This document shows, one piece after another, positions 1 through 45,785 of a stretch of DNA of 45,785 nucleotides (the first letter of the stretch is position 1; each line of letters starts with the position of its first letter). The notes below the pieces were generated by a model. It was not told the DNA's origin. It did no database searches and was given only the letters and a program-made list of their open reading frames with translations. A program made the translations under genes and the position numbers. The stretch is from Phycisphaerae bacterium (lineage in GTDB: Bacteria; Planctomycetota; Phycisphaerae; Phycisphaerales; SM1A02): assembly GCA_018701395.1 (NCBI GenBank), contig JABIWU010000012.1, positions 1 through 45,785 on the forward strand. Direction: 5' to 3'.

Positions 1-471
1 GAACTTCTTGAAAATGTTCGAAGAACAACAGCAACAATGAATATTTTGTTAACCGCCATCGCTGCCATTAGTTTGCTTGTCGGCGGTATTGGCATTATGA
101 ATATTATGCTTGCGTCAGTTGTAGAGCGAACACGAGAGATTGGCATCCGCCGTGCAGTTGGCGCAACGCGTAGCGATATTGCTATTCAATTCTTAATTGA
201 AACAGGTAGTTTAAGTTGCGTTGGTGGGTTGCTTGGAATTGCCCTTGGTATTGGTGTTTCAATAGGTTTGGAATCATTCCTGCCGTGGATTTTGAGTTTT
301 TCGATGTTCAGTACTATTGGAGATGTAGGGGTAGGGCTAGAAACTCAAATCACTGGCTGGTCAATTATCGTTTCGTTTTTTGTGGCTGCTGGAACGGGAC
401 TTGTCTTCGGTATTTATCCAGCAATCATTGCGAGCAAGCAAGACCCAATCGTAGCATTACGACACGATTAA
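1..471 (+). CDS. ABC transporter permease, C-terminal part (MacB/FtsX type)
   Basis: The frame is open from the first base, so this is the 3' end of a longer gene. The 156 visible residues hold three membrane segments. The first is followed by ERTREIGIRRAVGA, the coupling-helix signature of FtsX-fold permeases, and the protein ends DPIVALRHD, a common end in MacB-like permeases. Such proteins work with a cytoplasmic ATPase and move lipids, peptides or macrolides across or out of the inner membrane without a classic transport channel. The ATPase and any membrane-fusion partner would lie upstream of the window. The next gene starts 17 bases downstream on the same strand, so the two may be cotranscribed. 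The family is clear; the substrate is unknown. Confidence 0.9.
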   Translation, partial: ELLENVRRTTATMNILLTAIAAISLLVGGIGIMNIMLASVVERTREIGIRRAVGATRSDIAIQFLIETGSLSCVGGLLGIALGIGVSIGLESFLPWILSFSMFSTIGDVGVGLETQITGWSIIVSFFVAAGTGLVFGIYPAIIASKQDPIVALRHD

Positions 472-488
472 ATTAATTAGGATTAGAA

Positions 489-2522
489 ATGATTATAATT
501 GCACTTTTAGTTTTATCTTTTCAAATAACAGATCAAGTCCAAACGATTTCAACTGAAGAGTACTTCTCATTATCTTATCTATCTAGTTGTGCAATTTCAC
601 CAAGTGGTAAGTACACCGCGTGGACAGAAGGAAGGTGGGATGAAGAACTTGATAAACGAAACACGGACATTTGGATTATTGAAACTAATAATTCAAATGG
701 AGAACCACTTCGTTTGACGTTTGATAAAGCGAACGATGGCTCAATCAAATGGGGAGCGGATGACTCGTGGTTGTATTTCTCTTCAAAGAGAGGAAGCGAA
801 GGCGATGAACTTCCAAGAAATGGTAAAAAACAAGTTTGGAGAATTAAACCAGACGGCACCCAATTGATGGCTGTAACTCGTCTTACGGGCGGAAGTGGAG
901 ATTGGGAGTTAAGCCAAGATGGTAAAAGTTTGTATTACCTTACAAGTGAAGAAACCCAAATTGACGACGCGTGGAAAAAACTTCGTAAAAAACATGACGA
1001 AGTGGAATATGGTTTCGGGCTCGTAGATTATTCAGAATTATGGATGTTAGATTTGTCAACGTGGAAAACGGTTTCAGTTTGGAACGAAGATAAAGTCATA
1101 CAATATTTTTCCCCTTCGCCGGATGAAACAAAGATTGCGCTCATCACAACACCAGACACGCGTTTAATCACGAATGAGGGGTGGTCAACACTTGAAATAT
1201 ACGATGTTGTTGGTAAAGAAACAACAATGTTGAACGACACTCTTTGGCGCGCGGAAGCCCCGTCTCCCTATGGGTGGGTTGAGTCTCCAAAGTGGTCATC
1301 TGATGGAACTCGTTTAGCTTTTTCAGTTGACTTTGATGGCTTTCCTCGGAACATGTATGTTGCAACATTTTTCGAAAAAGAAGTAACAATACAAAAAGTG
1401 AATCGAGTGAATAATGGTACGCTTGGAACTTCTCCGGTGTGGGTTCCAAATTCTTATGATTTACTTTATATCGCTGAACAAAAAACAACGAGGCCGCTTT
1501 TGCAAATTGAAAGTGTCGGCAATAACAAGCAGGGGAAAACGAAAGTGATTATTAATAACAGTTTGATTTGTTGGGATTTTAGCATTTCAAAAAATACGAA
1601 TGAAATTGTGGCGCTCGTTGCTTCTCAAATTATGTTAACCACCGTAGTCAAAACTTCTTCAGATGCAAATTTTGTTGACATCCTTGCGAACCCAAACAGC
1701 CATATTTCAAATTGGGAATTACCAACCATTCAAACTGTTCAGTGGAAAGCAGTTGATGGCACAACGATCGAAGGCGTGTTAGAGTTGCCAAATGGTCATG
1801 TACTTGGTGAAGATCCGCCTTTGCCAATGTATGTTCACTTGCACGGAGGACCAACTTCGTCAGTTACCGTCGCACTTGAATTTTCTATGTATGGACGGGG
1901 CTTGCTTTCTTCTGATGGCTGGGCAATACTTAGCCCAAATTATCGTGGTTCAACTGGGTATGGCGATACGTTCATTACGGATCTGGTTGGTAGTGAAAAC
2001 GATATTGAAGTGGAAGACATTCTTGCAGGCGTCGATGCGATGGTTGAACGAGGCGTCGCAGATCCTGACAAACTTGCAGTTGGTGGTTGGAGTAACGGTG
2101 GTTATTTAACAAATTGCCTCATCGCAGAAACGGATCGATTCAAAGCGGCAAGCAGTGGCGCAGGTGTTTTCGAACAAACTATGCAATGGTCAATTGAAGA
2201 TACTCCAGGGCACGTCGTAAATTATGCAGAGGGGTTACCATGGGAAGTGCCAGATGAACTGCAACGGATGTCACCACTTTTCGAGGCGGACAGTATTTCA
2301 ACTCCTACGATAATTCACGTTGGAGCTGGAGACGCAAGAGTGCCTGCGGAGCAATCAAAGGCATTGTTTAGAGCGTTACACGATTACTTAGATATTCCAA
2401 CACAACTTGTCATCTATCCCGGTACTGGGCACGGTCTTTCAAAGATGTCTCATCGCAAGGCGAAAATTGAATGGGATAACGCTTGGCTCACGTATTGGAT
2501 TGAAAATCCAGAGCGAGATTAA
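489..2522 (+). CDS. Secreted S9 family peptidase (prolyl oligopeptidase/acylaminoacyl-peptidase type)
   Basis: This 677-residue serine peptidase has a short hydrophobic N-terminus that looks like a signal peptide. A beta-propeller region follows (about residues 40-400, with WSxDG and SPDE blade motifs), then an alpha/beta hydrolase domain. The catalytic triad is visible: Ser535 in GGWSNGGY, Asp615 in GAGDARVP and His648 in GTGHGLS. The oxyanion-region motif HGGPTSS lies before it. S9 enzymes cleave short peptides, so this one probably degrades peptides in the periplasm. AGGA lies six bases before the ATG and supports the start. The gene follows the ABC permease by 17 bases. Its stop overlaps the stop of the converging gene by four bases. 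The exact specificity (dipeptidyl or acylaminoacyl) cannot be read from the sequence. Confidence 0.93.
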   Translation: MIIIALLVLSFQITDQVQTISTEEYFSLSYLSSCAISPSGKYTAWTEGRWDEELDKRNTDIWIIETNNSNGEPLRLTFDKANDGSIKWGADDSWLYFSSKRGSEGDELPRNGKKQVWRIKPDGTQLMAVTRLTGGSGDWELSQDGKSLYYLTSEETQIDDAWKKLRKKHDEVEYGFGLVDYSELWMLDLSTWKTVSVWNEDKVIQYFSPSPDETKIALITTPDTRLITNEGWSTLEIYDVVGKETTMLNDTLWRAEAPSPYGWVESPKWSSDGTRLAFSVDFDGFPRNMYVATFFEKEVTIQKVNRVNNGTLGTSPVWVPNSYDLLYIAEQKTTRPLLQIESVGNNKQGKTKVIINNSLICWDFSISKNTNEIVALVASQIMLTTVVKTSSDANFVDILANPNSHISNWELPTIQTVQWKAVDGTTIEGVLELPNGHVLGEDPPLPMYVHLHGGPTSSVTVALEFSMYGRGLLSSDGWAILSPNYRGSTGYGDTFITDLVGSENDIEVEDILAGVDAMVERGVADPDKLAVGGWSNGGYLTNCLIAETDRFKAASSGAGVFEQTMQWSIEDTPGHVVNYAEGLPWEVPDELQRMSPLFEADSISTPTIIHVGAGDARVPAEQSKALFRALHDYLDIPTQLVIYPGTGHGLSKMSHRKAKIEWDNAWLTYWIENPERD

Positions 2523-3226
2523 TTTCGACGAACTGATGTGCGACCATCGCCGTAGCGAACTTGGCGTTCCTTTACACCTGTTGGTTTCGAGGGTATGAAT
2601 GCATAGCCACCAATTTGTCTGTGAACAAAATCTGGCGCTCGAATAAGTAGCGTTTCTCGATAATTTGTGATTGTGCATGTACCGCCGTTTTGTTCCCATA
2701 TTTCCGTTTCGATAAGTAACGTGATTTTTTCAATCAGTTCATCTATCTGTTTCTGTTTTTCATCATCGGTTTGCGGAGTCTTTTTGTTATTGTTTTGGTC
2801 TAAAAAACTAAAATCGCCCACAACAAAAAGTAAGTCCATAATTGGATACGTAACGAGCCGCTGCGAGCTCTTCTTTGAAAGAACGCTTTTTAAACCAACC
2901 TCGACAACTCCGTCCCGCAATTGCCATGTTGCCCCGTTTTCTTCTTTTCCCATTTTATTTACAATACGTTCTAAAACAACGACGGCTGGTTGATTGCGGA
3001 GTGTTAATGAAATAGTCTTTGTTGCATCACAGCCGTCGGCGTCATCGGTTTCCCAATACACCTTCATCAATAATCCAAGATCTTCTTCAAGTGCAAGCAA
3101 AACATCTGAAGCGAGACGGTCTTCAACACTGATAGAGATGTCGTTGTAAATGAGCGCACCTAGGTTTCGCGCGTTCGGATTTACCGTGCACATCGCAGAG
3201 ATTGCTAAAGTAGTAATAAACTGCAT
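2519..3226 (-). CDS. Secreted protein of unknown function, STN/secretin-N-like
   Basis: I do not recognise a named family. The 235 residues begin with a short hydrophobic stretch (MQFITTLAISAM) that may be a weak signal peptide. A region at about residues 40-115 has the pattern of a secretin/TonB short N-terminal domain: a hydrophobic strand, a helix (VVVLERIVNKMG), then ATWQLRDGVVEVG. It continues into a TYPIMDLLF strand, a segment rich in Asn, Lys and Gln, and a second alpha/beta stretch (residues 165-205) ending in a basic tail. Secreted planctomycete proteins of similar design are familiar, but no function is established. It starts 16 bases after the stop of the upstream minus-strand gene, so both are probably cotranscribed. 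The stop overlaps the converging peptidase gene. Confidence 0.6.
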   Translation of the reverse strand: MQFITTLAISAMCTVNPNARNLGALIYNDISISVEDRLASDVLLALEEDLGLLMKVYWETDDADGCDATKTISLTLRNQPAVVVLERIVNKMGKEENGATWQLRDGVVEVGLKSVLSKKSSQRLVTYPIMDLLFVVGDFSFLDQNNNKKTPQTDDEKQKQIDELIEKITLLIETEIWEQNGGTCTITNYRETLLIRAPDFVHRQIGGYAFIPSKPTGVKERQVRYGDGRTSVRRN

Positions 3227-3242
3227 CCACTAAGTATACGCA

Positions 3243-4958
3243 TCAATGTTCAGCAACACGAGTAGTACTAGCATTAATTAGTCGGGTTACCCCAATTAAC
3301 CCCATGGCTGTGGCTTCAGTAGGCATCGAAGCATCCCACAAAGATGCTCGGACCCCACCGATTGACATGGCTGGGTTTTGAAAACGATTTGCACGTTCTT
3401 TTGTCGTTGTTAGTTGTGCAATAAATCGTGCTGTAGCAAGAGCAGATTGACGTAAAATTGTTCTGTTTTGCCCCTTAACGTGGCACATTTGCGCAAGCAT
3501 CGGCAACATGCGTATACCACGAGCGTCGACTTCAAGACTAACATCATTTTTTAATAAAAATCCACCAAACAGATCGCTGTTTGTTTTATGACTCATTTGT
3601 GACGACAAGGCAAGGTCGACGAGTTCATCAAGAGGCGCAAGCGGGAGCGTGCTTCCGTTTAAATTTAAAAGAAGAACCGCTTCTGCTATCCACGGGATAA
3701 TCGAAACTTTGGATTGAATCGGGACAGAATTGATGCAATGCAAACAGGTTTTTTCTGCAAGTACTTGTAAGTTTTTATTCTGGGCTTGAACAGCAATCTT
3801 ACTAATAGCAAGTGCAATCATCGCTAACGAATGCGGTTTTTCAATTACTACTTTTGAATTAACTATGTCGCGAGCAACCGTAATTGTTGTTTTATCACAA
3901 GCGGCAATGAACTGTTGAATCTCTTCATTCCAAGGCGCTTGGCTTAATGAAACGGCGATGACAACTGCGCTAGCAATTGTTGTTGGGATGTTGTCATTGT
4001 CATAGAATTTTTTTTCAACATCAGCCATTACTAAAGAGACTTTTTTTCTCAAAATGTCTCTTTCTTCGACTTGGGCAAGTTCTGCATATTCTTCTAATGC
4101 CGCTGCAACCATTAGTTGAATAAACGGTGTTGCAAGTGGCGGGGAAAGCGAATCGGTCTCAGGTTGATATCCGCCAATGACGCTGCCTGATTCGCGAGTA
4201 CATGCAATCAAGTGCGTAGCAAGCCGCTGTGCGAGATCTTCTAATTCGGATTTGTTCTGTATTTGCGAAACTAGTTCGTCTCCTCTAATGAGAAGTTTGA
4301 TTTCATCCCCAGTATTTTTTTGGAAGCCGGTAATCGTTGGGATTATGTAAAGAGTGACATCTTCTGTGGTAGATAGATTTCCCGATACGGCAATCGATGG
4401 GTGAACGCCAACATTCAAACATATAGAGGCAAGTACACTAGAGATAGTTCTTCTTGGCGATAATCGCATAGTTGCGGGCATTCGGGAGCTCCACTTTTCC
4501 ATTCTTCGTACCGCTATTCCGCTAATTCCTTCTTTGATTTTTTTTGCGAATCGCTTAAAATTTTTATGCGGAGAAGGAATTGGTTTGCTACCAAGTTCTA
4601 ATTCAATAGAAATGGAACTGCTGGCTAGTTCTTTAAATTCAGGGCTGAGTTGCGAAAAACTGGAATTAGAGTTTGCTTCAGAAAACGCTCTAGTTGCTGC
4701 ATCGATCAATGGTTGTTTGCTATTACTTGCAACGCCAACCCCGAGCAATTGACCGTGATGTCTTAAAATAATACAAGCAGAAGTATCCTCTGGAAGTTGC
4801 GAGCGGTATTCTTCTGGAACGTGTAATCCATCTTCAATCCAATTTCTGACAACATGTATTGCTGCATTTGTATCAGAATAGGTCAGTTCATTTGCAACGG
4901 AATAATCCGTACAGATAGAAACAAAAAGGGTTAGAAAGGCGAAAAAACGTACGAACAT
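3243..4958 (-). CDS. Secreted protein of unknown function, all-alpha C-terminal half
   Basis: I chose the ATG at 4958 because GAGGA lies five bases upstream; ATGs at 4970 and 4994 have no such site. This start gives 571 residues opening with a clean signal peptide (MFVRFFAFLTLFVSIC, then AxxVANE). The first third contains RNWIEDGLHVPEEYR and ACIILRHHGQLLGVG, loosely like an AMMECR1-type alpha/beta fold, but I would not assign it. The last 300 residues are mostly amphipathic helices spaced like alpha/alpha repeats, including an LPLAPLDELVDLAL motif and a late stretch ending LWDASMPTEATAMG. The setting is a two-gene unit with the next secreted protein. The function is unknown. A periplasmic role is likely from the signal peptide alone. 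Confidence 0.65.
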   Translation of the reverse strand: MFVRFFAFLTLFVSICTDYSVANELTYSDTNAAIHVVRNWIEDGLHVPEEYRSQLPEDTSACIILRHHGQLLGVGVASNSKQPLIDAATRAFSEANSNSSFSQLSPEFKELASSSISIELELGSKPIPSPHKNFKRFAKKIKEGISGIAVRRMEKWSSRMPATMRLSPRRTISSVLASICLNVGVHPSIAVSGNLSTTEDVTLYIIPTITGFQKNTGDEIKLLIRGDELVSQIQNKSELEDLAQRLATHLIACTRESGSVIGGYQPETDSLSPPLATPFIQLMVAAALEEYAELAQVEERDILRKKVSLVMADVEKKFYDNDNIPTTIASAVVIAVSLSQAPWNEEIQQFIAACDKTTITVARDIVNSKVVIEKPHSLAMIALAISKIAVQAQNKNLQVLAEKTCLHCINSVPIQSKVSIIPWIAEAVLLLNLNGSTLPLAPLDELVDLALSSQMSHKTNSDLFGGFLLKNDVSLEVDARGIRMLPMLAQMCHVKGQNRTILRQSALATARFIAQLTTTKERANRFQNPAMSIGGVRASLWDASMPTEATAMGLIGVTRLINASTTRVAEH

Positions 4959-5130
4959 GGAATTCCTCATAAAAAAATGATTTAAGACTTGCATCTAATT
5001 GAAGTGAGTGCATGATAGCGGTGTCCAAGTGACATTGCGAACGAAATTTAGAGAAGAGGAATTAGAGAGATGCGAATGCTGAAGCATGCAACAGAGTTGA
5101 CACGTCATAGACGCAAAGTAGTCATTTTGA

Positions 5131-5160
5131 CTGTGTTAACCTTTTTAGCTCTGTGTTAAC
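5131..5160. repeat. Paired CTGTGTTAAC direct repeat, possible operator
   Basis: Two exact copies of CTGTGTTAAC sit at 5131-5140 and 5151-5160, exactly 20 bases apart. Each ends in the palindrome GTTAAC. Two helical turns of spacing is typical for sites bound by a dimeric regulator on one DNA face. They lie upstream of the secreted-protein pair starting at 4958 and just beyond the terminator of rpsA, so they would fall in that unit's promoter region. No regulator is identified. Confidence 0.4.
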
Positions 5161-5189
5161 TTCAGCTTCCCGATGTATGGAGAAGAGAG

Positions 5190-5224
5190 AAGAAAAGCGG
5201 CCCGTTTCTATAGAAACGGGCCGC
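5190..5224 (-). terminator. Rho-independent terminator of rpsA
   Basis: A perfect 28-base palindrome (5197-5224, each half 14 bases, centred on CTATAG) lies 28 bases beyond the rpsA stop. On the minus strand it is followed by TTTTCTTCTC, a good U-rich tract. This is the strongest hairpin near the gene and marks the end of the rpsA transcript. Confidence 0.9.
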
Positions 5225-5251
5225 GCTCTTTTGTATTAGAAAGAACTGAAA

Positions 5252-7006
5252 TTACAGTTCAATTTTATCAGTGCCAAGCGCACCGTGGTCATCCATGCCG
5301 CCACGAACTGGAGCATCACCTTTTGGTACATGTGATTCCCAATCTTCTTCTACTTCTTCGCCAGATAGTGCACGCTTAAGTGAGAGGCCGATTTTACGAT
5401 CATCTAAATCGACACGAAGGATTTTTACATTTACTTCTTCGCCCGCTTTGACAATGTCTTGTGGGCTTTCCACTTTCTTGTCAGCAAGTTCGGAGATGTG
5501 TAGCAATCCTTCTAGACCGTCTTCAAGTTCAACGAATACGCCGAAGTTTGTAATTTTAGTAACAACACCGTGTACAACCATGCCTGGCTTGTACGCTTCT
5601 GGAATTGCGTTTTGCCATGGGTCTTCGTGCATTTGCTTAATGCCAAGTGAAATGCGTTGTTTTTCTTGATCAATTTCAAGAACCATGCATTCGACTTCGT
5701 CGTTCTTTTTGTACTTTTCATTTGGATGAGCAATTTTCTCAGTCCATGAAATATCACTTACATGGAGTAAACCATCGATGCCTGGTTCAATTTCAACAAA
5801 CGCACCGTAGTTGGTGAGGTTGCGAACAGCGCCTGAAACAATAGTACCGATTGGATATTTTTCAGCGACGATTTCCCATGGGTTCGATTCAATTTGTTTC
5901 ATACCAAGTGAAATTTCGTGTTTATCTTTATCGATGTCGAGTACTACTACTTCGATTTCATCGCCTGGAGAAACAACTTCGCTTGGGTGGTTAACTCGTT
6001 TTCGCCACGACATTTCTGAAACGTGAACGAGACCTTCAACACCATCTTCAAGGTGAACAAATGCACCGTAACTTACAAGGTTGACAACTTTGCCAGTAAT
6101 TCGTGTTTGGATTGGGAATCGACCTTCGATATCATCCCAAGGCGACACGTCTTTTTGTTTGAGTCCAAGTGCAATTTTTTCTGTATCGAAGTCGACTTTA
6201 AGAACTTTAACTTCAAGCTCGTCGCCAGTTTTGCAAATATCGCTTGGGTGTTTGATTCGACCCCAACTCATGTCTGTGACATGAAGAAGGCCGTCAATGC
6301 CACCAAGGTCAATGAATGCGCCAAACTCTGCAACATTTGTAACTTTACCAACAATGATGTCGCCTTCGCTAATCTTGTTGAGTAATCGTTGCTTCGCTTC
6401 GTCGCGTTCATTTTCAATGAGTGTTCGACGGCTGATGACGATGTTTCGTCGCGGCTCGTCAATTTTTAAAATTTCAGCGCGAATAGTTTTTCCTATGAAT
6501 TCATTAACATCACCAGGTCGGCGTACATCAATTTGTGAAGCAGGTAGGAATGCCGGCACGCCAATGTCGACCAGGATACCACCCTTAATTCGTCTAATGC
6601 CTTTACCTTCAACTATGTCACCTTCGCTATATGTTTCAAGAACTTTTTCCCAGATACGAATACGATCTGCTTTTCGTTTGGATAACTTGATGATGCCGTT
6701 TTCATCTTCAAGGTCTTCAAGAATAACTTCAATATCTACACCTGATTCAAGTGTATCCCAATCGTCAAATTCACTTTTGTGAATTAGGCCTTCAGATTTA
6801 AGGCCGACGTCGATAACGGCATCATCGCCAGCTTTGCCAACGATTTTGCCCTTGAGCATATTTCCTGGAATGAATTGTTGAATGTCACTAGAAATGAGTG
6901 CATCCATATTTCCGCCTGCAACTTCAGCGCCAAGAGAGGCGAGAATCATTGCATCGATATCATCGGAATCAATTCCAATATCCGCGATCAGATTGTGGTC
7001 TACCAT
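5252..7006 (-). CDS. rpsA: 30S ribosomal protein S1
   Basis: S1 holds mRNA on the 30S subunit during initiation. The protein has six consecutive S1 RNA-binding domains. Each can be recognised by G-x-V-x-G and GAF(V/I)xL(E/D)-GxxGLxHxS(D/E) strands: degenerate copies 1 and 2 near residues 35-185, then copies 3-6 containing GAFIDLGGIDGLLH, GAFVHLEDGVEGLVH, GAFVEIEPGIDGLLH and GVFVELEDGLEGLLH. Length is 584 residues with the ATG at 7006; a TTG at 7021 would add five. No Shine-Dalgarno site precedes either start, which is common for rpsA because S1 controls its own message. The C-terminus carries an acidic, Gly-rich tail. The gene is monocistronic, with a strong terminator and a 182-base leader region. 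Confidence 0.97.
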   Translation of the reverse strand: MVDHNLIADIGIDSDDIDAMILASLGAEVAGGNMDALISSDIQQFIPGNMLKGKIVGKAGDDAVIDVGLKSEGLIHKSEFDDWDTLESGVDIEVILEDLEDENGIIKLSKRKADRIRIWEKVLETYSEGDIVEGKGIRRIKGGILVDIGVPAFLPASQIDVRRPGDVNEFIGKTIRAEILKIDEPRRNIVISRRTLIENERDEAKQRLLNKISEGDIIVGKVTNVAEFGAFIDLGGIDGLLHVTDMSWGRIKHPSDICKTGDELEVKVLKVDFDTEKIALGLKQKDVSPWDDIEGRFPIQTRITGKVVNLVSYGAFVHLEDGVEGLVHVSEMSWRKRVNHPSEVVSPGDEIEVVVLDIDKDKHEISLGMKQIESNPWEIVAEKYPIGTIVSGAVRNLTNYGAFVEIEPGIDGLLHVSDISWTEKIAHPNEKYKKNDEVECMVLEIDQEKQRISLGIKQMHEDPWQNAIPEAYKPGMVVHGVVTKITNFGVFVELEDGLEGLLHISELADKKVESPQDIVKAGEEVNVKILRVDLDDRKIGLSLKRALSGEEVEEDWESHVPKGDAPVRGGMDDHGALGTDKIEL

Positions 7007-7188
7007 GTGGGTTTGCGACAAATGTTTCTAACTTGGCCACGGGGTCGCTGTCGTGGTTGCTGGGTGTGAGCCGTTGTTTCTTTGAGCAACATAGCCCAAT
7101 TAAAAATATTGGAAACGGACGGGGGTTCACATGCCTGGTGAAAAAACAGGCGAGCGGTGCATCATACCAAATTCCTAAGTGCTTGGAA
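7007..7188 (-). promoter_or_regulatory. rpsA upstream region
   Basis: This 182-base gap must contain the rpsA promoter. Read on the minus strand it holds an imperfect stem, ATTCC-AAG..CTT-GGAAT (7171-7189), directly at the stop of the MFS gene, and a GCCTG/CAGGC hairpin (about 7132-7151). Neither has a U-tract, so I do not call them terminators. I could not place a convincing -35/-10 pair. Confidence 0.3.
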
Positions 7189-8532
7189 TTACTTTTTACT
7201 TGATAAACGTGCTTTTGCGAGGAAAATGAACCCAATTCCTCCGATTGCTGAAAGCGATGCGCCAGCATAAAAGACTACTGGTCCTGCTTGGAAACCACTT
7301 GCTATCAAATATGAATAAATCGCCATACCAAACGCGGGCGCGAGGAGCCCCCGAATTCCGGTAAGGGTGACATGCAACCCCATGTACCTGCCCGATTGTT
7401 CAACAGGTGCATAATCTTGATGCCCAAGATTCCACGCGAGGACACCACCTCCAAAACCAATTCCGCGAATAGCAGCGCCAGCCCAAAGTCCCCAGACAGA
7501 ATGTGTGGCTATAGAAATGCCAATACAAAGAGATGACACAACAAAAAACCAACTATGAATGGAGCGAAATGATAGCACATGCATTTTATCTAGGAGTTTC
7601 GCCCAGAACAGCGTGCTAATCGGAATCATTAAAATTGGAATTGTAGAAACAATCAAAATTTCACCAAGGTATCCAAGGTCAAATTGATCACTGAGAATAA
7701 TGACAAGCGGTGCGGTGAGCATTAAATTGCCGACGCCAAACACAAATTGGCATGCCATATATCTCGCAAAGGGCTTGTCTTCGAAAAGCAAGCCAAAGGT
7801 TTTCCATGGCAGAAATGAAACGAGGTGTGGCGAATTTCGTTCGTCAGTTAATAAATCCTTGTGTCCTCTGACATGTATTTTGCTGTAAACCCAAGCACCT
7901 AAAACACCAAAACTTGCTGCAACTGGATACACCCATCTAATTGCATTTTCATTTAAATCCATCGCCTCGCCAACACCAAAACTAACAGCAGCGAGAACGA
8001 GTGCTTGCACGGTTGCAATTCTTCCAGCGACGAATGCGCGATTTGTGCGGGGGTAGTTTGCTTGCCAAACGGTTGTCCGCAAAGTGACAATTCCTGTATA
8101 GCAAACACGCGTTCCGATTACACAGAATAAAAGAAGCCCGAGGCCAAAACCAGTTTGCGGTACGAATGCAACCGCACCAACAAGAATTACACATGCAATT
8201 TTTAATGCCGTAATAAAACGAATCTTGTGGCGTCCATGGCTAAATGCCGCCCACAAAAAACTAGAAATACTCGCAAACCCTTGGGCTGCTGTAAGTGATG
8301 CAACAGACCAATCGAGAGTTGCTTGTTCGACAACACCCTCAAACATTCGTTTGGTGAGCACACCGACAACGCCACCTTCAATCGCGCCCATCATCATTGG
8401 CAGAAATGCCCATGCAATTAATTCGCGAGCATGTTGGGTTGTTGAGGATGTATTCAAAAAAAGTCCTTGCAGTACATGGGAGAAATGGTATTGTACGATT
8501 GACTTAGAAATAGGTTGCCGTGCGATGTACAC
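7189..8532 (-). CDS. MFS family transporter
   Basis: The 447-residue protein has about twelve membrane segments and the layout of the major facilitator superfamily. Small Gly/Ala-rich helices include GAAIRGIGFGGGVLAWNLGHQDYA (read in pieces at about residues 355-380), and there is a central cytoplasmic loop with HVRGHKDLLTDERN near residue 225. It starts with GTG at 8532, since no upstream ATG is in frame and the next ATG falls inside a helix. The gene lies 216 bases behind the anti-sigma gene, and that gap holds a structured RNA candidate with its own promoter. The transporter may therefore be under separate RNA-level control. The substrate cannot be inferred. Efflux or solute uptake are equally possible. 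Confidence 0.85.
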   Translation of the reverse strand: MYIARQPISKSIVQYHFSHVLQGLFLNTSSTTQHARELIAWAFLPMMMGAIEGGVVGVLTKRMFEGVVEQATLDWSVASLTAAQGFASISSFLWAAFSHGRHKIRFITALKIACVILVGAVAFVPQTGFGLGLLLFCVIGTRVCYTGIVTLRTTVWQANYPRTNRAFVAGRIATVQALVLAAVSFGVGEAMDLNENAIRWVYPVAASFGVLGAWVYSKIHVRGHKDLLTDERNSPHLVSFLPWKTFGLLFEDKPFARYMACQFVFGVGNLMLTAPLVIILSDQFDLGYLGEILIVSTIPILMIPISTLFWAKLLDKMHVLSFRSIHSWFFVVSSLCIGISIATHSVWGLWAGAAIRGIGFGGGVLAWNLGHQDYAPVEQSGRYMGLHVTLTGIRGLLAPAFGMAIYSYLIASGFQAGPVVFYAGASLSAIGGIGFIFLAKARLSSKK

Positions 8533-8583
8533 GCAGTATGTATGTGCTCGATCCTATCGAACCCTCAGGGATCGTTAAAGTTG

Positions 8584-8720
8584 CATCGATAGTCATGCCT
8601 CACAGCTTTGCTGGAGTGGAAGTCTTGGAATGTCGACACACGAACCCACCTTCTGGTACTGGGTTTGAGCTCACCTACTGTGTGTGCGTCGCACGGCAAT
8701 CTCTTTTGCGATGTTTCGGC
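8584..8720 (-). ncRNA. Candidate structured RNA: small RNA or 5' leader of the MFS gene
   Basis: On the minus strand this stretch can fold as a three-way junction. A closing stem pairs CATCG (8713-8709) with CGATG (8588-8584) and TGCC (8698-8695) with GGCA (8599-8596). Arm 2 pairs CG-c-ACACAC (8688-8680) with GTGTGTCG (8641-8634) and ends in a hairpin AACCC..ACC-AGAA-GGT-GGGTT (8665-8643). Arm 3 is CTC-CAGC-AAA-GCTG-t-GAG near 8617-8600. A good promoter ends about seven bases before the first paired base. I compared it by eye with SRP RNA, tmRNA, RNase P RNA, 6S RNA and the common riboswitches and found none of their conserved sequence blocks. The family is unknown. Confidence 0.4.
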
Positions 8721-8722
8721 GA

Positions 8723-8752
8723 AGTATAGAAATTTGTTGGTTTGGAAGTTAA
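8723..8752 (-). promoter_or_regulatory. Candidate sigma-70 promoter for the structured RNA/MFS transcript
   Basis: Read on the minus strand, TTAACT (8752-8747) and TATACT (8728-8723) are separated by 18 bases. The second matches TATAAT in five of six positions, the first matches TTGACA in four. The expected start near 8716 falls just before the closing stem of the structured RNA. The -35 box overlaps the stop codon of the anti-sigma gene. Confidence 0.45.
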
Positions 8753-9543
8753 ACCCAGCGTTTGCCGGTTTTTGCATCGACTGCAGTAACTGTCATTCCC
8801 TTAACAAGGGATTGGTCAATATTGAAACCATGTCCAAGGATTGGACCGTCTGCTGTTATTCGAGCGAGTTCAATAATAGCACCACTTAGAGTTGTGCCTT
8901 GAATGATTATTTCTTCGCCTTTTTCGAGGTCGATGCCAAGAACAAAGCCATTTCCAAACCGTTCATTGAGCGCAATTCGAAGGTAGCCAATTGAATGGCT
9001 ACTCTCTCGCTCGAGGCGGGTAACTTGGCAGTATGGGTTTCCAATAAATTCGCTGAATTTGCGACCAACCATATCGGCTAGTTCAGTATTAGTTGCGCTG
9101 TTTAGAGCAATTTGCGCATTGCGATTTGCTTTTGTTTGAGCATCAAGAGAAATAACTGCGAGCACAACTGCAACACCGAATAATACGACTGCTGCTGTTC
9201 TCCAAAAAGTTACAGATCGCGATGGACCCAGTTGAGCCTGTGCAGCACTTGCTCGAGCACCAATAAGTGCCAGAGGTGCCAGTCGTTGGGCTTCTTGGTC
9301 TGCAGTTTCAGCAATAGATTGAAGAACTTTTTTGCGTAATTCTGCAGGAGGATTTTCCGCGGGTAGAAGTGAATCATCTAGCGCGAACTTTTCTTGTATT
9401 CGGACGATTTCTTCTTGAATGGATGCTGGTGCATCGTGGAAAGAACGAGTGAACAGATCGACTTCGATTTGTTCAAGCAAACCGTGTGCTTCAAGAACCG
9501 CGAGTTCAAGGAGTTGCTTATAGTTGTGTATTTCGTTCGTCAT
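8749..9543 (-). CDS. Anti-sigma factor, RskA-like
   Basis: This 264-residue protein has the RskA layout. A cytoplasmic helical N-terminus begins with a LLELAVLEAHGLLEQIEVDLF segment (about residues 11-31) matching the sigma-binding region of this family. A linker of helices follows, then one membrane segment (AAVVLFGVAVVLAVISL, about 136-152). The extracytoplasmic domain ends in TVTAVDAKTGKRWV. RskA-type proteins hold their ECF sigma factor at the membrane until a signal triggers proteolysis. It lies 35 bases downstream of the ECF sigma gene on the same strand, the standard cognate arrangement. I see no HxxxCxxC zinc motif, also normal for the RskA group. The signal it senses is unknown. Confidence 0.85.
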   Translation of the reverse strand: MTNEIHNYKQLLELAVLEAHGLLEQIEVDLFTRSFHDAPASIQEEIVRIQEKFALDDSLLPAENPPAELRKKVLQSIAETADQEAQRLAPLALIGARASAAQAQLGPSRSVTFWRTAAVVLFGVAVVLAVISLDAQTKANRNAQIALNSATNTELADMVGRKFSEFIGNPYCQVTRLERESSHSIGYLRIALNERFGNGFVLGIDLEKGEEIIIQGTTLSGAIIELARITADGPILGHGFNIDQSLVKGMTVTAVDAKTGKRWV

Positions 9544-9578
9544 AGTTCATTCAATCGACCACCCGGTGTGGTCCTTCT

Positions 9579-10145
9579 TTAAAGTTGGGCAGATATTTTT
9601 TTACTCTTATGCTCCCTTAGGCGGAGTAATCCCCGGCTCAATGCCGATTTCACCGTCCCAAGCGGCGCGTCTAACTGTTTGCTCACTTCGCGTAAAGTGA
9701 ACCCATGAAAATACGCCCTTTCGATGACTGTTCGTTGCATTTCAGGAAGTGCCTGTAATGCTTGCCAGAGTAACGCGTTGCGTTCATGTAGTAATGTATT
9801 CGATGGCAGGGGCGTATCGGTTGCAGAAACCTCATGGTGTTCTGTAAATTCTTGTTGCTTAGGGCGTACCATTTTTCGCCTAATTCGGTCAATTAAGTGA
9901 CGTCTGGTAATAAGCATCACCCAAGTCACCAATTTAGCTTTTCTGGGGTCAAATCTGTCCGCAGTCTTCCAAAGGCGCACAAACACCTCTTGTACAGCAT
10001 CTTCTGCTTCTGCATTATTTGATAAAAACTGTAAAGATAATTTAAAAACAAGCGCGCAATAGCGATCATAGAGTTCTGCAACAGCATCCTCTTCGCCGAG
10101 GGCAACTCGACGCATCAATCTATAGTCTGGCTCATTGTTGGGCAA
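9579..10145 (-). CDS. RNA polymerase ECF sigma factor (SigK-like)
   Basis: The protein has region 2 (ELYDRYCALVFKLSLQFLSN, then AEDAVQEVFVRLWK and a WVMLITRRHLIDRIRR promoter-melting helix) and region 4 (LPEMQRTVIERAYFHGFTLREVSKQL, then LGTVKSALSRGLLRLRE, the -35 recognition helix-turn-helix). I place the start at a TTG (10145) because GGAGA lies six bases upstream, giving 188 residues. A TTG at 10175 would add ten but lacks such a site. The gene heads a unit with the RskA-like anti-sigma factor. A TAACAAAATCC repeat lies just upstream and could mark its own regulated promoter. The ECF assignment is certain; the regulon is unknown. Confidence 0.93.
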   Translation of the reverse strand: MPNNEPDYRLMRRVALGEEDAVAELYDRYCALVFKLSLQFLSNNAEAEDAVQEVFVRLWKTADRFDPRKAKLVTWVMLITRRHLIDRIRRKMVRPKQQEFTEHHEVSATDTPLPSNTLLHERNALLWQALQALPEMQRTVIERAYFHGFTLREVSKQLDAPLGTVKSALSRGLLRLREHKSKKISAQL

Positions 10146-10180
10146 TAGTATTCTCCATGACCTCAAAAAGGTCAAAACGG

Positions 10181-10200
10181 TAACAAAATCCTAACAAAAT
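10181..10200. repeat. TAACAAAAT direct repeat, 11-base period
   Basis: TAACAAAAT occurs at 10181-10189 and 10192-10200, separated by CC, which is one helical turn. It sits immediately upstream of the ECF sigma gene. It could be part of an autoregulated promoter or an operator, or simply an A-rich stretch. Confidence 0.3.
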
Positions 10201-10327
10201 TAGGAATTCAATTCTACCTTAGTACAGAGTGTAGCGTTTTCTTACAGATGTTTTAAGAATATTATCGCTTTTTTATTGTATTAGATTAGACTATAGAAGA
10301 CTCATATATGAATGTATAGACCGATAA

Positions 10328-11116
10328 ATGACACGAATAATGAACACATTTAAACAAAATCCAAACCGATTAGCATCAAGCAATCGTCGTGCGTTTAGTT
10401 TGATGGAGTTGATCGTCGTAATAAGTATTACAACTCTTTTGATGGGCTTGTTAATGCCAGCCCTTTCATCTGTTCGCGAAAATGCACGCCGAGTTATTTG
10501 CGGTGCGAATCAACGACAGTTTGGCCAAGCACTAACTATGTATAGCGCTGACCATAGAAACAGATTACCAATTGCTAGTGTTTTAGATTTAATTGAACCA
10601 AATCCAGGCGAACTCGCTCTCGTTCGAAGTGGGTCAAGTGGTTTTGCTTCGTTCGTAGCTGTTGGAAATTATCGTTCAGTTCCAGAACCTCTTGCCCAAT
10701 CAGATTGGGACGGTCTTGGCCATCTGTATAAATGGCATTACTGCGATTCTTCAGATTCTTTTTATTGTCCAAGTCATAAGGGCGAGCACACGCACGAAGA
10801 TTGTAAAGATAAATGGAATACAAAATCCAACAGTCAGCCGCTTTATGCAAACTATCAATACGTTGGTCATAAAGATTGGCGAACAGGCACAATGAGATCT
10901 TTACTTCAGGGCAATAAACTTGTTTTGGTAACTGATGCTATGCAAACTAAATTTGAATTTAATCACGGTATAGGCTACAACGAACTCCGCGGCGATGGTT
11001 CTGTATCTTGGATAGACAACGTAATCATCAGAACACAACTTTCAGTTGAAGCCCCGAAAGACTATCTCGAGATGCGAAATTTAGATGACTTAATATACGA
11101 AGTTTTTTCGAAGTAA
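10328..11116 (+). CDS. Prepilin-like secreted protein with H-X9-DG motif
   Basis: The 262 residues start with a basic leader and the prepilin signature RRAFSLMELIVVISI (about residues 19-33). Ala replaces the usual Gly at the cleavage site, Glu sits at mature position 5, and a long hydrophobic helix follows. The globular part ends in HGIGYNELRGDGSV, an exact H-X9-DG motif. This design marks the pseudopilin-like proteins that are highly amplified in planctomycetes and related phyla. They are processed by a prepilin peptidase and are probably displayed at the envelope, but their role is unknown. The ATG at 10340 is an alternative start. No Shine-Dalgarno site is evident. The gene is isolated and converges on the EEP-fold gene with an 18-base gap and no terminator hairpin. 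Confidence 0.85.
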   Translation: MTRIMNTFKQNPNRLASSNRRAFSLMELIVVISITTLLMGLLMPALSSVRENARRVICGANQRQFGQALTMYSADHRNRLPIASVLDLIEPNPGELALVRSGSSGFASFVAVGNYRSVPEPLAQSDWDGLGHLYKWHYCDSSDSFYCPSHKGEHTHEDCKDKWNTKSNSQPLYANYQYVGHKDWRTGTMRSLLQGNKLVLVTDAMQTKFEFNHGIGYNELRGDGSVSWIDNVIIRTQLSVEAPKDYLEMRNLDDLIYEVFSK

Positions 11117-11134
11117 ACTGTTTATAAAAATTGA

Positions 11135-12058
11135 TTATTTTTTGGAGTCAATCAGGGCTATTTGCACGCGATGCCTGCCGATTCCTGGGTTTATCACTTC
11201 ATAAGATGAGCAATTGAACGCCTTACTAAGCAGAATGTGATCGATGTGGTAGAGTGAGAAGTTCGCAGGATACGAAGCAATGAGTCCTATACCACCGATA
11301 TCACTAGCTTCAATTAGCGTTGGGAACATTGTTTTAATGGCGTAACTATTTCGCGTCATATTAAAATCACCAAGGACAACATCTGGTCGATTGTATTCGA
11401 TTGAGTCAAGAATACGCCGCACCCTACTTGCGGTATTCATTCGAATCGTGGCAAGAGAAGAAGGCAAATCGATTGCCCAAAGGACAAGGGGCTTTCCCAA
11501 TTGTTCAGTAGTGTCAATTGTAAACATGGATAAGTAGACGCCATCCGATGCGATTAAGGTTTGAACTTCAATCACTTTTAATTTAGTAAGAAGAGTAAAA
11601 GGGCCACTTATCACTCGCTTGTTATCTTCACCTATCCATTCTTTAATACTATGTTCGCCGCGAACATGCCAGCCATGTGTAAGCAACGTAATATCGCCGT
11701 TCAGTTTTATGAGTTGATCAGCAGACTCTTTCGATACCGCTTCTTTCGGATGGCTCATTGTCCACCCAACTATTTTAAATCCTTGTTGCGATGTCGCATC
11801 AGCAAAAAACTTATTTTCTATAAACACAAACCAAAGTAGCGAAGTTGTAAAAATGATTGTAACAAACGCCGACATTTTTTTACATTTTGAAATGAATGTA
11901 ATAAAAAATGTAGTGATTAAAAGCACAAGCACAATCGGCGTTGGAATCCACGCAAGCCACTGACTCCAACCCCACCTGTCTGAAATTAAATTACCGAGCA
12001 ACCACAGCCCTGTAATTGTGAGCGTAAATATTGATATTGCAATTGAAACCCACTTCAT
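11135..12058 (-). CDS. Membrane-anchored endonuclease/exonuclease/phosphatase-fold protein
   Basis: The first 85 residues hold three membrane segments. The rest matches the EEP (DNase I-like) fold: VVLGDFNMTRNS with Asp231 and Asn233, YHIDHILLS with Asp273-His274, and GIGRHRVQIALI with His296 as the terminal catalytic His. Two usual features are missing. The N-terminal Asn motif reads VGWTMSHP, and the metal-binding Gln-Glu after the second strand reads DITLLTHGW. The enzyme may therefore be divergent in mechanism or inactive. Known relatives hydrolyse phosphodiesters in nucleic acids or lipids. It begins two bases after the stop of the SLC13 permease and ends the three-gene unit with the CysQ-like phosphatase. 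I infer an envelope phosphodiesterase role at most. Confidence 0.75.
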   Translation of the reverse strand: MKWVSIAISIFTLTITGLWLLGNLISDRWGWSQWLAWIPTPIVLVLLITTFFITFISKCKKMSAFVTIIFTTSLLWFVFIENKFFADATSQQGFKIVGWTMSHPKEAVSKESADQLIKLNGDITLLTHGWHVRGEHSIKEWIGEDNKRVISGPFTLLTKLKVIEVQTLIASDGVYLSMFTIDTTEQLGKPLVLWAIDLPSSLATIRMNTASRVRRILDSIEYNRPDVVLGDFNMTRNSYAIKTMFPTLIEASDIGGIGLIASYPANFSLYHIDHILLSKAFNCSSYEVINPGIGRHRVQIALIDSKK

Positions 12059-12060
12059 GT

Positions 12061-13890
12061 TTAAGGAATAAACGGGAACACTTGCGGCGCGATGAAAGTC
12101 GCAAGAATTGCAACTAGCACGGTAAGCGGAAGACCGAGGCGCGGGAAGTCCATAAATTTATATCCACCCGGACCGTACACCATTAAATTTGTTTGATAAC
12201 TAATTGGCGTTAAAAAGTTACAACCTGCAGCAGCCATCATCGTGAAAACAAATGGATACGGCGATACACCAATGCCTTCTGCAGCACCCATAACGATGGG
12301 GAACATTATGACGGCAGCACCAAAGTTCGTCATCAACTGGGCTGCAATACTAGTCATTAAAAAGACAAGGAAAAGCGTTCCGTAATTACCGATATTGCTT
12401 TCGTTTGCAAAATTGAGTAGGGTGGAACTGGCAGTATCCGCAAGCCCGCTAGTTTGAACCGCACTTCCAATGCCCATTGCTGCACCGATGACAATTAGAA
12501 CTTGTAGGTTAATTGCTTTCTTTGCAAGCGGTCCACTGATACATCTAGTCGCGATCATTGCCAAGCCACAAGCCCAAATGGCTGCAACTCGGTCGATATA
12601 CCCAGTTGTTAACAAAAAGACCAGAGCTGTAAGTATGCCAAGAGACCAAAAAGCTTTGTCATGCAATTTTGGCATCGAATTTTTTATTTCCGATACAAGA
12701 TAAAAGTCTGAACTATTTCTCCATCGGAGTAAAAAGTAATCACCTGATTCGATAAGTAAAGTATCGCCGGGTTGCAATGTAATGTCACCGATTTTCCGTT
12801 TGATATGGTTACCATTTCTATGTACAGCAAGAATGGCAGCGTTGTACGTAGTTCGAAATTGTGAATCTCGAATGGTTTGACCTGCAAGATGCGAGTTGCC
12901 AGAAATGACTGCCTCAATCATCCTTCGCGAGAATATTTGTCCTTCAATGTTTTCAAGCGCGTCCGTAGCTGGAACGAGCCCTCTTGTTTTTCGAAGGTTC
13001 ACAACCGCGGATACATCTCCAACAAATACTAATTTATCATCTTGCTGGAGTACTTCGCTTGGCGCTACCGCTTCCATATATGTATCACCACGGATAATTG
13101 CATTCAAAAATATTCCGGGCAAGTTACGAAGGTCTGCCCCTGCAATCGTCTTTCCTACGATTGATGCATCTTTCTCTATAGACATTTTGATTTCATAATC
13201 TCGTATATCACTTCTCTTTGATTCCAACGCTTCACGGTTTGGAAGCAACCATTTTGCAGTTAGGATAATAAAGATAATTCCCAGTATCGCAACTGGAATC
13301 CCAATCCAAGCAGAGCCCCACATGGAGACAACACTGCTTGGAGGACCTATGTTTAAATCTTGCACCCATACGTGCGGTTTGTCCCACCAGCCAATGAACA
13401 ATCCCATAATTATGAGGTTTGAGCCCGTGCCGATCATCGTTGCTTGCCCACCGAGGATGCCTGCGAAGCTCAGTGGCATAAAAAGTTTTGATGGTGGAAT
13501 GTTTAGGCGGGTCGCCCAATTTTTAATCATTGGAAGATACATCGCGATGATTGGCGTTGTATTCATGAAGGCAGACATCACTGCAACTGGCACCATCATC
13601 CTCGCTTGTGCACCAGGAAGCGATTTCGGCTTGCCGAGCAAATATTTCCCGATGAGTTCAATACCACCCGTTTCATGCAGTGCCGCAGCGACAACAAATA
13701 GACCCGCAATCATTAGAAGGGGACGACTTGCAAAACCTGCAGTTGCTTCTTCAAACGAAACTACACCAGAAATCATTAAGAAGACAAGACCTGTAGACAT
13801 AACGAGGTCAGGACCATATTTTTTTTTATGTATAAGCCCTCCGATGACAAAGACTATTGCAGATAAAGTTAGCCATGCATGGATGGTCAT
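12061..13890 (-). CDS. SLC13/DASS family permease with two TrkA-C domains, probable sulfate transporter
   Basis: The 609-residue protein has two sets of membrane segments flanking a cytoplasmic insert. The insert carries two RCK-C (TrkA-C) domains at about residues 235-290 and 320-385, recognised by GADLRNLPGIFLNAIIRGD..DKLVFVGD and GQTIRDS..GDTLLIESGD. The N-terminal half has MNTTPIIAMYLP and the C-terminal half has MTNFGAAVIMFPI, which correspond to the paired transport hairpins of the DASS fold. SLC13 members with RCK-C inserts include algal and bacterial sulfate transporters. Sulfate is the likely substrate because the gene lies four bases behind a PAP-phosphatase gene, an enzyme of sulfate assimilation. 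A general dicarboxylate or other anion role cannot be excluded. Confidence 0.9.
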   Translation of the reverse strand: MTIHAWLTLSAIVFVIGGLIHKKKYGPDLVMSTGLVFLMISGVVSFEEATAGFASRPLLMIAGLFVVAAALHETGGIELIGKYLLGKPKSLPGAQARMMVPVAVMSAFMNTTPIIAMYLPMIKNWATRLNIPPSKLFMPLSFAGILGGQATMIGTGSNLIIMGLFIGWWDKPHVWVQDLNIGPPSSVVSMWGSAWIGIPVAILGIIFIILTAKWLLPNREALESKRSDIRDYEIKMSIEKDASIVGKTIAGADLRNLPGIFLNAIIRGDTYMEAVAPSEVLQQDDKLVFVGDVSAVVNLRKTRGLVPATDALENIEGQIFSRRMIEAVISGNSHLAGQTIRDSQFRTTYNAAILAVHRNGNHIKRKIGDITLQPGDTLLIESGDYFLLRWRNSSDFYLVSEIKNSMPKLHDKAFWSLGILTALVFLLTTGYIDRVAAIWACGLAMIATRCISGPLAKKAINLQVLIVIGAAMGIGSAVQTSGLADTASSTLLNFANESNIGNYGTLFLVFLMTSIAAQLMTNFGAAVIMFPIVMGAAEGIGVSPYPFVFTMMAAAGCNFLTPISYQTNLMVYGPGGYKFMDFPRLGLPLTVLVAILATFIAPQVFPFIP

Positions 13891-13894
13891 CAGG

Positions 13895-14920
13895 TTATTC
13901 TTTCGCTATTGATAGAGAATCAATCGCAGCGATAATTTTTTGATGGAGTCCATCAATTGCGCAAATTACACCACGGTTTTTTTCTAGTCGAGTACCTTGC
14001 GTGAAATCGAGTGTGTTCCCACGAACGTCGCTTACAATTGCTCCAGCTTCTGTAGCAATGCAAAGCCCTGCAGCGTGATCCCATATTTTTTCAACATACG
14101 TTTTACTAGTTGGCAATCGTAAATATCCATCTGCTTGTCCGCGAGCAACGAGCGAATATTTACACTGGCTGTCAAGCCGAGCGGGCTCACCTTCAGTGCC
14201 AATAGCATCAATAATTTTTCCGCTGTCTCCACGATTTGAATGTTCTTTTTCTGCTGACTCGCAAAATCGCAGAGGTCGCGAAGCGTCATATTTTTGTGCG
14301 AGAATTCGCATCGGCGAAGAGGTTGCATTACAGTCGGCAAATTCCCATGCACCAGCGCCCTCGGATGCTGCGTACATAACTCCCTCTGAGTCTACTTCAC
14401 AAAGGGGAAAGGATTGGTCTATTGAAAGGTTCGGGCAACCCATTACGCCCGCCACGACCTTGCCGTTTTCTATTCTGCCAAGAGCGATGGCATAGTGTTG
14501 TCCTCGAAGAAATCCCTTTGTTCCGTCAATTGGATCAAGTGCCCAAAATCCGTCTCCACTGCCGTCGTGATTACATGCATCGATTGCATCGAGCATTTCC
14601 GTTTCTGTTATTTGCGGCCTCCACGATTGAACTGCTTCTAGGACGGCTTTGCGAATGAATGCTTGCTTGTCGGTTCTTAACACTTCAGCATCTTCCTCTC
14701 CAACAATGAGCCTATCTAAAGGGCCTAATTGGTCGGCAAGACTTAGCGAAATAATCGCTTGAACAGCAAAGTCTGCAACTGTTACTGGGCTACGGTCATC
14801 TTTGGTCACTTCGCACAATTGCATGAGATTTGCCTGGATGGCTCTAGAGACGGCGCAAGCGGTGCCAACGGCTTCAAGAGCAGCAGGAATTAGACGATGC
14901 TGGGTTGATAAATCACTCAT
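13895..14920 (-). CDS. cysQ: 3'(2'),5'-bisphosphate nucleotidase, SAL1/HAL2-like
   Basis: This 341-residue member of the inositol-monophosphatase superfamily shows the metal site DPIDGTKGF (Asp129 and Asp132), an upstream VGEEDAE and an early DRSPVTVADF. IWDHAAG with the distal Asp lies near residue 285. The KDDRSPVTVADFAVQA and GTKGFLRGQ blocks fit the SAL1/HAL2 branch better than plain inositol monophosphatase. The enzyme removes the 3'-phosphate from PAP, the by-product of sulfotransfer and PAPS reduction, and so keeps sulfate assimilation running. It is the first gene of a unit with the SLC13 permease. The paired arrangement of transporter and PAP phosphatase supports sulfur metabolism for both. 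GAGAG lies upstream of the ATG as a weak ribosome site. Confidence 0.88.
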   Translation of the reverse strand: MSDLSTQHRLIPAALEAVGTACAVSRAIQANLMQLCEVTKDDRSPVTVADFAVQAIISLSLADQLGPLDRLIVGEEDAEVLRTDKQAFIRKAVLEAVQSWRPQITETEMLDAIDACNHDGSGDGFWALDPIDGTKGFLRGQHYAIALGRIENGKVVAGVMGCPNLSIDQSFPLCEVDSEGVMYAASEGAGAWEFADCNATSSPMRILAQKYDASRPLRFCESAEKEHSNRGDSGKIIDAIGTEGEPARLDSQCKYSLVARGQADGYLRLPTSKTYVEKIWDHAAGLCIATEAGAIVSDVRGNTLDFTQGTRLEKNRGVICAIDGLHQKIIAAIDSLSIAKE

Positions 14921-15024
14921 AATTCACTCTCTAATCGGCTATTAACCCGTGTTTAAGCCATTGCAAACTTTGGGCCCGAGCCCTCTGGCGTCGGACCTTC
15001 TTGGGGAAGATTACGGAGGGCATG

Positions 15025-15062
15025 GAAAAAAACACCCTCGACAATGATGTCGAGGGTGTTTG
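15025..15062 (-). terminator. Rho-independent terminator after atpA
   Basis: A 12-bp perfect stem AACACCCTCGAC/GTCGAGGGTGTT (15031-15042 with 15049-15060, loop AATGAT) is followed on the minus strand by a T-rich run (15025-15032). It lies 26 bases beyond the atpA stop and shows that the ATP synthase transcript ends there. Confidence 0.92.
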
Positions 15063-15086
15063 TACGGATTATGTTAAAAGATGTTC

Positions 15087-16634
15087 TTAACCAGCGAATG
15101 TGGACTTAAAATCGCCGATTGCTTTCTTGAAATCATCTTCCAGACCCTTAAAGGATTTAGTTTCTGTGAGTTTATCTCTAGTGGATTTTGCAGTCGAGTT
15201 CATATATTCGATGAGGCCAGACTCAAATATATCAACCTTGCCAAGCTCTACATCATCGAGGAAGCCCTTCGAAGCTGCGAAAATGGAGATTGCTTGGTCA
15301 ATTGCCATGTATGGCGTGTATTGACCTTGTTTGAGTAACTCGACAAGGCGAGCACCACGGTTCAACTGTTGCTGGGAAGCAGCATCAAGTTCAGTACCAA
15401 GTTGTGCAAATGCTTCAAGTTCACGAAAGGCAGCAAGGTCAAGTCGGAGCGAACCTGCGACTTCTTTCATCGCTTTAATTTGAGCGTTACCACCCACGCG
15501 GCTAACAGAGATACCAACGTTAATCGCTGGGCGAACGCCAGAGGCGAACAATTCTGGTTGCAGGTAAATTTGACCATCTGTAATTGAAATTACGTTTGTT
15601 GGGATGTAAGCAGAAACGTCGCCTTCTTGTGTTTCAATGATTGGAAGTGCTGTAAGTGAACCACCACCGTTTGCGTCAGAAAGTTTAGTCGCTCGTTCAA
15701 GAAGACGGCTATGTAAGTAGAAAACATCGCCAGGGAACGCTTCGCGGCCCGGAGGACGACGAAGAAGAAGTGACAATTGACGATACGCAGTCGCTTGTTT
15801 TGAAAGGTCATCATAAATGCAAAGGGCATGCTTTGGTGTTTTACCTTCTTTGCCCTGCCACATGAAATATTCACCCATTGCGCAACCGGCATACGGCGCG
15901 ATGTATTGAAGTGGTGCAGCAGTTGATGAACCAGCAACAACAACAATGGTGTAGTCCATTGCACCATTGTTCTTGAGCGTGTCAATAACACCAGCAACGG
16001 TCGAGTCTTTTTGACCAACAGCAACATAGATGCAGACAACTGCTTCGTCTGTTCCCCAATATTGTTTTTGGTTAATGATTGCGTCGATTGCGACAGCAGT
16101 CTTGCCAGTTTTGCGGTCACCAATGATGAGTTCTCGTTGGCCACGGCCAATCGGAATCATTGAGTCAACAGCTTTAATGCCAGTTTGCATTGGCTCAACT
16201 ACTGGCTGTCTTGCAGCGATACCTGGAGCAACGATGTCAAGCTTTGAAGAGCTTGATGCGTTGATTGGAGGTCCGCCATCAAGTGGGTTACCAAGAGGGT
16301 CAACAACTCTGCCGAGTAGTTCAGGACCTGTTGGAACTTCAAGAAGTCTTTTTGTTGTGCGGACAGTGTTGCCTTCTTCAACAGCAAGGTAGTCACCGTA
16401 AATGATGGCACCAACCGTGTCTTCTTCAAGGTTCATCGCTTGGCCCATTACTGTGCCGCGCGGGGTTTCGAATTCAAGTAGTTCACCAGCCATGCAGCCA
16501 GAAAGTCCATAAATTCGTGCAATTCCGTCACCAACCTCGACAACTTGTCCAACTTCAGAAATTTCAAGTTCACTGCTGAACCGTTCAATTTCTTGCTTGA
16601 TGACCGATGTGATTTCGTCTGTTTTTATCTTCAC
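15087..16634 (-). CDS. atpA: ATP synthase F1 subunit alpha
   Basis: The 515-residue protein has the family's full length. Motifs include the Walker A loop GDRKTGKT (residues 172-179), the preceding [25 protein letters not shown] (the arginine-finger region) and the C-terminal helical bundle. Alpha subunits form the non-catalytic sites of the F1 hexamer and contact beta. It is the last gene of the operon and is followed by a terminator rather than by atpG, atpD and atpC, which is unusual. It starts 33 bases after atpH. Confidence 0.98.
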
Positions 16635-16667
16635 GATATTCCTCGCCTTCGAAAAGGGCTTTGTAAG

Positions 16668-17270
16668 TTAATTTTCTTCTAGATACGTTTCAAAATGTTC
16701 TCTGATGGCAGTTCCACCATTATTTTTAATGGTTTCAGAGAGCCGTCGAAGTTTTGTTTGCACTGACCCATCAATAAGTTGATCGCCAATGCGAAGTTTT
16801 AGACCACCGAGCATCGCTGGGTCTACATAAGGGTGCAAGATTGGTTCTTTTCCAAGCATTGCTTGTACTTTTTCTTTAATGATGTTGATGGAGTCAGCAT
16901 CGATAGCAGTTGGTGTAAAAATATCAACCTCTATGCGACCGAATGCTTCTTGTACGAGTAAATCGTATGCAACATTAATGCACTCAATATGATTGAGTCG
17001 CCCTTTGTTGTTTAATACAAGAAGGAAACGAAGTGTTAAATCTGTAACTCTGTTCGTAAATATTGATGAAAGAGTTTCACCACGTTTTACTACATCGATA
17101 ATCGGCGAAGAGAAGAACAATCGAATTCCTTGATCTTCACGAGTAAGCTCGCAAATTTGTTCTAGTTCGTCAGCGATTTCCACAATTTTGTCATTACCGC
17201 CAGCGTCTGAAGCAAGTTCAAACAAGCTTTTGGCGTAGACTGTCGCTAGTGCATCTGCTTGAAAATTCAC
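16668..17270 (-). CDS. atpH: ATP synthase F1 subunit delta (OSCP)
   Basis: The 200-residue protein begins ADALATVYAKSLFELA, the first helix of the OSCP/delta N-terminal six-helix domain. It ends with DQLIDGSVQTKLRRLSE, a signature near the family's C-terminus. Delta joins the top of F1 to the b-subunit stalk. The start codon overlaps the end of atpF by four bases (ATGA-type), so translation is probably coupled. Length is slightly above the usual 175-180. Confidence 0.95.
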   Translation of the reverse strand: MNFQADALATVYAKSLFELASDAGGNDKIVEIADELEQICELTREDQGIRLFFSSPIIDVVKRGETLSSIFTNRVTDLTLRFLLVLNNKGRLNHIECINVAYDLLVQEAFGRIEVDIFTPTAIDADSINIIKEKVQAMLGKEPILHPYVDPAMLGGLKLRIGDQLIDGSVQTKLRRLSETIKNNGGTAIREHFETYLEEN

Positions 17271-17794
17271 TTTGTTTGTCCTAACTCGGCAAGTGATTCA
17301 GAGAGCAGTGTTTGTTGATCTTCAGAAGAGATTTCGCGGTCAAGAATGCGACTAGCGATTGCAACAGCAAGCGTGCTTGCCTCATTGTGCAATTCGCCAA
17401 TGGCAGCTTTTTTAGCCGCGTTGATGTCCGCCGTAGCGGCATTTTTCATTTCTGCGAGTTCGCGAGTATTGTTAGAACGTAATTCTTCAGCAGCAGCTTT
17501 AGCGGCTTGCCTCGCTTTTGTAATTAGTTCACCTGCTTCAGTTCGGGCTTTTGCAAGTTCTTCTTCGTATTCAGCAAGAGCAGATTTTGCTTGCTTGCGA
17601 GCTTCTTCTGCGGAATCTAGGTCATCGCGCAATTTTTGATCGCGTTCGTCGAGACCTTTTAGAATCTGCGGCCACACAAATTTCGCAGCAAGCACGAAAA
17701 AGATAATGAAAACAACAATTGCTGTTCCAAGGGTTAACAACTGTACGTCAACGACAGAGGCTTCAGAATCCGATGCAATGAAAGGGATCATCAT
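17267..17794 (-). CDS. atpF: ATP synthase F0 subunit b
   Basis: A single N-terminal membrane segment (TAIVVFIIFFVLAAKFVWP, about residues 27-45) leads into a long charged coiled coil, KGLDERDQKLRDDLDSAEEARKQAKSALAEYEEEL and onward in heptads (quoted region residues 50-84), ending at residue 175. This is the peripheral stalk that holds delta and alpha against rotation. AAGGA six bases before ATGATG supports the start. A strong hairpin separates it from atpE. Only one b-type gene is present, so the stalk is probably a homodimer rather than b/b'. Confidence 0.95.
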   Translation of the reverse strand: MMIPFIASDSEASVVDVQLLTLGTAIVVFIIFFVLAAKFVWPQILKGLDERDQKLRDDLDSAEEARKQAKSALAEYEEELAKARTEAGELITKARQAAKAAAEELRSNNTRELAEMKNAATADINAAKKAAIGELHNEASTLAVAIASRILDREISSEDQQTLLSESLAELGQTK

Positions 17795-17827
17795 TGGAGG
17801 TCCTTCCGTGAGAGTATGTTTGGTATC

Positions 17828-17857
17828 TTGGCGGGTTTACACTGGTAAACCCGCCAA
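17828..17857 (-). promoter_or_regulatory. Intercistronic hairpin between atpE and atpF
   Basis: A perfect 13-bp stem TTGGCGGGTTTAC/GTAAACCCGCCAA with loop ACTG fills the 77-base gap downstream of atpE. No U-tract follows on the minus strand, so it is not a simple terminator. Its position fits a 3'-end stabilising or processing element that raises the amount of atpE message relative to downstream genes, as the c-ring stoichiometry requires. Confidence 0.6.
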
Positions 17858-17871
17858 ACGTATAACCAAAC

Positions 17872-18210
17872 TTAGAGTATTGCTAGCAGACCAACAACAA
17901 CGGCAAAAAGGGCAACGCCCTCTACAAGTGCAGCAGTAATAATCATGTTGGTACCAATAGAGCCAGCCATTTCTGGTTGTCGTGCAATTGATTCAACTGC
18001 ACCACCACCAATTCGACCAATACCAACACCAGCACCAAGAGCGCCAATACCAGCAGCAAGACCACCACCGATACCCTTGAGACCACTACTACTTGCTTTT
18101 GCAAGTGCTATTGCGTCTTCAGACCCTTCGGCAGCCGCCTGAGCGGTGTCAACATCAAAAATCATTAGGCCTAGTGTGGCCAGAGCAGTGAAAGCAACAA
18201 GCTTTTTCAT
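17872..18210 (-). CDS. atpE: ATP synthase F0 subunit c
   Basis: The 112-residue protein is longer than the usual 75-90 because of an N-terminal signal-peptide-like segment (MKKLVAFTALATLGLMIF, then DTAQAAAEG). The rest is the classic two-helix hairpin: a Gly-rich first helix (GIGALGAGVGIGRIGGGAVESIARQPE) and a second with the ion-carrying Glu97 in ALVEGVALFAVVVG. The residue in the position of the Na+-ligand Gln in sodium-type c subunits is Ile, and Glu97 is followed by Gly rather than Ser/Thr. This points to proton coupling. GGAT seven bases before the ATG supports the start. Hairpins lie on both sides of the gene. Confidence 0.95.
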   Translation of the reverse strand: MKKLVAFTALATLGLMIFDVDTAQAAAEGSEDAIALAKASSSGLKGIGGGLAAGIGALGAGVGIGRIGGGAVESIARQPEMAGSIGTNMIITAALVEGVALFAVVVGLLAIL

Positions 18211-18246
18211 AAGTTCATCCAGTTCGTCAAAAAGTGACTATTTTGT

Positions 18247-18303
18247 AAGTGCCGTGGGAGCACTTGCGTTAAGAAAACATTCAAGGCCCATCCCACGCGG
18301 GCC
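18247..18303 (-). promoter_or_regulatory. Two hairpins between atpB and atpE
   Basis: The 98-base gap holds two perfect stems: GGCCC/GGGCC (18285-18289 with 18299-18303, loop nine) just after the atpB stop, and AAGTGC/GCACTT (18247-18252 with 18260-18265, loop seven) before atpE. Neither has a U-tract. They may protect or process the atpE message from its 5' side. Confidence 0.4.
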
Positions 18304-18308
18304 AAAGA

Positions 18309-19214
18309 TTAGTGAGTCGCTTCTGCGTGCGCCTCATGTTCATCGTGGTGAGACATTTGTCCAATAAATACCGCAGTTAGGAACATGAAAATAAACGCTT
18401 GCAAAAAAGCTACAAATAATTCAAGGAAACTAATACAAACGGCAGCAACAACGGACACCGCCTCAATGGAACCAGTAAGTAACCAGTTTTGGGTAGCGCT
18501 GAAAGCCATCATCCCAAACATAGTTAATACTGCGAGCATAGTGTGACCAGCAACCATATTTGCAAACAAACGTATGGCAAGCGCTGCTGGTTTGATAAAC
18601 ATCCCCATAAATTCAATAGGAAACATAATTGGAAGTAAGTACAGAGGCGCGCCACCTGTTAAGTGGTGAGCCCAGCCCCCAATTCCTAAGGATTTAAAGG
18701 CGTGGACTTGGATAACAAAGAATGAAACAATAGCGAGCCCAACGGTTACGCCAAGGTTACTTGTTGCAGTGCCGCCAAAGAAAGCCCAATCCATCTCACT
18801 GCTCTCTGTTATTTTTCCTGCTACTACTTGGATATCTGCAAATGGAATCATTCCAAGGATATTGCACACGAGGATGAAGAAAAATAGAGAGAGCAGATAT
18901 GGTAGAAATTTATTTGTATCGTGCCCAAGAACTGGCTGGATTACTTTGTCACGCATGTAAATCGTGATGACCTCGATAATTTGGGATAATCGACCTTTGG
19001 TTAGATATCTATCAGTTCCTTCGGATTCTTTTCCAATTGAAATACGTTTTGCAGCGCACCTTAAGACAATAAACGCAATAGTTGCGGCAATAATAAGCGA
19101 TGCCATATGCATGGTAAGCGCTGGCTTACCAAGGAGCGTGATATGCTCAGTCCCCGAAATCGGCTTGTCGAGGATGTGGTGAATCGGATTGTTGCTTGCA
19201 AGAAAAGGAAACAT
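18309..19214 (-). CDS. atpB: ATP synthase F0 subunit a
   Basis: The 301-residue membrane protein holds the essential Arg215 in ALAIRLFANMVAGH, facing the c-ring Glu. Other features are NILGMIPF near residue 118 and a His-rich C-terminal end (HHDEHEAHAEATH). Subunit a forms the half-channels for protons. The loop at about residues 130-150 (VAGKITESSEMDWAFFGG) is typical of the longer a subunits. It starts eight bases after the stop of the AtpI-like gene. The start ATG has no clear ribosome site. Confidence 0.96.
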   Translation of the reverse strand: MFPFLASNNPIHHILDKPISGTEHITLLGKPALTMHMASLIIAATIAFIVLRCAAKRISIGKESEGTDRYLTKGRLSQIIEVITIYMRDKVIQPVLGHDTNKFLPYLLSLFFFILVCNILGMIPFADIQVVAGKITESSEMDWAFFGGTATSNLGVTVGLAIVSFFVIQVHAFKSLGIGGWAHHLTGGAPLYLLPIMFPIEFMGMFIKPAALAIRLFANMVAGHTMLAVLTMFGMMAFSATQNWLLTGSIEAVSVVAAVCISFLELFVAFLQAFIFMFLTAVFIGQMSHHDEHEAHAEATH

Positions 19215-19222
19215 GAAGACTA

Positions 19223-19642
19223 CTACTCGTTATATAGTTTGCCGATTTTTAAGAGCATTGAGGAGAGAACTTTAGTCTCCGCAATAAGAAGAAAAACAGC
19301 GGTTAAAAGGAACGAAAACATCAATGAGCGAAGGCCAAATTGAGCCGTGTAGTATAACAAAGTGGAGCCACCAAGTGCGGCCAAGAATCGAACAAATGAG
19401 GCTGCTGACCAGAGGGTTGCAATGGTTGCGATTGGGCGCTTTTTATTGGGTGAAAATAGCACCAGTGCAAGGAGCGAAGTGACGAGGAGTATGCCTGCTT
19501 CAGCAGCACCTGCTGTGGCGTTTTCCATGCCGAACCCGCCTACGATTGCACCAAGCCACCAGAGGGCAGCAGCGAGAATCGTTGCACCGCACTGGGCAAG
19601 TGCTAGCGTGCGAAAGGAGAGGGATATTTCAGGGTTTATCAC
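19223..19642 (-). CDS. AtpI-like small membrane protein of the ATP synthase operon
   Basis: Four hydrophobic segments fill this 139-residue protein. Size, topology and position between atpZ and atpB match the AtpI family, which helps assemble the c-ring; sequence identity is too low by eye for more. The GTG start overlaps the preceding stop by four bases (GTGA), so translation is coupled to atpZ. It is probably a c-ring assembly factor, but a planctomycete-specific accessory subunit remains possible. Confidence 0.7.
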   Translation of the reverse strand: MINPEISLSFRTLALAQCGATILAAALWWLGAIVGGFGMENATAGAAEAGILLVTSLLALVLFSPNKKRPIATIATLWSAASFVRFLAALGGSTLLYYTAQFGLRSLMFSFLLTAVFLLIAETKVLSSMLLKIGKLYNE

Positions 19643-19872
19643 TGCTGCTCATCCTTGTGCACTGCTTTGAGCGCATCACGTATAAATTCAACCATTCCGT
19701 AAACGATTCCAAAGACTGCCCCAGAAACGATAAATAGTTTTTCATGTTCACTTTGCCCAAAAAACCAAGAAAGTAACCAGCCAATCAGGCCTCCAGCAAT
19801 AATCATCGATACAAAGGTAAAACCCATTGCTGAAAGTCGCCAAAGACGACGAGATTGTGTTTCGTTTGCCAT
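19639..19872 (-). CDS. atpZ: AtpZ-like F0F1 ATPase accessory protein
   Basis: The 77-residue protein (ATG at 19872; a TTG at 19914 would extend it by 14 but reads into a repeat-like region) has two membrane hairpin segments: LWRLSAMGFTFVSMIIAGGLIGWLLSWFFG (residues 10-39), then FIVSGAVFGIVYGMVEFIRDALK. This matches the AtpZ/AtpQ family, found at the head of many atp operons and proposed to act in Mg2+/Ca2+ transport or F0 assembly. It opens the operon. A TACAAT box ends six bases before the ATG, so the message may be leaderless. Confidence 0.8.
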   Translation of the reverse strand: MANETQSRRLWRLSAMGFTFVSMIIAGGLIGWLLSWFFGQSEHEKLFIVSGAVFGIVYGMVEFIRDALKAVHKDEQQ

Positions 19873-19885
19873 CGACACATTGTAC

Positions 19886-19938
19886 GGGACAGTCCCAAAT
19901 GGGGACAGACCCAAGTGCCATGGTTTGGAGACTGACCC
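19886..19938. repeat. Three copies of a GGGGACAGACCC-like 12-mer
   Basis: Related units occur at 19886-19896 (GGGACAGTCCC), 19901-19912 (GGGGACAGACCC) and 19927-19938 (GGAGACTGACCC). The first is nearly palindromic. They fill the divergent region between atpZ and nuoI. They may be operator sites or remnants of a REP-like repeat. Confidence 0.45.
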
Positions 19939-19954
19939 ATGAGGGCAGGCCCTT

Positions 19955-20530
19955 ATGTATAATTATCTGGCTATGGTTCAGGATATAGATTACATCATTG
20001 ACGTAACCCCCAAACCACTTAGCAGTTCCGACTATTTCTTCGTACCTGCAGCGTTACGAGGGCTTGGAACTACTTTGCGTCATTGCCTTGGCAATATGGG
20101 TCGCGGTGGTTCAAATAAAAAGAATATCTGGGTTGTTAAATATCCAGAAAATAAACGGGATGATCGCGATGTTTTAGACGGCGGGCAAGAAAGATCTACA
20201 TTCCGCGGTGTACACCGTTTGAACCGTGATATTGAAGGCCGAGTGAAATGCGTTGCATGCTTTATGTGTTCAACAGCCTGCCCAGCGAACTGTATCGAGA
20301 TTGTTGCTGGCGAAGCACCGTGGGAAGACCGAGAGAAATTTCCAGTTTCATTTACAATCGATGAATTGAAGTGTATCTTTTGCGGGATGTGCGAAGATGC
20401 GTGTCCATGTGATGCGATCGAGTTAACCCCACGTTATGAAATTGTTGGGCTGACTCGCGAAGAAATGATTTTTGATAAAGAACAGTTGTTAACGGTTTAC
20501 GACAAAACGGTCGAAGACAAACCCATGTAA
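19955..20530 (+). CDS. nuoI: NADH-quinone oxidoreductase subunit I
   Basis: The 191-residue protein carries two [4Fe-4S] binding motifs: Cys99, 102, 105 and 109 (CVACFMCSTACP) and Cys140, 143, 146 and 150 (CIFCGMCEDACP). The insert between them (GEAPWEDREKFPVSFTIDELK) and the upstream RSTFRGVHRLNRDIEGRVKC are typical for NuoI. NuoI passes electrons through clusters N6a and N6b in the peripheral arm of complex I. The ATG at 19955 has a CAGG site five bases upstream; ATG at 19973 is an alternative. No other nuo gene is present, so it sits apart from the main complex I cluster, divergent from the ATP synthase operon. Confidence 0.95.
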   Translation: MYNYLAMVQDIDYIIDVTPKPLSSSDYFFVPAALRGLGTTLRHCLGNMGRGGSNKKNIWVVKYPENKRDDRDVLDGGQERSTFRGVHRLNRDIEGRVKCVACFMCSTACPANCIEIVAGEAPWEDREKFPVSFTIDELKCIFCGMCEDACPCDAIELTPRYEIVGLTREEMIFDKEQLLTVYDKTVEDKPM

Positions 20531-20531
20531 T

Positions 20532-20909
20532 TTAAATAAGCGCATACGCTTCAAGTACAACGCTTGTGATGTACACCAAAAACAAAATGACAGCGAGGGC
20601 GAACATACACACTGTTAAATGTAATCGTTTTGTGGTCGTTCTCGAAAAATCATTTGGGTTTTGAGTCCATTCGAATACAACTATCTGGCCGCATTCGGGG
20701 CATTTATCCGAGCGTGTATTCATAAATGAAAGGTCATATCCGCAACTGCATTCCCAACCTTCTTCGACTCGAAAGGGAAATTGCAGTGCGCAAAAAATTA
20801 GAATAAACACAGAGGCAAAAAGTACGTAGATGAAATCGTACGCACATCCAATAATCAGCAATATGCAACTTATGAAGATTGTTAACGACGAAAAGAATTT
20901 ATTATTCAT
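20532..20909 (-). CDS. Small membrane protein with a zinc ribbon
   Basis: The 125-residue protein has two N-terminal membrane segments, a zinc ribbon (CSCGYDL near residue 53, then CPECG near 70), and one C-terminal segment. The CxCGYDL..CPxCG pair on a small membrane protein is very common in planctomycetes, with no known function. I start at the ATG at 20909, which overlaps the trkH stop in an ATGA arrangement; the ATG at 20921 would add four residues. It is the third gene of the potassium-uptake unit. It ends one base from the converging nuoI. Confidence 0.7.
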   Translation of the reverse strand: MNNKFFSSLTIFISCILLIIGCAYDFIYVLFASVFILIFCALQFPFRVEEGWECSCGYDLSFMNTRSDKCPECGQIVVFEWTQNPNDFSRTTTKRLHLTVCMFALAVILFLVYITSVVLEAYALI

Positions 20910-22450
20910 GCACTCCGCCAAAAGCGGGGTGTTATCAAGACGAGCACTGCAAATACTTCAAGTCGTCCAATTGCCATTAATACGCAAAACATTAATTTAG
21001 AAGCATCACTGAACCAACTGTAATTTTCGATTGCCCCAACTTTTGCAAGCCCTGGGCCAACCGTACAAATTGTTGCGATCGAAGCTGTTGCGGCAGTAGT
21101 AATCGTACACTCTGGATTACCAGATTCAAACAACATAATTGCACCAGAGCCAACGGCGAAGAGAATGAGAATGCCTAAAACATAGGTGATAGTTGCAAGT
21201 TTTAATTCTGGGTCAATAGCGGATTTTCCAACTTTAAGTGGTCGAACCACATGTGGCCTGAACGAACGCTCCAATTCGCTGAACATGACTTTGAAAGCGA
21301 TCCAAACTCGAATTACTTTAATTCCGCCACCGGTAGATCCAGCGCAACCGCCTACAAACATTAATAGCAATAGGACGGCCTTTGCAGCGAATGGCCAAGT
21401 GTCAAAATTAGACGTTGCGTACCCTGTGGTTGTTTGTTGTGAGACAACTTCAAAAATTCCAGATGTAACCGCATCACCAACGGTAAGTGGTTGTGCGACA
21501 TCGGTCGTAGACAATAATGGTTGTCCGCTTCCAAGCAATGAGAAAACGACTACGATTGATCCTGCGGTGAGCAAGAAAATATAAAACCTGAATTCGACAT
21601 CAGACCAAATAATTTTTAATTTGCCTTTGACTGCGGCGTAGTACAAACCAAAGTTAGCGCCAGCGAGAACCATAAACACAATTGTAATTATGTCAATAGT
21701 TCTAGAATTGTAAGCACCAATGCTTGCGTTCTGAGTACTGAAGCCACCAGTTGCCAGCGTAGTTAGAGCGTGGTTGCTCGCGTCAAACCAAGTCATACCA
21801 GCCAACCAGTAAGCAATAATCTCAACTATTGTTAAGCAAAGATAAATTAACCAGAGAATCCGAGCGGTCTCGCGAATGTGGGGCCGAACACCTTCGGGCT
21901 CTGGTCCTGGAGCTTCAACGCGGAATAGTTTTTTACCGCCTGCGCCCAGGCTTGGAAGGACAGCAACAAAGAGCACAACGATTCCCAACCCGCCAAGCCA
22001 CTGAATCATCGAACGCCAAAAAAGCAATGGGGCTGGCACAGTGGAAATGTCAGTGAGAATGGTTGCACCTGTAGTAGTCAAACCACTCATCGCCTCGAAG
22101 AAACAATTCACGATGGATCTAAACGGATGGTTTTCGTCGCTTGATGATCTGGCCCAAATAAGAAACGGAAGGGCGGATACAACTGCGCCAACAAGCCAGC
22201 TAGTCGAGACGAGAAGCAACGCCTCCCGCCTGCCCATAGATCCAGTTCCTTGTTGGTTCTTGCTCTTGCTACCAAAGATAAATAAAACTAATCCAAGGAA
22301 AACACAAATTGCAGTTGACCAAAGTAATGAAAAAACAGATTTATCTACAAAACTTATTGCAAAACCCGACCATGCCCAAATGCAAAGTAATACCGCGCTG
22401 AGAACTAATACAAGCAATCCAAGTTGTCGAACTATCAATCGGTAATTCAT
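20906..22450 (-). CDS. trkH: Trk potassium uptake protein, channel subunit TrkH
   Basis: The 514-residue membrane protein has the four-fold pore repeat of TrkH/TrkG. The selectivity-loop motifs are visible in order: TTTGATIL (near residue 125), LATGGFST (near 230), QTTTGYATS (near 338) and TICTVGPGL (near 455). SMIQWLGGLGIVVL precedes repeat 2. It moves K+ inward, gated by TrkA nucleotide-binding domains. It lies three bases after trkA, so the two are cotranslated. Confidence 0.96.
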   Translation of the reverse strand: MNYRLIVRQLGLLVLVLSAVLLCIWAWSGFAISFVDKSVFSLLWSTAICVFLGLVLFIFGSKSKNQQGTGSMGRREALLLVSTSWLVGAVVSALPFLIWARSSSDENHPFRSIVNCFFEAMSGLTTTGATILTDISTVPAPLLFWRSMIQWLGGLGIVVLFVAVLPSLGAGGKKLFRVEAPGPEPEGVRPHIRETARILWLIYLCLTIVEIIAYWLAGMTWFDASNHALTTLATGGFSTQNASIGAYNSRTIDIITIVFMVLAGANFGLYYAAVKGKLKIIWSDVEFRFYIFLLTAGSIVVVFSLLGSGQPLLSTTDVAQPLTVGDAVTSGIFEVVSQQTTTGYATSNFDTWPFAAKAVLLLLMFVGGCAGSTGGGIKVIRVWIAFKVMFSELERSFRPHVVRPLKVGKSAIDPELKLATITYVLGILILFAVGSGAIMLFESGNPECTITTAATASIATICTVGPGLAKVGAIENYSWFSDASKLMFCVLMAIGRLEVFAVLVLITPRFWRSA

Positions 22451-22453
22451 CTG

Positions 22454-23794
22454 CTATTTCACAGCGAAGAGAGTTCGAAGTTCATCCAAAAATTCTTCTC
22501 GGACAACAACAAAGACTACGTCGCGCTCCTCTAAAATTTCTTGTGCACTGGGTACTGCGCCAGTATGTTCGTCGTGTTCTAGAACGATGACCATGCAGTT
22601 TGGCATGAGTTGTAATTCCGAAAGTGGCTTCCCAATAACAGGAGCATTTTTCCCAACCCTGACTCTATATATTGCCATTTCATCACCCTCTAATGAGGCA
22701 ATTTTAGTCAGAGGTTTGCGCTGAAGTCGTTTTTGAATTTCTTCAATAGCTAATTCACTTGGGCTAAAAGTATGTGTAAGGCCCATTGCTTTGACAAATG
22801 GGGCATAATCTTTACGAGAAACAACAGGGTAGGTTTCTTTAACCCCAAGACCAGCCGCCCAAGCACAACTAAGAATGTTATGTTCGTCATTCGTTAGGGC
22901 GACAAATGCATCGGCCTTTTCTATGTGTTCATCTGTAAAGACATTTGGATCTGTTGGGTCAGCTTGAATCACAGTAACCCATGGCAATTTTTCAGCAAGT
23001 TCGTTTGCTCGTTCAACATCAGTTTCAAATAAACGAATCGAAAAGCCACGGTTTTCTAATGCTCGGCAAAGCCAAACTGCGACAGGGGAACCGCCCATGA
23101 TGACAACGCTTCTTCGGCCAGAATCTTTTGTCCTGAATACTAGGCGCGCGTCGTGAAACACATCGGTGTTTGCAACGAGAAGTATATCGTCTCCAACGTC
23201 CACAGTGCTTATGCCACTTGGTAAATACGTCATCCCTTCTCGTGTGATGGCAGCAAGCCGAGCACCGCCGGGCAATTTGACGTCTGAAAGGTGCCTCCCA
23301 ATTCCAGAAGCACCTTTTGTAACTTCAAATTGTTGCACCTCGATTGTGTGCCCAACAAGTCGTTCAACTTTCATAGCAGCAGGATTTCGAAGGTGGGAAG
23401 CAATCGCCCTTGCCGTGGAAAAAGCAGGGCAGATTAAACTGTCGATTGAAAATATTTTTGAATAATCAAGGATATCTCTGTTGAGATACGTGCTGTGCGT
23501 AATCATTGCAAATGTACGGTCAGCGCCTAAATACGCTGCAGTCGATGCACATAATAAATTCACTTCATCCACTTCGGTTGCAGCGATAACGACATCAGCA
23601 TCATCAACACCCGCCGTTACTAGATTTTTAGCAGCTCCTGGTTCGCCTAAAAGTGTTGCGACATCGAGCGAGTCTGCAAGTACGTCTAGAGTTGACTGAC
23701 TTTCGTCAATCACGGTTACATTTGCACCATCGGCGGCTAGGATTTCTGCTGCGTGGGTGCCAGTTTTGCTGGCGCCACAAATAATTATGTTCAT
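22454..23794 (-). CDS. trkA: Trk system potassium uptake protein TrkA
   Basis: The 446-residue protein has two RCK units, each an NAD-binding Rossmann domain and an RCK-C domain. The first begins MNIIICGASKTGTHAAEIL. The second has VVIMGGSPVAVWLCRALE (near residue 230), where the glycine-rich loop is relaxed. The ATG at 23794 is preceded by GGAGG seven bases upstream, which beats the longer ATG at 23854. TrkA binds NAD(H) and ATP and controls the TrkH channel. It heads the trkA-trkH-zinc-ribbon unit. The upstream intergenic region is shared with the HU gene in the opposite direction. Confidence 0.96.
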   Translation of the reverse strand: MNIIICGASKTGTHAAEILAADGANVTVIDESQSTLDVLADSLDVATLLGEPGAAKNLVTAGVDDADVVIAATEVDEVNLLCASTAAYLGADRTFAMITHSTYLNRDILDYSKIFSIDSLICPAFSTARAIASHLRNPAAMKVERLVGHTIEVQQFEVTKGASGIGRHLSDVKLPGGARLAAITREGMTYLPSGISTVDVGDDILLVANTDVFHDARLVFRTKDSGRRSVVIMGGSPVAVWLCRALENRGFSIRLFETDVERANELAEKLPWVTVIQADPTDPNVFTDEHIEKADAFVALTNDEHNILSCAWAAGLGVKETYPVVSRKDYAPFVKAMGLTHTFSPSELAIEEIQKRLQRKPLTKIASLEGDEMAIYRVRVGKNAPVIGKPLSELQLMPNCMVIVLEHDEHTGAVPSAQEILEERDVVFVVVREEFLDELRTLFAVK

Positions 23795-23925
23795 GGGTAC
23801 TCCTCCATTCATCATCCCAAATGGTTGGGCGGGAATGATACTATCAAAACACAAAAAACCAAGAAAATTACCTTAATTATATAAAAAATACCCATAATTA
23901 ACTTAAAAAAGGTCATCTAAGTTTA

Positions 23926-23952
23926 TGCATATTGAATATACGAAAGTATGCA
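23926..23952. promoter_or_regulatory. Inverted repeat TGCATA-N15-TATGCA in the trkA/HU divergent region
   Basis: Exact 6-base inverted half sites lie at 23926-23931 and 23947-23952 in an A+T-rich stretch between trkA and the HU gene. The spacing could suit a dimeric regulator. No -35/-10 pair is convincing. Confidence 0.25.
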
Positions 23953-24200
23953 AGCAATGAAGAGATCCTTAGGATTGAAAGATTTCGACAGGATTTTTTC
24001 ACAGAGTACGGAAAAGCTTCTTGACGGTAGCGTTCAAACTTACCATACTGAAGAAGGTGGATTCAGTATTGCACAGGCGCGTTGCCGTCAGCCGCTGTTG
24101 TTTCCACACTTAGAAGAAGAGAGTGACCGATGCTGGAGGGAGAGCCCAGCAGAAGAAGTCTAGCTCCAAGACACGTTCGAAAGAACAGAAAGTTTGGAAG
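23953..24200 (+). other. Upstream region of the HU gene
   Basis: The stretch before the HU start is free of an assured gene. It contains a perfect 8-bp hairpin, ATACTGAA/TTCAGTAT (24045-24052 with 24062-24069, loop GAAGGTGGA). It also holds an open frame of 71 codons (23948-24163) with no ribosome site or recognisable motif. The hairpin loop carries an AAGGTGG that resembles a ribosome-binding site. This may be a leader that regulates the HU gene, or a small protein; I cannot decide. Confidence 0.3.
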
Positions 24201-24575
24201 ATGCAAACAATTACCAAGAAAGTGCTTATAGATTTAATTTCGGTGAATACAAAATATAAAAAAGCAGACGTTGGTAAGATAATGAATCTTGTTTTAGACT
24301 CGATTGTAATAGAACTTGGAAAAGGGAATAGGATTGAACTTCGCAACTTTGGTGTTTTTGAAAGTACGATGCGAGCATCGAGAAAAGCGCAAAACCCAAA
24401 AACGCTTGAGCCTGTTCAAGTGCCAGCTAAACGCGTCGTTAAATTCAAGCCAGGCAAAGTGATGAAATGTAAAGTTGAGCAGTCCGCAGTTGGTAACCAG
24501 GGTGCAACAATAGCTATGGAAATGCCCGTTGTTGAAACGCCAACAGTTGTAGCTAAAGAGCCAGTCGCTGTCTAA
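24201..24575 (+). CDS. HU/IHF-family DNA-binding protein
   Basis: The 124-residue protein starts MQTITKKVLIDLIS, as the family does, and keeps the helical dimerisation region and GNRIELRNFGVFES, the base of the DNA-binding arm. The arm (ASRKAQNPKTLEPVQVPAKRVVKFKPGK) includes the intercalating Pro region NPKT. A 30-residue tail beyond the usual end (EQSAVGNQGATIAMEMPVV..) is extra. In frame upstream, a GTG at 24123 would add 26 residues rich in Lys, Ser and Gln. Such a basic extension occurs in some nucleoid proteins, so the longer form remains possible. It bends DNA and compacts the nucleoid. It lies 74 bases before dnaB, so the two may be cotranscribed. Confidence 0.88.
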   Translation: MQTITKKVLIDLISVNTKYKKADVGKIMNLVLDSIVIELGKGNRIELRNFGVFESTMRASRKAQNPKTLEPVQVPAKRVVKFKPGKVMKCKVEQSAVGNQGATIAMEMPVVETPTVVAKEPVAV

Positions 24576-24649
24576 ATTGGTTATACATGGTGGATGACTT
24601 GTCGTTAATTCTCACGCCATAAAAAATAATAGTAAGGTACTGCTCAAGG

Positions 24650-26140
24650 ATGGGCAACGAAACAACACAATCAAATCACGGAATGCAAGGTGCTAAACCT
24701 CAAACAATTACTCGTTTGATGGACGCTATGCCACCACACGCACTTGAAGCAGAAGAAAGTTTGCTCGGCGCAATTGTTATTGACCCATCGGTATTGAATG
24801 ATGTTCAACTGATTCTTCGTGGAAGCGATGACTTTTTTAAGAAGGCAAACGGCACAATTTACTCGTTGATGGCGGAATTGTACGACAGGTTCGAGACAGT
24901 CGACCTTGTTCAACTGCAGCAAGTTGCAAAAGATAGAGATGTTTTAGAAGCCGTTGGTGGCGTTGAATATTTGATTAAGGTCGCCCATGCAGTGCCGAGT
25001 GCCGCGAGTGCCTCACACTATGCACGTTTGGTACGGGATAAATCGACGGTTCGTCAGTTAATTGCTGCTGCTGGTGAAATACTGCACGATGCGTATACAA
25101 ATCCTGAAGATCCCGTTGAAATTGTAAACGACGCTGAACGCCGAATTTTTAGTATTGCTCAACAGTCCGAACATCGACATGCAGAACAACTCGATGATTT
25201 GTTAAACGATGCAATTAGGCAACTCGAGGAAAACGATGGCAGAGTTATCACAGGTGTTTCGACTGGATACTCAAGCTTAGATGAACGAACAAGCGGTCTA
25301 CAAAGTGGCGAAATGGTCATCATTGCAGCTCGCCCTTCAATGGGTAAAACTGCGCTTGCGTTGAACATTGCGGAGAACATGGTTATGCGCGATGTGCCTG
25401 TTGCTCTGTTTAGTCTTGAAATGAGTAGAGAACAGCTTGTCCAACGACTTCTAAGCTCGCGTGCCTCAGTTTCGGGGCACAACATTCGCCGAAATTTGCT
25501 AAGCGATAGAGATATGGCAGCAATCATTCAAGCAGCCGACGACTTAATGAAACGACCGCTGTATATTGATGACACTCCAAGTTTATCCATCACGCAGTTA
25601 CGAGCGAAGGCACGACGCTTAAAACAACAGCACGATGTCGGTGTCATCATTATTGATTATTTACAATTGATGACAAGTGGAAAGCGAGCTGAGTCAAGAC
25701 AGCAAGAGGTAAGTGAGATTAGTCGTGGCGTGAAAGCACTTGCGCGAGAATTAAGTGTGCCGGTTGTTTGTCTGAGCCAACTGAACCGTGCCGCGGAACA
25801 ACGCGAAGGGCACCGTCCTCGCATGAGTGACTTGAGAGAGTCTGGATCGATTGAGCAAGATGCTGACGTTGTCGCGATGTTGCATCGTGAAGCGTATTAC
25901 CACATTAGCGATCCATCTTGGTTAGAGGCAAATCCAGAAAAAGAAAATATGGCAGAGTTAATTATTGCTAAACAAAGAAATGGGCCAACTGGATCCGTCA
26001 AATTAACTTGGGACAATACTTGCACACGTTTCCATGATTGGACAGATATCACGCCACCAAGCGGTTCTGGTATGGCAGCCGTAATTTCAAGTGGCGACGA
26101 CCCGTTTTCAAATGATACTTTTGATGACCTTGCGATTTAA
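24650..26140 (+). CDS. dnaB: Replicative DNA helicase DnaB
   Basis: The 496-residue protein has the N-terminal DnaB domain (AEESLLGAIVIDP, about residues 34-46). The RecA-like helicase domain carries Walker A ARPSMGKT (227-234). Downstream are LFSLEMSREQLVQRL, VGVIIIDYLQLM (Walker B) and QLNRAAEQREGHRPRMSDLRESGSIEQDADVV (H4 and the arginine-finger region). No intein is present. DnaB unwinds the fork as a hexamer on the lagging strand. Its neighbour is the HU gene 74 bases upstream. Confidence 0.98.
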   Translation: MGNETTQSNHGMQGAKPQTITRLMDAMPPHALEAEESLLGAIVIDPSVLNDVQLILRGSDDFFKKANGTIYSLMAELYDRFETVDLVQLQQVAKDRDVLEAVGGVEYLIKVAHAVPSAASASHYARLVRDKSTVRQLIAAAGEILHDAYTNPEDPVEIVNDAERRIFSIAQQSEHRHAEQLDDLLNDAIRQLEENDGRVITGVSTGYSSLDERTSGLQSGEMVIIAARPSMGKTALALNIAENMVMRDVPVALFSLEMSREQLVQRLLSSRASVSGHNIRRNLLSDRDMAAIIQAADDLMKRPLYIDDTPSLSITQLRAKARRLKQQHDVGVIIIDYLQLMTSGKRAESRQQEVSEISRGVKALARELSVPVVCLSQLNRAAEQREGHRPRMSDLRESGSIEQDADVVAMLHREAYYHISDPSWLEANPEKENMAELIIAKQRNGPTGSVKLTWDNTCTRFHDWTDITPPSGSGMAAVISSGDDPFSNDTFDDLAI

Positions 26141-26152
26141 GTGCATCGCTTT

Positions 26153-27148
26153 TTAACTTAACGACCAAATTGAAATTCCGACAAGGAATGCAATGTATAA
26201 ACTGACAAGTATTCCGCCTTCTTTTGGGTCAATTATACCACCATCTTTTAATTTGATTCGATTAATACGCGTTAGTATGTAAGCAATGACCGTCATGGCA
26301 AACATAATTATGATGTAAATTCCAATATCTTTTGATGCAGATATAGGGTTAACCAATATAGTGATTGGTAGTACAAGCAAAATATTAAAAATGTTGGAGC
26401 CAATAACATTACCTACAGCTAAGTCGGGGTGATTCTTTTTTGCAGCGATAATGGTTGTGACAACCTCTGGCAAGCTTGTAGCGATGGCAACAACGGTGCT
26501 TCCAACTAGAAGCTCGCTCATGCCAAGTTTTAGCGCGCCTGCAACCGCGCCAATTTCAGTCGCCTTTCCTCCAAGGCCAAGCATAAGTAACCCGAACAAT
26601 AACATCGCCCACGCACCAAACATAGAAACACGAACAGTTGGTGTTGCTTCTTTGCTTTGCGTTCCCATCTGCGAAGTTTCTTCTTTTCCAATTCTGAACC
26701 ACGACCACATTAAGTAGCAGAATAAAAGTAAAAACACAATTGCCCAAAGGGAATTTAAACTATCAACCCAAGTTACTACACCTACAAGGAACGTTGCTGC
26801 AATTAACCACGGAAACTCAAATTTCACCACTCGACCGGTTACAGGTAGTTTGCAAATTAAAGCACCAACGCCCAAGACAAGGCCAATATTTGCAATGTTC
26901 GATCCGAAGATGTTCCCTAAACATAAATCACTATGTCCATTTATTGATGCAACGATGTTTAGCGCTAATTCTGGAGAACTTGTACTGAAAGCAACAATTG
27001 TAAGTCCAATGACTAATTTACTAATGCCCAGTTTAGTCGCAACGGCTACGCTGCCCTGGACGAGGAGATTCCCCCCCCAAATGAGCATGGCTATGCCTAT
27101 GAGAAGGGTAACTGGGAACAACTCTTGTGCAAATGTGATTAATTCCAT
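26153..27148 (-). CDS. Calcium/sodium antiporter (CaCA family, YrbG-like)
   Basis: The 331-residue membrane protein contains the two alpha repeats of the CaCA superfamily: a first VGLTIVAFSTSSPELALNI (near residue 50) and a second VGSTVVAIATSLPEVVTTI (near 210), both with the conserved S-x-P-E ion-binding core. Each is followed by GN(I/V)(F/I)GSNI. It exchanges Ca2+ for Na+ across the inner membrane. I chose the ATG at 27148 over a TTG at 27181. A run of eight G residues (27071-27078 on the plus strand as C) encodes WGG at residue 24 or so. The gene converges on dnaB and diverges from the sigma gene. Confidence 0.94.
   Translation of the reverse strand: MELITFAQELFPVTLLIGIAMLIWGGNLLVQGSVAVATKLGISKLVIGLTIVAFSTSSPELALNIVASINGHSDLCLGNIFGSNIANIGLVLGVGALICKLPVTGRVVKFEFPWLIAATFLVGVVTWVDSLNSLWAIVFLLLFCYLMWSWFRIGKEETSQMGTQSKEATPTVRVSMFGAWAMLLFGLLMLGLGGKATEIGAVAGALKLGMSELLVGSTVVAIATSLPEVVTTIIAAKKNHPDLAVGNVIGSNIFNILLVLPITILVNPISASKDIGIYIIIMFAMTVIAYILTRINRIKLKDGGIIDPKEGGILVSLYIAFLVGISIWSLS
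27071..27078. repeat. Eight-base C/G homopolymer inside the antiporter gene
   Basis: A run of eight C on the plus strand (G on the coding strand) codes for Trp-Gly-Gly near the start of the antiporter. It is long for this genome's composition and is the sort of tract that can slip during replication, although it could be chance. Confidence 0.6.
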
Positions 27149-27261
27149 GGGTAACGGGTGAATTGTAGAGACACTGCACAACTACGTACATTCTAAAGTC
27201 CTGCAATCTGATGGGTTTTATTTCGTTACACTACTTCAAGGTGTCGAATCACCAACGAGAT

Positions 27262-27873
27262 ATGACCAATAGCAAAGAAAAACAAGAATTGCATGAGAAC
27301 ATCCTCGCTGCAGCAAGTGGCGATGAAGTTGCTTGGCGTTTTCTTGTAGACGCCTATTCTCACCGTATTTTTGCATTGATTCGATCGAAATGCGGCAATG
27401 AAGATCTCGCTGAAGAAATCACGCAATCGACTTTTTGCACAATTGCTCAAAAATTGGCAACGTATACAGAAACTGGAAAATTCGAAGCTTGGATTTTCCG
27501 AATCGCCATGAACAGAATGCGCGACGAAATGCGACGACGCAAACGCCACGCAGTGCCAATGGAGAATGAAATGATTGGCGTGCTCGCTCCTGGCATCACA
27601 GATGCGGATACTGACGAGGATATGGTTAAAGCGGTTCAGAGGCTTAGAACAGCTGTGCGCCAACTCTCGAGCTCTGATCAGGATATAATTCACATGCGAC
27701 ACTCGGCTGGAATGAGCTACAAACAGATTGCAGACGTCCTTGGCGAGCCATTAGGCACGGTTTTGGCTCGTCAACACCGCGCTTTGGGAAAATTGAGAAG
27801 TCTTATGGATTGTGATGGTTATCTTCAAAACAACAGCAATAAAACGGCAATCGATGGCGAGATGGGGCGTTAA
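27262..27873 (+). CDS. ECF-type RNA polymerase sigma factor
   Basis: The protein has sigma region 2 (AWRFLVDAYSHRIFALIRSKCGNEDLAEEITQSTFCTIAQKL, about residues 24-65, and KFEAWIFRIAMNRMRDEMRRRKRH) and region 4 (LSSSDQDIIHMRHSAGMSYKQIADVLGEPLGTVLARQHRALGKL). I use the ATG at 27262, giving 203 residues; the upstream TTG or ATG at 27211 would add 17 without a better ribosome site. The CaCA gene diverges from it. It is 14 bases before the next gene, which looks like its anti-sigma factor. This is the window's second sigma/anti-sigma module. Confidence 0.93.
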   Translation: MTNSKEKQELHENILAAASGDEVAWRFLVDAYSHRIFALIRSKCGNEDLAEEITQSTFCTIAQKLATYTETGKFEAWIFRIAMNRMRDEMRRRKRHAVPMENEMIGVLAPGITDADTDEDMVKAVQRLRTAVRQLSSSDQDIIHMRHSAGMSYKQIADVLGEPLGTVLARQHRALGKLRSLMDCDGYLQNNSNKTAIDGEMGR

Positions 27874-27887
27874 TCAAGGGATCCAAT

Positions 27888-28439
27888 ATGGAACATGAAA
27901 ATAACAAATTTGAACAGAATCTGAACCAAGAAGAACGAGCTATCGATTTACTTCTTCGCAACGCGATGCACATACCAATCCCAGATGGCCTTGCAGATCG
28001 AATCGCTAGCGCTTCTGTACATCCTTTGCTTGAAGGCCAACTTGACAACGCTCTTTCAATTGAGACACCCGAAGGTTTAGCCTCTCGAGTTTTTGTTGCT
28101 TCTGTTTCTTCCCTTAAAGAACCAGAAGTTATAGTCGGTCGCATTGGCCAAACGGTTGTCTGGCGACAAGTCGCAATGGCGGCATGCGTTCTATTCGCAG
28201 TTCTCATCGCAGTTCGCTTTGGTAACTATGCACCTCAAGTGCGTTCAACTGGGCATGTTGTTGCAGCCACTGACGTTCTAACTGTTGAAGAAGAAGGTTT
28301 ACTTTTTGAAGATTTACAATTAGAAGAATTTGATTATCTTTCTGGCACACGTGAGTTAGCGTACGCAGAAGTTGTAGAAAGTTTGAATAGCCTTCGTAAC
28401 GATGTAGAACTATGGCAATATGGTTTACTTACTGAATAA
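27888..28439 (+). CDS. Putative anti-sigma factor, single-pass membrane protein with internal repeats
   Basis: The 183-residue protein has a soluble N-terminus, one membrane segment (VAMAACVLFAVLIAVRFG, about residues 94-111) and an acidic extracytoplasmic part. Two repeats appear before the membrane: IPDGLADRIASASVHPL (about residues 31-47) and TPEGLASRVFVASVSSL (64-80). Similar (P)EGLA.RV...S repeats occur next to ECF sigma factors in planctomycetes, so an anti-sigma role is likely but inferred from context. No zinc motif is seen. The stop overlaps the next gene's possible start region by 20 bases, or sits 29 bases before its preferred ATG. Confidence 0.65.
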   Translation: MEHENNKFEQNLNQEERAIDLLLRNAMHIPIPDGLADRIASASVHPLLEGQLDNALSIETPEGLASRVFVASVSSLKEPEVIVGRIGQTVVWRQVAMAACVLFAVLIAVRFGNYAPQVRSTGHVVAATDVLTVEEEGLLFEDLQLEEFDYLSGTRELAYAEVVESLNSLRNDVELWQYGLLTE

Positions 28440-28467
28440 TACTCTTGTGAATGTACGGAAATACAAA

Positions 28468-29208
28468 ATGAAATACACAGCAATAGTAGGCGCCTTATTC
28501 ATTTCAATAGGCGCTTTTGGCATAGCGGCTCCGTTTAATGAGAGTGCTTGTTGTAGTTCAACCTGCTTCGGCCCTCTGTTGATGTCTTATATTCAGCCTG
28601 GTGAAGAATTAGGTTTTGAACACTCACATGGTCCAGTTAAAAAACGACCAACTAAATTTTCAACTGAAGCAAGTTCTTCCAAAGCAGGCTCTGGGCTTGG
28701 CAGAGAACGGAAAATGCCAGACAACACGATTCAACATGTAATGGCTGTTGCAAATGAAATTGATCCAGAATTAGCTTCACAACTTTCTGTCATATGCGAA
28801 ACTGATCCGGATGCATTTCGAACCATTATGATGAAGCAAGGGAGACGGTTTGGGCATTTGATTCGTTTGCGTGAAGACGACCCCGAATTATTTGAAGTGA
28901 AAGTCATCGAGTTGAAAACCGACGCAGCAATTTTCAGAGCAACAGAAGTGTTGAGAGGCCAAGACATAGATTCATCAGAATCACAAGGGAAAATAGAGAT
29001 ATTGAAAAGTGTTGTTCGATTTAGAACAGCAATCTCCATGCGTGCACAAACGTTACACATTGACCGGCTAGAAAAACATCTCGAAGCCCTTCGTAAAAAA
29101 CTTGAAAACACTACTTTGAAATTCGAGGATATTGTTGAAACTCGGGTCAATCAACTCTTACTAAATATTTCTAAAACTAAAAAAGCAGAATCTCCTCAAG
29201 AAGAGTGA
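28468..29208 (+). CDS. Secreted alpha-helical protein of unknown function
   Basis: The 246-residue protein begins with a signal peptide (MKYTAIVGALFISIGAFGIAA, cleavage near AAP) followed by a Cys pair (ESACCSST) and a short linker. The rest is charged and helical, with a coiled-coil-like C-terminus (about residues 195-235, LEKHLEALRKKLEN). I use the ATG at 28468. It directly follows the sigma/anti-sigma genes and may be their target or the sensing partner. I see no enzyme motif. A role such as a periplasmic metal- or stress-sensing helical protein is possible but not shown. Confidence 0.55.
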   Translation: MKYTAIVGALFISIGAFGIAAPFNESACCSSTCFGPLLMSYIQPGEELGFEHSHGPVKKRPTKFSTEASSSKAGSGLGRERKMPDNTIQHVMAVANEIDPELASQLSVICETDPDAFRTIMMKQGRRFGHLIRLREDDPELFEVKVIELKTDAAIFRATEVLRGQDIDSSESQGKIEILKSVVRFRTAISMRAQTLHIDRLEKHLEALRKKLENTTLKFEDIVETRVNQLLLNISKTKKAESPQEE

Positions 29209-29227
29209 TACTTCTTACCATGTGTGC

Positions 29228-30151
29228 ATGCTAGTTAGCAGCACTGCAAATAAAACAATCTTAATTTCTATACTTTGCTTGACACTTATTTTTTTTGTGG
29301 CGATTTTCTTTTGGGCAATTTCAGATAACGGAGGCGGAAGAACTTTCGAGCGAACAAATGTTTCTGCTGCGCTTATCCCCCCAACGTGGTGGCCGCAAAC
29401 GGATACCCAAGAGGAAAAGCCATTTGCACTTTTTGGGACAGACCAACTCGGGAGAGATTTATTTGCAAGGTGTATTATCGGTGGAGCAATTAGCATTTGC
29501 GTCGGATTGTTTGCTGCCTGTATTGCTGTCTTTGTTGGAACCGCATGGGGGACAATTGCAGGCATACGAGGCGGAAGAATCGATACAGTAATGATGCGTA
29601 TAGTGGATATTCTTTACGGATTACCTTCGATAATGTTAGTAGTGTTAATTACTGTTGCTGCAAATACTTTTGTAAGTCGTTCAGATTCAATGTCATCATC
29701 GTTGCAAGAAATTGTAAATGTTCTTGCGCTTCTTTTTGCAATTGGAATTGTGAGCTGGCTCACTGTGTCTCGAGTAATTCGCGGTCAAGTACGAAGTCTT
29801 ATAGCAAGGCCAGCGATTGAAGCATGCAGAGTTATTGGCGTTGGTCCAATACGAACATTTACGCACCACTTGTTACCAGCTTTGCTTGGAACAATTGTGG
29901 TTTATGCAACTTTAACTGTACCAACCGCAATTCTATCCGAAGCATTTCTGAGTTTTCTAGGCATAGGAATTAGAGAACCGCTTCCAAGTTGGGGGAACTT
30001 AGCTGCAGATGGTCTTGGGCAGTTAAACCCTGTACATTCTCGTTGGTGGTTACTATTGTGGCCAAGTTTATGTATTGCATCAACGCTCGTTGCAATGAAT
30101 TGGTTTGGGCAAACTTTGCGTAAACGGATAGATCCAAGAGCGGCACGGTAA
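29228..30151 (+). CDS. Peptide-type ABC transporter permease (DppC/OppC-like)
   Basis: The 307-residue protein has the OppC N-terminal helix, about six membrane segments and a conserved coupling loop (EACRVIGVGPIRTFTHHLLPAL, about residues 198-219). LFGTDQLGRDLFARCIIGG near the N-terminus and PSWGNLAADGLGQL near the end are typical of DppC. The ATG at 29228 is preferred over a GTG two codons upstream. Such permeases pair with a DppB permease and a binding protein to import di- and oligopeptides or nickel. Neither partner lies in the window, and the downstream gene is the ATPase. It starts 20 bases after the helical protein gene. Confidence 0.92.
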   Translation: MLVSSTANKTILISILCLTLIFFVAIFFWAISDNGGGRTFERTNVSAALIPPTWWPQTDTQEEKPFALFGTDQLGRDLFARCIIGGAISICVGLFAACIAVFVGTAWGTIAGIRGGRIDTVMMRIVDILYGLPSIMLVVLITVAANTFVSRSDSMSSSLQEIVNVLALLFAIGIVSWLTVSRVIRGQVRSLIARPAIEACRVIGVGPIRTFTHHLLPALLGTIVVYATLTVPTAILSEAFLSFLGIGIREPLPSWGNLAADGLGQLNPVHSRWWLLLWPSLCIASTLVAMNWFGQTLRKRIDPRAAR

Positions 30152-30153
30152 CG

Positions 30154-30933
30154 ATGGCACAACCTACACTTATTGTAAATGCCTTAAACATATCGTTTGA
30201 CGATGTTAGTGTTGTGAATAGGATTTCTTTTTCTTTGAATAAAGGAAAAACATTAGCAATCGTAGGGGAGTCTGGTTCTGGAAAGAGTATTACTGCATTA
30301 GCAATTATGGGGCTTCTTCCAGCAACGGCAAAAATTACAGGTGAAATTTTATTTCAAGAAACACAACTTGTAAATGCAACTAGAAATGTATATCAATCGA
30401 TTCGGGGTAATAACATCGCTATGATTTTTCAGGAGCCGATGACATCGCTGAACCCAGTGTTTACAGTTGGAGAACAGATAGAAGAAGCAATTAAATTGCA
30501 TCAAAATAAAGTTTCGAGAAAAACAATTCGCAATCGTACGCTTGACGCAATGGAAGAAGTGGGTCTTGCTCGAGATAGATTTAGTGCTTATCCACACGAA
30601 TTTTCTGGGGGAATGCGGCAACGAGTTATGATTGCGATGGCACTTGTTTGTAAACCAACAATTTTAATTGCAGATGAACCTACGACCGCATTGGACGCAA
30701 CAACTGCAAGGCAAATTATGGGGCTACTATTTGAACTTAAAAATAGCCGTGGAATGGGCATGCTTTTTATCTCGCACCACCTTCGACTTGTAGCCTCGAT
30801 CGCAGATGATGTTTGTGTAATGAAGCAAGGGGTCCACGTCGAGCACGGCGCTGTTGAAGACGTTTTGCAGAATCCCAAGCACGCATATACAAAAAAACTT
30901 CTTTCTTGCATTCCAACTCTTCAGCGTCAATAA
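30154..30933 (+). CDS. ABC transporter ATP-binding protein (DppD/OppD-like, short)
   Basis: The 259-residue ATPase has Walker A GESGSGKS (residues 38-45), Q-loop FQEPMTSLNP (near 92), signature FSGGMRQRV (near 149), Walker B ILIADEPTTALD (near 169) and switch His in FISHHLRL (near 206). Usual DppD proteins are about 320-330 residues because of a C-terminal oligopeptide-binding extension; here the protein stops at RQ, just after HAYTKKLLSCIP. It lies two bases after the permease gene. A separate DppF-type ATPase is not present. The family is clear; the substrate is uncertain. Confidence 0.93.
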   Translation: MAQPTLIVNALNISFDDVSVVNRISFSLNKGKTLAIVGESGSGKSITALAIMGLLPATAKITGEILFQETQLVNATRNVYQSIRGNNIAMIFQEPMTSLNPVFTVGEQIEEAIKLHQNKVSRKTIRNRTLDAMEEVGLARDRFSAYPHEFSGGMRQRVMIAMALVCKPTILIADEPTTALDATTARQIMGLLFELKNSRGMGMLFISHHLRLVASIADDVCVMKQGVHVEHGAVEDVLQNPKHAYTKKLLSCIPTLQRQ

Positions 30934-31196
30934 CTAAAGTAATTATGGAATTTTGATGTCGTCGTACCGCTATTAAAAGTTGCTAAAAAAAGGTCCGAGA
31001 ACCGAAAGGGAATCTACTTCGTATGTGTTGTATATACGTTGCCATTCTTCTTTTGGAATGAGCACTGGGCTGATTTGGATTTCTCTCTGATCTCAATCCC
31101 CTAGTCCTCACTCCATAAGTAGTTTGGCGATAGGGGGAAAGGAAGGGGGCGTTCGTCTTGGAAGACGGTCGAAACATCGTAGTCGGAGTACTAATA
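30934..31196 (+). promoter_or_regulatory. Leader region upstream of the 31197 gene
   Basis: This 263-base gap has no protein gene that I trust. It holds a CATTC/GAATG hairpin (about 31042-31060), CCCCTA/TAGGGG (31098-31103 with 31131-31136) and a CGTCTT-GG-AAGACG stem (about 31153-31166) close to the next gene's ribosome site GGAG (31185-31188). It may be a long 5' leader. I recognise no known riboswitch. Confidence 0.3.
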
Positions 31197-31607
31197 ATGG
31201 TAAGAATTTATAAACGAACATTTAACCAGACAGTTCATCACAGTTCAAACACCGGAACAAACCAAGATCGCAAACAAGTTTGGAGTTACATTAATGCGAT
31301 GCCTGCACTTTATTTTGTGCAGTGTGGACAACAGTCCTGCCCAGTTCCTTGGATAATGTTTGAAAATGAAGAACCAATCGCAATGGTGTTTACTAGTTCA
31401 GAAGAAGCATTAAAAGTTGCGAAATCAATCATCGAAGATTGCGATAATGTTCGCGTTGTTGGCTTGCCTACAAATGCGGCTTCAATGTATATGACTGCAA
31501 TTGCCGCTCAAGGCGTTAATTCCGTTTGTTTTAACCATGGACCATCACGTTTCGACGCACCTATGGATGAAGTGTTACTTTCCCTCAAATCAATACATAG
31601 ATTTTGA
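31197..31607 (+). CDS. Protein of unknown function
   Basis: I do not recognise this 136-residue protein. GGAG eight bases upstream of the ATG at 31197 supports the start, so a longer frame from 31158 is unlikely. The N-terminus is basic and polar. The rest looks alpha/beta: ALYFVQCGQQSCPVPWIMFENEEPIAMVF (residues 37-65), then SSEEALKVAKSIIED and VRVVGLPTNAASMYMTAIAAQGVNSVCFNHGP. It contains three Cys residues, two in a CGQQSC pair that might be redox-active or metal-binding. A small cytoplasmic protein is likely. It converges on the next gene with a single base between stops. Confidence 0.65.
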   Translation: MVRIYKRTFNQTVHHSSNTGTNQDRKQVWSYINAMPALYFVQCGQQSCPVPWIMFENEEPIAMVFTSSEEALKVAKSIIEDCDNVRVVGLPTNAASMYMTAIAAQGVNSVCFNHGPSRFDAPMDEVLLSLKSIHRF

Positions 31608-31608
31608 A

Positions 31609-31914
31609 TTACGGTTGTAGCTCTCGACCAGTCTCTATATCCATTACAGACCAGTCAAATTGTTTTGCAAGCCGGACGAGTGGCAACCAAGCGATTTCCT
31701 CTTCAACAATGTGAAGTAGCATTTGTTTTATTGGATCTTCGTCTGGAGGCAATTCAATGCGAAAGCCAGGTCCCCAAAGCACGCTGCCGCCATCGGCTTC
31801 TGCCATTGTGTTAAATTTTGCAAGCTCATTGATAATTTCTTCTCGCGTTCCCAGTGGCGCACGTTGACCACCCTGGGCTTCGATTCGTGATTGAATTACA
31901 TATTGCTTACTCAT
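31609..31914 (-). CDS. Small acidic protein of unknown function
   Basis: The 101-residue protein starts MSKQYVIQSRIEAQGGQRAP at an ATG that overlaps the response-regulator stop by eight bases. Core sequences are REEIINELAKFN, GGSVLWGPGFRIELPPDED and QMLLHIVEEEIAWLPLVRLAKQFDW. The look (an acidic alpha/beta protein with a WGPG(I/F)R(I/L)ELP turn) seems familiar from planctomycete genomes, where no function is assigned. Translation coupling to the response regulator suggests the two act together. A longer ATG at 31956 is unlikely, since it would lie far inside the regulator gene. Confidence 0.65.
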   Translation of the reverse strand: MSKQYVIQSRIEAQGGQRAPLGTREEIINELAKFNTMAEADGGSVLWGPGFRIELPPDEDPIKQMLLHIVEEEIAWLPLVRLAKQFDWSVMDIETGRELQP

Positions 31915-32299
31915 TGTTTTTCTTATCTTCCTGAAGTAAGCAGGATACAGTATCAATTAGTCTATCGAGACCGACTGGCTTAATTAAATAGGCTGCAACA
32001 CCTAGGGTTTTTGCATACGCCATGTGGCGTTTCCCTTCGTTGGCTGTCACCATGACAACAATTGGAGGCGTTTCCATACTTAAAAGTTCTTCAAGCACAA
32101 GAAAACCCGATCGCTTCGGTAACATCATGTCAAGGATGACGGCATCAGGGCTGTGTTCAAGCGCGGAAGATACTGCTTCAGTACCATCTTCAGAGGTTAT
32201 GGTTGTTGCGCCCTCTGCGCGCATGGCGAGGTCGAATGATTCTAAAATATCCGGGTCGTCATCGACAATTAATATCTTGTGGTTTTCTAGTCTTAACAT
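31907..32299 (-). CDS. Single-domain response regulator (CheY-like receiver)
   Basis: The 130 residues form one receiver domain and no output domain. The acidic pocket is at IVDDDPD (residues 11-17), the phospho-acceptor is Asp57 in VILDMML, the switch Thr is Thr85 in VMVTANEG, and Lys107 lies in YLIKPVG. Such proteins relay phosphate from a histidine kinase to a partner. No kinase is adjacent. The following gene overlaps by eight bases, and the acyltransferase gene lies six bases upstream, so it belongs to the unit that begins with the coiled-coil protein gene. Confidence 0.94.
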   Translation of the reverse strand: MLRLENHKILIVDDDPDILESFDLAMRAEGATTITSEDGTEAVSSALEHSPDAVILDMMLPKRSGFLVLEELLSMETPPIVVMVTANEGKRHMAYAKTLGVAAYLIKPVGLDRLIDTVSCLLQEDKKNNE

Positions 32300-32305
32300 G
32301 ATTAT

Positions 32306-33316
32306 TCAAATAGTAGCATTCGCGAGTCTTCCTAGTTCGTTTTCTGTCATCCATGGCAAAGATTCAAGTTGTCGAATCAATTTTTTGGGCATTGGCTTGC
32401 CTTCAAGTTCAAATTTAGGGCGACTTTTCCATCTTCGATGAAGCCAAAGATATTGTTCCGGAGCATTTCGAATCATCTGTTCAATCGCTCGGTTGTATCG
32501 AGCAGAAATATAATACAGAGGATCGGGTTGGTCTTGCCAGTCACTTGGTTCTATGTAATCTGTGATGCTTACCTCGTATTGAAAGTTGCTAGATAGTCGC
32601 TTCGCATGCACAGCAACAATGGGAACATTGTGCCGCATCGCAAGCAGTCCGATTGATTTGTACGTGGAAGCAAGCCGACCAAAAAACGGAACGAATATTC
32701 CGCGCCCGCCGGCATTTTGATCTGCGATAAATCCAATGCTTGTGTTTTGGTCAAGTAATTCTTGAAGGATTGGAACACCACCCCATTTAGTTACAATTTG
32801 TAGACCATATTTTTCACGGACTCCAAGAACCCAATCGTTAATAAGCGGGTTGTCTAATGGTCGAGCAACCCCCGCGATTGGATATCCTAAAACAGATAGA
32901 GCGTAACCAAGTAGCTCCCAGTTGCCGCAATGTCCTGTTATAAAAAGTATAGGCTTGTTTTGAATTAACCTATCAGCAACTTTTTCAAGCCCCTTGAATT
33001 GAATGTATTTATGGTATGTTTCGGGAGAGATGAGTGAAGGCATTTTTACACCTTCAGCAATAAAAAGTTGAAACATATGCTCCATCGATTTCTTCGCTAG
33101 TGTATTGCATGCATCTTCAGTTAGATTAGGAAAACTGTTTCGAATATTTCCAAGTGCGCGTTCGCGTCTTGCTGCACTCATTGTATAAAACACATCGCCC
33201 ATGTATTTTGCGGTGTACATATTGAGTTCCATAGGACAACAACTTACAAGCCCAGCCAATGCTCGCAGAGGGAGGTACTCTGACCACTGTACAAGTTTCG
33301 TTTTTTTTTGCGCCAT
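32306..33316 (-). CDS. Lysophospholipid/lipid A acyltransferase (LpxL/HtrB family)
   Basis: The 336-residue protein has the catalytic motif H129-C-G-N-W-E134 (HX4E) in FITGHCGNWELLG, followed by VARPLDNPLI, GGVPILQELL and GFIADQNAGG. The C-terminal HRRWKSRP is the usual ending block. The family adds secondary acyl chains to lipid A or makes phospholipids, at the inner face of the membrane. The start ATG is followed by a nine-base A run encoding Gln-Lys-Lys-Thr. The coiled-coil gene lies 25 bases upstream. The two downstream genes include a response regulator. Confidence 0.9.
   Translation of the reverse strand: MAQKKTKLVQWSEYLPLRALAGLVSCCPMELNMYTAKYMGDVFYTMSAARRERALGNIRNSFPNLTEDACNTLAKKSMEHMFQLFIAEGVKMPSLISPETYHKYIQFKGLEKVADRLIQNKPILFITGHCGNWELLGYALSVLGYPIAGVARPLDNPLINDWVLGVREKYGLQIVTKWGGVPILQELLDQNTSIGFIADQNAGGRGIFVPFFGRLASTYKSIGLLAMRHNVPIVAVHAKRLSSNFQYEVSITDYIEPSDWQDQPDPLYYISARYNRAIEQMIRNAPEQYLWLHRRWKSRPKFELEGKPMPKKLIRQLESLPWMTENELGRLANATI
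33301..33309. repeat. Nine-base T/A homopolymer at codons 3-6 of the acyltransferase
   Basis: Nine T on the plus strand correspond to nine A on the coding strand, in the first codons of the LpxL-type gene. A change of one base would shift the frame at once, which is why such tracts can switch genes on and off. No direct proof of switching is available here. Confidence 0.6.
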
Positions 33317-33341
33317 GTTTTAGCGACAAGTCTGGAAGAGG

Positions 33342-34715
33342 TTACCTTCGTTGGCCAGTCAAGATGTATAAACGATTTGAAGTAAGCACAGGTATTTTTG
33401 CTGATTGTGCTTGCTCAAGTAATTCGTTGTACTCTTTGTATGCACGTTGTTGGCGAGCATAGTCATCGTACATTGCGATGGTTGCATTTTTCCCAGGCCT
33501 ATGAATTGGTTTCTTTGGCGCAATACCAAGAACAAGGAAATCTAAATCGCCTGGAAGTGATCCTTCATCTTCTACAATTACACCGCCCCAATTTTGAATG
33601 AGGTCTACGATAAACTTATTGCTTGCGTCAGCATTTCCGTCGCCATCAGCGTCGTAATTGCCGTGTACAAGGAATGAATACTTGTAGGATGGATCATAAA
33701 TTGGATTGACAATAATATTATCTCGAACAATTGGTTGGCTTGACGAAGAGCGGATAATTTTCGCTGTTGAAGTCGTCTTGCCAACTTTAACTATTTCGAT
33801 GCTTGCTTTGCCCCGAGGGAATTCGCCATCACTGTTTGCTCGAAGTTGTGAGGAAGAATCATAAATATCAAACCGCATTCCTAGAACGATTCGGTCATTC
33901 GAACCTCTGTCAATAAACACTTCACTACCTGTTCCAACCTCAAGAACGGTTCCATCAACAAGTAAAGCAGGGTCAATGGTATTCATTCTGTCAGTGTCGA
34001 ATTTGTCACGTAGATCAGCGATGGTGGACTCTAAGCGGAGATTTTCTGTACGTGCATTGGTGACATCTTGTGAGAGCAATTGAATGCGGGCAATGTTTTC
34101 ATCTCGAACATCCTCTAGTCGCTGTTCTCTGCCAGCGAAAAAGGCGTTTGCTTCAGTGCTAAAAATTTCAGATTCAGCATGAACATCTTTCCATTCACTT
34201 TTGACAAGTTGAACTTCAGAAGTATTGGTATCCGCTTGAGACTTAATTTCGTCTTCTAATGCAGTAATCCTAGTTTGAGCGGAAGCTAATCCAGCGATGG
34301 TGGACTTTAACTCTTGGTCTCGTAATTTAACTTGGCTTTGAAGACTTTTAACGAGCAAAGAGATTGGGTTATTTGCGTTAATGTTCGGCCCATAAAGTGA
34401 TTGTAAGTCTGCGAGTGTTACTTCCGGATTACCACTAAGCCATTTGTTGCGTTCGGAGAGTTCACTTTTGAAATAACCGCTAACAGATTGGTTAGAACTT
34501 TTTGATTGAGCAACAACTTGTTGTAACGAGTCGCCTGCGCGTTCTATGGATGTTGCATATTCATTTAATGCTACTTCCGCACGTTGCACATGCTCGAGTT
34601 GCTCTCTATTTTCTACATAAAAAACAATACTGAGTACGAGCAAAAAGACAGTAGTTAGGACAAACACTACTAAAGATACGATGACGCCAGTTCCAGCGCC
34701 GCTACGAATAGCCAT
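33342..34715 (-). CDS. Membrane-anchored coiled-coil protein with a BRCT-like C-terminal domain
   Basis: I start at the ATG at 34715, where GGAGA sits eight bases upstream; this gives 457 residues and removes a 14-residue extension. An N-terminal membrane segment (VIVSLVVFVLTTVFLLVLSIVFYV, about residues 11-34) is followed by a coiled coil to about residue 265. A beta-rich domain comes next, with IDRGSNDRIVLGMRFDIYDS and KASIEIVKVG. The last 110 residues (YSFLVHGNYDADGDGNAD..FIVDLIQNWGGVIVED..DFLVLG) look like an NAD- or BRCT-like alpha/beta fold, with an acidic DADGDGNAD loop that may bind calcium. The function is unknown; a cell-envelope or scaffold role is possible. Confidence 0.65.
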   Translation of the reverse strand: MAIRSGAGTGVIVSLVVFVLTTVFLLVLSIVFYVENREQLEHVQRAEVALNEYATSIERAGDSLQQVVAQSKSSNQSVSGYFKSELSERNKWLSGNPEVTLADLQSLYGPNINANNPISLLVKSLQSQVKLRDQELKSTIAGLASAQTRITALEDEIKSQADTNTSEVQLVKSEWKDVHAESEIFSTEANAFFAGREQRLEDVRDENIARIQLLSQDVTNARTENLRLESTIADLRDKFDTDRMNTIDPALLVDGTVLEVGTGSEVFIDRGSNDRIVLGMRFDIYDSSSQLRANSDGEFPRGKASIEIVKVGKTTSTAKIIRSSSSQPIVRDNIIVNPIYDPSYKYSFLVHGNYDADGDGNADASNKFIVDLIQNWGGVIVEDEGSLPGDLDFLVLGIAPKKPIHRPGKNATIAMYDDYARQQRAYKEYNELLEQAQSAKIPVLTSNRLYILTGQRR

Positions 34716-35054
34716 GAGAATTTTCTCCAATAATCGAATTTGGCTTTTGCCAAACACGGTACAGTCGTGGGCTACACAGAACCCATTGATATGATTGGAC
34801 AGTGTCTATAGTTCGGGCTCTCCCGTCAAGTTCATATTGGTGAAGAACTTATTTTCTAGCCCAAGAACGGCGATTACTGCCTAAAATTAATAAAAAAAAA
34901 GAGAGCTTGAGAATAATATCGTTTTAGAACCCCATAAACCATTGTCATCTCATTTACATCATTGAACGAGAATGCAACCCTCTTCGTGTTGGTATCATAC
35001 GACGTTCGTAGCAATGAAATGTTGATTTGCATAAAGAAGTAGAAAGGCAGAAAC
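34716..35054. other. Divergent intergenic region between the coiled-coil gene and lat
   Basis: This 339-base A+T-rich gap should hold two opposing promoters. I see a nine-base A run (34888-34896 or nearby) and an ACACAGAACCC-type stretch, but no strong hairpin, repeat or convincing promoter pair. AAAGG seven bases before the lat ATG is its ribosome site. Confidence 0.4.
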
Positions 35055-36383
35055 ATGAGCGTTACCCCACAAAATGTACATTCAGTTTTAAAACAATTCC
35101 AACTCACAGATGGTTATGACTTAGTTGTGGATCTAGACAAGTCAAATGGTGTTTGGATTCACGATTCTGCAAGCGGTAAAGATTACCTGGATGCATTCAC
35201 TTGTTTTGCTTCATGGCCCTTGGGATTCAATCATCCTGATTTGATGCAAGACGATTTCAACGAAAAGATATTAAAAGTTTCTAGAAACAAAATTGCAAAT
35301 TCAGATTTGTACACAACCGAACTCGCTGAATTTGTTGAAGCGTTTGGTTCAAAAGTAACTCCAGAGGACTATCCGCATCACTTTTGGGTTTCGGGCGGAG
35401 CTCTCGCAGTAGAAAATGCGTTAAAGACAGCGTTTGACTGGAAAGCACGAAAACTTGGCAGAAATAATTTTACAGACGATGTGAACGACTTGGTTATTTT
35501 GCATTTTGAGCAGGCATTCCACGGACGAAGTGGTTACACCATGAGTCTTACAAACACGCTTCCTGACAAAGTTGGTTTATTCCCTAAATTTAATTGGCCA
35601 AGAGTATCAACTCCATTTTGTGAGTTTGATAACGAAGGCAACATTGTGAATGATATTGAAGCTTTAGAAGCAAGAACCTGTGCGGAAATTGATAAAGCAT
35701 TCAAAGAGCATGGCAATCGTATTGCAGCAATTCTTATTGAACCAATGCAGGGCGAAGGTGGCGATAACCACTTCCGCAATGAATTCCTCGAAAAATTACG
35801 CAAGTACGCAGATGAACGTGAAGCTCTTTTGATTTTTGATGAAGTGCAAACTGGTTTTTATGGATCTGGCAAAACGTGGTTCTGGCAACACACAACAGTT
35901 CAACCAGATATTGTAAGTTTCGGTAAGAAAACACAAACATGCGGAATCTACGCAAATCGCCGCGTTGATGAAATAGCTGAAAACGTATTTAATCGTTCAA
36001 GCAGAATTAACTCAACATGGGGTGGCAACCTCGTGGACATGGTTCGATGTACACAGTTTATAAAAATTATTGAACGAGATAACATTGCTGAGCAAGTGAC
36101 AAATGTAGGAAACCACGTTATCGCAGGTCTGCGAACAATTGCTAACGAGTCAGGCGCATTTACAAGCATTCGCGGTAAGGGTTCACTCATAGCGTTTACA
36201 GTTCCAAGCCCTGAGCACCGAGCAGCGATGCTTTCTTCACTTATGGATGCAGCAGTGATTGCACTTCCGTGCGGAGTTCGTTCCGTTCGATTCCGTTTAC
36301 CTTTGATTATGACAATTGCAGATGCGGATGAGTTACTGAACAGAACACGCATAGCTGTAAGCAGCTTAGCAACAACGGTGTAA
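35055..36383 (+). CDS. lat: L-lysine 6-transaminase
   Basis: The 442-residue class III aminotransferase has FDEVQTGFYGSGKTWFWQH (Asp262 binds the pyridine nitrogen) followed by the PLP lysine in SFGKKTQTCG (Lys291 or 292) and the WVSGGALAVENALK block near residue 111. The GKKTQTCG and STWGGNLVDMVR motifs are those of lysine epsilon-aminotransferases (EC 2.6.1.36) rather than ornithine or GABA enzymes. It moves the 6-amino group of lysine to 2-oxoglutarate, giving a semialdehyde that cyclises, and so opens lysine degradation or specialised synthesis. AAAGG precedes the ATG. The FIST gene starts four bases after the stop. Confidence 0.95.
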   Translation: MSVTPQNVHSVLKQFQLTDGYDLVVDLDKSNGVWIHDSASGKDYLDAFTCFASWPLGFNHPDLMQDDFNEKILKVSRNKIANSDLYTTELAEFVEAFGSKVTPEDYPHHFWVSGGALAVENALKTAFDWKARKLGRNNFTDDVNDLVILHFEQAFHGRSGYTMSLTNTLPDKVGLFPKFNWPRVSTPFCEFDNEGNIVNDIEALEARTCAEIDKAFKEHGNRIAAILIEPMQGEGGDNHFRNEFLEKLRKYADEREALLIFDEVQTGFYGSGKTWFWQHTTVQPDIVSFGKKTQTCGIYANRRVDEIAENVFNRSSRINSTWGGNLVDMVRCTQFIKIIERDNIAEQVTNVGNHVIAGLRTIANESGAFTSIRGKGSLIAFTVPSPEHRAAMLSSLMDAAVIALPCGVRSVRFRLPLIMTIADADELLNRTRIAVSSLATTV

Positions 36384-36387
36384 TTCA

Positions 36388-37569
36388 TTGCGTAGTGCTG
36401 CGGCAATTAGCGAACATCTCGATACCCGCACTGCGGCTATCGAAGTTGCTCTGATGTTGGAGCAAGCAATGTCTGGCCCGATAGATATAGTTTTTGTATT
36501 CGCAAGTTTTCATCATCGCGAGGCACTTGAGCTTGCAATTGCAGATATTCGACGTACTCTCGCACCAATTACAATTATTGGCATGACAACCGAATCAGTT
36601 GTCGGTTGCGATTTAGAATTGGAAGGTGTTGCTGGATTGTCAGCCTTGGCAATGCAGTTGCCTGGGATTTCAATTAAGACTTGGACAACAACACCAGAAC
36701 ATCCCGTGCCTATTTCAAAACCAGAGAAAATTCCCGCTTGGATTGGTTTACAAGATGACACGAAGGCAGTGTTTATCTTTGCAGATCCTTTTTCAACACC
36801 TATTACTCGACTACTACCGGCGCTCGTTAACTGCAGGGGTGAAGGTAATCTGCTTCCAGTTATTGGTGGCATGGCATCTGGTGCTTCCCAAGCAAAATAT
36901 AACAGATTGTTTTTAGATGGCCAAGCAATTAGGAGCGGCGGAATTGGTTTAACGCTTTCGGGTCCCCTTGAATTAGATTGTATTGTTAGTCAGGGTTGCA
37001 GGCCAATCGGTGAACACTATCGCGTAACCAAAGTGGATGGAAATGTTGTTTTAGAACTTGGAGGCAAACCAGCCCTAGAAGTTTTGCACGATCTCGCCAC
37101 TTCTGTTGGAGCAAAAGAACGCGATTTTCTGCAAGGCGGGCTTCTTCTTGGCGGAGTAATTGACGAAAATAAAAACTATTTCGGACGGGGCGATTTCCTT
37201 GTTCGTTCGATTTTGGGAATAGACAAAAAACGAAAAGGGATTGCAGCAGGCGAGTTTTACCGCCTTGGTAAAACAGTCCAATTCCATGTTCGTGATGCAC
37301 AGACCGCAGTGGAAGACTTGCAATTGCTTCTCGACGCCCAACAACTCGGAGTGCAGCCCTTTGCTGGGCTATTAGTTACTTGTAATGGTCGAGGTAGAAG
37401 TTTATTCCATGAAGATGATCATGATTTAACAATTATTCGAGAACGACTTGGAGAAGTTCCAATAGCAGGATTTTTTGCTGCGGGTGAAATTGGACCTATC
37501 GGTGGTCGTTCATTTTTACACGGACATACTGCCTGCTTAACTTTATTTCGTCCAGAAAATGCCAGTTAA
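36388..37569 (+). CDS. Stand-alone FIST-domain protein
   Basis: The 393-residue protein has FIST_N (IGMTTESVVGCDLELEGVAGLSAL near residues 63-83, with PVIGGMASGASQAKYNRLFLDG near 156) and FIST_C (FAGLLVTCNGRGRSLF near 330 and PIAGFFAAGEIGPIGGRSFLHGHTACLTLF near 361-390). FIST is a sensory domain, usually fused to kinases or cyclases, proposed to bind small ligands such as amino acids. Here there is no output domain, only the sensor. It starts at a TTG four bases after the lat stop, so it is translationally linked to a lysine-metabolising enzyme. It probably senses lysine or a lysine product, but its partner is unknown. Confidence 0.88.
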   Translation: MRSAAAISEHLDTRTAAIEVALMLEQAMSGPIDIVFVFASFHHREALELAIADIRRTLAPITIIGMTTESVVGCDLELEGVAGLSALAMQLPGISIKTWTTTPEHPVPISKPEKIPAWIGLQDDTKAVFIFADPFSTPITRLLPALVNCRGEGNLLPVIGGMASGASQAKYNRLFLDGQAIRSGGIGLTLSGPLELDCIVSQGCRPIGEHYRVTKVDGNVVLELGGKPALEVLHDLATSVGAKERDFLQGGLLLGGVIDENKNYFGRGDFLVRSILGIDKKRKGIAAGEFYRLGKTVQFHVRDAQTAVEDLQLLLDAQQLGVQPFAGLLVTCNGRGRSLFHEDDHDLTIIRERLGEVPIAGFFAAGEIGPIGGRSFLHGHTACLTLFRPENAS

Positions 37570-38181
37570 TTATTCAATCGAATGTAATTTTAAAAATTGG
37601 CCTTCTTGAATCAACGTCACTTTGTTAAAAACATAGTCTACTCTGACACGTTCGGAAAAAAAGTAAATAAATTTATCTTTGTCTTTAACTATTTGAACAT
37701 CCCCCGAATTACTTCCGCGCAGCATTCGTTGCAATGTTTTTGCAATATCCTGTCGATTTTCTTCAAAGAAAGTAGTAAACGTAGCAAGTTCGTCATCTAA
37801 TGAATCGTAATACGCCTTGCTTGATTCACTTGTGACCTGTTCAAACAAAAGTTCCCAATCTCTATCACGTAAGCAGGTAAGTGCTTGTGTAAAGACATGC
37901 GTTGGAAGCACAGCATGCAGTATTGTTTTCCCAGTTACCTCATCGGTCTCGACAAGTTTAATTGTTGCAAGGTACTGGTCGAATGCGTCACTCGTCGGTT
38001 TTTTTGCAGAAGCAAATTTGACAATAGTCCCATCTGCTTGAATGGATTGGTTTGGTAAATCTCCACCCATCGAATTGTGCCAGGTTGGTCTAGTGCGATA
38101 TTCAACTTTTTGAGTTGCACATCCAACTAGAATAAAAGTTGCAGCAGTAACACTTGAAATGTACTGTTTGCTATACATCAA
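37570..38181 (-). CDS. Lipoprotein of unknown function
   Basis: The 203-residue protein begins with a lipoprotein signal (lipobox FILVGC, cysteine near residue 21). The mature part is alpha/beta with FEQVTSESSKAYYDSLDDELATFTTFFEENRQDIAKTLQRML (about residues 114-155), then KDKFIYFFSERVRVDYVF and a final beta strand. I recognise no family. The start overlaps the stop of the upstream propeller-protein gene by four bases (ATGATG overlapping TGA), so both are translated together. The stop touches the converging FIST gene with no gap. Confidence 0.7.
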   Translation of the reverse strand: MMYSKQYISSVTAATFILVGCATQKVEYRTRPTWHNSMGGDLPNQSIQADGTIVKFASAKKPTSDAFDQYLATIKLVETDEVTGKTILHAVLPTHVFTQALTCLRDRDWELLFEQVTSESSKAYYDSLDDELATFTTFFEENRQDIAKTLQRMLRGSNSGDVQIVKDKDKFIYFFSERVRVDYVFNKVTLIQEGQFLKLHSIE

Positions 38182-39287
38182 TGATCCATTGTCGGCGGCC
38201 CAGCTTCAAGGTCGAAGACAAAAGGCGCAGCCCAAAGTTGACTTGTTCCAGTTTCTCGCTTACTTGTCCACATAAGTAACGTGCCAGATTCATCAAACGC
38301 AGGTAAACCGTCAAAGCCATCTGCATGCGTAATTCGTCGTCGACGAATACCGTATCTTGTTGTGCCGTTCGTTTTACCGCTGTCAGCATCACAAACAAAT
38401 AACTCATAATTTCGATGACTGACTTCACTTGTTGCGTAGATTATAAAGCGATTATTTGGGTGCCAGAATGGTCCCCAATTGACATGTTCATTGTCAGTGA
38501 GTTGGTATTCTTTTTCGATGCCTATTATTGACCCCGTCTCATCAAATTTTAGTTCAGCAACATAAAGCTGAAGTAAGTCATTGCCGCGCCTGTCAGATCG
38601 GTACACTATTCGCTTTCCGTCTGGCGAAAAGAACGGCCCGCCATCATAGCCTTCATCGCCAATGATGAGCCGATCGGTTCCTGTTTGTAAGTCAGTGATG
38701 TAAATGTCACCAGACCCTGAGGCCAGAGAGCAATACACCAAGTGGCGCGCATCCGGGCTCCATGATCCTTCTGCTAAATAATTCTCGTCATCCGTGACAA
38801 GTTTTTTAGTACTTCCATCATTTAGGTTTTGCGAAACGATATTCATTTTTGGAGGAAACGCCCATCGGTATCTTCCAGAACCACGTTGGTAACCTGGGAT
38901 TTCGCTATCTATTAATGGTGTTGTTGTCGTTGCGTACAAAACAAACGAATCATTTTTAGGGTGAAACCAGCCGCACGTATTCGCGGAACCTTCATTGCTT
39001 AATCGAATAATATTTTCAAGACCATCTATAGCGCCTGCTTCATTGAACGTCAACTCGCCAAGGTACATTCCATAATCATCGTCAGGAGTTTGACCATCCT
39101 CGGGATGCTCAATCGCTTGAAAAATAATCCGTTTTCCTGAAGGGTCAAAATAAGACTCGCCTGCTTTGAGGAATACAGCAGGGTCTGTGAGTAAAACAGG
39201 CGTTCCGATTGCGTTTGTTTCAGCAGGGTGCAAAGGGCTTGTTTGCCCGATGAGAAGTGAAACCAATAGTGCCATATAATGTGCCAT
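38178..39287 (-). CDS. Secreted TolB-like beta-propeller protein (PD40 repeats)
   Basis: The 369-residue protein has a signal peptide (MAHYMALLVSLLIGQTS) and repeats with FxPDGKRI(V/I)Y(R/Q)S patterns: SYFDPSGKRIIFQ, GSWSPDARHLVYC, PFFSPDGKRIVYRSDR, PFWHPNNRFIIYAT and PAFDESGTLLMWTS. These are PD40/WD40-like blades as in TolB and the S9 peptidases. I chose the ATG at 39287, with AGGA eight bases upstream. Such proteins bind partners in the periplasm or on the surface. It is the first gene of a two-gene unit with the lipoprotein. Confidence 0.85.
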   Translation of the reverse strand: MAHYMALLVSLLIGQTSPLHPAETNAIGTPVLLTDPAVFLKAGESYFDPSGKRIIFQAIEHPEDGQTPDDDYGMYLGELTFNEAGAIDGLENIIRLSNEGSANTCGWFHPKNDSFVLYATTTTPLIDSEIPGYQRGSGRYRWAFPPKMNIVSQNLNDGSTKKLVTDDENYLAEGSWSPDARHLVYCSLASGSGDIYITDLQTGTDRLIIGDEGYDGGPFFSPDGKRIVYRSDRRGNDLLQLYVAELKFDETGSIIGIEKEYQLTDNEHVNWGPFWHPNNRFIIYATSEVSHRNYELFVCDADSGKTNGTTRYGIRRRRITHADGFDGLPAFDESGTLLMWTSKRETGTSQLWAAPFVFDLEAGPPTMDH

Positions 39288-39300
39288 TGAGAAATTCCTT

Positions 39301-39969
39301 TTGAATGAAAGAGCCACACATCATACGTCTCCAGAGCATTTTCCGCACGGAGTTCCTGTCATCTATCACGACGATTATTTAGTCGTGCTAGATAAGCCGT
39401 CTGGATTACTCAGCGTAAAAGGGATTGGGGCAGATAAAATTGATTGCCTTGCAGTTCGAGTCGCCTCTGCAATTGAAGGCGCCCGGATAGTGCATCGTCT
39501 AGACATGGATACTTCAGGAATAATTTTGATGGCGAGAGATGCCGATACGCATCGAGAATTGAGTAGACAGTTTCAAGACAGAGAAGTCGAAAAAACATAT
39601 ATCGCTGTTGTAGGTGGGGTTATTGAACAAGATGAAGGATTAATTGATATTCCAATCCGTAAAGATTTCGACAACCCGCCATGCCAATGTGTTGATTATG
39701 AAAAAGGTAAATCCTCACAAACACACTGGAAAGTGCTCGAACGAGGTTGTGACCGAACTCGCTTGGAGTTAAAACCGGTGACTGGTCGTTCGCACCAGCT
39801 ACGCATTCATTTACGAGAACTTGGTCATCCTATTCTTGGCGATGATTTGTATGCACCCCAAGAACTTCAAGATATGGTTCCACGATTACAACTCCATGCG
39901 CTAGATCTCACTGTAATGCATCCAGCAACGAGTAAGCCGATTCAGTTTTGTGCGACGTGTCCGTTTTAG
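39301..39969 (+). CDS. RluA-family RNA pseudouridine synthase
   Basis: The 222-residue enzyme has motif II HRLDMDTSGI with catalytic Asp68, motif I LVVLDKPSGLLSV, and C-terminal VTGRSHQLRIHLRELGHPILGDDLYA. It lacks an S4 RNA-binding domain, as the single-domain RluA branch does. It converts uridine to pseudouridine in rRNA or tRNA. The start is a TTG at 39301; no ATG in frame lies before the first motif. It diverges from the propeller-protein gene with a 13-base gap, so their control regions overlap. The exact target is not clear. Confidence 0.93.
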   Translation: MNERATHHTSPEHFPHGVPVIYHDDYLVVLDKPSGLLSVKGIGADKIDCLAVRVASAIEGARIVHRLDMDTSGIILMARDADTHRELSRQFQDREVEKTYIAVVGGVIEQDEGLIDIPIRKDFDNPPCQCVDYEKGKSSQTHWKVLERGCDRTRLELKPVTGRSHQLRIHLRELGHPILGDDLYAPQELQDMVPRLQLHALDLTVMHPATSKPIQFCATCPF

Positions 39970-39994
39970 CAACAATCTGTTTCAACGAGTCAAG

Positions 39995-40036
39995 CATAAA
40001 AAAACGGCACAGAATCTGTCGATTCCATGCCGTTTT
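39995..40036 (-). terminator. Rho-independent terminator of clpC
   Basis: The stem AAAACGGCA/TGCCGTTTT (40001-40009 with 40028-40036), strengthened by GAATC/GATTC in the loop, lies 18 bases after the clpC stop. A run of seven T follows on the minus strand. It may also help to end the converging rluA-type transcript. Confidence 0.88.
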
Positions 40037-40053
40037 GTAATGCAATGTATTGA

Positions 40054-42585
40054 TTAACTGTTTGCGCCAGTTGGTTCAGGCTCTGGCTCTTGTTCTTCGG
40101 TTTTTTCTGGGTGAGTAACACTGAAGAACAGGTGGTCATCGTCTTTTTTATGTGAGATGTCGATGTGATCACCAGATGTGTAATCACCACCAAGAAGTGC
40201 TTCTGCAAGTGGATCTTCAATGAAGGACCCAAGTGCACGTCGTAAAGGACGAGCGCCAAAGTCTGGGTTGTAACCTTTTTCGATGAGGAAATCCTTTGCA
40301 ACTTGATCAAGTTCCATGGTCATACCCTTGCTTTTCAATCGTGAAGTGATTTTTGAAAGCTCAATGTCAATGATTGAATAGAGGTCGTCTTTAGTAAGTG
40401 CGTGGAAAACGACAATATCGTCAAGCCGGTTAATAAACTCAGGGCGGAAGAACTTCTCAGTTTCAGAGAGAAGTTGTTTCTTGAGTTTATCGTACTCAAT
40501 GACTTTTTCGTTCTTACCAAATCCGAATGATTGACCGCCTTTGATTAAATCAGAACCGATGTTTGATGTCAAAATCACAATAGTGTTTCGGAAGTCAACA
40601 TGACGACCGAATGAATCTGTTAGTCGGCCCTCTTCCATGATTTGAAGAAGCATGTTAAACACGTCACCGTGTGCTTTTTCTACTTCATCAAAGAGAACAA
40701 CTGCGTATGGTTTTCGACGGATTTTTTCTGTTAGCTGGCCGCCTTCTTCGTACCCAACATATCCCGGAGGTGCACCAACCAATCGTGAGACGGTGTGCTT
40801 CTCCATGTATTCAGACATGTCAAGGTGAACAAGAGAGTCAGAATCTCCGAACATAAATTCTGCAATTGCTTTTGCAAGCAGTGTTTTGCCTACACCGGTT
40901 GGTCCTAGGAACAAGAACGAACCCATTGGTCGATTTGGGTCTTTAAGACCACTGCGCGATTTACGAATTGCTTTTGCAATTTGCGTAATACCGTCGTGTT
41001 GACTAATAACAGTTTTGTGAAGTTCGTCTTCAAGTTGAAGTAATCGTTGTGATTCTGCTTCTTCAAGTCGAGTTAGTGGAACTCCAGTCATACTTGAAAC
41101 AACTTCAGCGATGATGTTTTCATCAACAATGCTGGTTGTTTCGTTTAGTTTTTCGCGCCATTCTTTTTGAATTTCGTCCTTCTTAGCACGAAGTTTTTCT
41201 GCTTCATCACGAAGTGCTGCTGCAGCTTCGTAATCTGCACCTTTTACAGCCTCGTCTTTTTTGACTTTTAATAGTTCAAGTTTTTCTTCGTAGTCTGCCA
41301 TTGAAGGGGGCTTCGTCATTGATTTCAATCGAACACGCGCTCCAGCTTCATCGATAACATCGATGGATTTATCTGGTTGTACACGGTCGGAAATGTAACG
41401 ATTGGAAAGTTCTACTGCAGCAAGAATTGCTTCTTTAGTGTATTTAACTCGGTGATGATCTTCGTATCTTTCACTTAGACCCAACAGGATTGCAATAGTG
41501 TCTTCTTTGTTTGGCGGATTAACAACAATGGATTGGAAACGACGTTCGAGTGCATTATCTTTTTCGATGTACTTACGATATTCATCAAATGTTGTCGCGC
41601 CGATGCATTGGATTTCACCTCGTGAAAGTGCTGGTTTCAAAACATTTGATGCATCGATTGCACCTTCAGCTCCACCTGCACCAACAAGAGTATGCAATTC
41701 ATCGATGAACAAAAGAATATTCTTCGCGCGTTTTACCTCGTTCATTATTGCTTTGATTCGCTCTTCAAATTGACCTCGGTATTTTGTACCAGCAACCATC
41801 ATTGCAAGATCAAGAACGATAACACGACGGCCATGGAGTAGGTCAGGAACCTCTTGTTCGATGATGCGTTGTGCGAGGCCTTCAATAATTGCAGTTTTGC
41901 CAACACCAGCTTCACCAATTAAAACAGGGTTGTTTTTAGTTCTGCGACAAAGTATTTGAACGAGGCGTTCAATTTCTTTGAAACGTCCGATGACAGGATC
42001 AAGCTCACCTTTGTTAGCGAGTTCAGTCAAATCACGACCGAAACTGTCAAGGGCAGGAGTTTTACTTTTTCCTCTTCGAGGAGCAGGGCTTGGTGCTTCG
42101 CCTTGTGGTTCCATGCTGTCTTCATCAGTTTCTTCAAGCTGGCCAACGCCAGCACCAAGAAGATTGAGAACTTCTTCTCGAACATCTTCAAGTTTCAATC
42201 CAAGATTCATTAAGACTTGCGCAGCAACACCGTCTTGCTCACGGAGTAATCCTAAAAGCAGGTGTTCAGTGCCAACATAATTGTGATTGAGTGAACGCGC
42301 TTCTTCAATTGCGTATTCAATAACCTTCTTCGCACGCGGTGTTTGTGGCAGTTTGCCCATAGTGACTACATCGGGGCCGCTCTTTACAAGTTTCTCAACT
42401 TCAAGGCGGACCTTTCTGAGGTCGATTTCCAAATGCTTAAGGACGTTGGCTCCAACTCCAGACCCTTCCTTGACTAAGCCAAGAAGGATATGCTCGGTTC
42501 CAATGTACTCGTGGTTAAAGCGCATTGCCTCTTGGTTTGCAAGAGACATGACTTTTCTAGCGCGATCTGTTAAACGTTCAAACAT
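40054..42585 (-). CDS. clpC: ATP-dependent Clp protease ATP-binding subunit ClpC
   Basis: The 843-residue AAA+ unfoldase starts [13 protein letters not shown] (GGAG nine bases upstream of the ATG at 42585). Two Clp_N repeats span residues 1-140. The first Walker A is GEAGVGKT (224-231) with [10 protein letters not shown]; the second is GPTGVGKT (561-568). A UVR motif region sits between (about 430-475). This arrangement identifies ClpC rather than ClpA or ClpB. It unfolds substrates and feeds them to ClpP. The last 30 residues are acidic. The gene is monocistronic, and clpP is not in the window. Confidence 0.97.
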
Positions 42586-42794
42586 TGTTCGATTCTCCGC
42601 CCACATGATATGCGGGATGTACTTCCTGAGGGTACAAAAAGTTGTAGCCACTACTTTACAATCGGTGCAACTCGCATTCCATTTGAGAACTTCTTCATAT
42701 TATGTAAGAAAAGGTCAGATATCTCAAAAAAAGGGATTTTGATACCCGCTAAATTCGTCATTTTTATCGCAAATATGTCATAGCGGGCAAATAC

Positions 42795-43508
42795 CTACGA
42801 CGAATGTGCCAATGTGGCACTACCCACAATTTGACCGCTGCGGAGCCGGACTACATTGTTTCCGCGATTTGCAATAACTTCATTGTGCGTAACCATTACA
42901 ACGGTGAGCCCGTTCGAATGGAGTTCACTTAAAACATCCAAAATTTCGTTACCAGTTTCTTCATCAAGGTTGCCAGTTGGCTCGTCAGCAAGCAACACAG
43001 CTGGCTCATTGACAAGCGCACGCGCGATTGCTGCTCGCTGACGTTCGCCACCTGATAGTTCTCTTGGTTTGTGCGAGAGCCGATGCCCAAGCCCAAATTG
43101 TTCAAGGAGAAGTTTTGCTCGATTTTTATTCTCTTTTATCGAATTTTTGGAATGAACAAGCATCGTGGGCAAGAGTGTATTTTCAAACATAGTTAGTTCT
43201 GGCAAGAGATGATAAAACTGAAAAACAAAACCAATGTCAGTATTTCGATATCGATTGATTTGCCGGTTCGATCGACTCCACACAGAATCACCCTTGAAAA
43301 GAACATCCCCGCCATCCTTATCAGGTCGGTCCAGTCCACCAAAAAGATGCAGGAGTGTAGATTTTCCTGAACCAGAAGAACCAAGAATAGTTGTCCAATC
43401 TCCAGATTGAATCTTAACCGAAGCACCATGCAACACTGGAACTTTCAGTCTGGCTAATTGATACGTCTTTTTTAGATTGATTCCTTCCAAGATTGGTTTT
43501 TCACTCAT
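42795..43508 (-). CDS. ABC transporter ATP-binding protein, LolD-like
   Basis: The 237-residue ATPase has Walker A GSSGSGKS (residues 43-50), Q-loop FVFQFYHLLPELT (near 95), signature LSGGERQRAAIARAL (near 151), Walker B VLLADEPTGNLD (near 172) and switch His in VMVTHN (near 203). The FYHLLPELT motif after the Q-loop and ADEPTGNLD are typical for LolD/MacB-type ATPases. It overlaps the end of the permease gene by eight bases, so the two are coupled. It powers the permease encoded by 43501-45306. The substrate is probably lipoproteins or a related envelope component. Confidence 0.92.
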   Translation of the reverse strand: MSEKPILEGINLKKTYQLARLKVPVLHGASVKIQSGDWTTILGSSGSGKSTLLHLFGGLDRPDKDGGDVLFKGDSVWSRSNRQINRYRNTDIGFVFQFYHLLPELTMFENTLLPTMLVHSKNSIKENKNRAKLLLEQFGLGHRLSHKPRELSGGERQRAAIARALVNEPAVLLADEPTGNLDEETGNEILDVLSELHSNGLTVVMVTHNEVIANRGNNVVRLRSGQIVGSATLAHSS

Positions 43509-45306
43509 GTCGTAACGCCTTTACTGGGTCGGTGTCAGCCGCCTTTGCAGAAGGAATGAGTGCTCCAAGTGCGCAAAATAAAATTGCGCCGCAGACGGTG
43601 ACGATAGCAGAAGGCCAATCAACATTATTTGGAATAATCGCAAAGTAGTACACCGACGCATCCCAAATTACTAACCCTCCAATCTGTCGTATGAATAAAA
43701 TTAATGCTCCGATTCCGGCAAATGTAATAAAACCAATGGAACCAAGCACGATGGGCAACATCATTCCAGTGCGCCCTTTTATAAAGGTGTAGATAGCAAC
43801 TGCGCTCGCAATTGCAAACGAACTTATAGCGATTGCTAGCGGAGGGTTTCCCATCGCTTCATGTATGGAGTTGATGTTTTTAGTTATTGTCCAACCCACC
43901 AATAGGCCAAGTAATGAACCAATTATCCCAATGACTAAGCTGTATTGCAAGAATATCCAAACAATGCCAGCGCGCGATGCACCGATAGAACGCAATATCC
44001 CAATGTCCCTTGTTTTTTCAAAAACGATAGACCAAAAGATTGAGAGAATAAGTGCTGCAACAACTAAGTACACAATGGAAAAAAGAGTCCGCATAAGTTC
44101 GCGTTCTTTTTCAACTGGGCCGGTAAAACTTCGTTGTTGATCTTCCCAAGTGTTAATTGAAAGACCGGGGTCACTTTGAGAAGGCGGGAAAACAAGTGTG
44201 TCGGTTGGCATGTTTGCCCTGAAGTTGTCGTAAATTACCGATACTATTTCTTTGAGTTCAATTGCCGAAATTCCAGGAATTCCCCGAATAAGAATGCTCG
44301 TTGCCCTCGCGGGGTCAATGCCAAGAACCATAGTGGGGTCGTCGAGGTCGATAATTTCTGCTTCATCAAGATGCAAAAGTGATTGTGCAGTTGCAATCGG
44401 CACAAAGATTCGCGACTCGTCAATCATGAACACTCCAGATTGAAATTCATTAACGAAAGGCATGATGATTGATTCGGGCTCAATTATTCCGCCCTGCGTA
44501 TCAACGGGTAACATTGTAAGCGTTCCTTCAAATCGAGGCAGCCACCAGTAATCATTTCTAATTACTTTATAGGTACCGTCTCGTTGCCGTTCATTTCCAT
44601 CTGAAACGTGCAAGCCACTAATGATGCCGGCTTTTCCGTTACGAGATAAAGAAAGACCTTGAGCACGAAGTTTTTCAGGGCTTTTTAATCGCTCGTCGTA
44701 CGAAAGGATTGACTGCCATTGTTCCGAAGTGACAATCGCTTGGACATCTTCCCAAAGGTTTGCTTCCGCAAAGTTTAAAGTAGAGGAAGCTTTATTTATA
44801 AGTTCGACGAATGTATTCCATTTGTCATCGCTCATTAGAAGTTGTATTTCATTTGCGTTTGTTGTAATGGCATCATGCAGAAGCCAATCGCGTTGATTTT
44901 CTGTTGGTGTTTCCCACTGCAATGAATCGCTAAAGTCAGTAACTTTGGCAAACGACTCAGGAACAATGCCCCAAACTTGCACCGTTTCACTTTGTTTGGC
45001 TTTTGAATCGGGGTATGGCATTCTTAATAAACCCCACCCATCAACGATAGGTGTTGTGCCAAGGATATTTGGGTTTTCTTCGAGTTTGACTTGTAGGTCT
45101 TCGTAATGAGGAAGCCCAGAAATGCCATACGAAATGATGACATCACCCATAAGTGTTCGACCAGCAGACTGCACCATGTCTAAAAAACCAGTCATTACTG
45201 AAACGACAACGATGACTAATGCCACGCAGAGTGCTACTGCAGCAACAGCAATCAGCGGAATGACGCGACTGGTTAAATATCGAGTTGTAAGAAGTGTTTG
45301 GTACAC
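43501..45306 (-). CDS. ABC transporter permease, LolC/LolE-like (large)
   Basis: The 601-residue protein has an N-terminal membrane segment (LIAVAAVALCVALVIVVVSVMTGFLD, about 17-42), a large periplasmic domain to about residue 390, and an FtsX-type membrane domain with EKTRDIGILRSIGASRAGI. The end adds extra membrane segments before the last helix and finishes DPVKALRHE, as in LolC/E. It is longer than LolC/E (about 400) because of its periplasmic insert and the extra C-terminal helices. It begins with GTG at 45306. Its partner ATPase follows. It probably sorts lipoproteins to the outer membrane, but the size suggests a variant role. Confidence 0.88.
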   Translation of the reverse strand: MYQTLLTTRYLTSRVIPLIAVAAVALCVALVIVVVSVMTGFLDMVQSAGRTLMGDVIISYGISGLPHYEDLQVKLEENPNILGTTPIVDGWGLLRMPYPDSKAKQSETVQVWGIVPESFAKVTDFSDSLQWETPTENQRDWLLHDAITTNANEIQLLMSDDKWNTFVELINKASSTLNFAEANLWEDVQAIVTSEQWQSILSYDERLKSPEKLRAQGLSLSRNGKAGIISGLHVSDGNERQRDGTYKVIRNDYWWLPRFEGTLTMLPVDTQGGIIEPESIIMPFVNEFQSGVFMIDESRIFVPIATAQSLLHLDEAEIIDLDDPTMVLGIDPARATSILIRGIPGISAIELKEIVSVIYDNFRANMPTDTLVFPPSQSDPGLSINTWEDQQRSFTGPVEKERELMRTLFSIVYLVVAALILSIFWSIVFEKTRDIGILRSIGASRAGIVWIFLQYSLVIGIIGSLLGLLVGWTITKNINSIHEAMGNPPLAIAISSFAIASAVAIYTFIKGRTGMMLPIVLGSIGFITFAGIGALILFIRQIGGLVIWDASVYYFAIIPNNVDWPSAIVTVCGAILFCALGALIPSAKAADTDPVKALRHE

Positions 45307-45489
45307 GTAATGTACATCGTACTAGGTAGTTGGCAAAGCGTACTTTTTGAGTAATTCAGGATGACTTTCAAGTAGCTCATCAAAATATTTATGTTTAGAT
45401 GACGATCAAATGTGAGAAAATGCATTAAGCGTACTGTTTGCTAGTTCATGTAATGCTGCGTACTTAATAGTCGGTTAAAATAAGGCCTA
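45307..45489. other. Divergent intergenic region before the glycosyltransferase
   Basis: This 183-base gap separates the permease and glycosyltransferase genes, which point away from each other. I see no strong hairpin and no convincing promoter pair on either strand. Confidence 0.35.
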
Positions 45490-45785
45490 ATGCAATTAAT
45501 TGAGATTATCTCTTGGATTTTGGGCCCTCTTGTTTTTTGCTCGCTTGGCCTTTGGGTAGGCCTTGGTATTCGACTTTGGCAAATTAAGATGACAAAGCCA
45601 GTTATTCGTGAAGGGCTTGGATTGCCAAAACCTACGGATGCATCTGTCAGTATTGTTATTCCCGCACACAACGAGGAGCGAGTGATTGACCGATGTGCAA
45701 CTTCACTTCGTGCGCAATCGCATGCTAAGCTTCAAATTATCTTTGTGCTCGACAGATGTACGGATAAAACTCTTGAAAAAGCAAA
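45490..45785 (+). CDS. Family 2 glycosyltransferase, N-terminal part
   Basis: The frame starting with ATG at 45490 runs off the window's end. An N-terminal membrane segment (IISWILGPLVFCSLGLWVGLGI) is followed by the GT-A fold start: VSIVIPAHNEERVIDRC (about residues 54-70), SLRAQS, then IIFVLDRCTDKT with the first conserved Asp. This is the signature of GT2 enzymes that build polysaccharide or glycolipid using a nucleotide sugar. The membrane segment puts it at the inner membrane. The product, acceptor and remaining catalytic motifs lie outside. Confidence 0.88.
   Translation, partial: MQLIEIISWILGPLVFCSLGLWVGLGIRLWQIKMTKPVIREGLGLPKPTDASVSIVIPAHNEERVIDRCATSLRAQSHAKLQIIFVLDRCTDKTLEKA

Follow-up and report, generated by a model that had tools for sequence, protein, structure and literature searches.

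The segment 8501-8705 on the plus strand of the window, i.e. the whole stretch of 45,785 nucleotides that was analysed, is almost certainly the gene for a divergent 6S RNA. The element is a divergent yet ordinary 6S RNA, located on the strand opposite to the fold of the original prediction, which had placed a structured RNA with its own promoter in the gap upstream of the MFS transporter gene. The presence of a structured RNA in this gap was borne out, whereas the strand, the stems and the promoter proposed for it were not. The RNA lies on the plus strand and matches RF00013, the 6S RNA model of Rfam. The homology to 6S RNA is based on sequence and covariation, and the strand, the single locus and the conservation throughout the order were likewise observed.

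These results assign a 6S RNA to Phycisphaerales genomes, presumably of marine origin, in which Rfam at its curated cut-off finds none, and a covariance model now detects 6S RNA widely in the order. Their main value concerns annotation: at the curated cut-off the 6S RNA escapes detection throughout the genus and in the majority of the relatives that were searched, with RF00013 exceeding the cut-off in 7 of 101. None of the matches listed in a literature search describes a 6S RNA from Phycisphaerales; an earlier report, from a 2014 screen, is possible.

The features of the locus are listed below. R1 denotes a covariance model built from the genus alone (13 genomes); its match to the window holds by construction, the window sequence being part of R1. 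The start of the 6S RNA was placed 7 nt past the candidate -10 element.

7189-8457, minus strand: MFS transporter (PF07690, 49.4 bits), divergent from the 6S gene
8467-8494, plus strand: candidate 6S promoter, TTGCAG (8467-8472), 16 nt, extended -10 TGG-TATTGT (8486-8494)
8501-8705, plus strand: 6S RNA gene, predicted transcript (RF00013 match 8514-8701, R1 match 8498-8719; both ends approximate)
8512-8524, plus strand: closing stem, 5′ side, pairing with 8690-8702 (two-sided changes in 8 of 11 pairs within the genus)
8528-8556, plus strand: inner closing arm, 5′ side, with its partner at 8660-8686
8557-8567, plus strand: central bubble, 5′ side, UCGAACCCUCA, which the consensus of the 13 sequences leaves unpaired
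8568-8647, plus strand: apical arm, consisting of the GGGATCGT / ACGAACCC stem and a variable tip (helices 5-8 of the genus alignment)
8648-8659, plus strand: central bubble, 3′ side, with a short ACC/GGT hairpin (genus alignment)
8690-8702, plus strand: closing stem, 3′ side, followed by the T-rich tail TCTCTTTT
8749-9543, minus strand: putative anti-sigma gene (open reading frame), convergent with the 6S gene

Scanned permissively, positions 8400-8800 gave RF00013 as the sole Rfam match (8514-8701, plus strand, 31.9 bits, E 6.8e-5). This match is significant and full-length, covering model positions 1-187, and its alignment includes the GGGA and ACCCACCU blocks at the bubble, contradicting the earlier statement that the gap contains no conserved block of 6S RNA. 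However, the score of 31.9 bits falls short of the curated cut-off of 46.4, and the 6S RNA is thus overlooked by a default scan; Rfam at gathering level gave no match in the whole window. The best RF00013 score among the genus members was 43.4 bits. When 14 stretches from relatives were subjected to the permissive scan, three matched 6S RNA (E ≤ 1) at the expected place, namely L042 with 43.4 bits, L048 with 31.2 bits, and L053, which belongs to another genus, with 23.8 bits and E 0.44. The remaining 11 of the 14 gave no 6S match at E ≤ 1.

Whole-genome searches with RF00013 likewise yielded no match in any of the 13 genus genomes at E up to 10, the window's own genome included. Since the same search also misses the known locus, this blank says little about a second 6S gene in the window's genome. 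R1 recovered only the 8501-8705 locus and its own reverse complement there (stricter filters, 23 candidates scored), and on this ground an additional 6S gene in another part of the genome was rejected.

On the plus strand, the segment 8499-8719 folds into a structure whose stability far exceeds that of the shuffles (z -6.64). In each of the 12 other genomes of the same genus that were searched, the DNA can be recognised, and single-sequence folding with 100 shuffles each gave plus-strand z values below -3 in 12 of the 13 genus sequences. The exception, G011, folds poorly on the plus strand (z -1.02) and better on the minus strand (-2.10), and in G006 the minus strand is slightly better (z -6.32 versus -5.79). 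Alignment of the 13 sequences yielded a consensus of 56 pairs that form a long, irregular hairpin interrupted by a central bubble. In total, 93.0% of its 728 cells are paired, compared with 87.0% after shuffling and 32-40% after sliding; two-sided changes occur in 22 of the 56 pairs, and the covariation score is 0.326 versus 0.210. Within the genus, further pair types were no more numerous than in the shuffles (214/500). The helices flanking the bubble are nearly invariant in the genus and therefore say little at this level; their two-sided changes appear only across the order.

For the order, 70 R1 matches were aligned by fitting them to the model structure. In this alignment, 91.5% of 3244 cells are paired, compared with 74.0% after shuffling, and two-sided changes were found in 43 of the 56 pairs. 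Moreover, the structure that RNAalifold itself predicts from the order alignment comprises 28 pairs, 18 of them with two-sided changes. The helices 7-10 of the apical arm are paired in 92.6-100% of cells across the 70 sequences; the ACC/GGT hairpin on the 3′ side of the bubble (helix 11) is invariant in the genus and paired in 64.1% of cells across the order. Taken together, covariation supports the closing arm, the central bubble and the apical arm that characterise the 6S family. The strand was read from the wobble pairs: G-U outnumbers A-C by 101 to 10 cells in the genus and by 362 to 55 in the order, an asymmetry which indicates that the plus strand is the RNA strand. The genus consensus is paired in 93.0% of cells on the plus strand versus 80.5% on the minus strand.

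At E ≤ 0.1, R1 matched 86 of 101 genomes; leaving aside the 13 from which it was built, it matched 73 of the 88 outside the genus. It also matched all 30 fetched RF00013 loci (E up to 0.043) at the same place and on the same strand, and 7 of these exceed the Rfam cut-off, so that R1 links the window by a chain of homology to over-cut-off members in related genomes. One genome, G095, is represented among these 30 loci, yet R1 did not find it when whole genomes were searched, where the filters are stricter. Among five weaker RF00013 matches (E 0.99 to 9.2), the one in G027 coincides by its coordinates with an R1 match and the other four do not.

A second model, R2, was built from the 70 R1 matches and, in a screen of 393 genomes of the phylum, detected 59. 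Many of these had themselves contributed to R2; 54 of the 59 belong to the order and five to family f9 of the same class. RF00013 matched 182 of the 393 at E up to 0.01, with 90 over the cut-off. The eight strongest RF00013 loci of this phylum screen were matched by R1 in no case and by R2 in four. In family f2 of the order, R2 matched 12 genomes and gave no match in at least 18; in the latter, the 6S RNA has either been lost or diverged more strongly. R2 likewise failed to match at least two members of the family to which the window belongs, G039 and G053. As a side observation, RF00013 matched genome G306 twice, each time with a score under the cut-off (C1:274203-274382 and C12:1007728-1007907), and the two might represent a 6S pair.

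The structured RNA in the gap probably has its own promoter. The extended -10 element, TGGTATTGT, is exactly conserved in eight of the 13 genus members and TATTGT is present in ten, and the candidate 6S promoter is absent from the matches of a stricter consensus scan. The minus-strand promoter TTAACT-18-TATACT of the original prediction does exist (8752-8723), but it does not rise above chance, since 7 such matches occur in 3.5 kb, compared with an expectation of 6.3. At the other end of the 6S gene, the pattern scan of the region revealed no clear terminator; a terminator-like pattern at 8678-8696 on the plus strand is at chance level (3 found versus 4.0 expected in the region).

The MFS gene probably starts with the TTG at 8457 and not with the GTG at 8532, from which the transporter had earlier been taken to begin. 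The TTG is preceded by AAGGA at 8468-8464, and the GTG is located 75 bases upstream of the TTG, inside the 6S gene. An in-frame counterpart of the GTG is present in four of the 13 genus members (the window, L092, L088 and L089), and six have a stop between the two positions, less than 75 bases upstream. With the TTG start, the intergenic gap measures 291 bases instead of 216. The -35 box of the candidate 6S promoter overlaps the ribosome-binding site of the MFS gene, and TATTGTAC read in the reverse direction gives TACAAT, a possible -10 element of that gene. According to a broader reading, the Phycisphaerales harbour an order-wide, sequence-distinct branch of 6S RNA that is mostly missed by Rfam and, in the genus, 6S and MFS are coupled through the shared TATTGTAC. 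This combination is unlikely. Its coupling part concerns one short element that would act as -10 both ways in most members of a genus with small genomes, and a coupling of 6S transcription with MFS expression is a conjecture drawn from sequence.

As is known of the family, in part from PMC8876501 and PMC12005410, 6S RNA imitates an open promoter and occupies the sigma holoenzyme, and it is released when the polymerase uses the bubble as template for a short product RNA. By analogy, ordinary 6S sequestration of RNA polymerase is the most likely function here. The RNA would be transcribed from its own promoter beside the MFS gene, heading away from it, and would form two long arms flanking a central bubble that resembles an open promoter. 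If it behaves like the known family, it would bind the holoenzyme of the primary sigma factor, its accumulation would reduce transcription from many promoters, and it would be freed once the polymerase has copied a short product RNA off the bubble. It resembles 6S/SsrS RNA (RF00013) in its full-length alignment, the long irregular hairpin, the central bubble, the length of ~190-200 nt and the single locus, whereas it differs in scoring under the cut-off and in its neighbours, the MFS and putative anti-sigma genes. In E. coli, ssrS adjoins a gene for a folate enzyme; such a gene was not among the six window proteins scanned against Pfam.

An alternative would be a 6S-like RNA with a changed partner, binding core polymerase and not the holoenzyme, like the actinobacterial Ms1. 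The score below the Rfam cut-off would fit this idea, and Ms1, according to PMC9130861, has a 6S-like fold and is structurally related to 6S RNA, yet core-bound. However, the alignment to RF00013 extends to the sequence blocks at the bubble, the 7 of 101 relatives that pass the 6S cut-off do so at loci also matched by R1, and, unlike Ms1, the window has 6S RNA as its sole Rfam match, which makes such a change of partner very unlikely.

The genomic context does not fit an MFS leader. In 50 of the 70 loci, including all 13 of the genus, the 6S RNA is transcribed away from the MFS gene. In two loci (L118 and L131), both genes share a strand and 6S precedes MFS, as if it were inverted, and in 18 no MFS gene was found within the examined stretch, some of these stretches stopping at contig ends. 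The distance between 6S and MFS is 41-60 bases in ten of the 13 genus members and 495-849 in three; outside the genus, it amounts to 493-914 bases in 32 of 37 divergent loci. This orientation, together with the long gaps outside the genus, argues against a leader of the MFS gene. An S1-domain gene follows the 6S gene in 40 of the 70 loci. In the window, the putative anti-sigma gene comes after the gene for a sigma-70 family protein (9579-10175), and its product has no Pfam match at E 0.001.

On the minus strand, the 133-nt fold originally proposed has a z of only -0.66, with 52 of 200 shuffles equally or more stable. The stems named for it are complementary in sequence but do not exceed chance. 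In the genus alignment, 33 of 65 cells of the closing stem (8713-8709/8588-8584) are conserved, and one of the 13 sequences retains this stem in full; for the CAGC/GCTG arm, the corresponding values are 24 of 29 cells and five of 13 sequences. The stem 8574-8569/8554-8549 is intact in 12 of the 13, where its bases show little variation, but across the order no more than 15 of 70 sequences have it complete, and it was also discarded as an alternative hairpin on the 5′ side of the bubble. The minimum-energy fold of the same stretch keeps 342 of 497 cells (69%). Among the checks that the original prediction itself had suggested, the comparison with relatives revealed no conservation of the closing stem, and the covariance search, run permissively, led to a known family, RF00013, on the plus strand.

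The 299-nt gap on the minus strand (8450-8748; z -2.43) folds mainly as a single long hairpin, the reverse complement of the plus-strand one, and the minus-strand stability of 8499-8719 (z -4.18) is to be expected for the same reason. A new riboswitch or other cis-acting leader on the minus strand that governs the MFS transporter is therefore extremely improbable: although the named pairs exist in the window and both minus-strand segments have negative z values, the family match is to 6S RNA, the G-U/A-C asymmetry favours the plus strand, the RNA leads away from MFS in most loci or lies far from it, and a structure conserved on the mRNA strand upstream of the MFS gene was not found.

Beside the 6S gene, four loci from other genera (L153, L147, L145 and L141) carry a short open reading frame with a lipoprotein-like start on the opposite strand, directly upstream of the 6S RNA, as judged by eye from the first 60 residues in 18 chosen loci. 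The gap of 41-60 bases in ten of the 13 genus members leaves no space for such a reading frame. L104 and L102 perhaps carry the same one.
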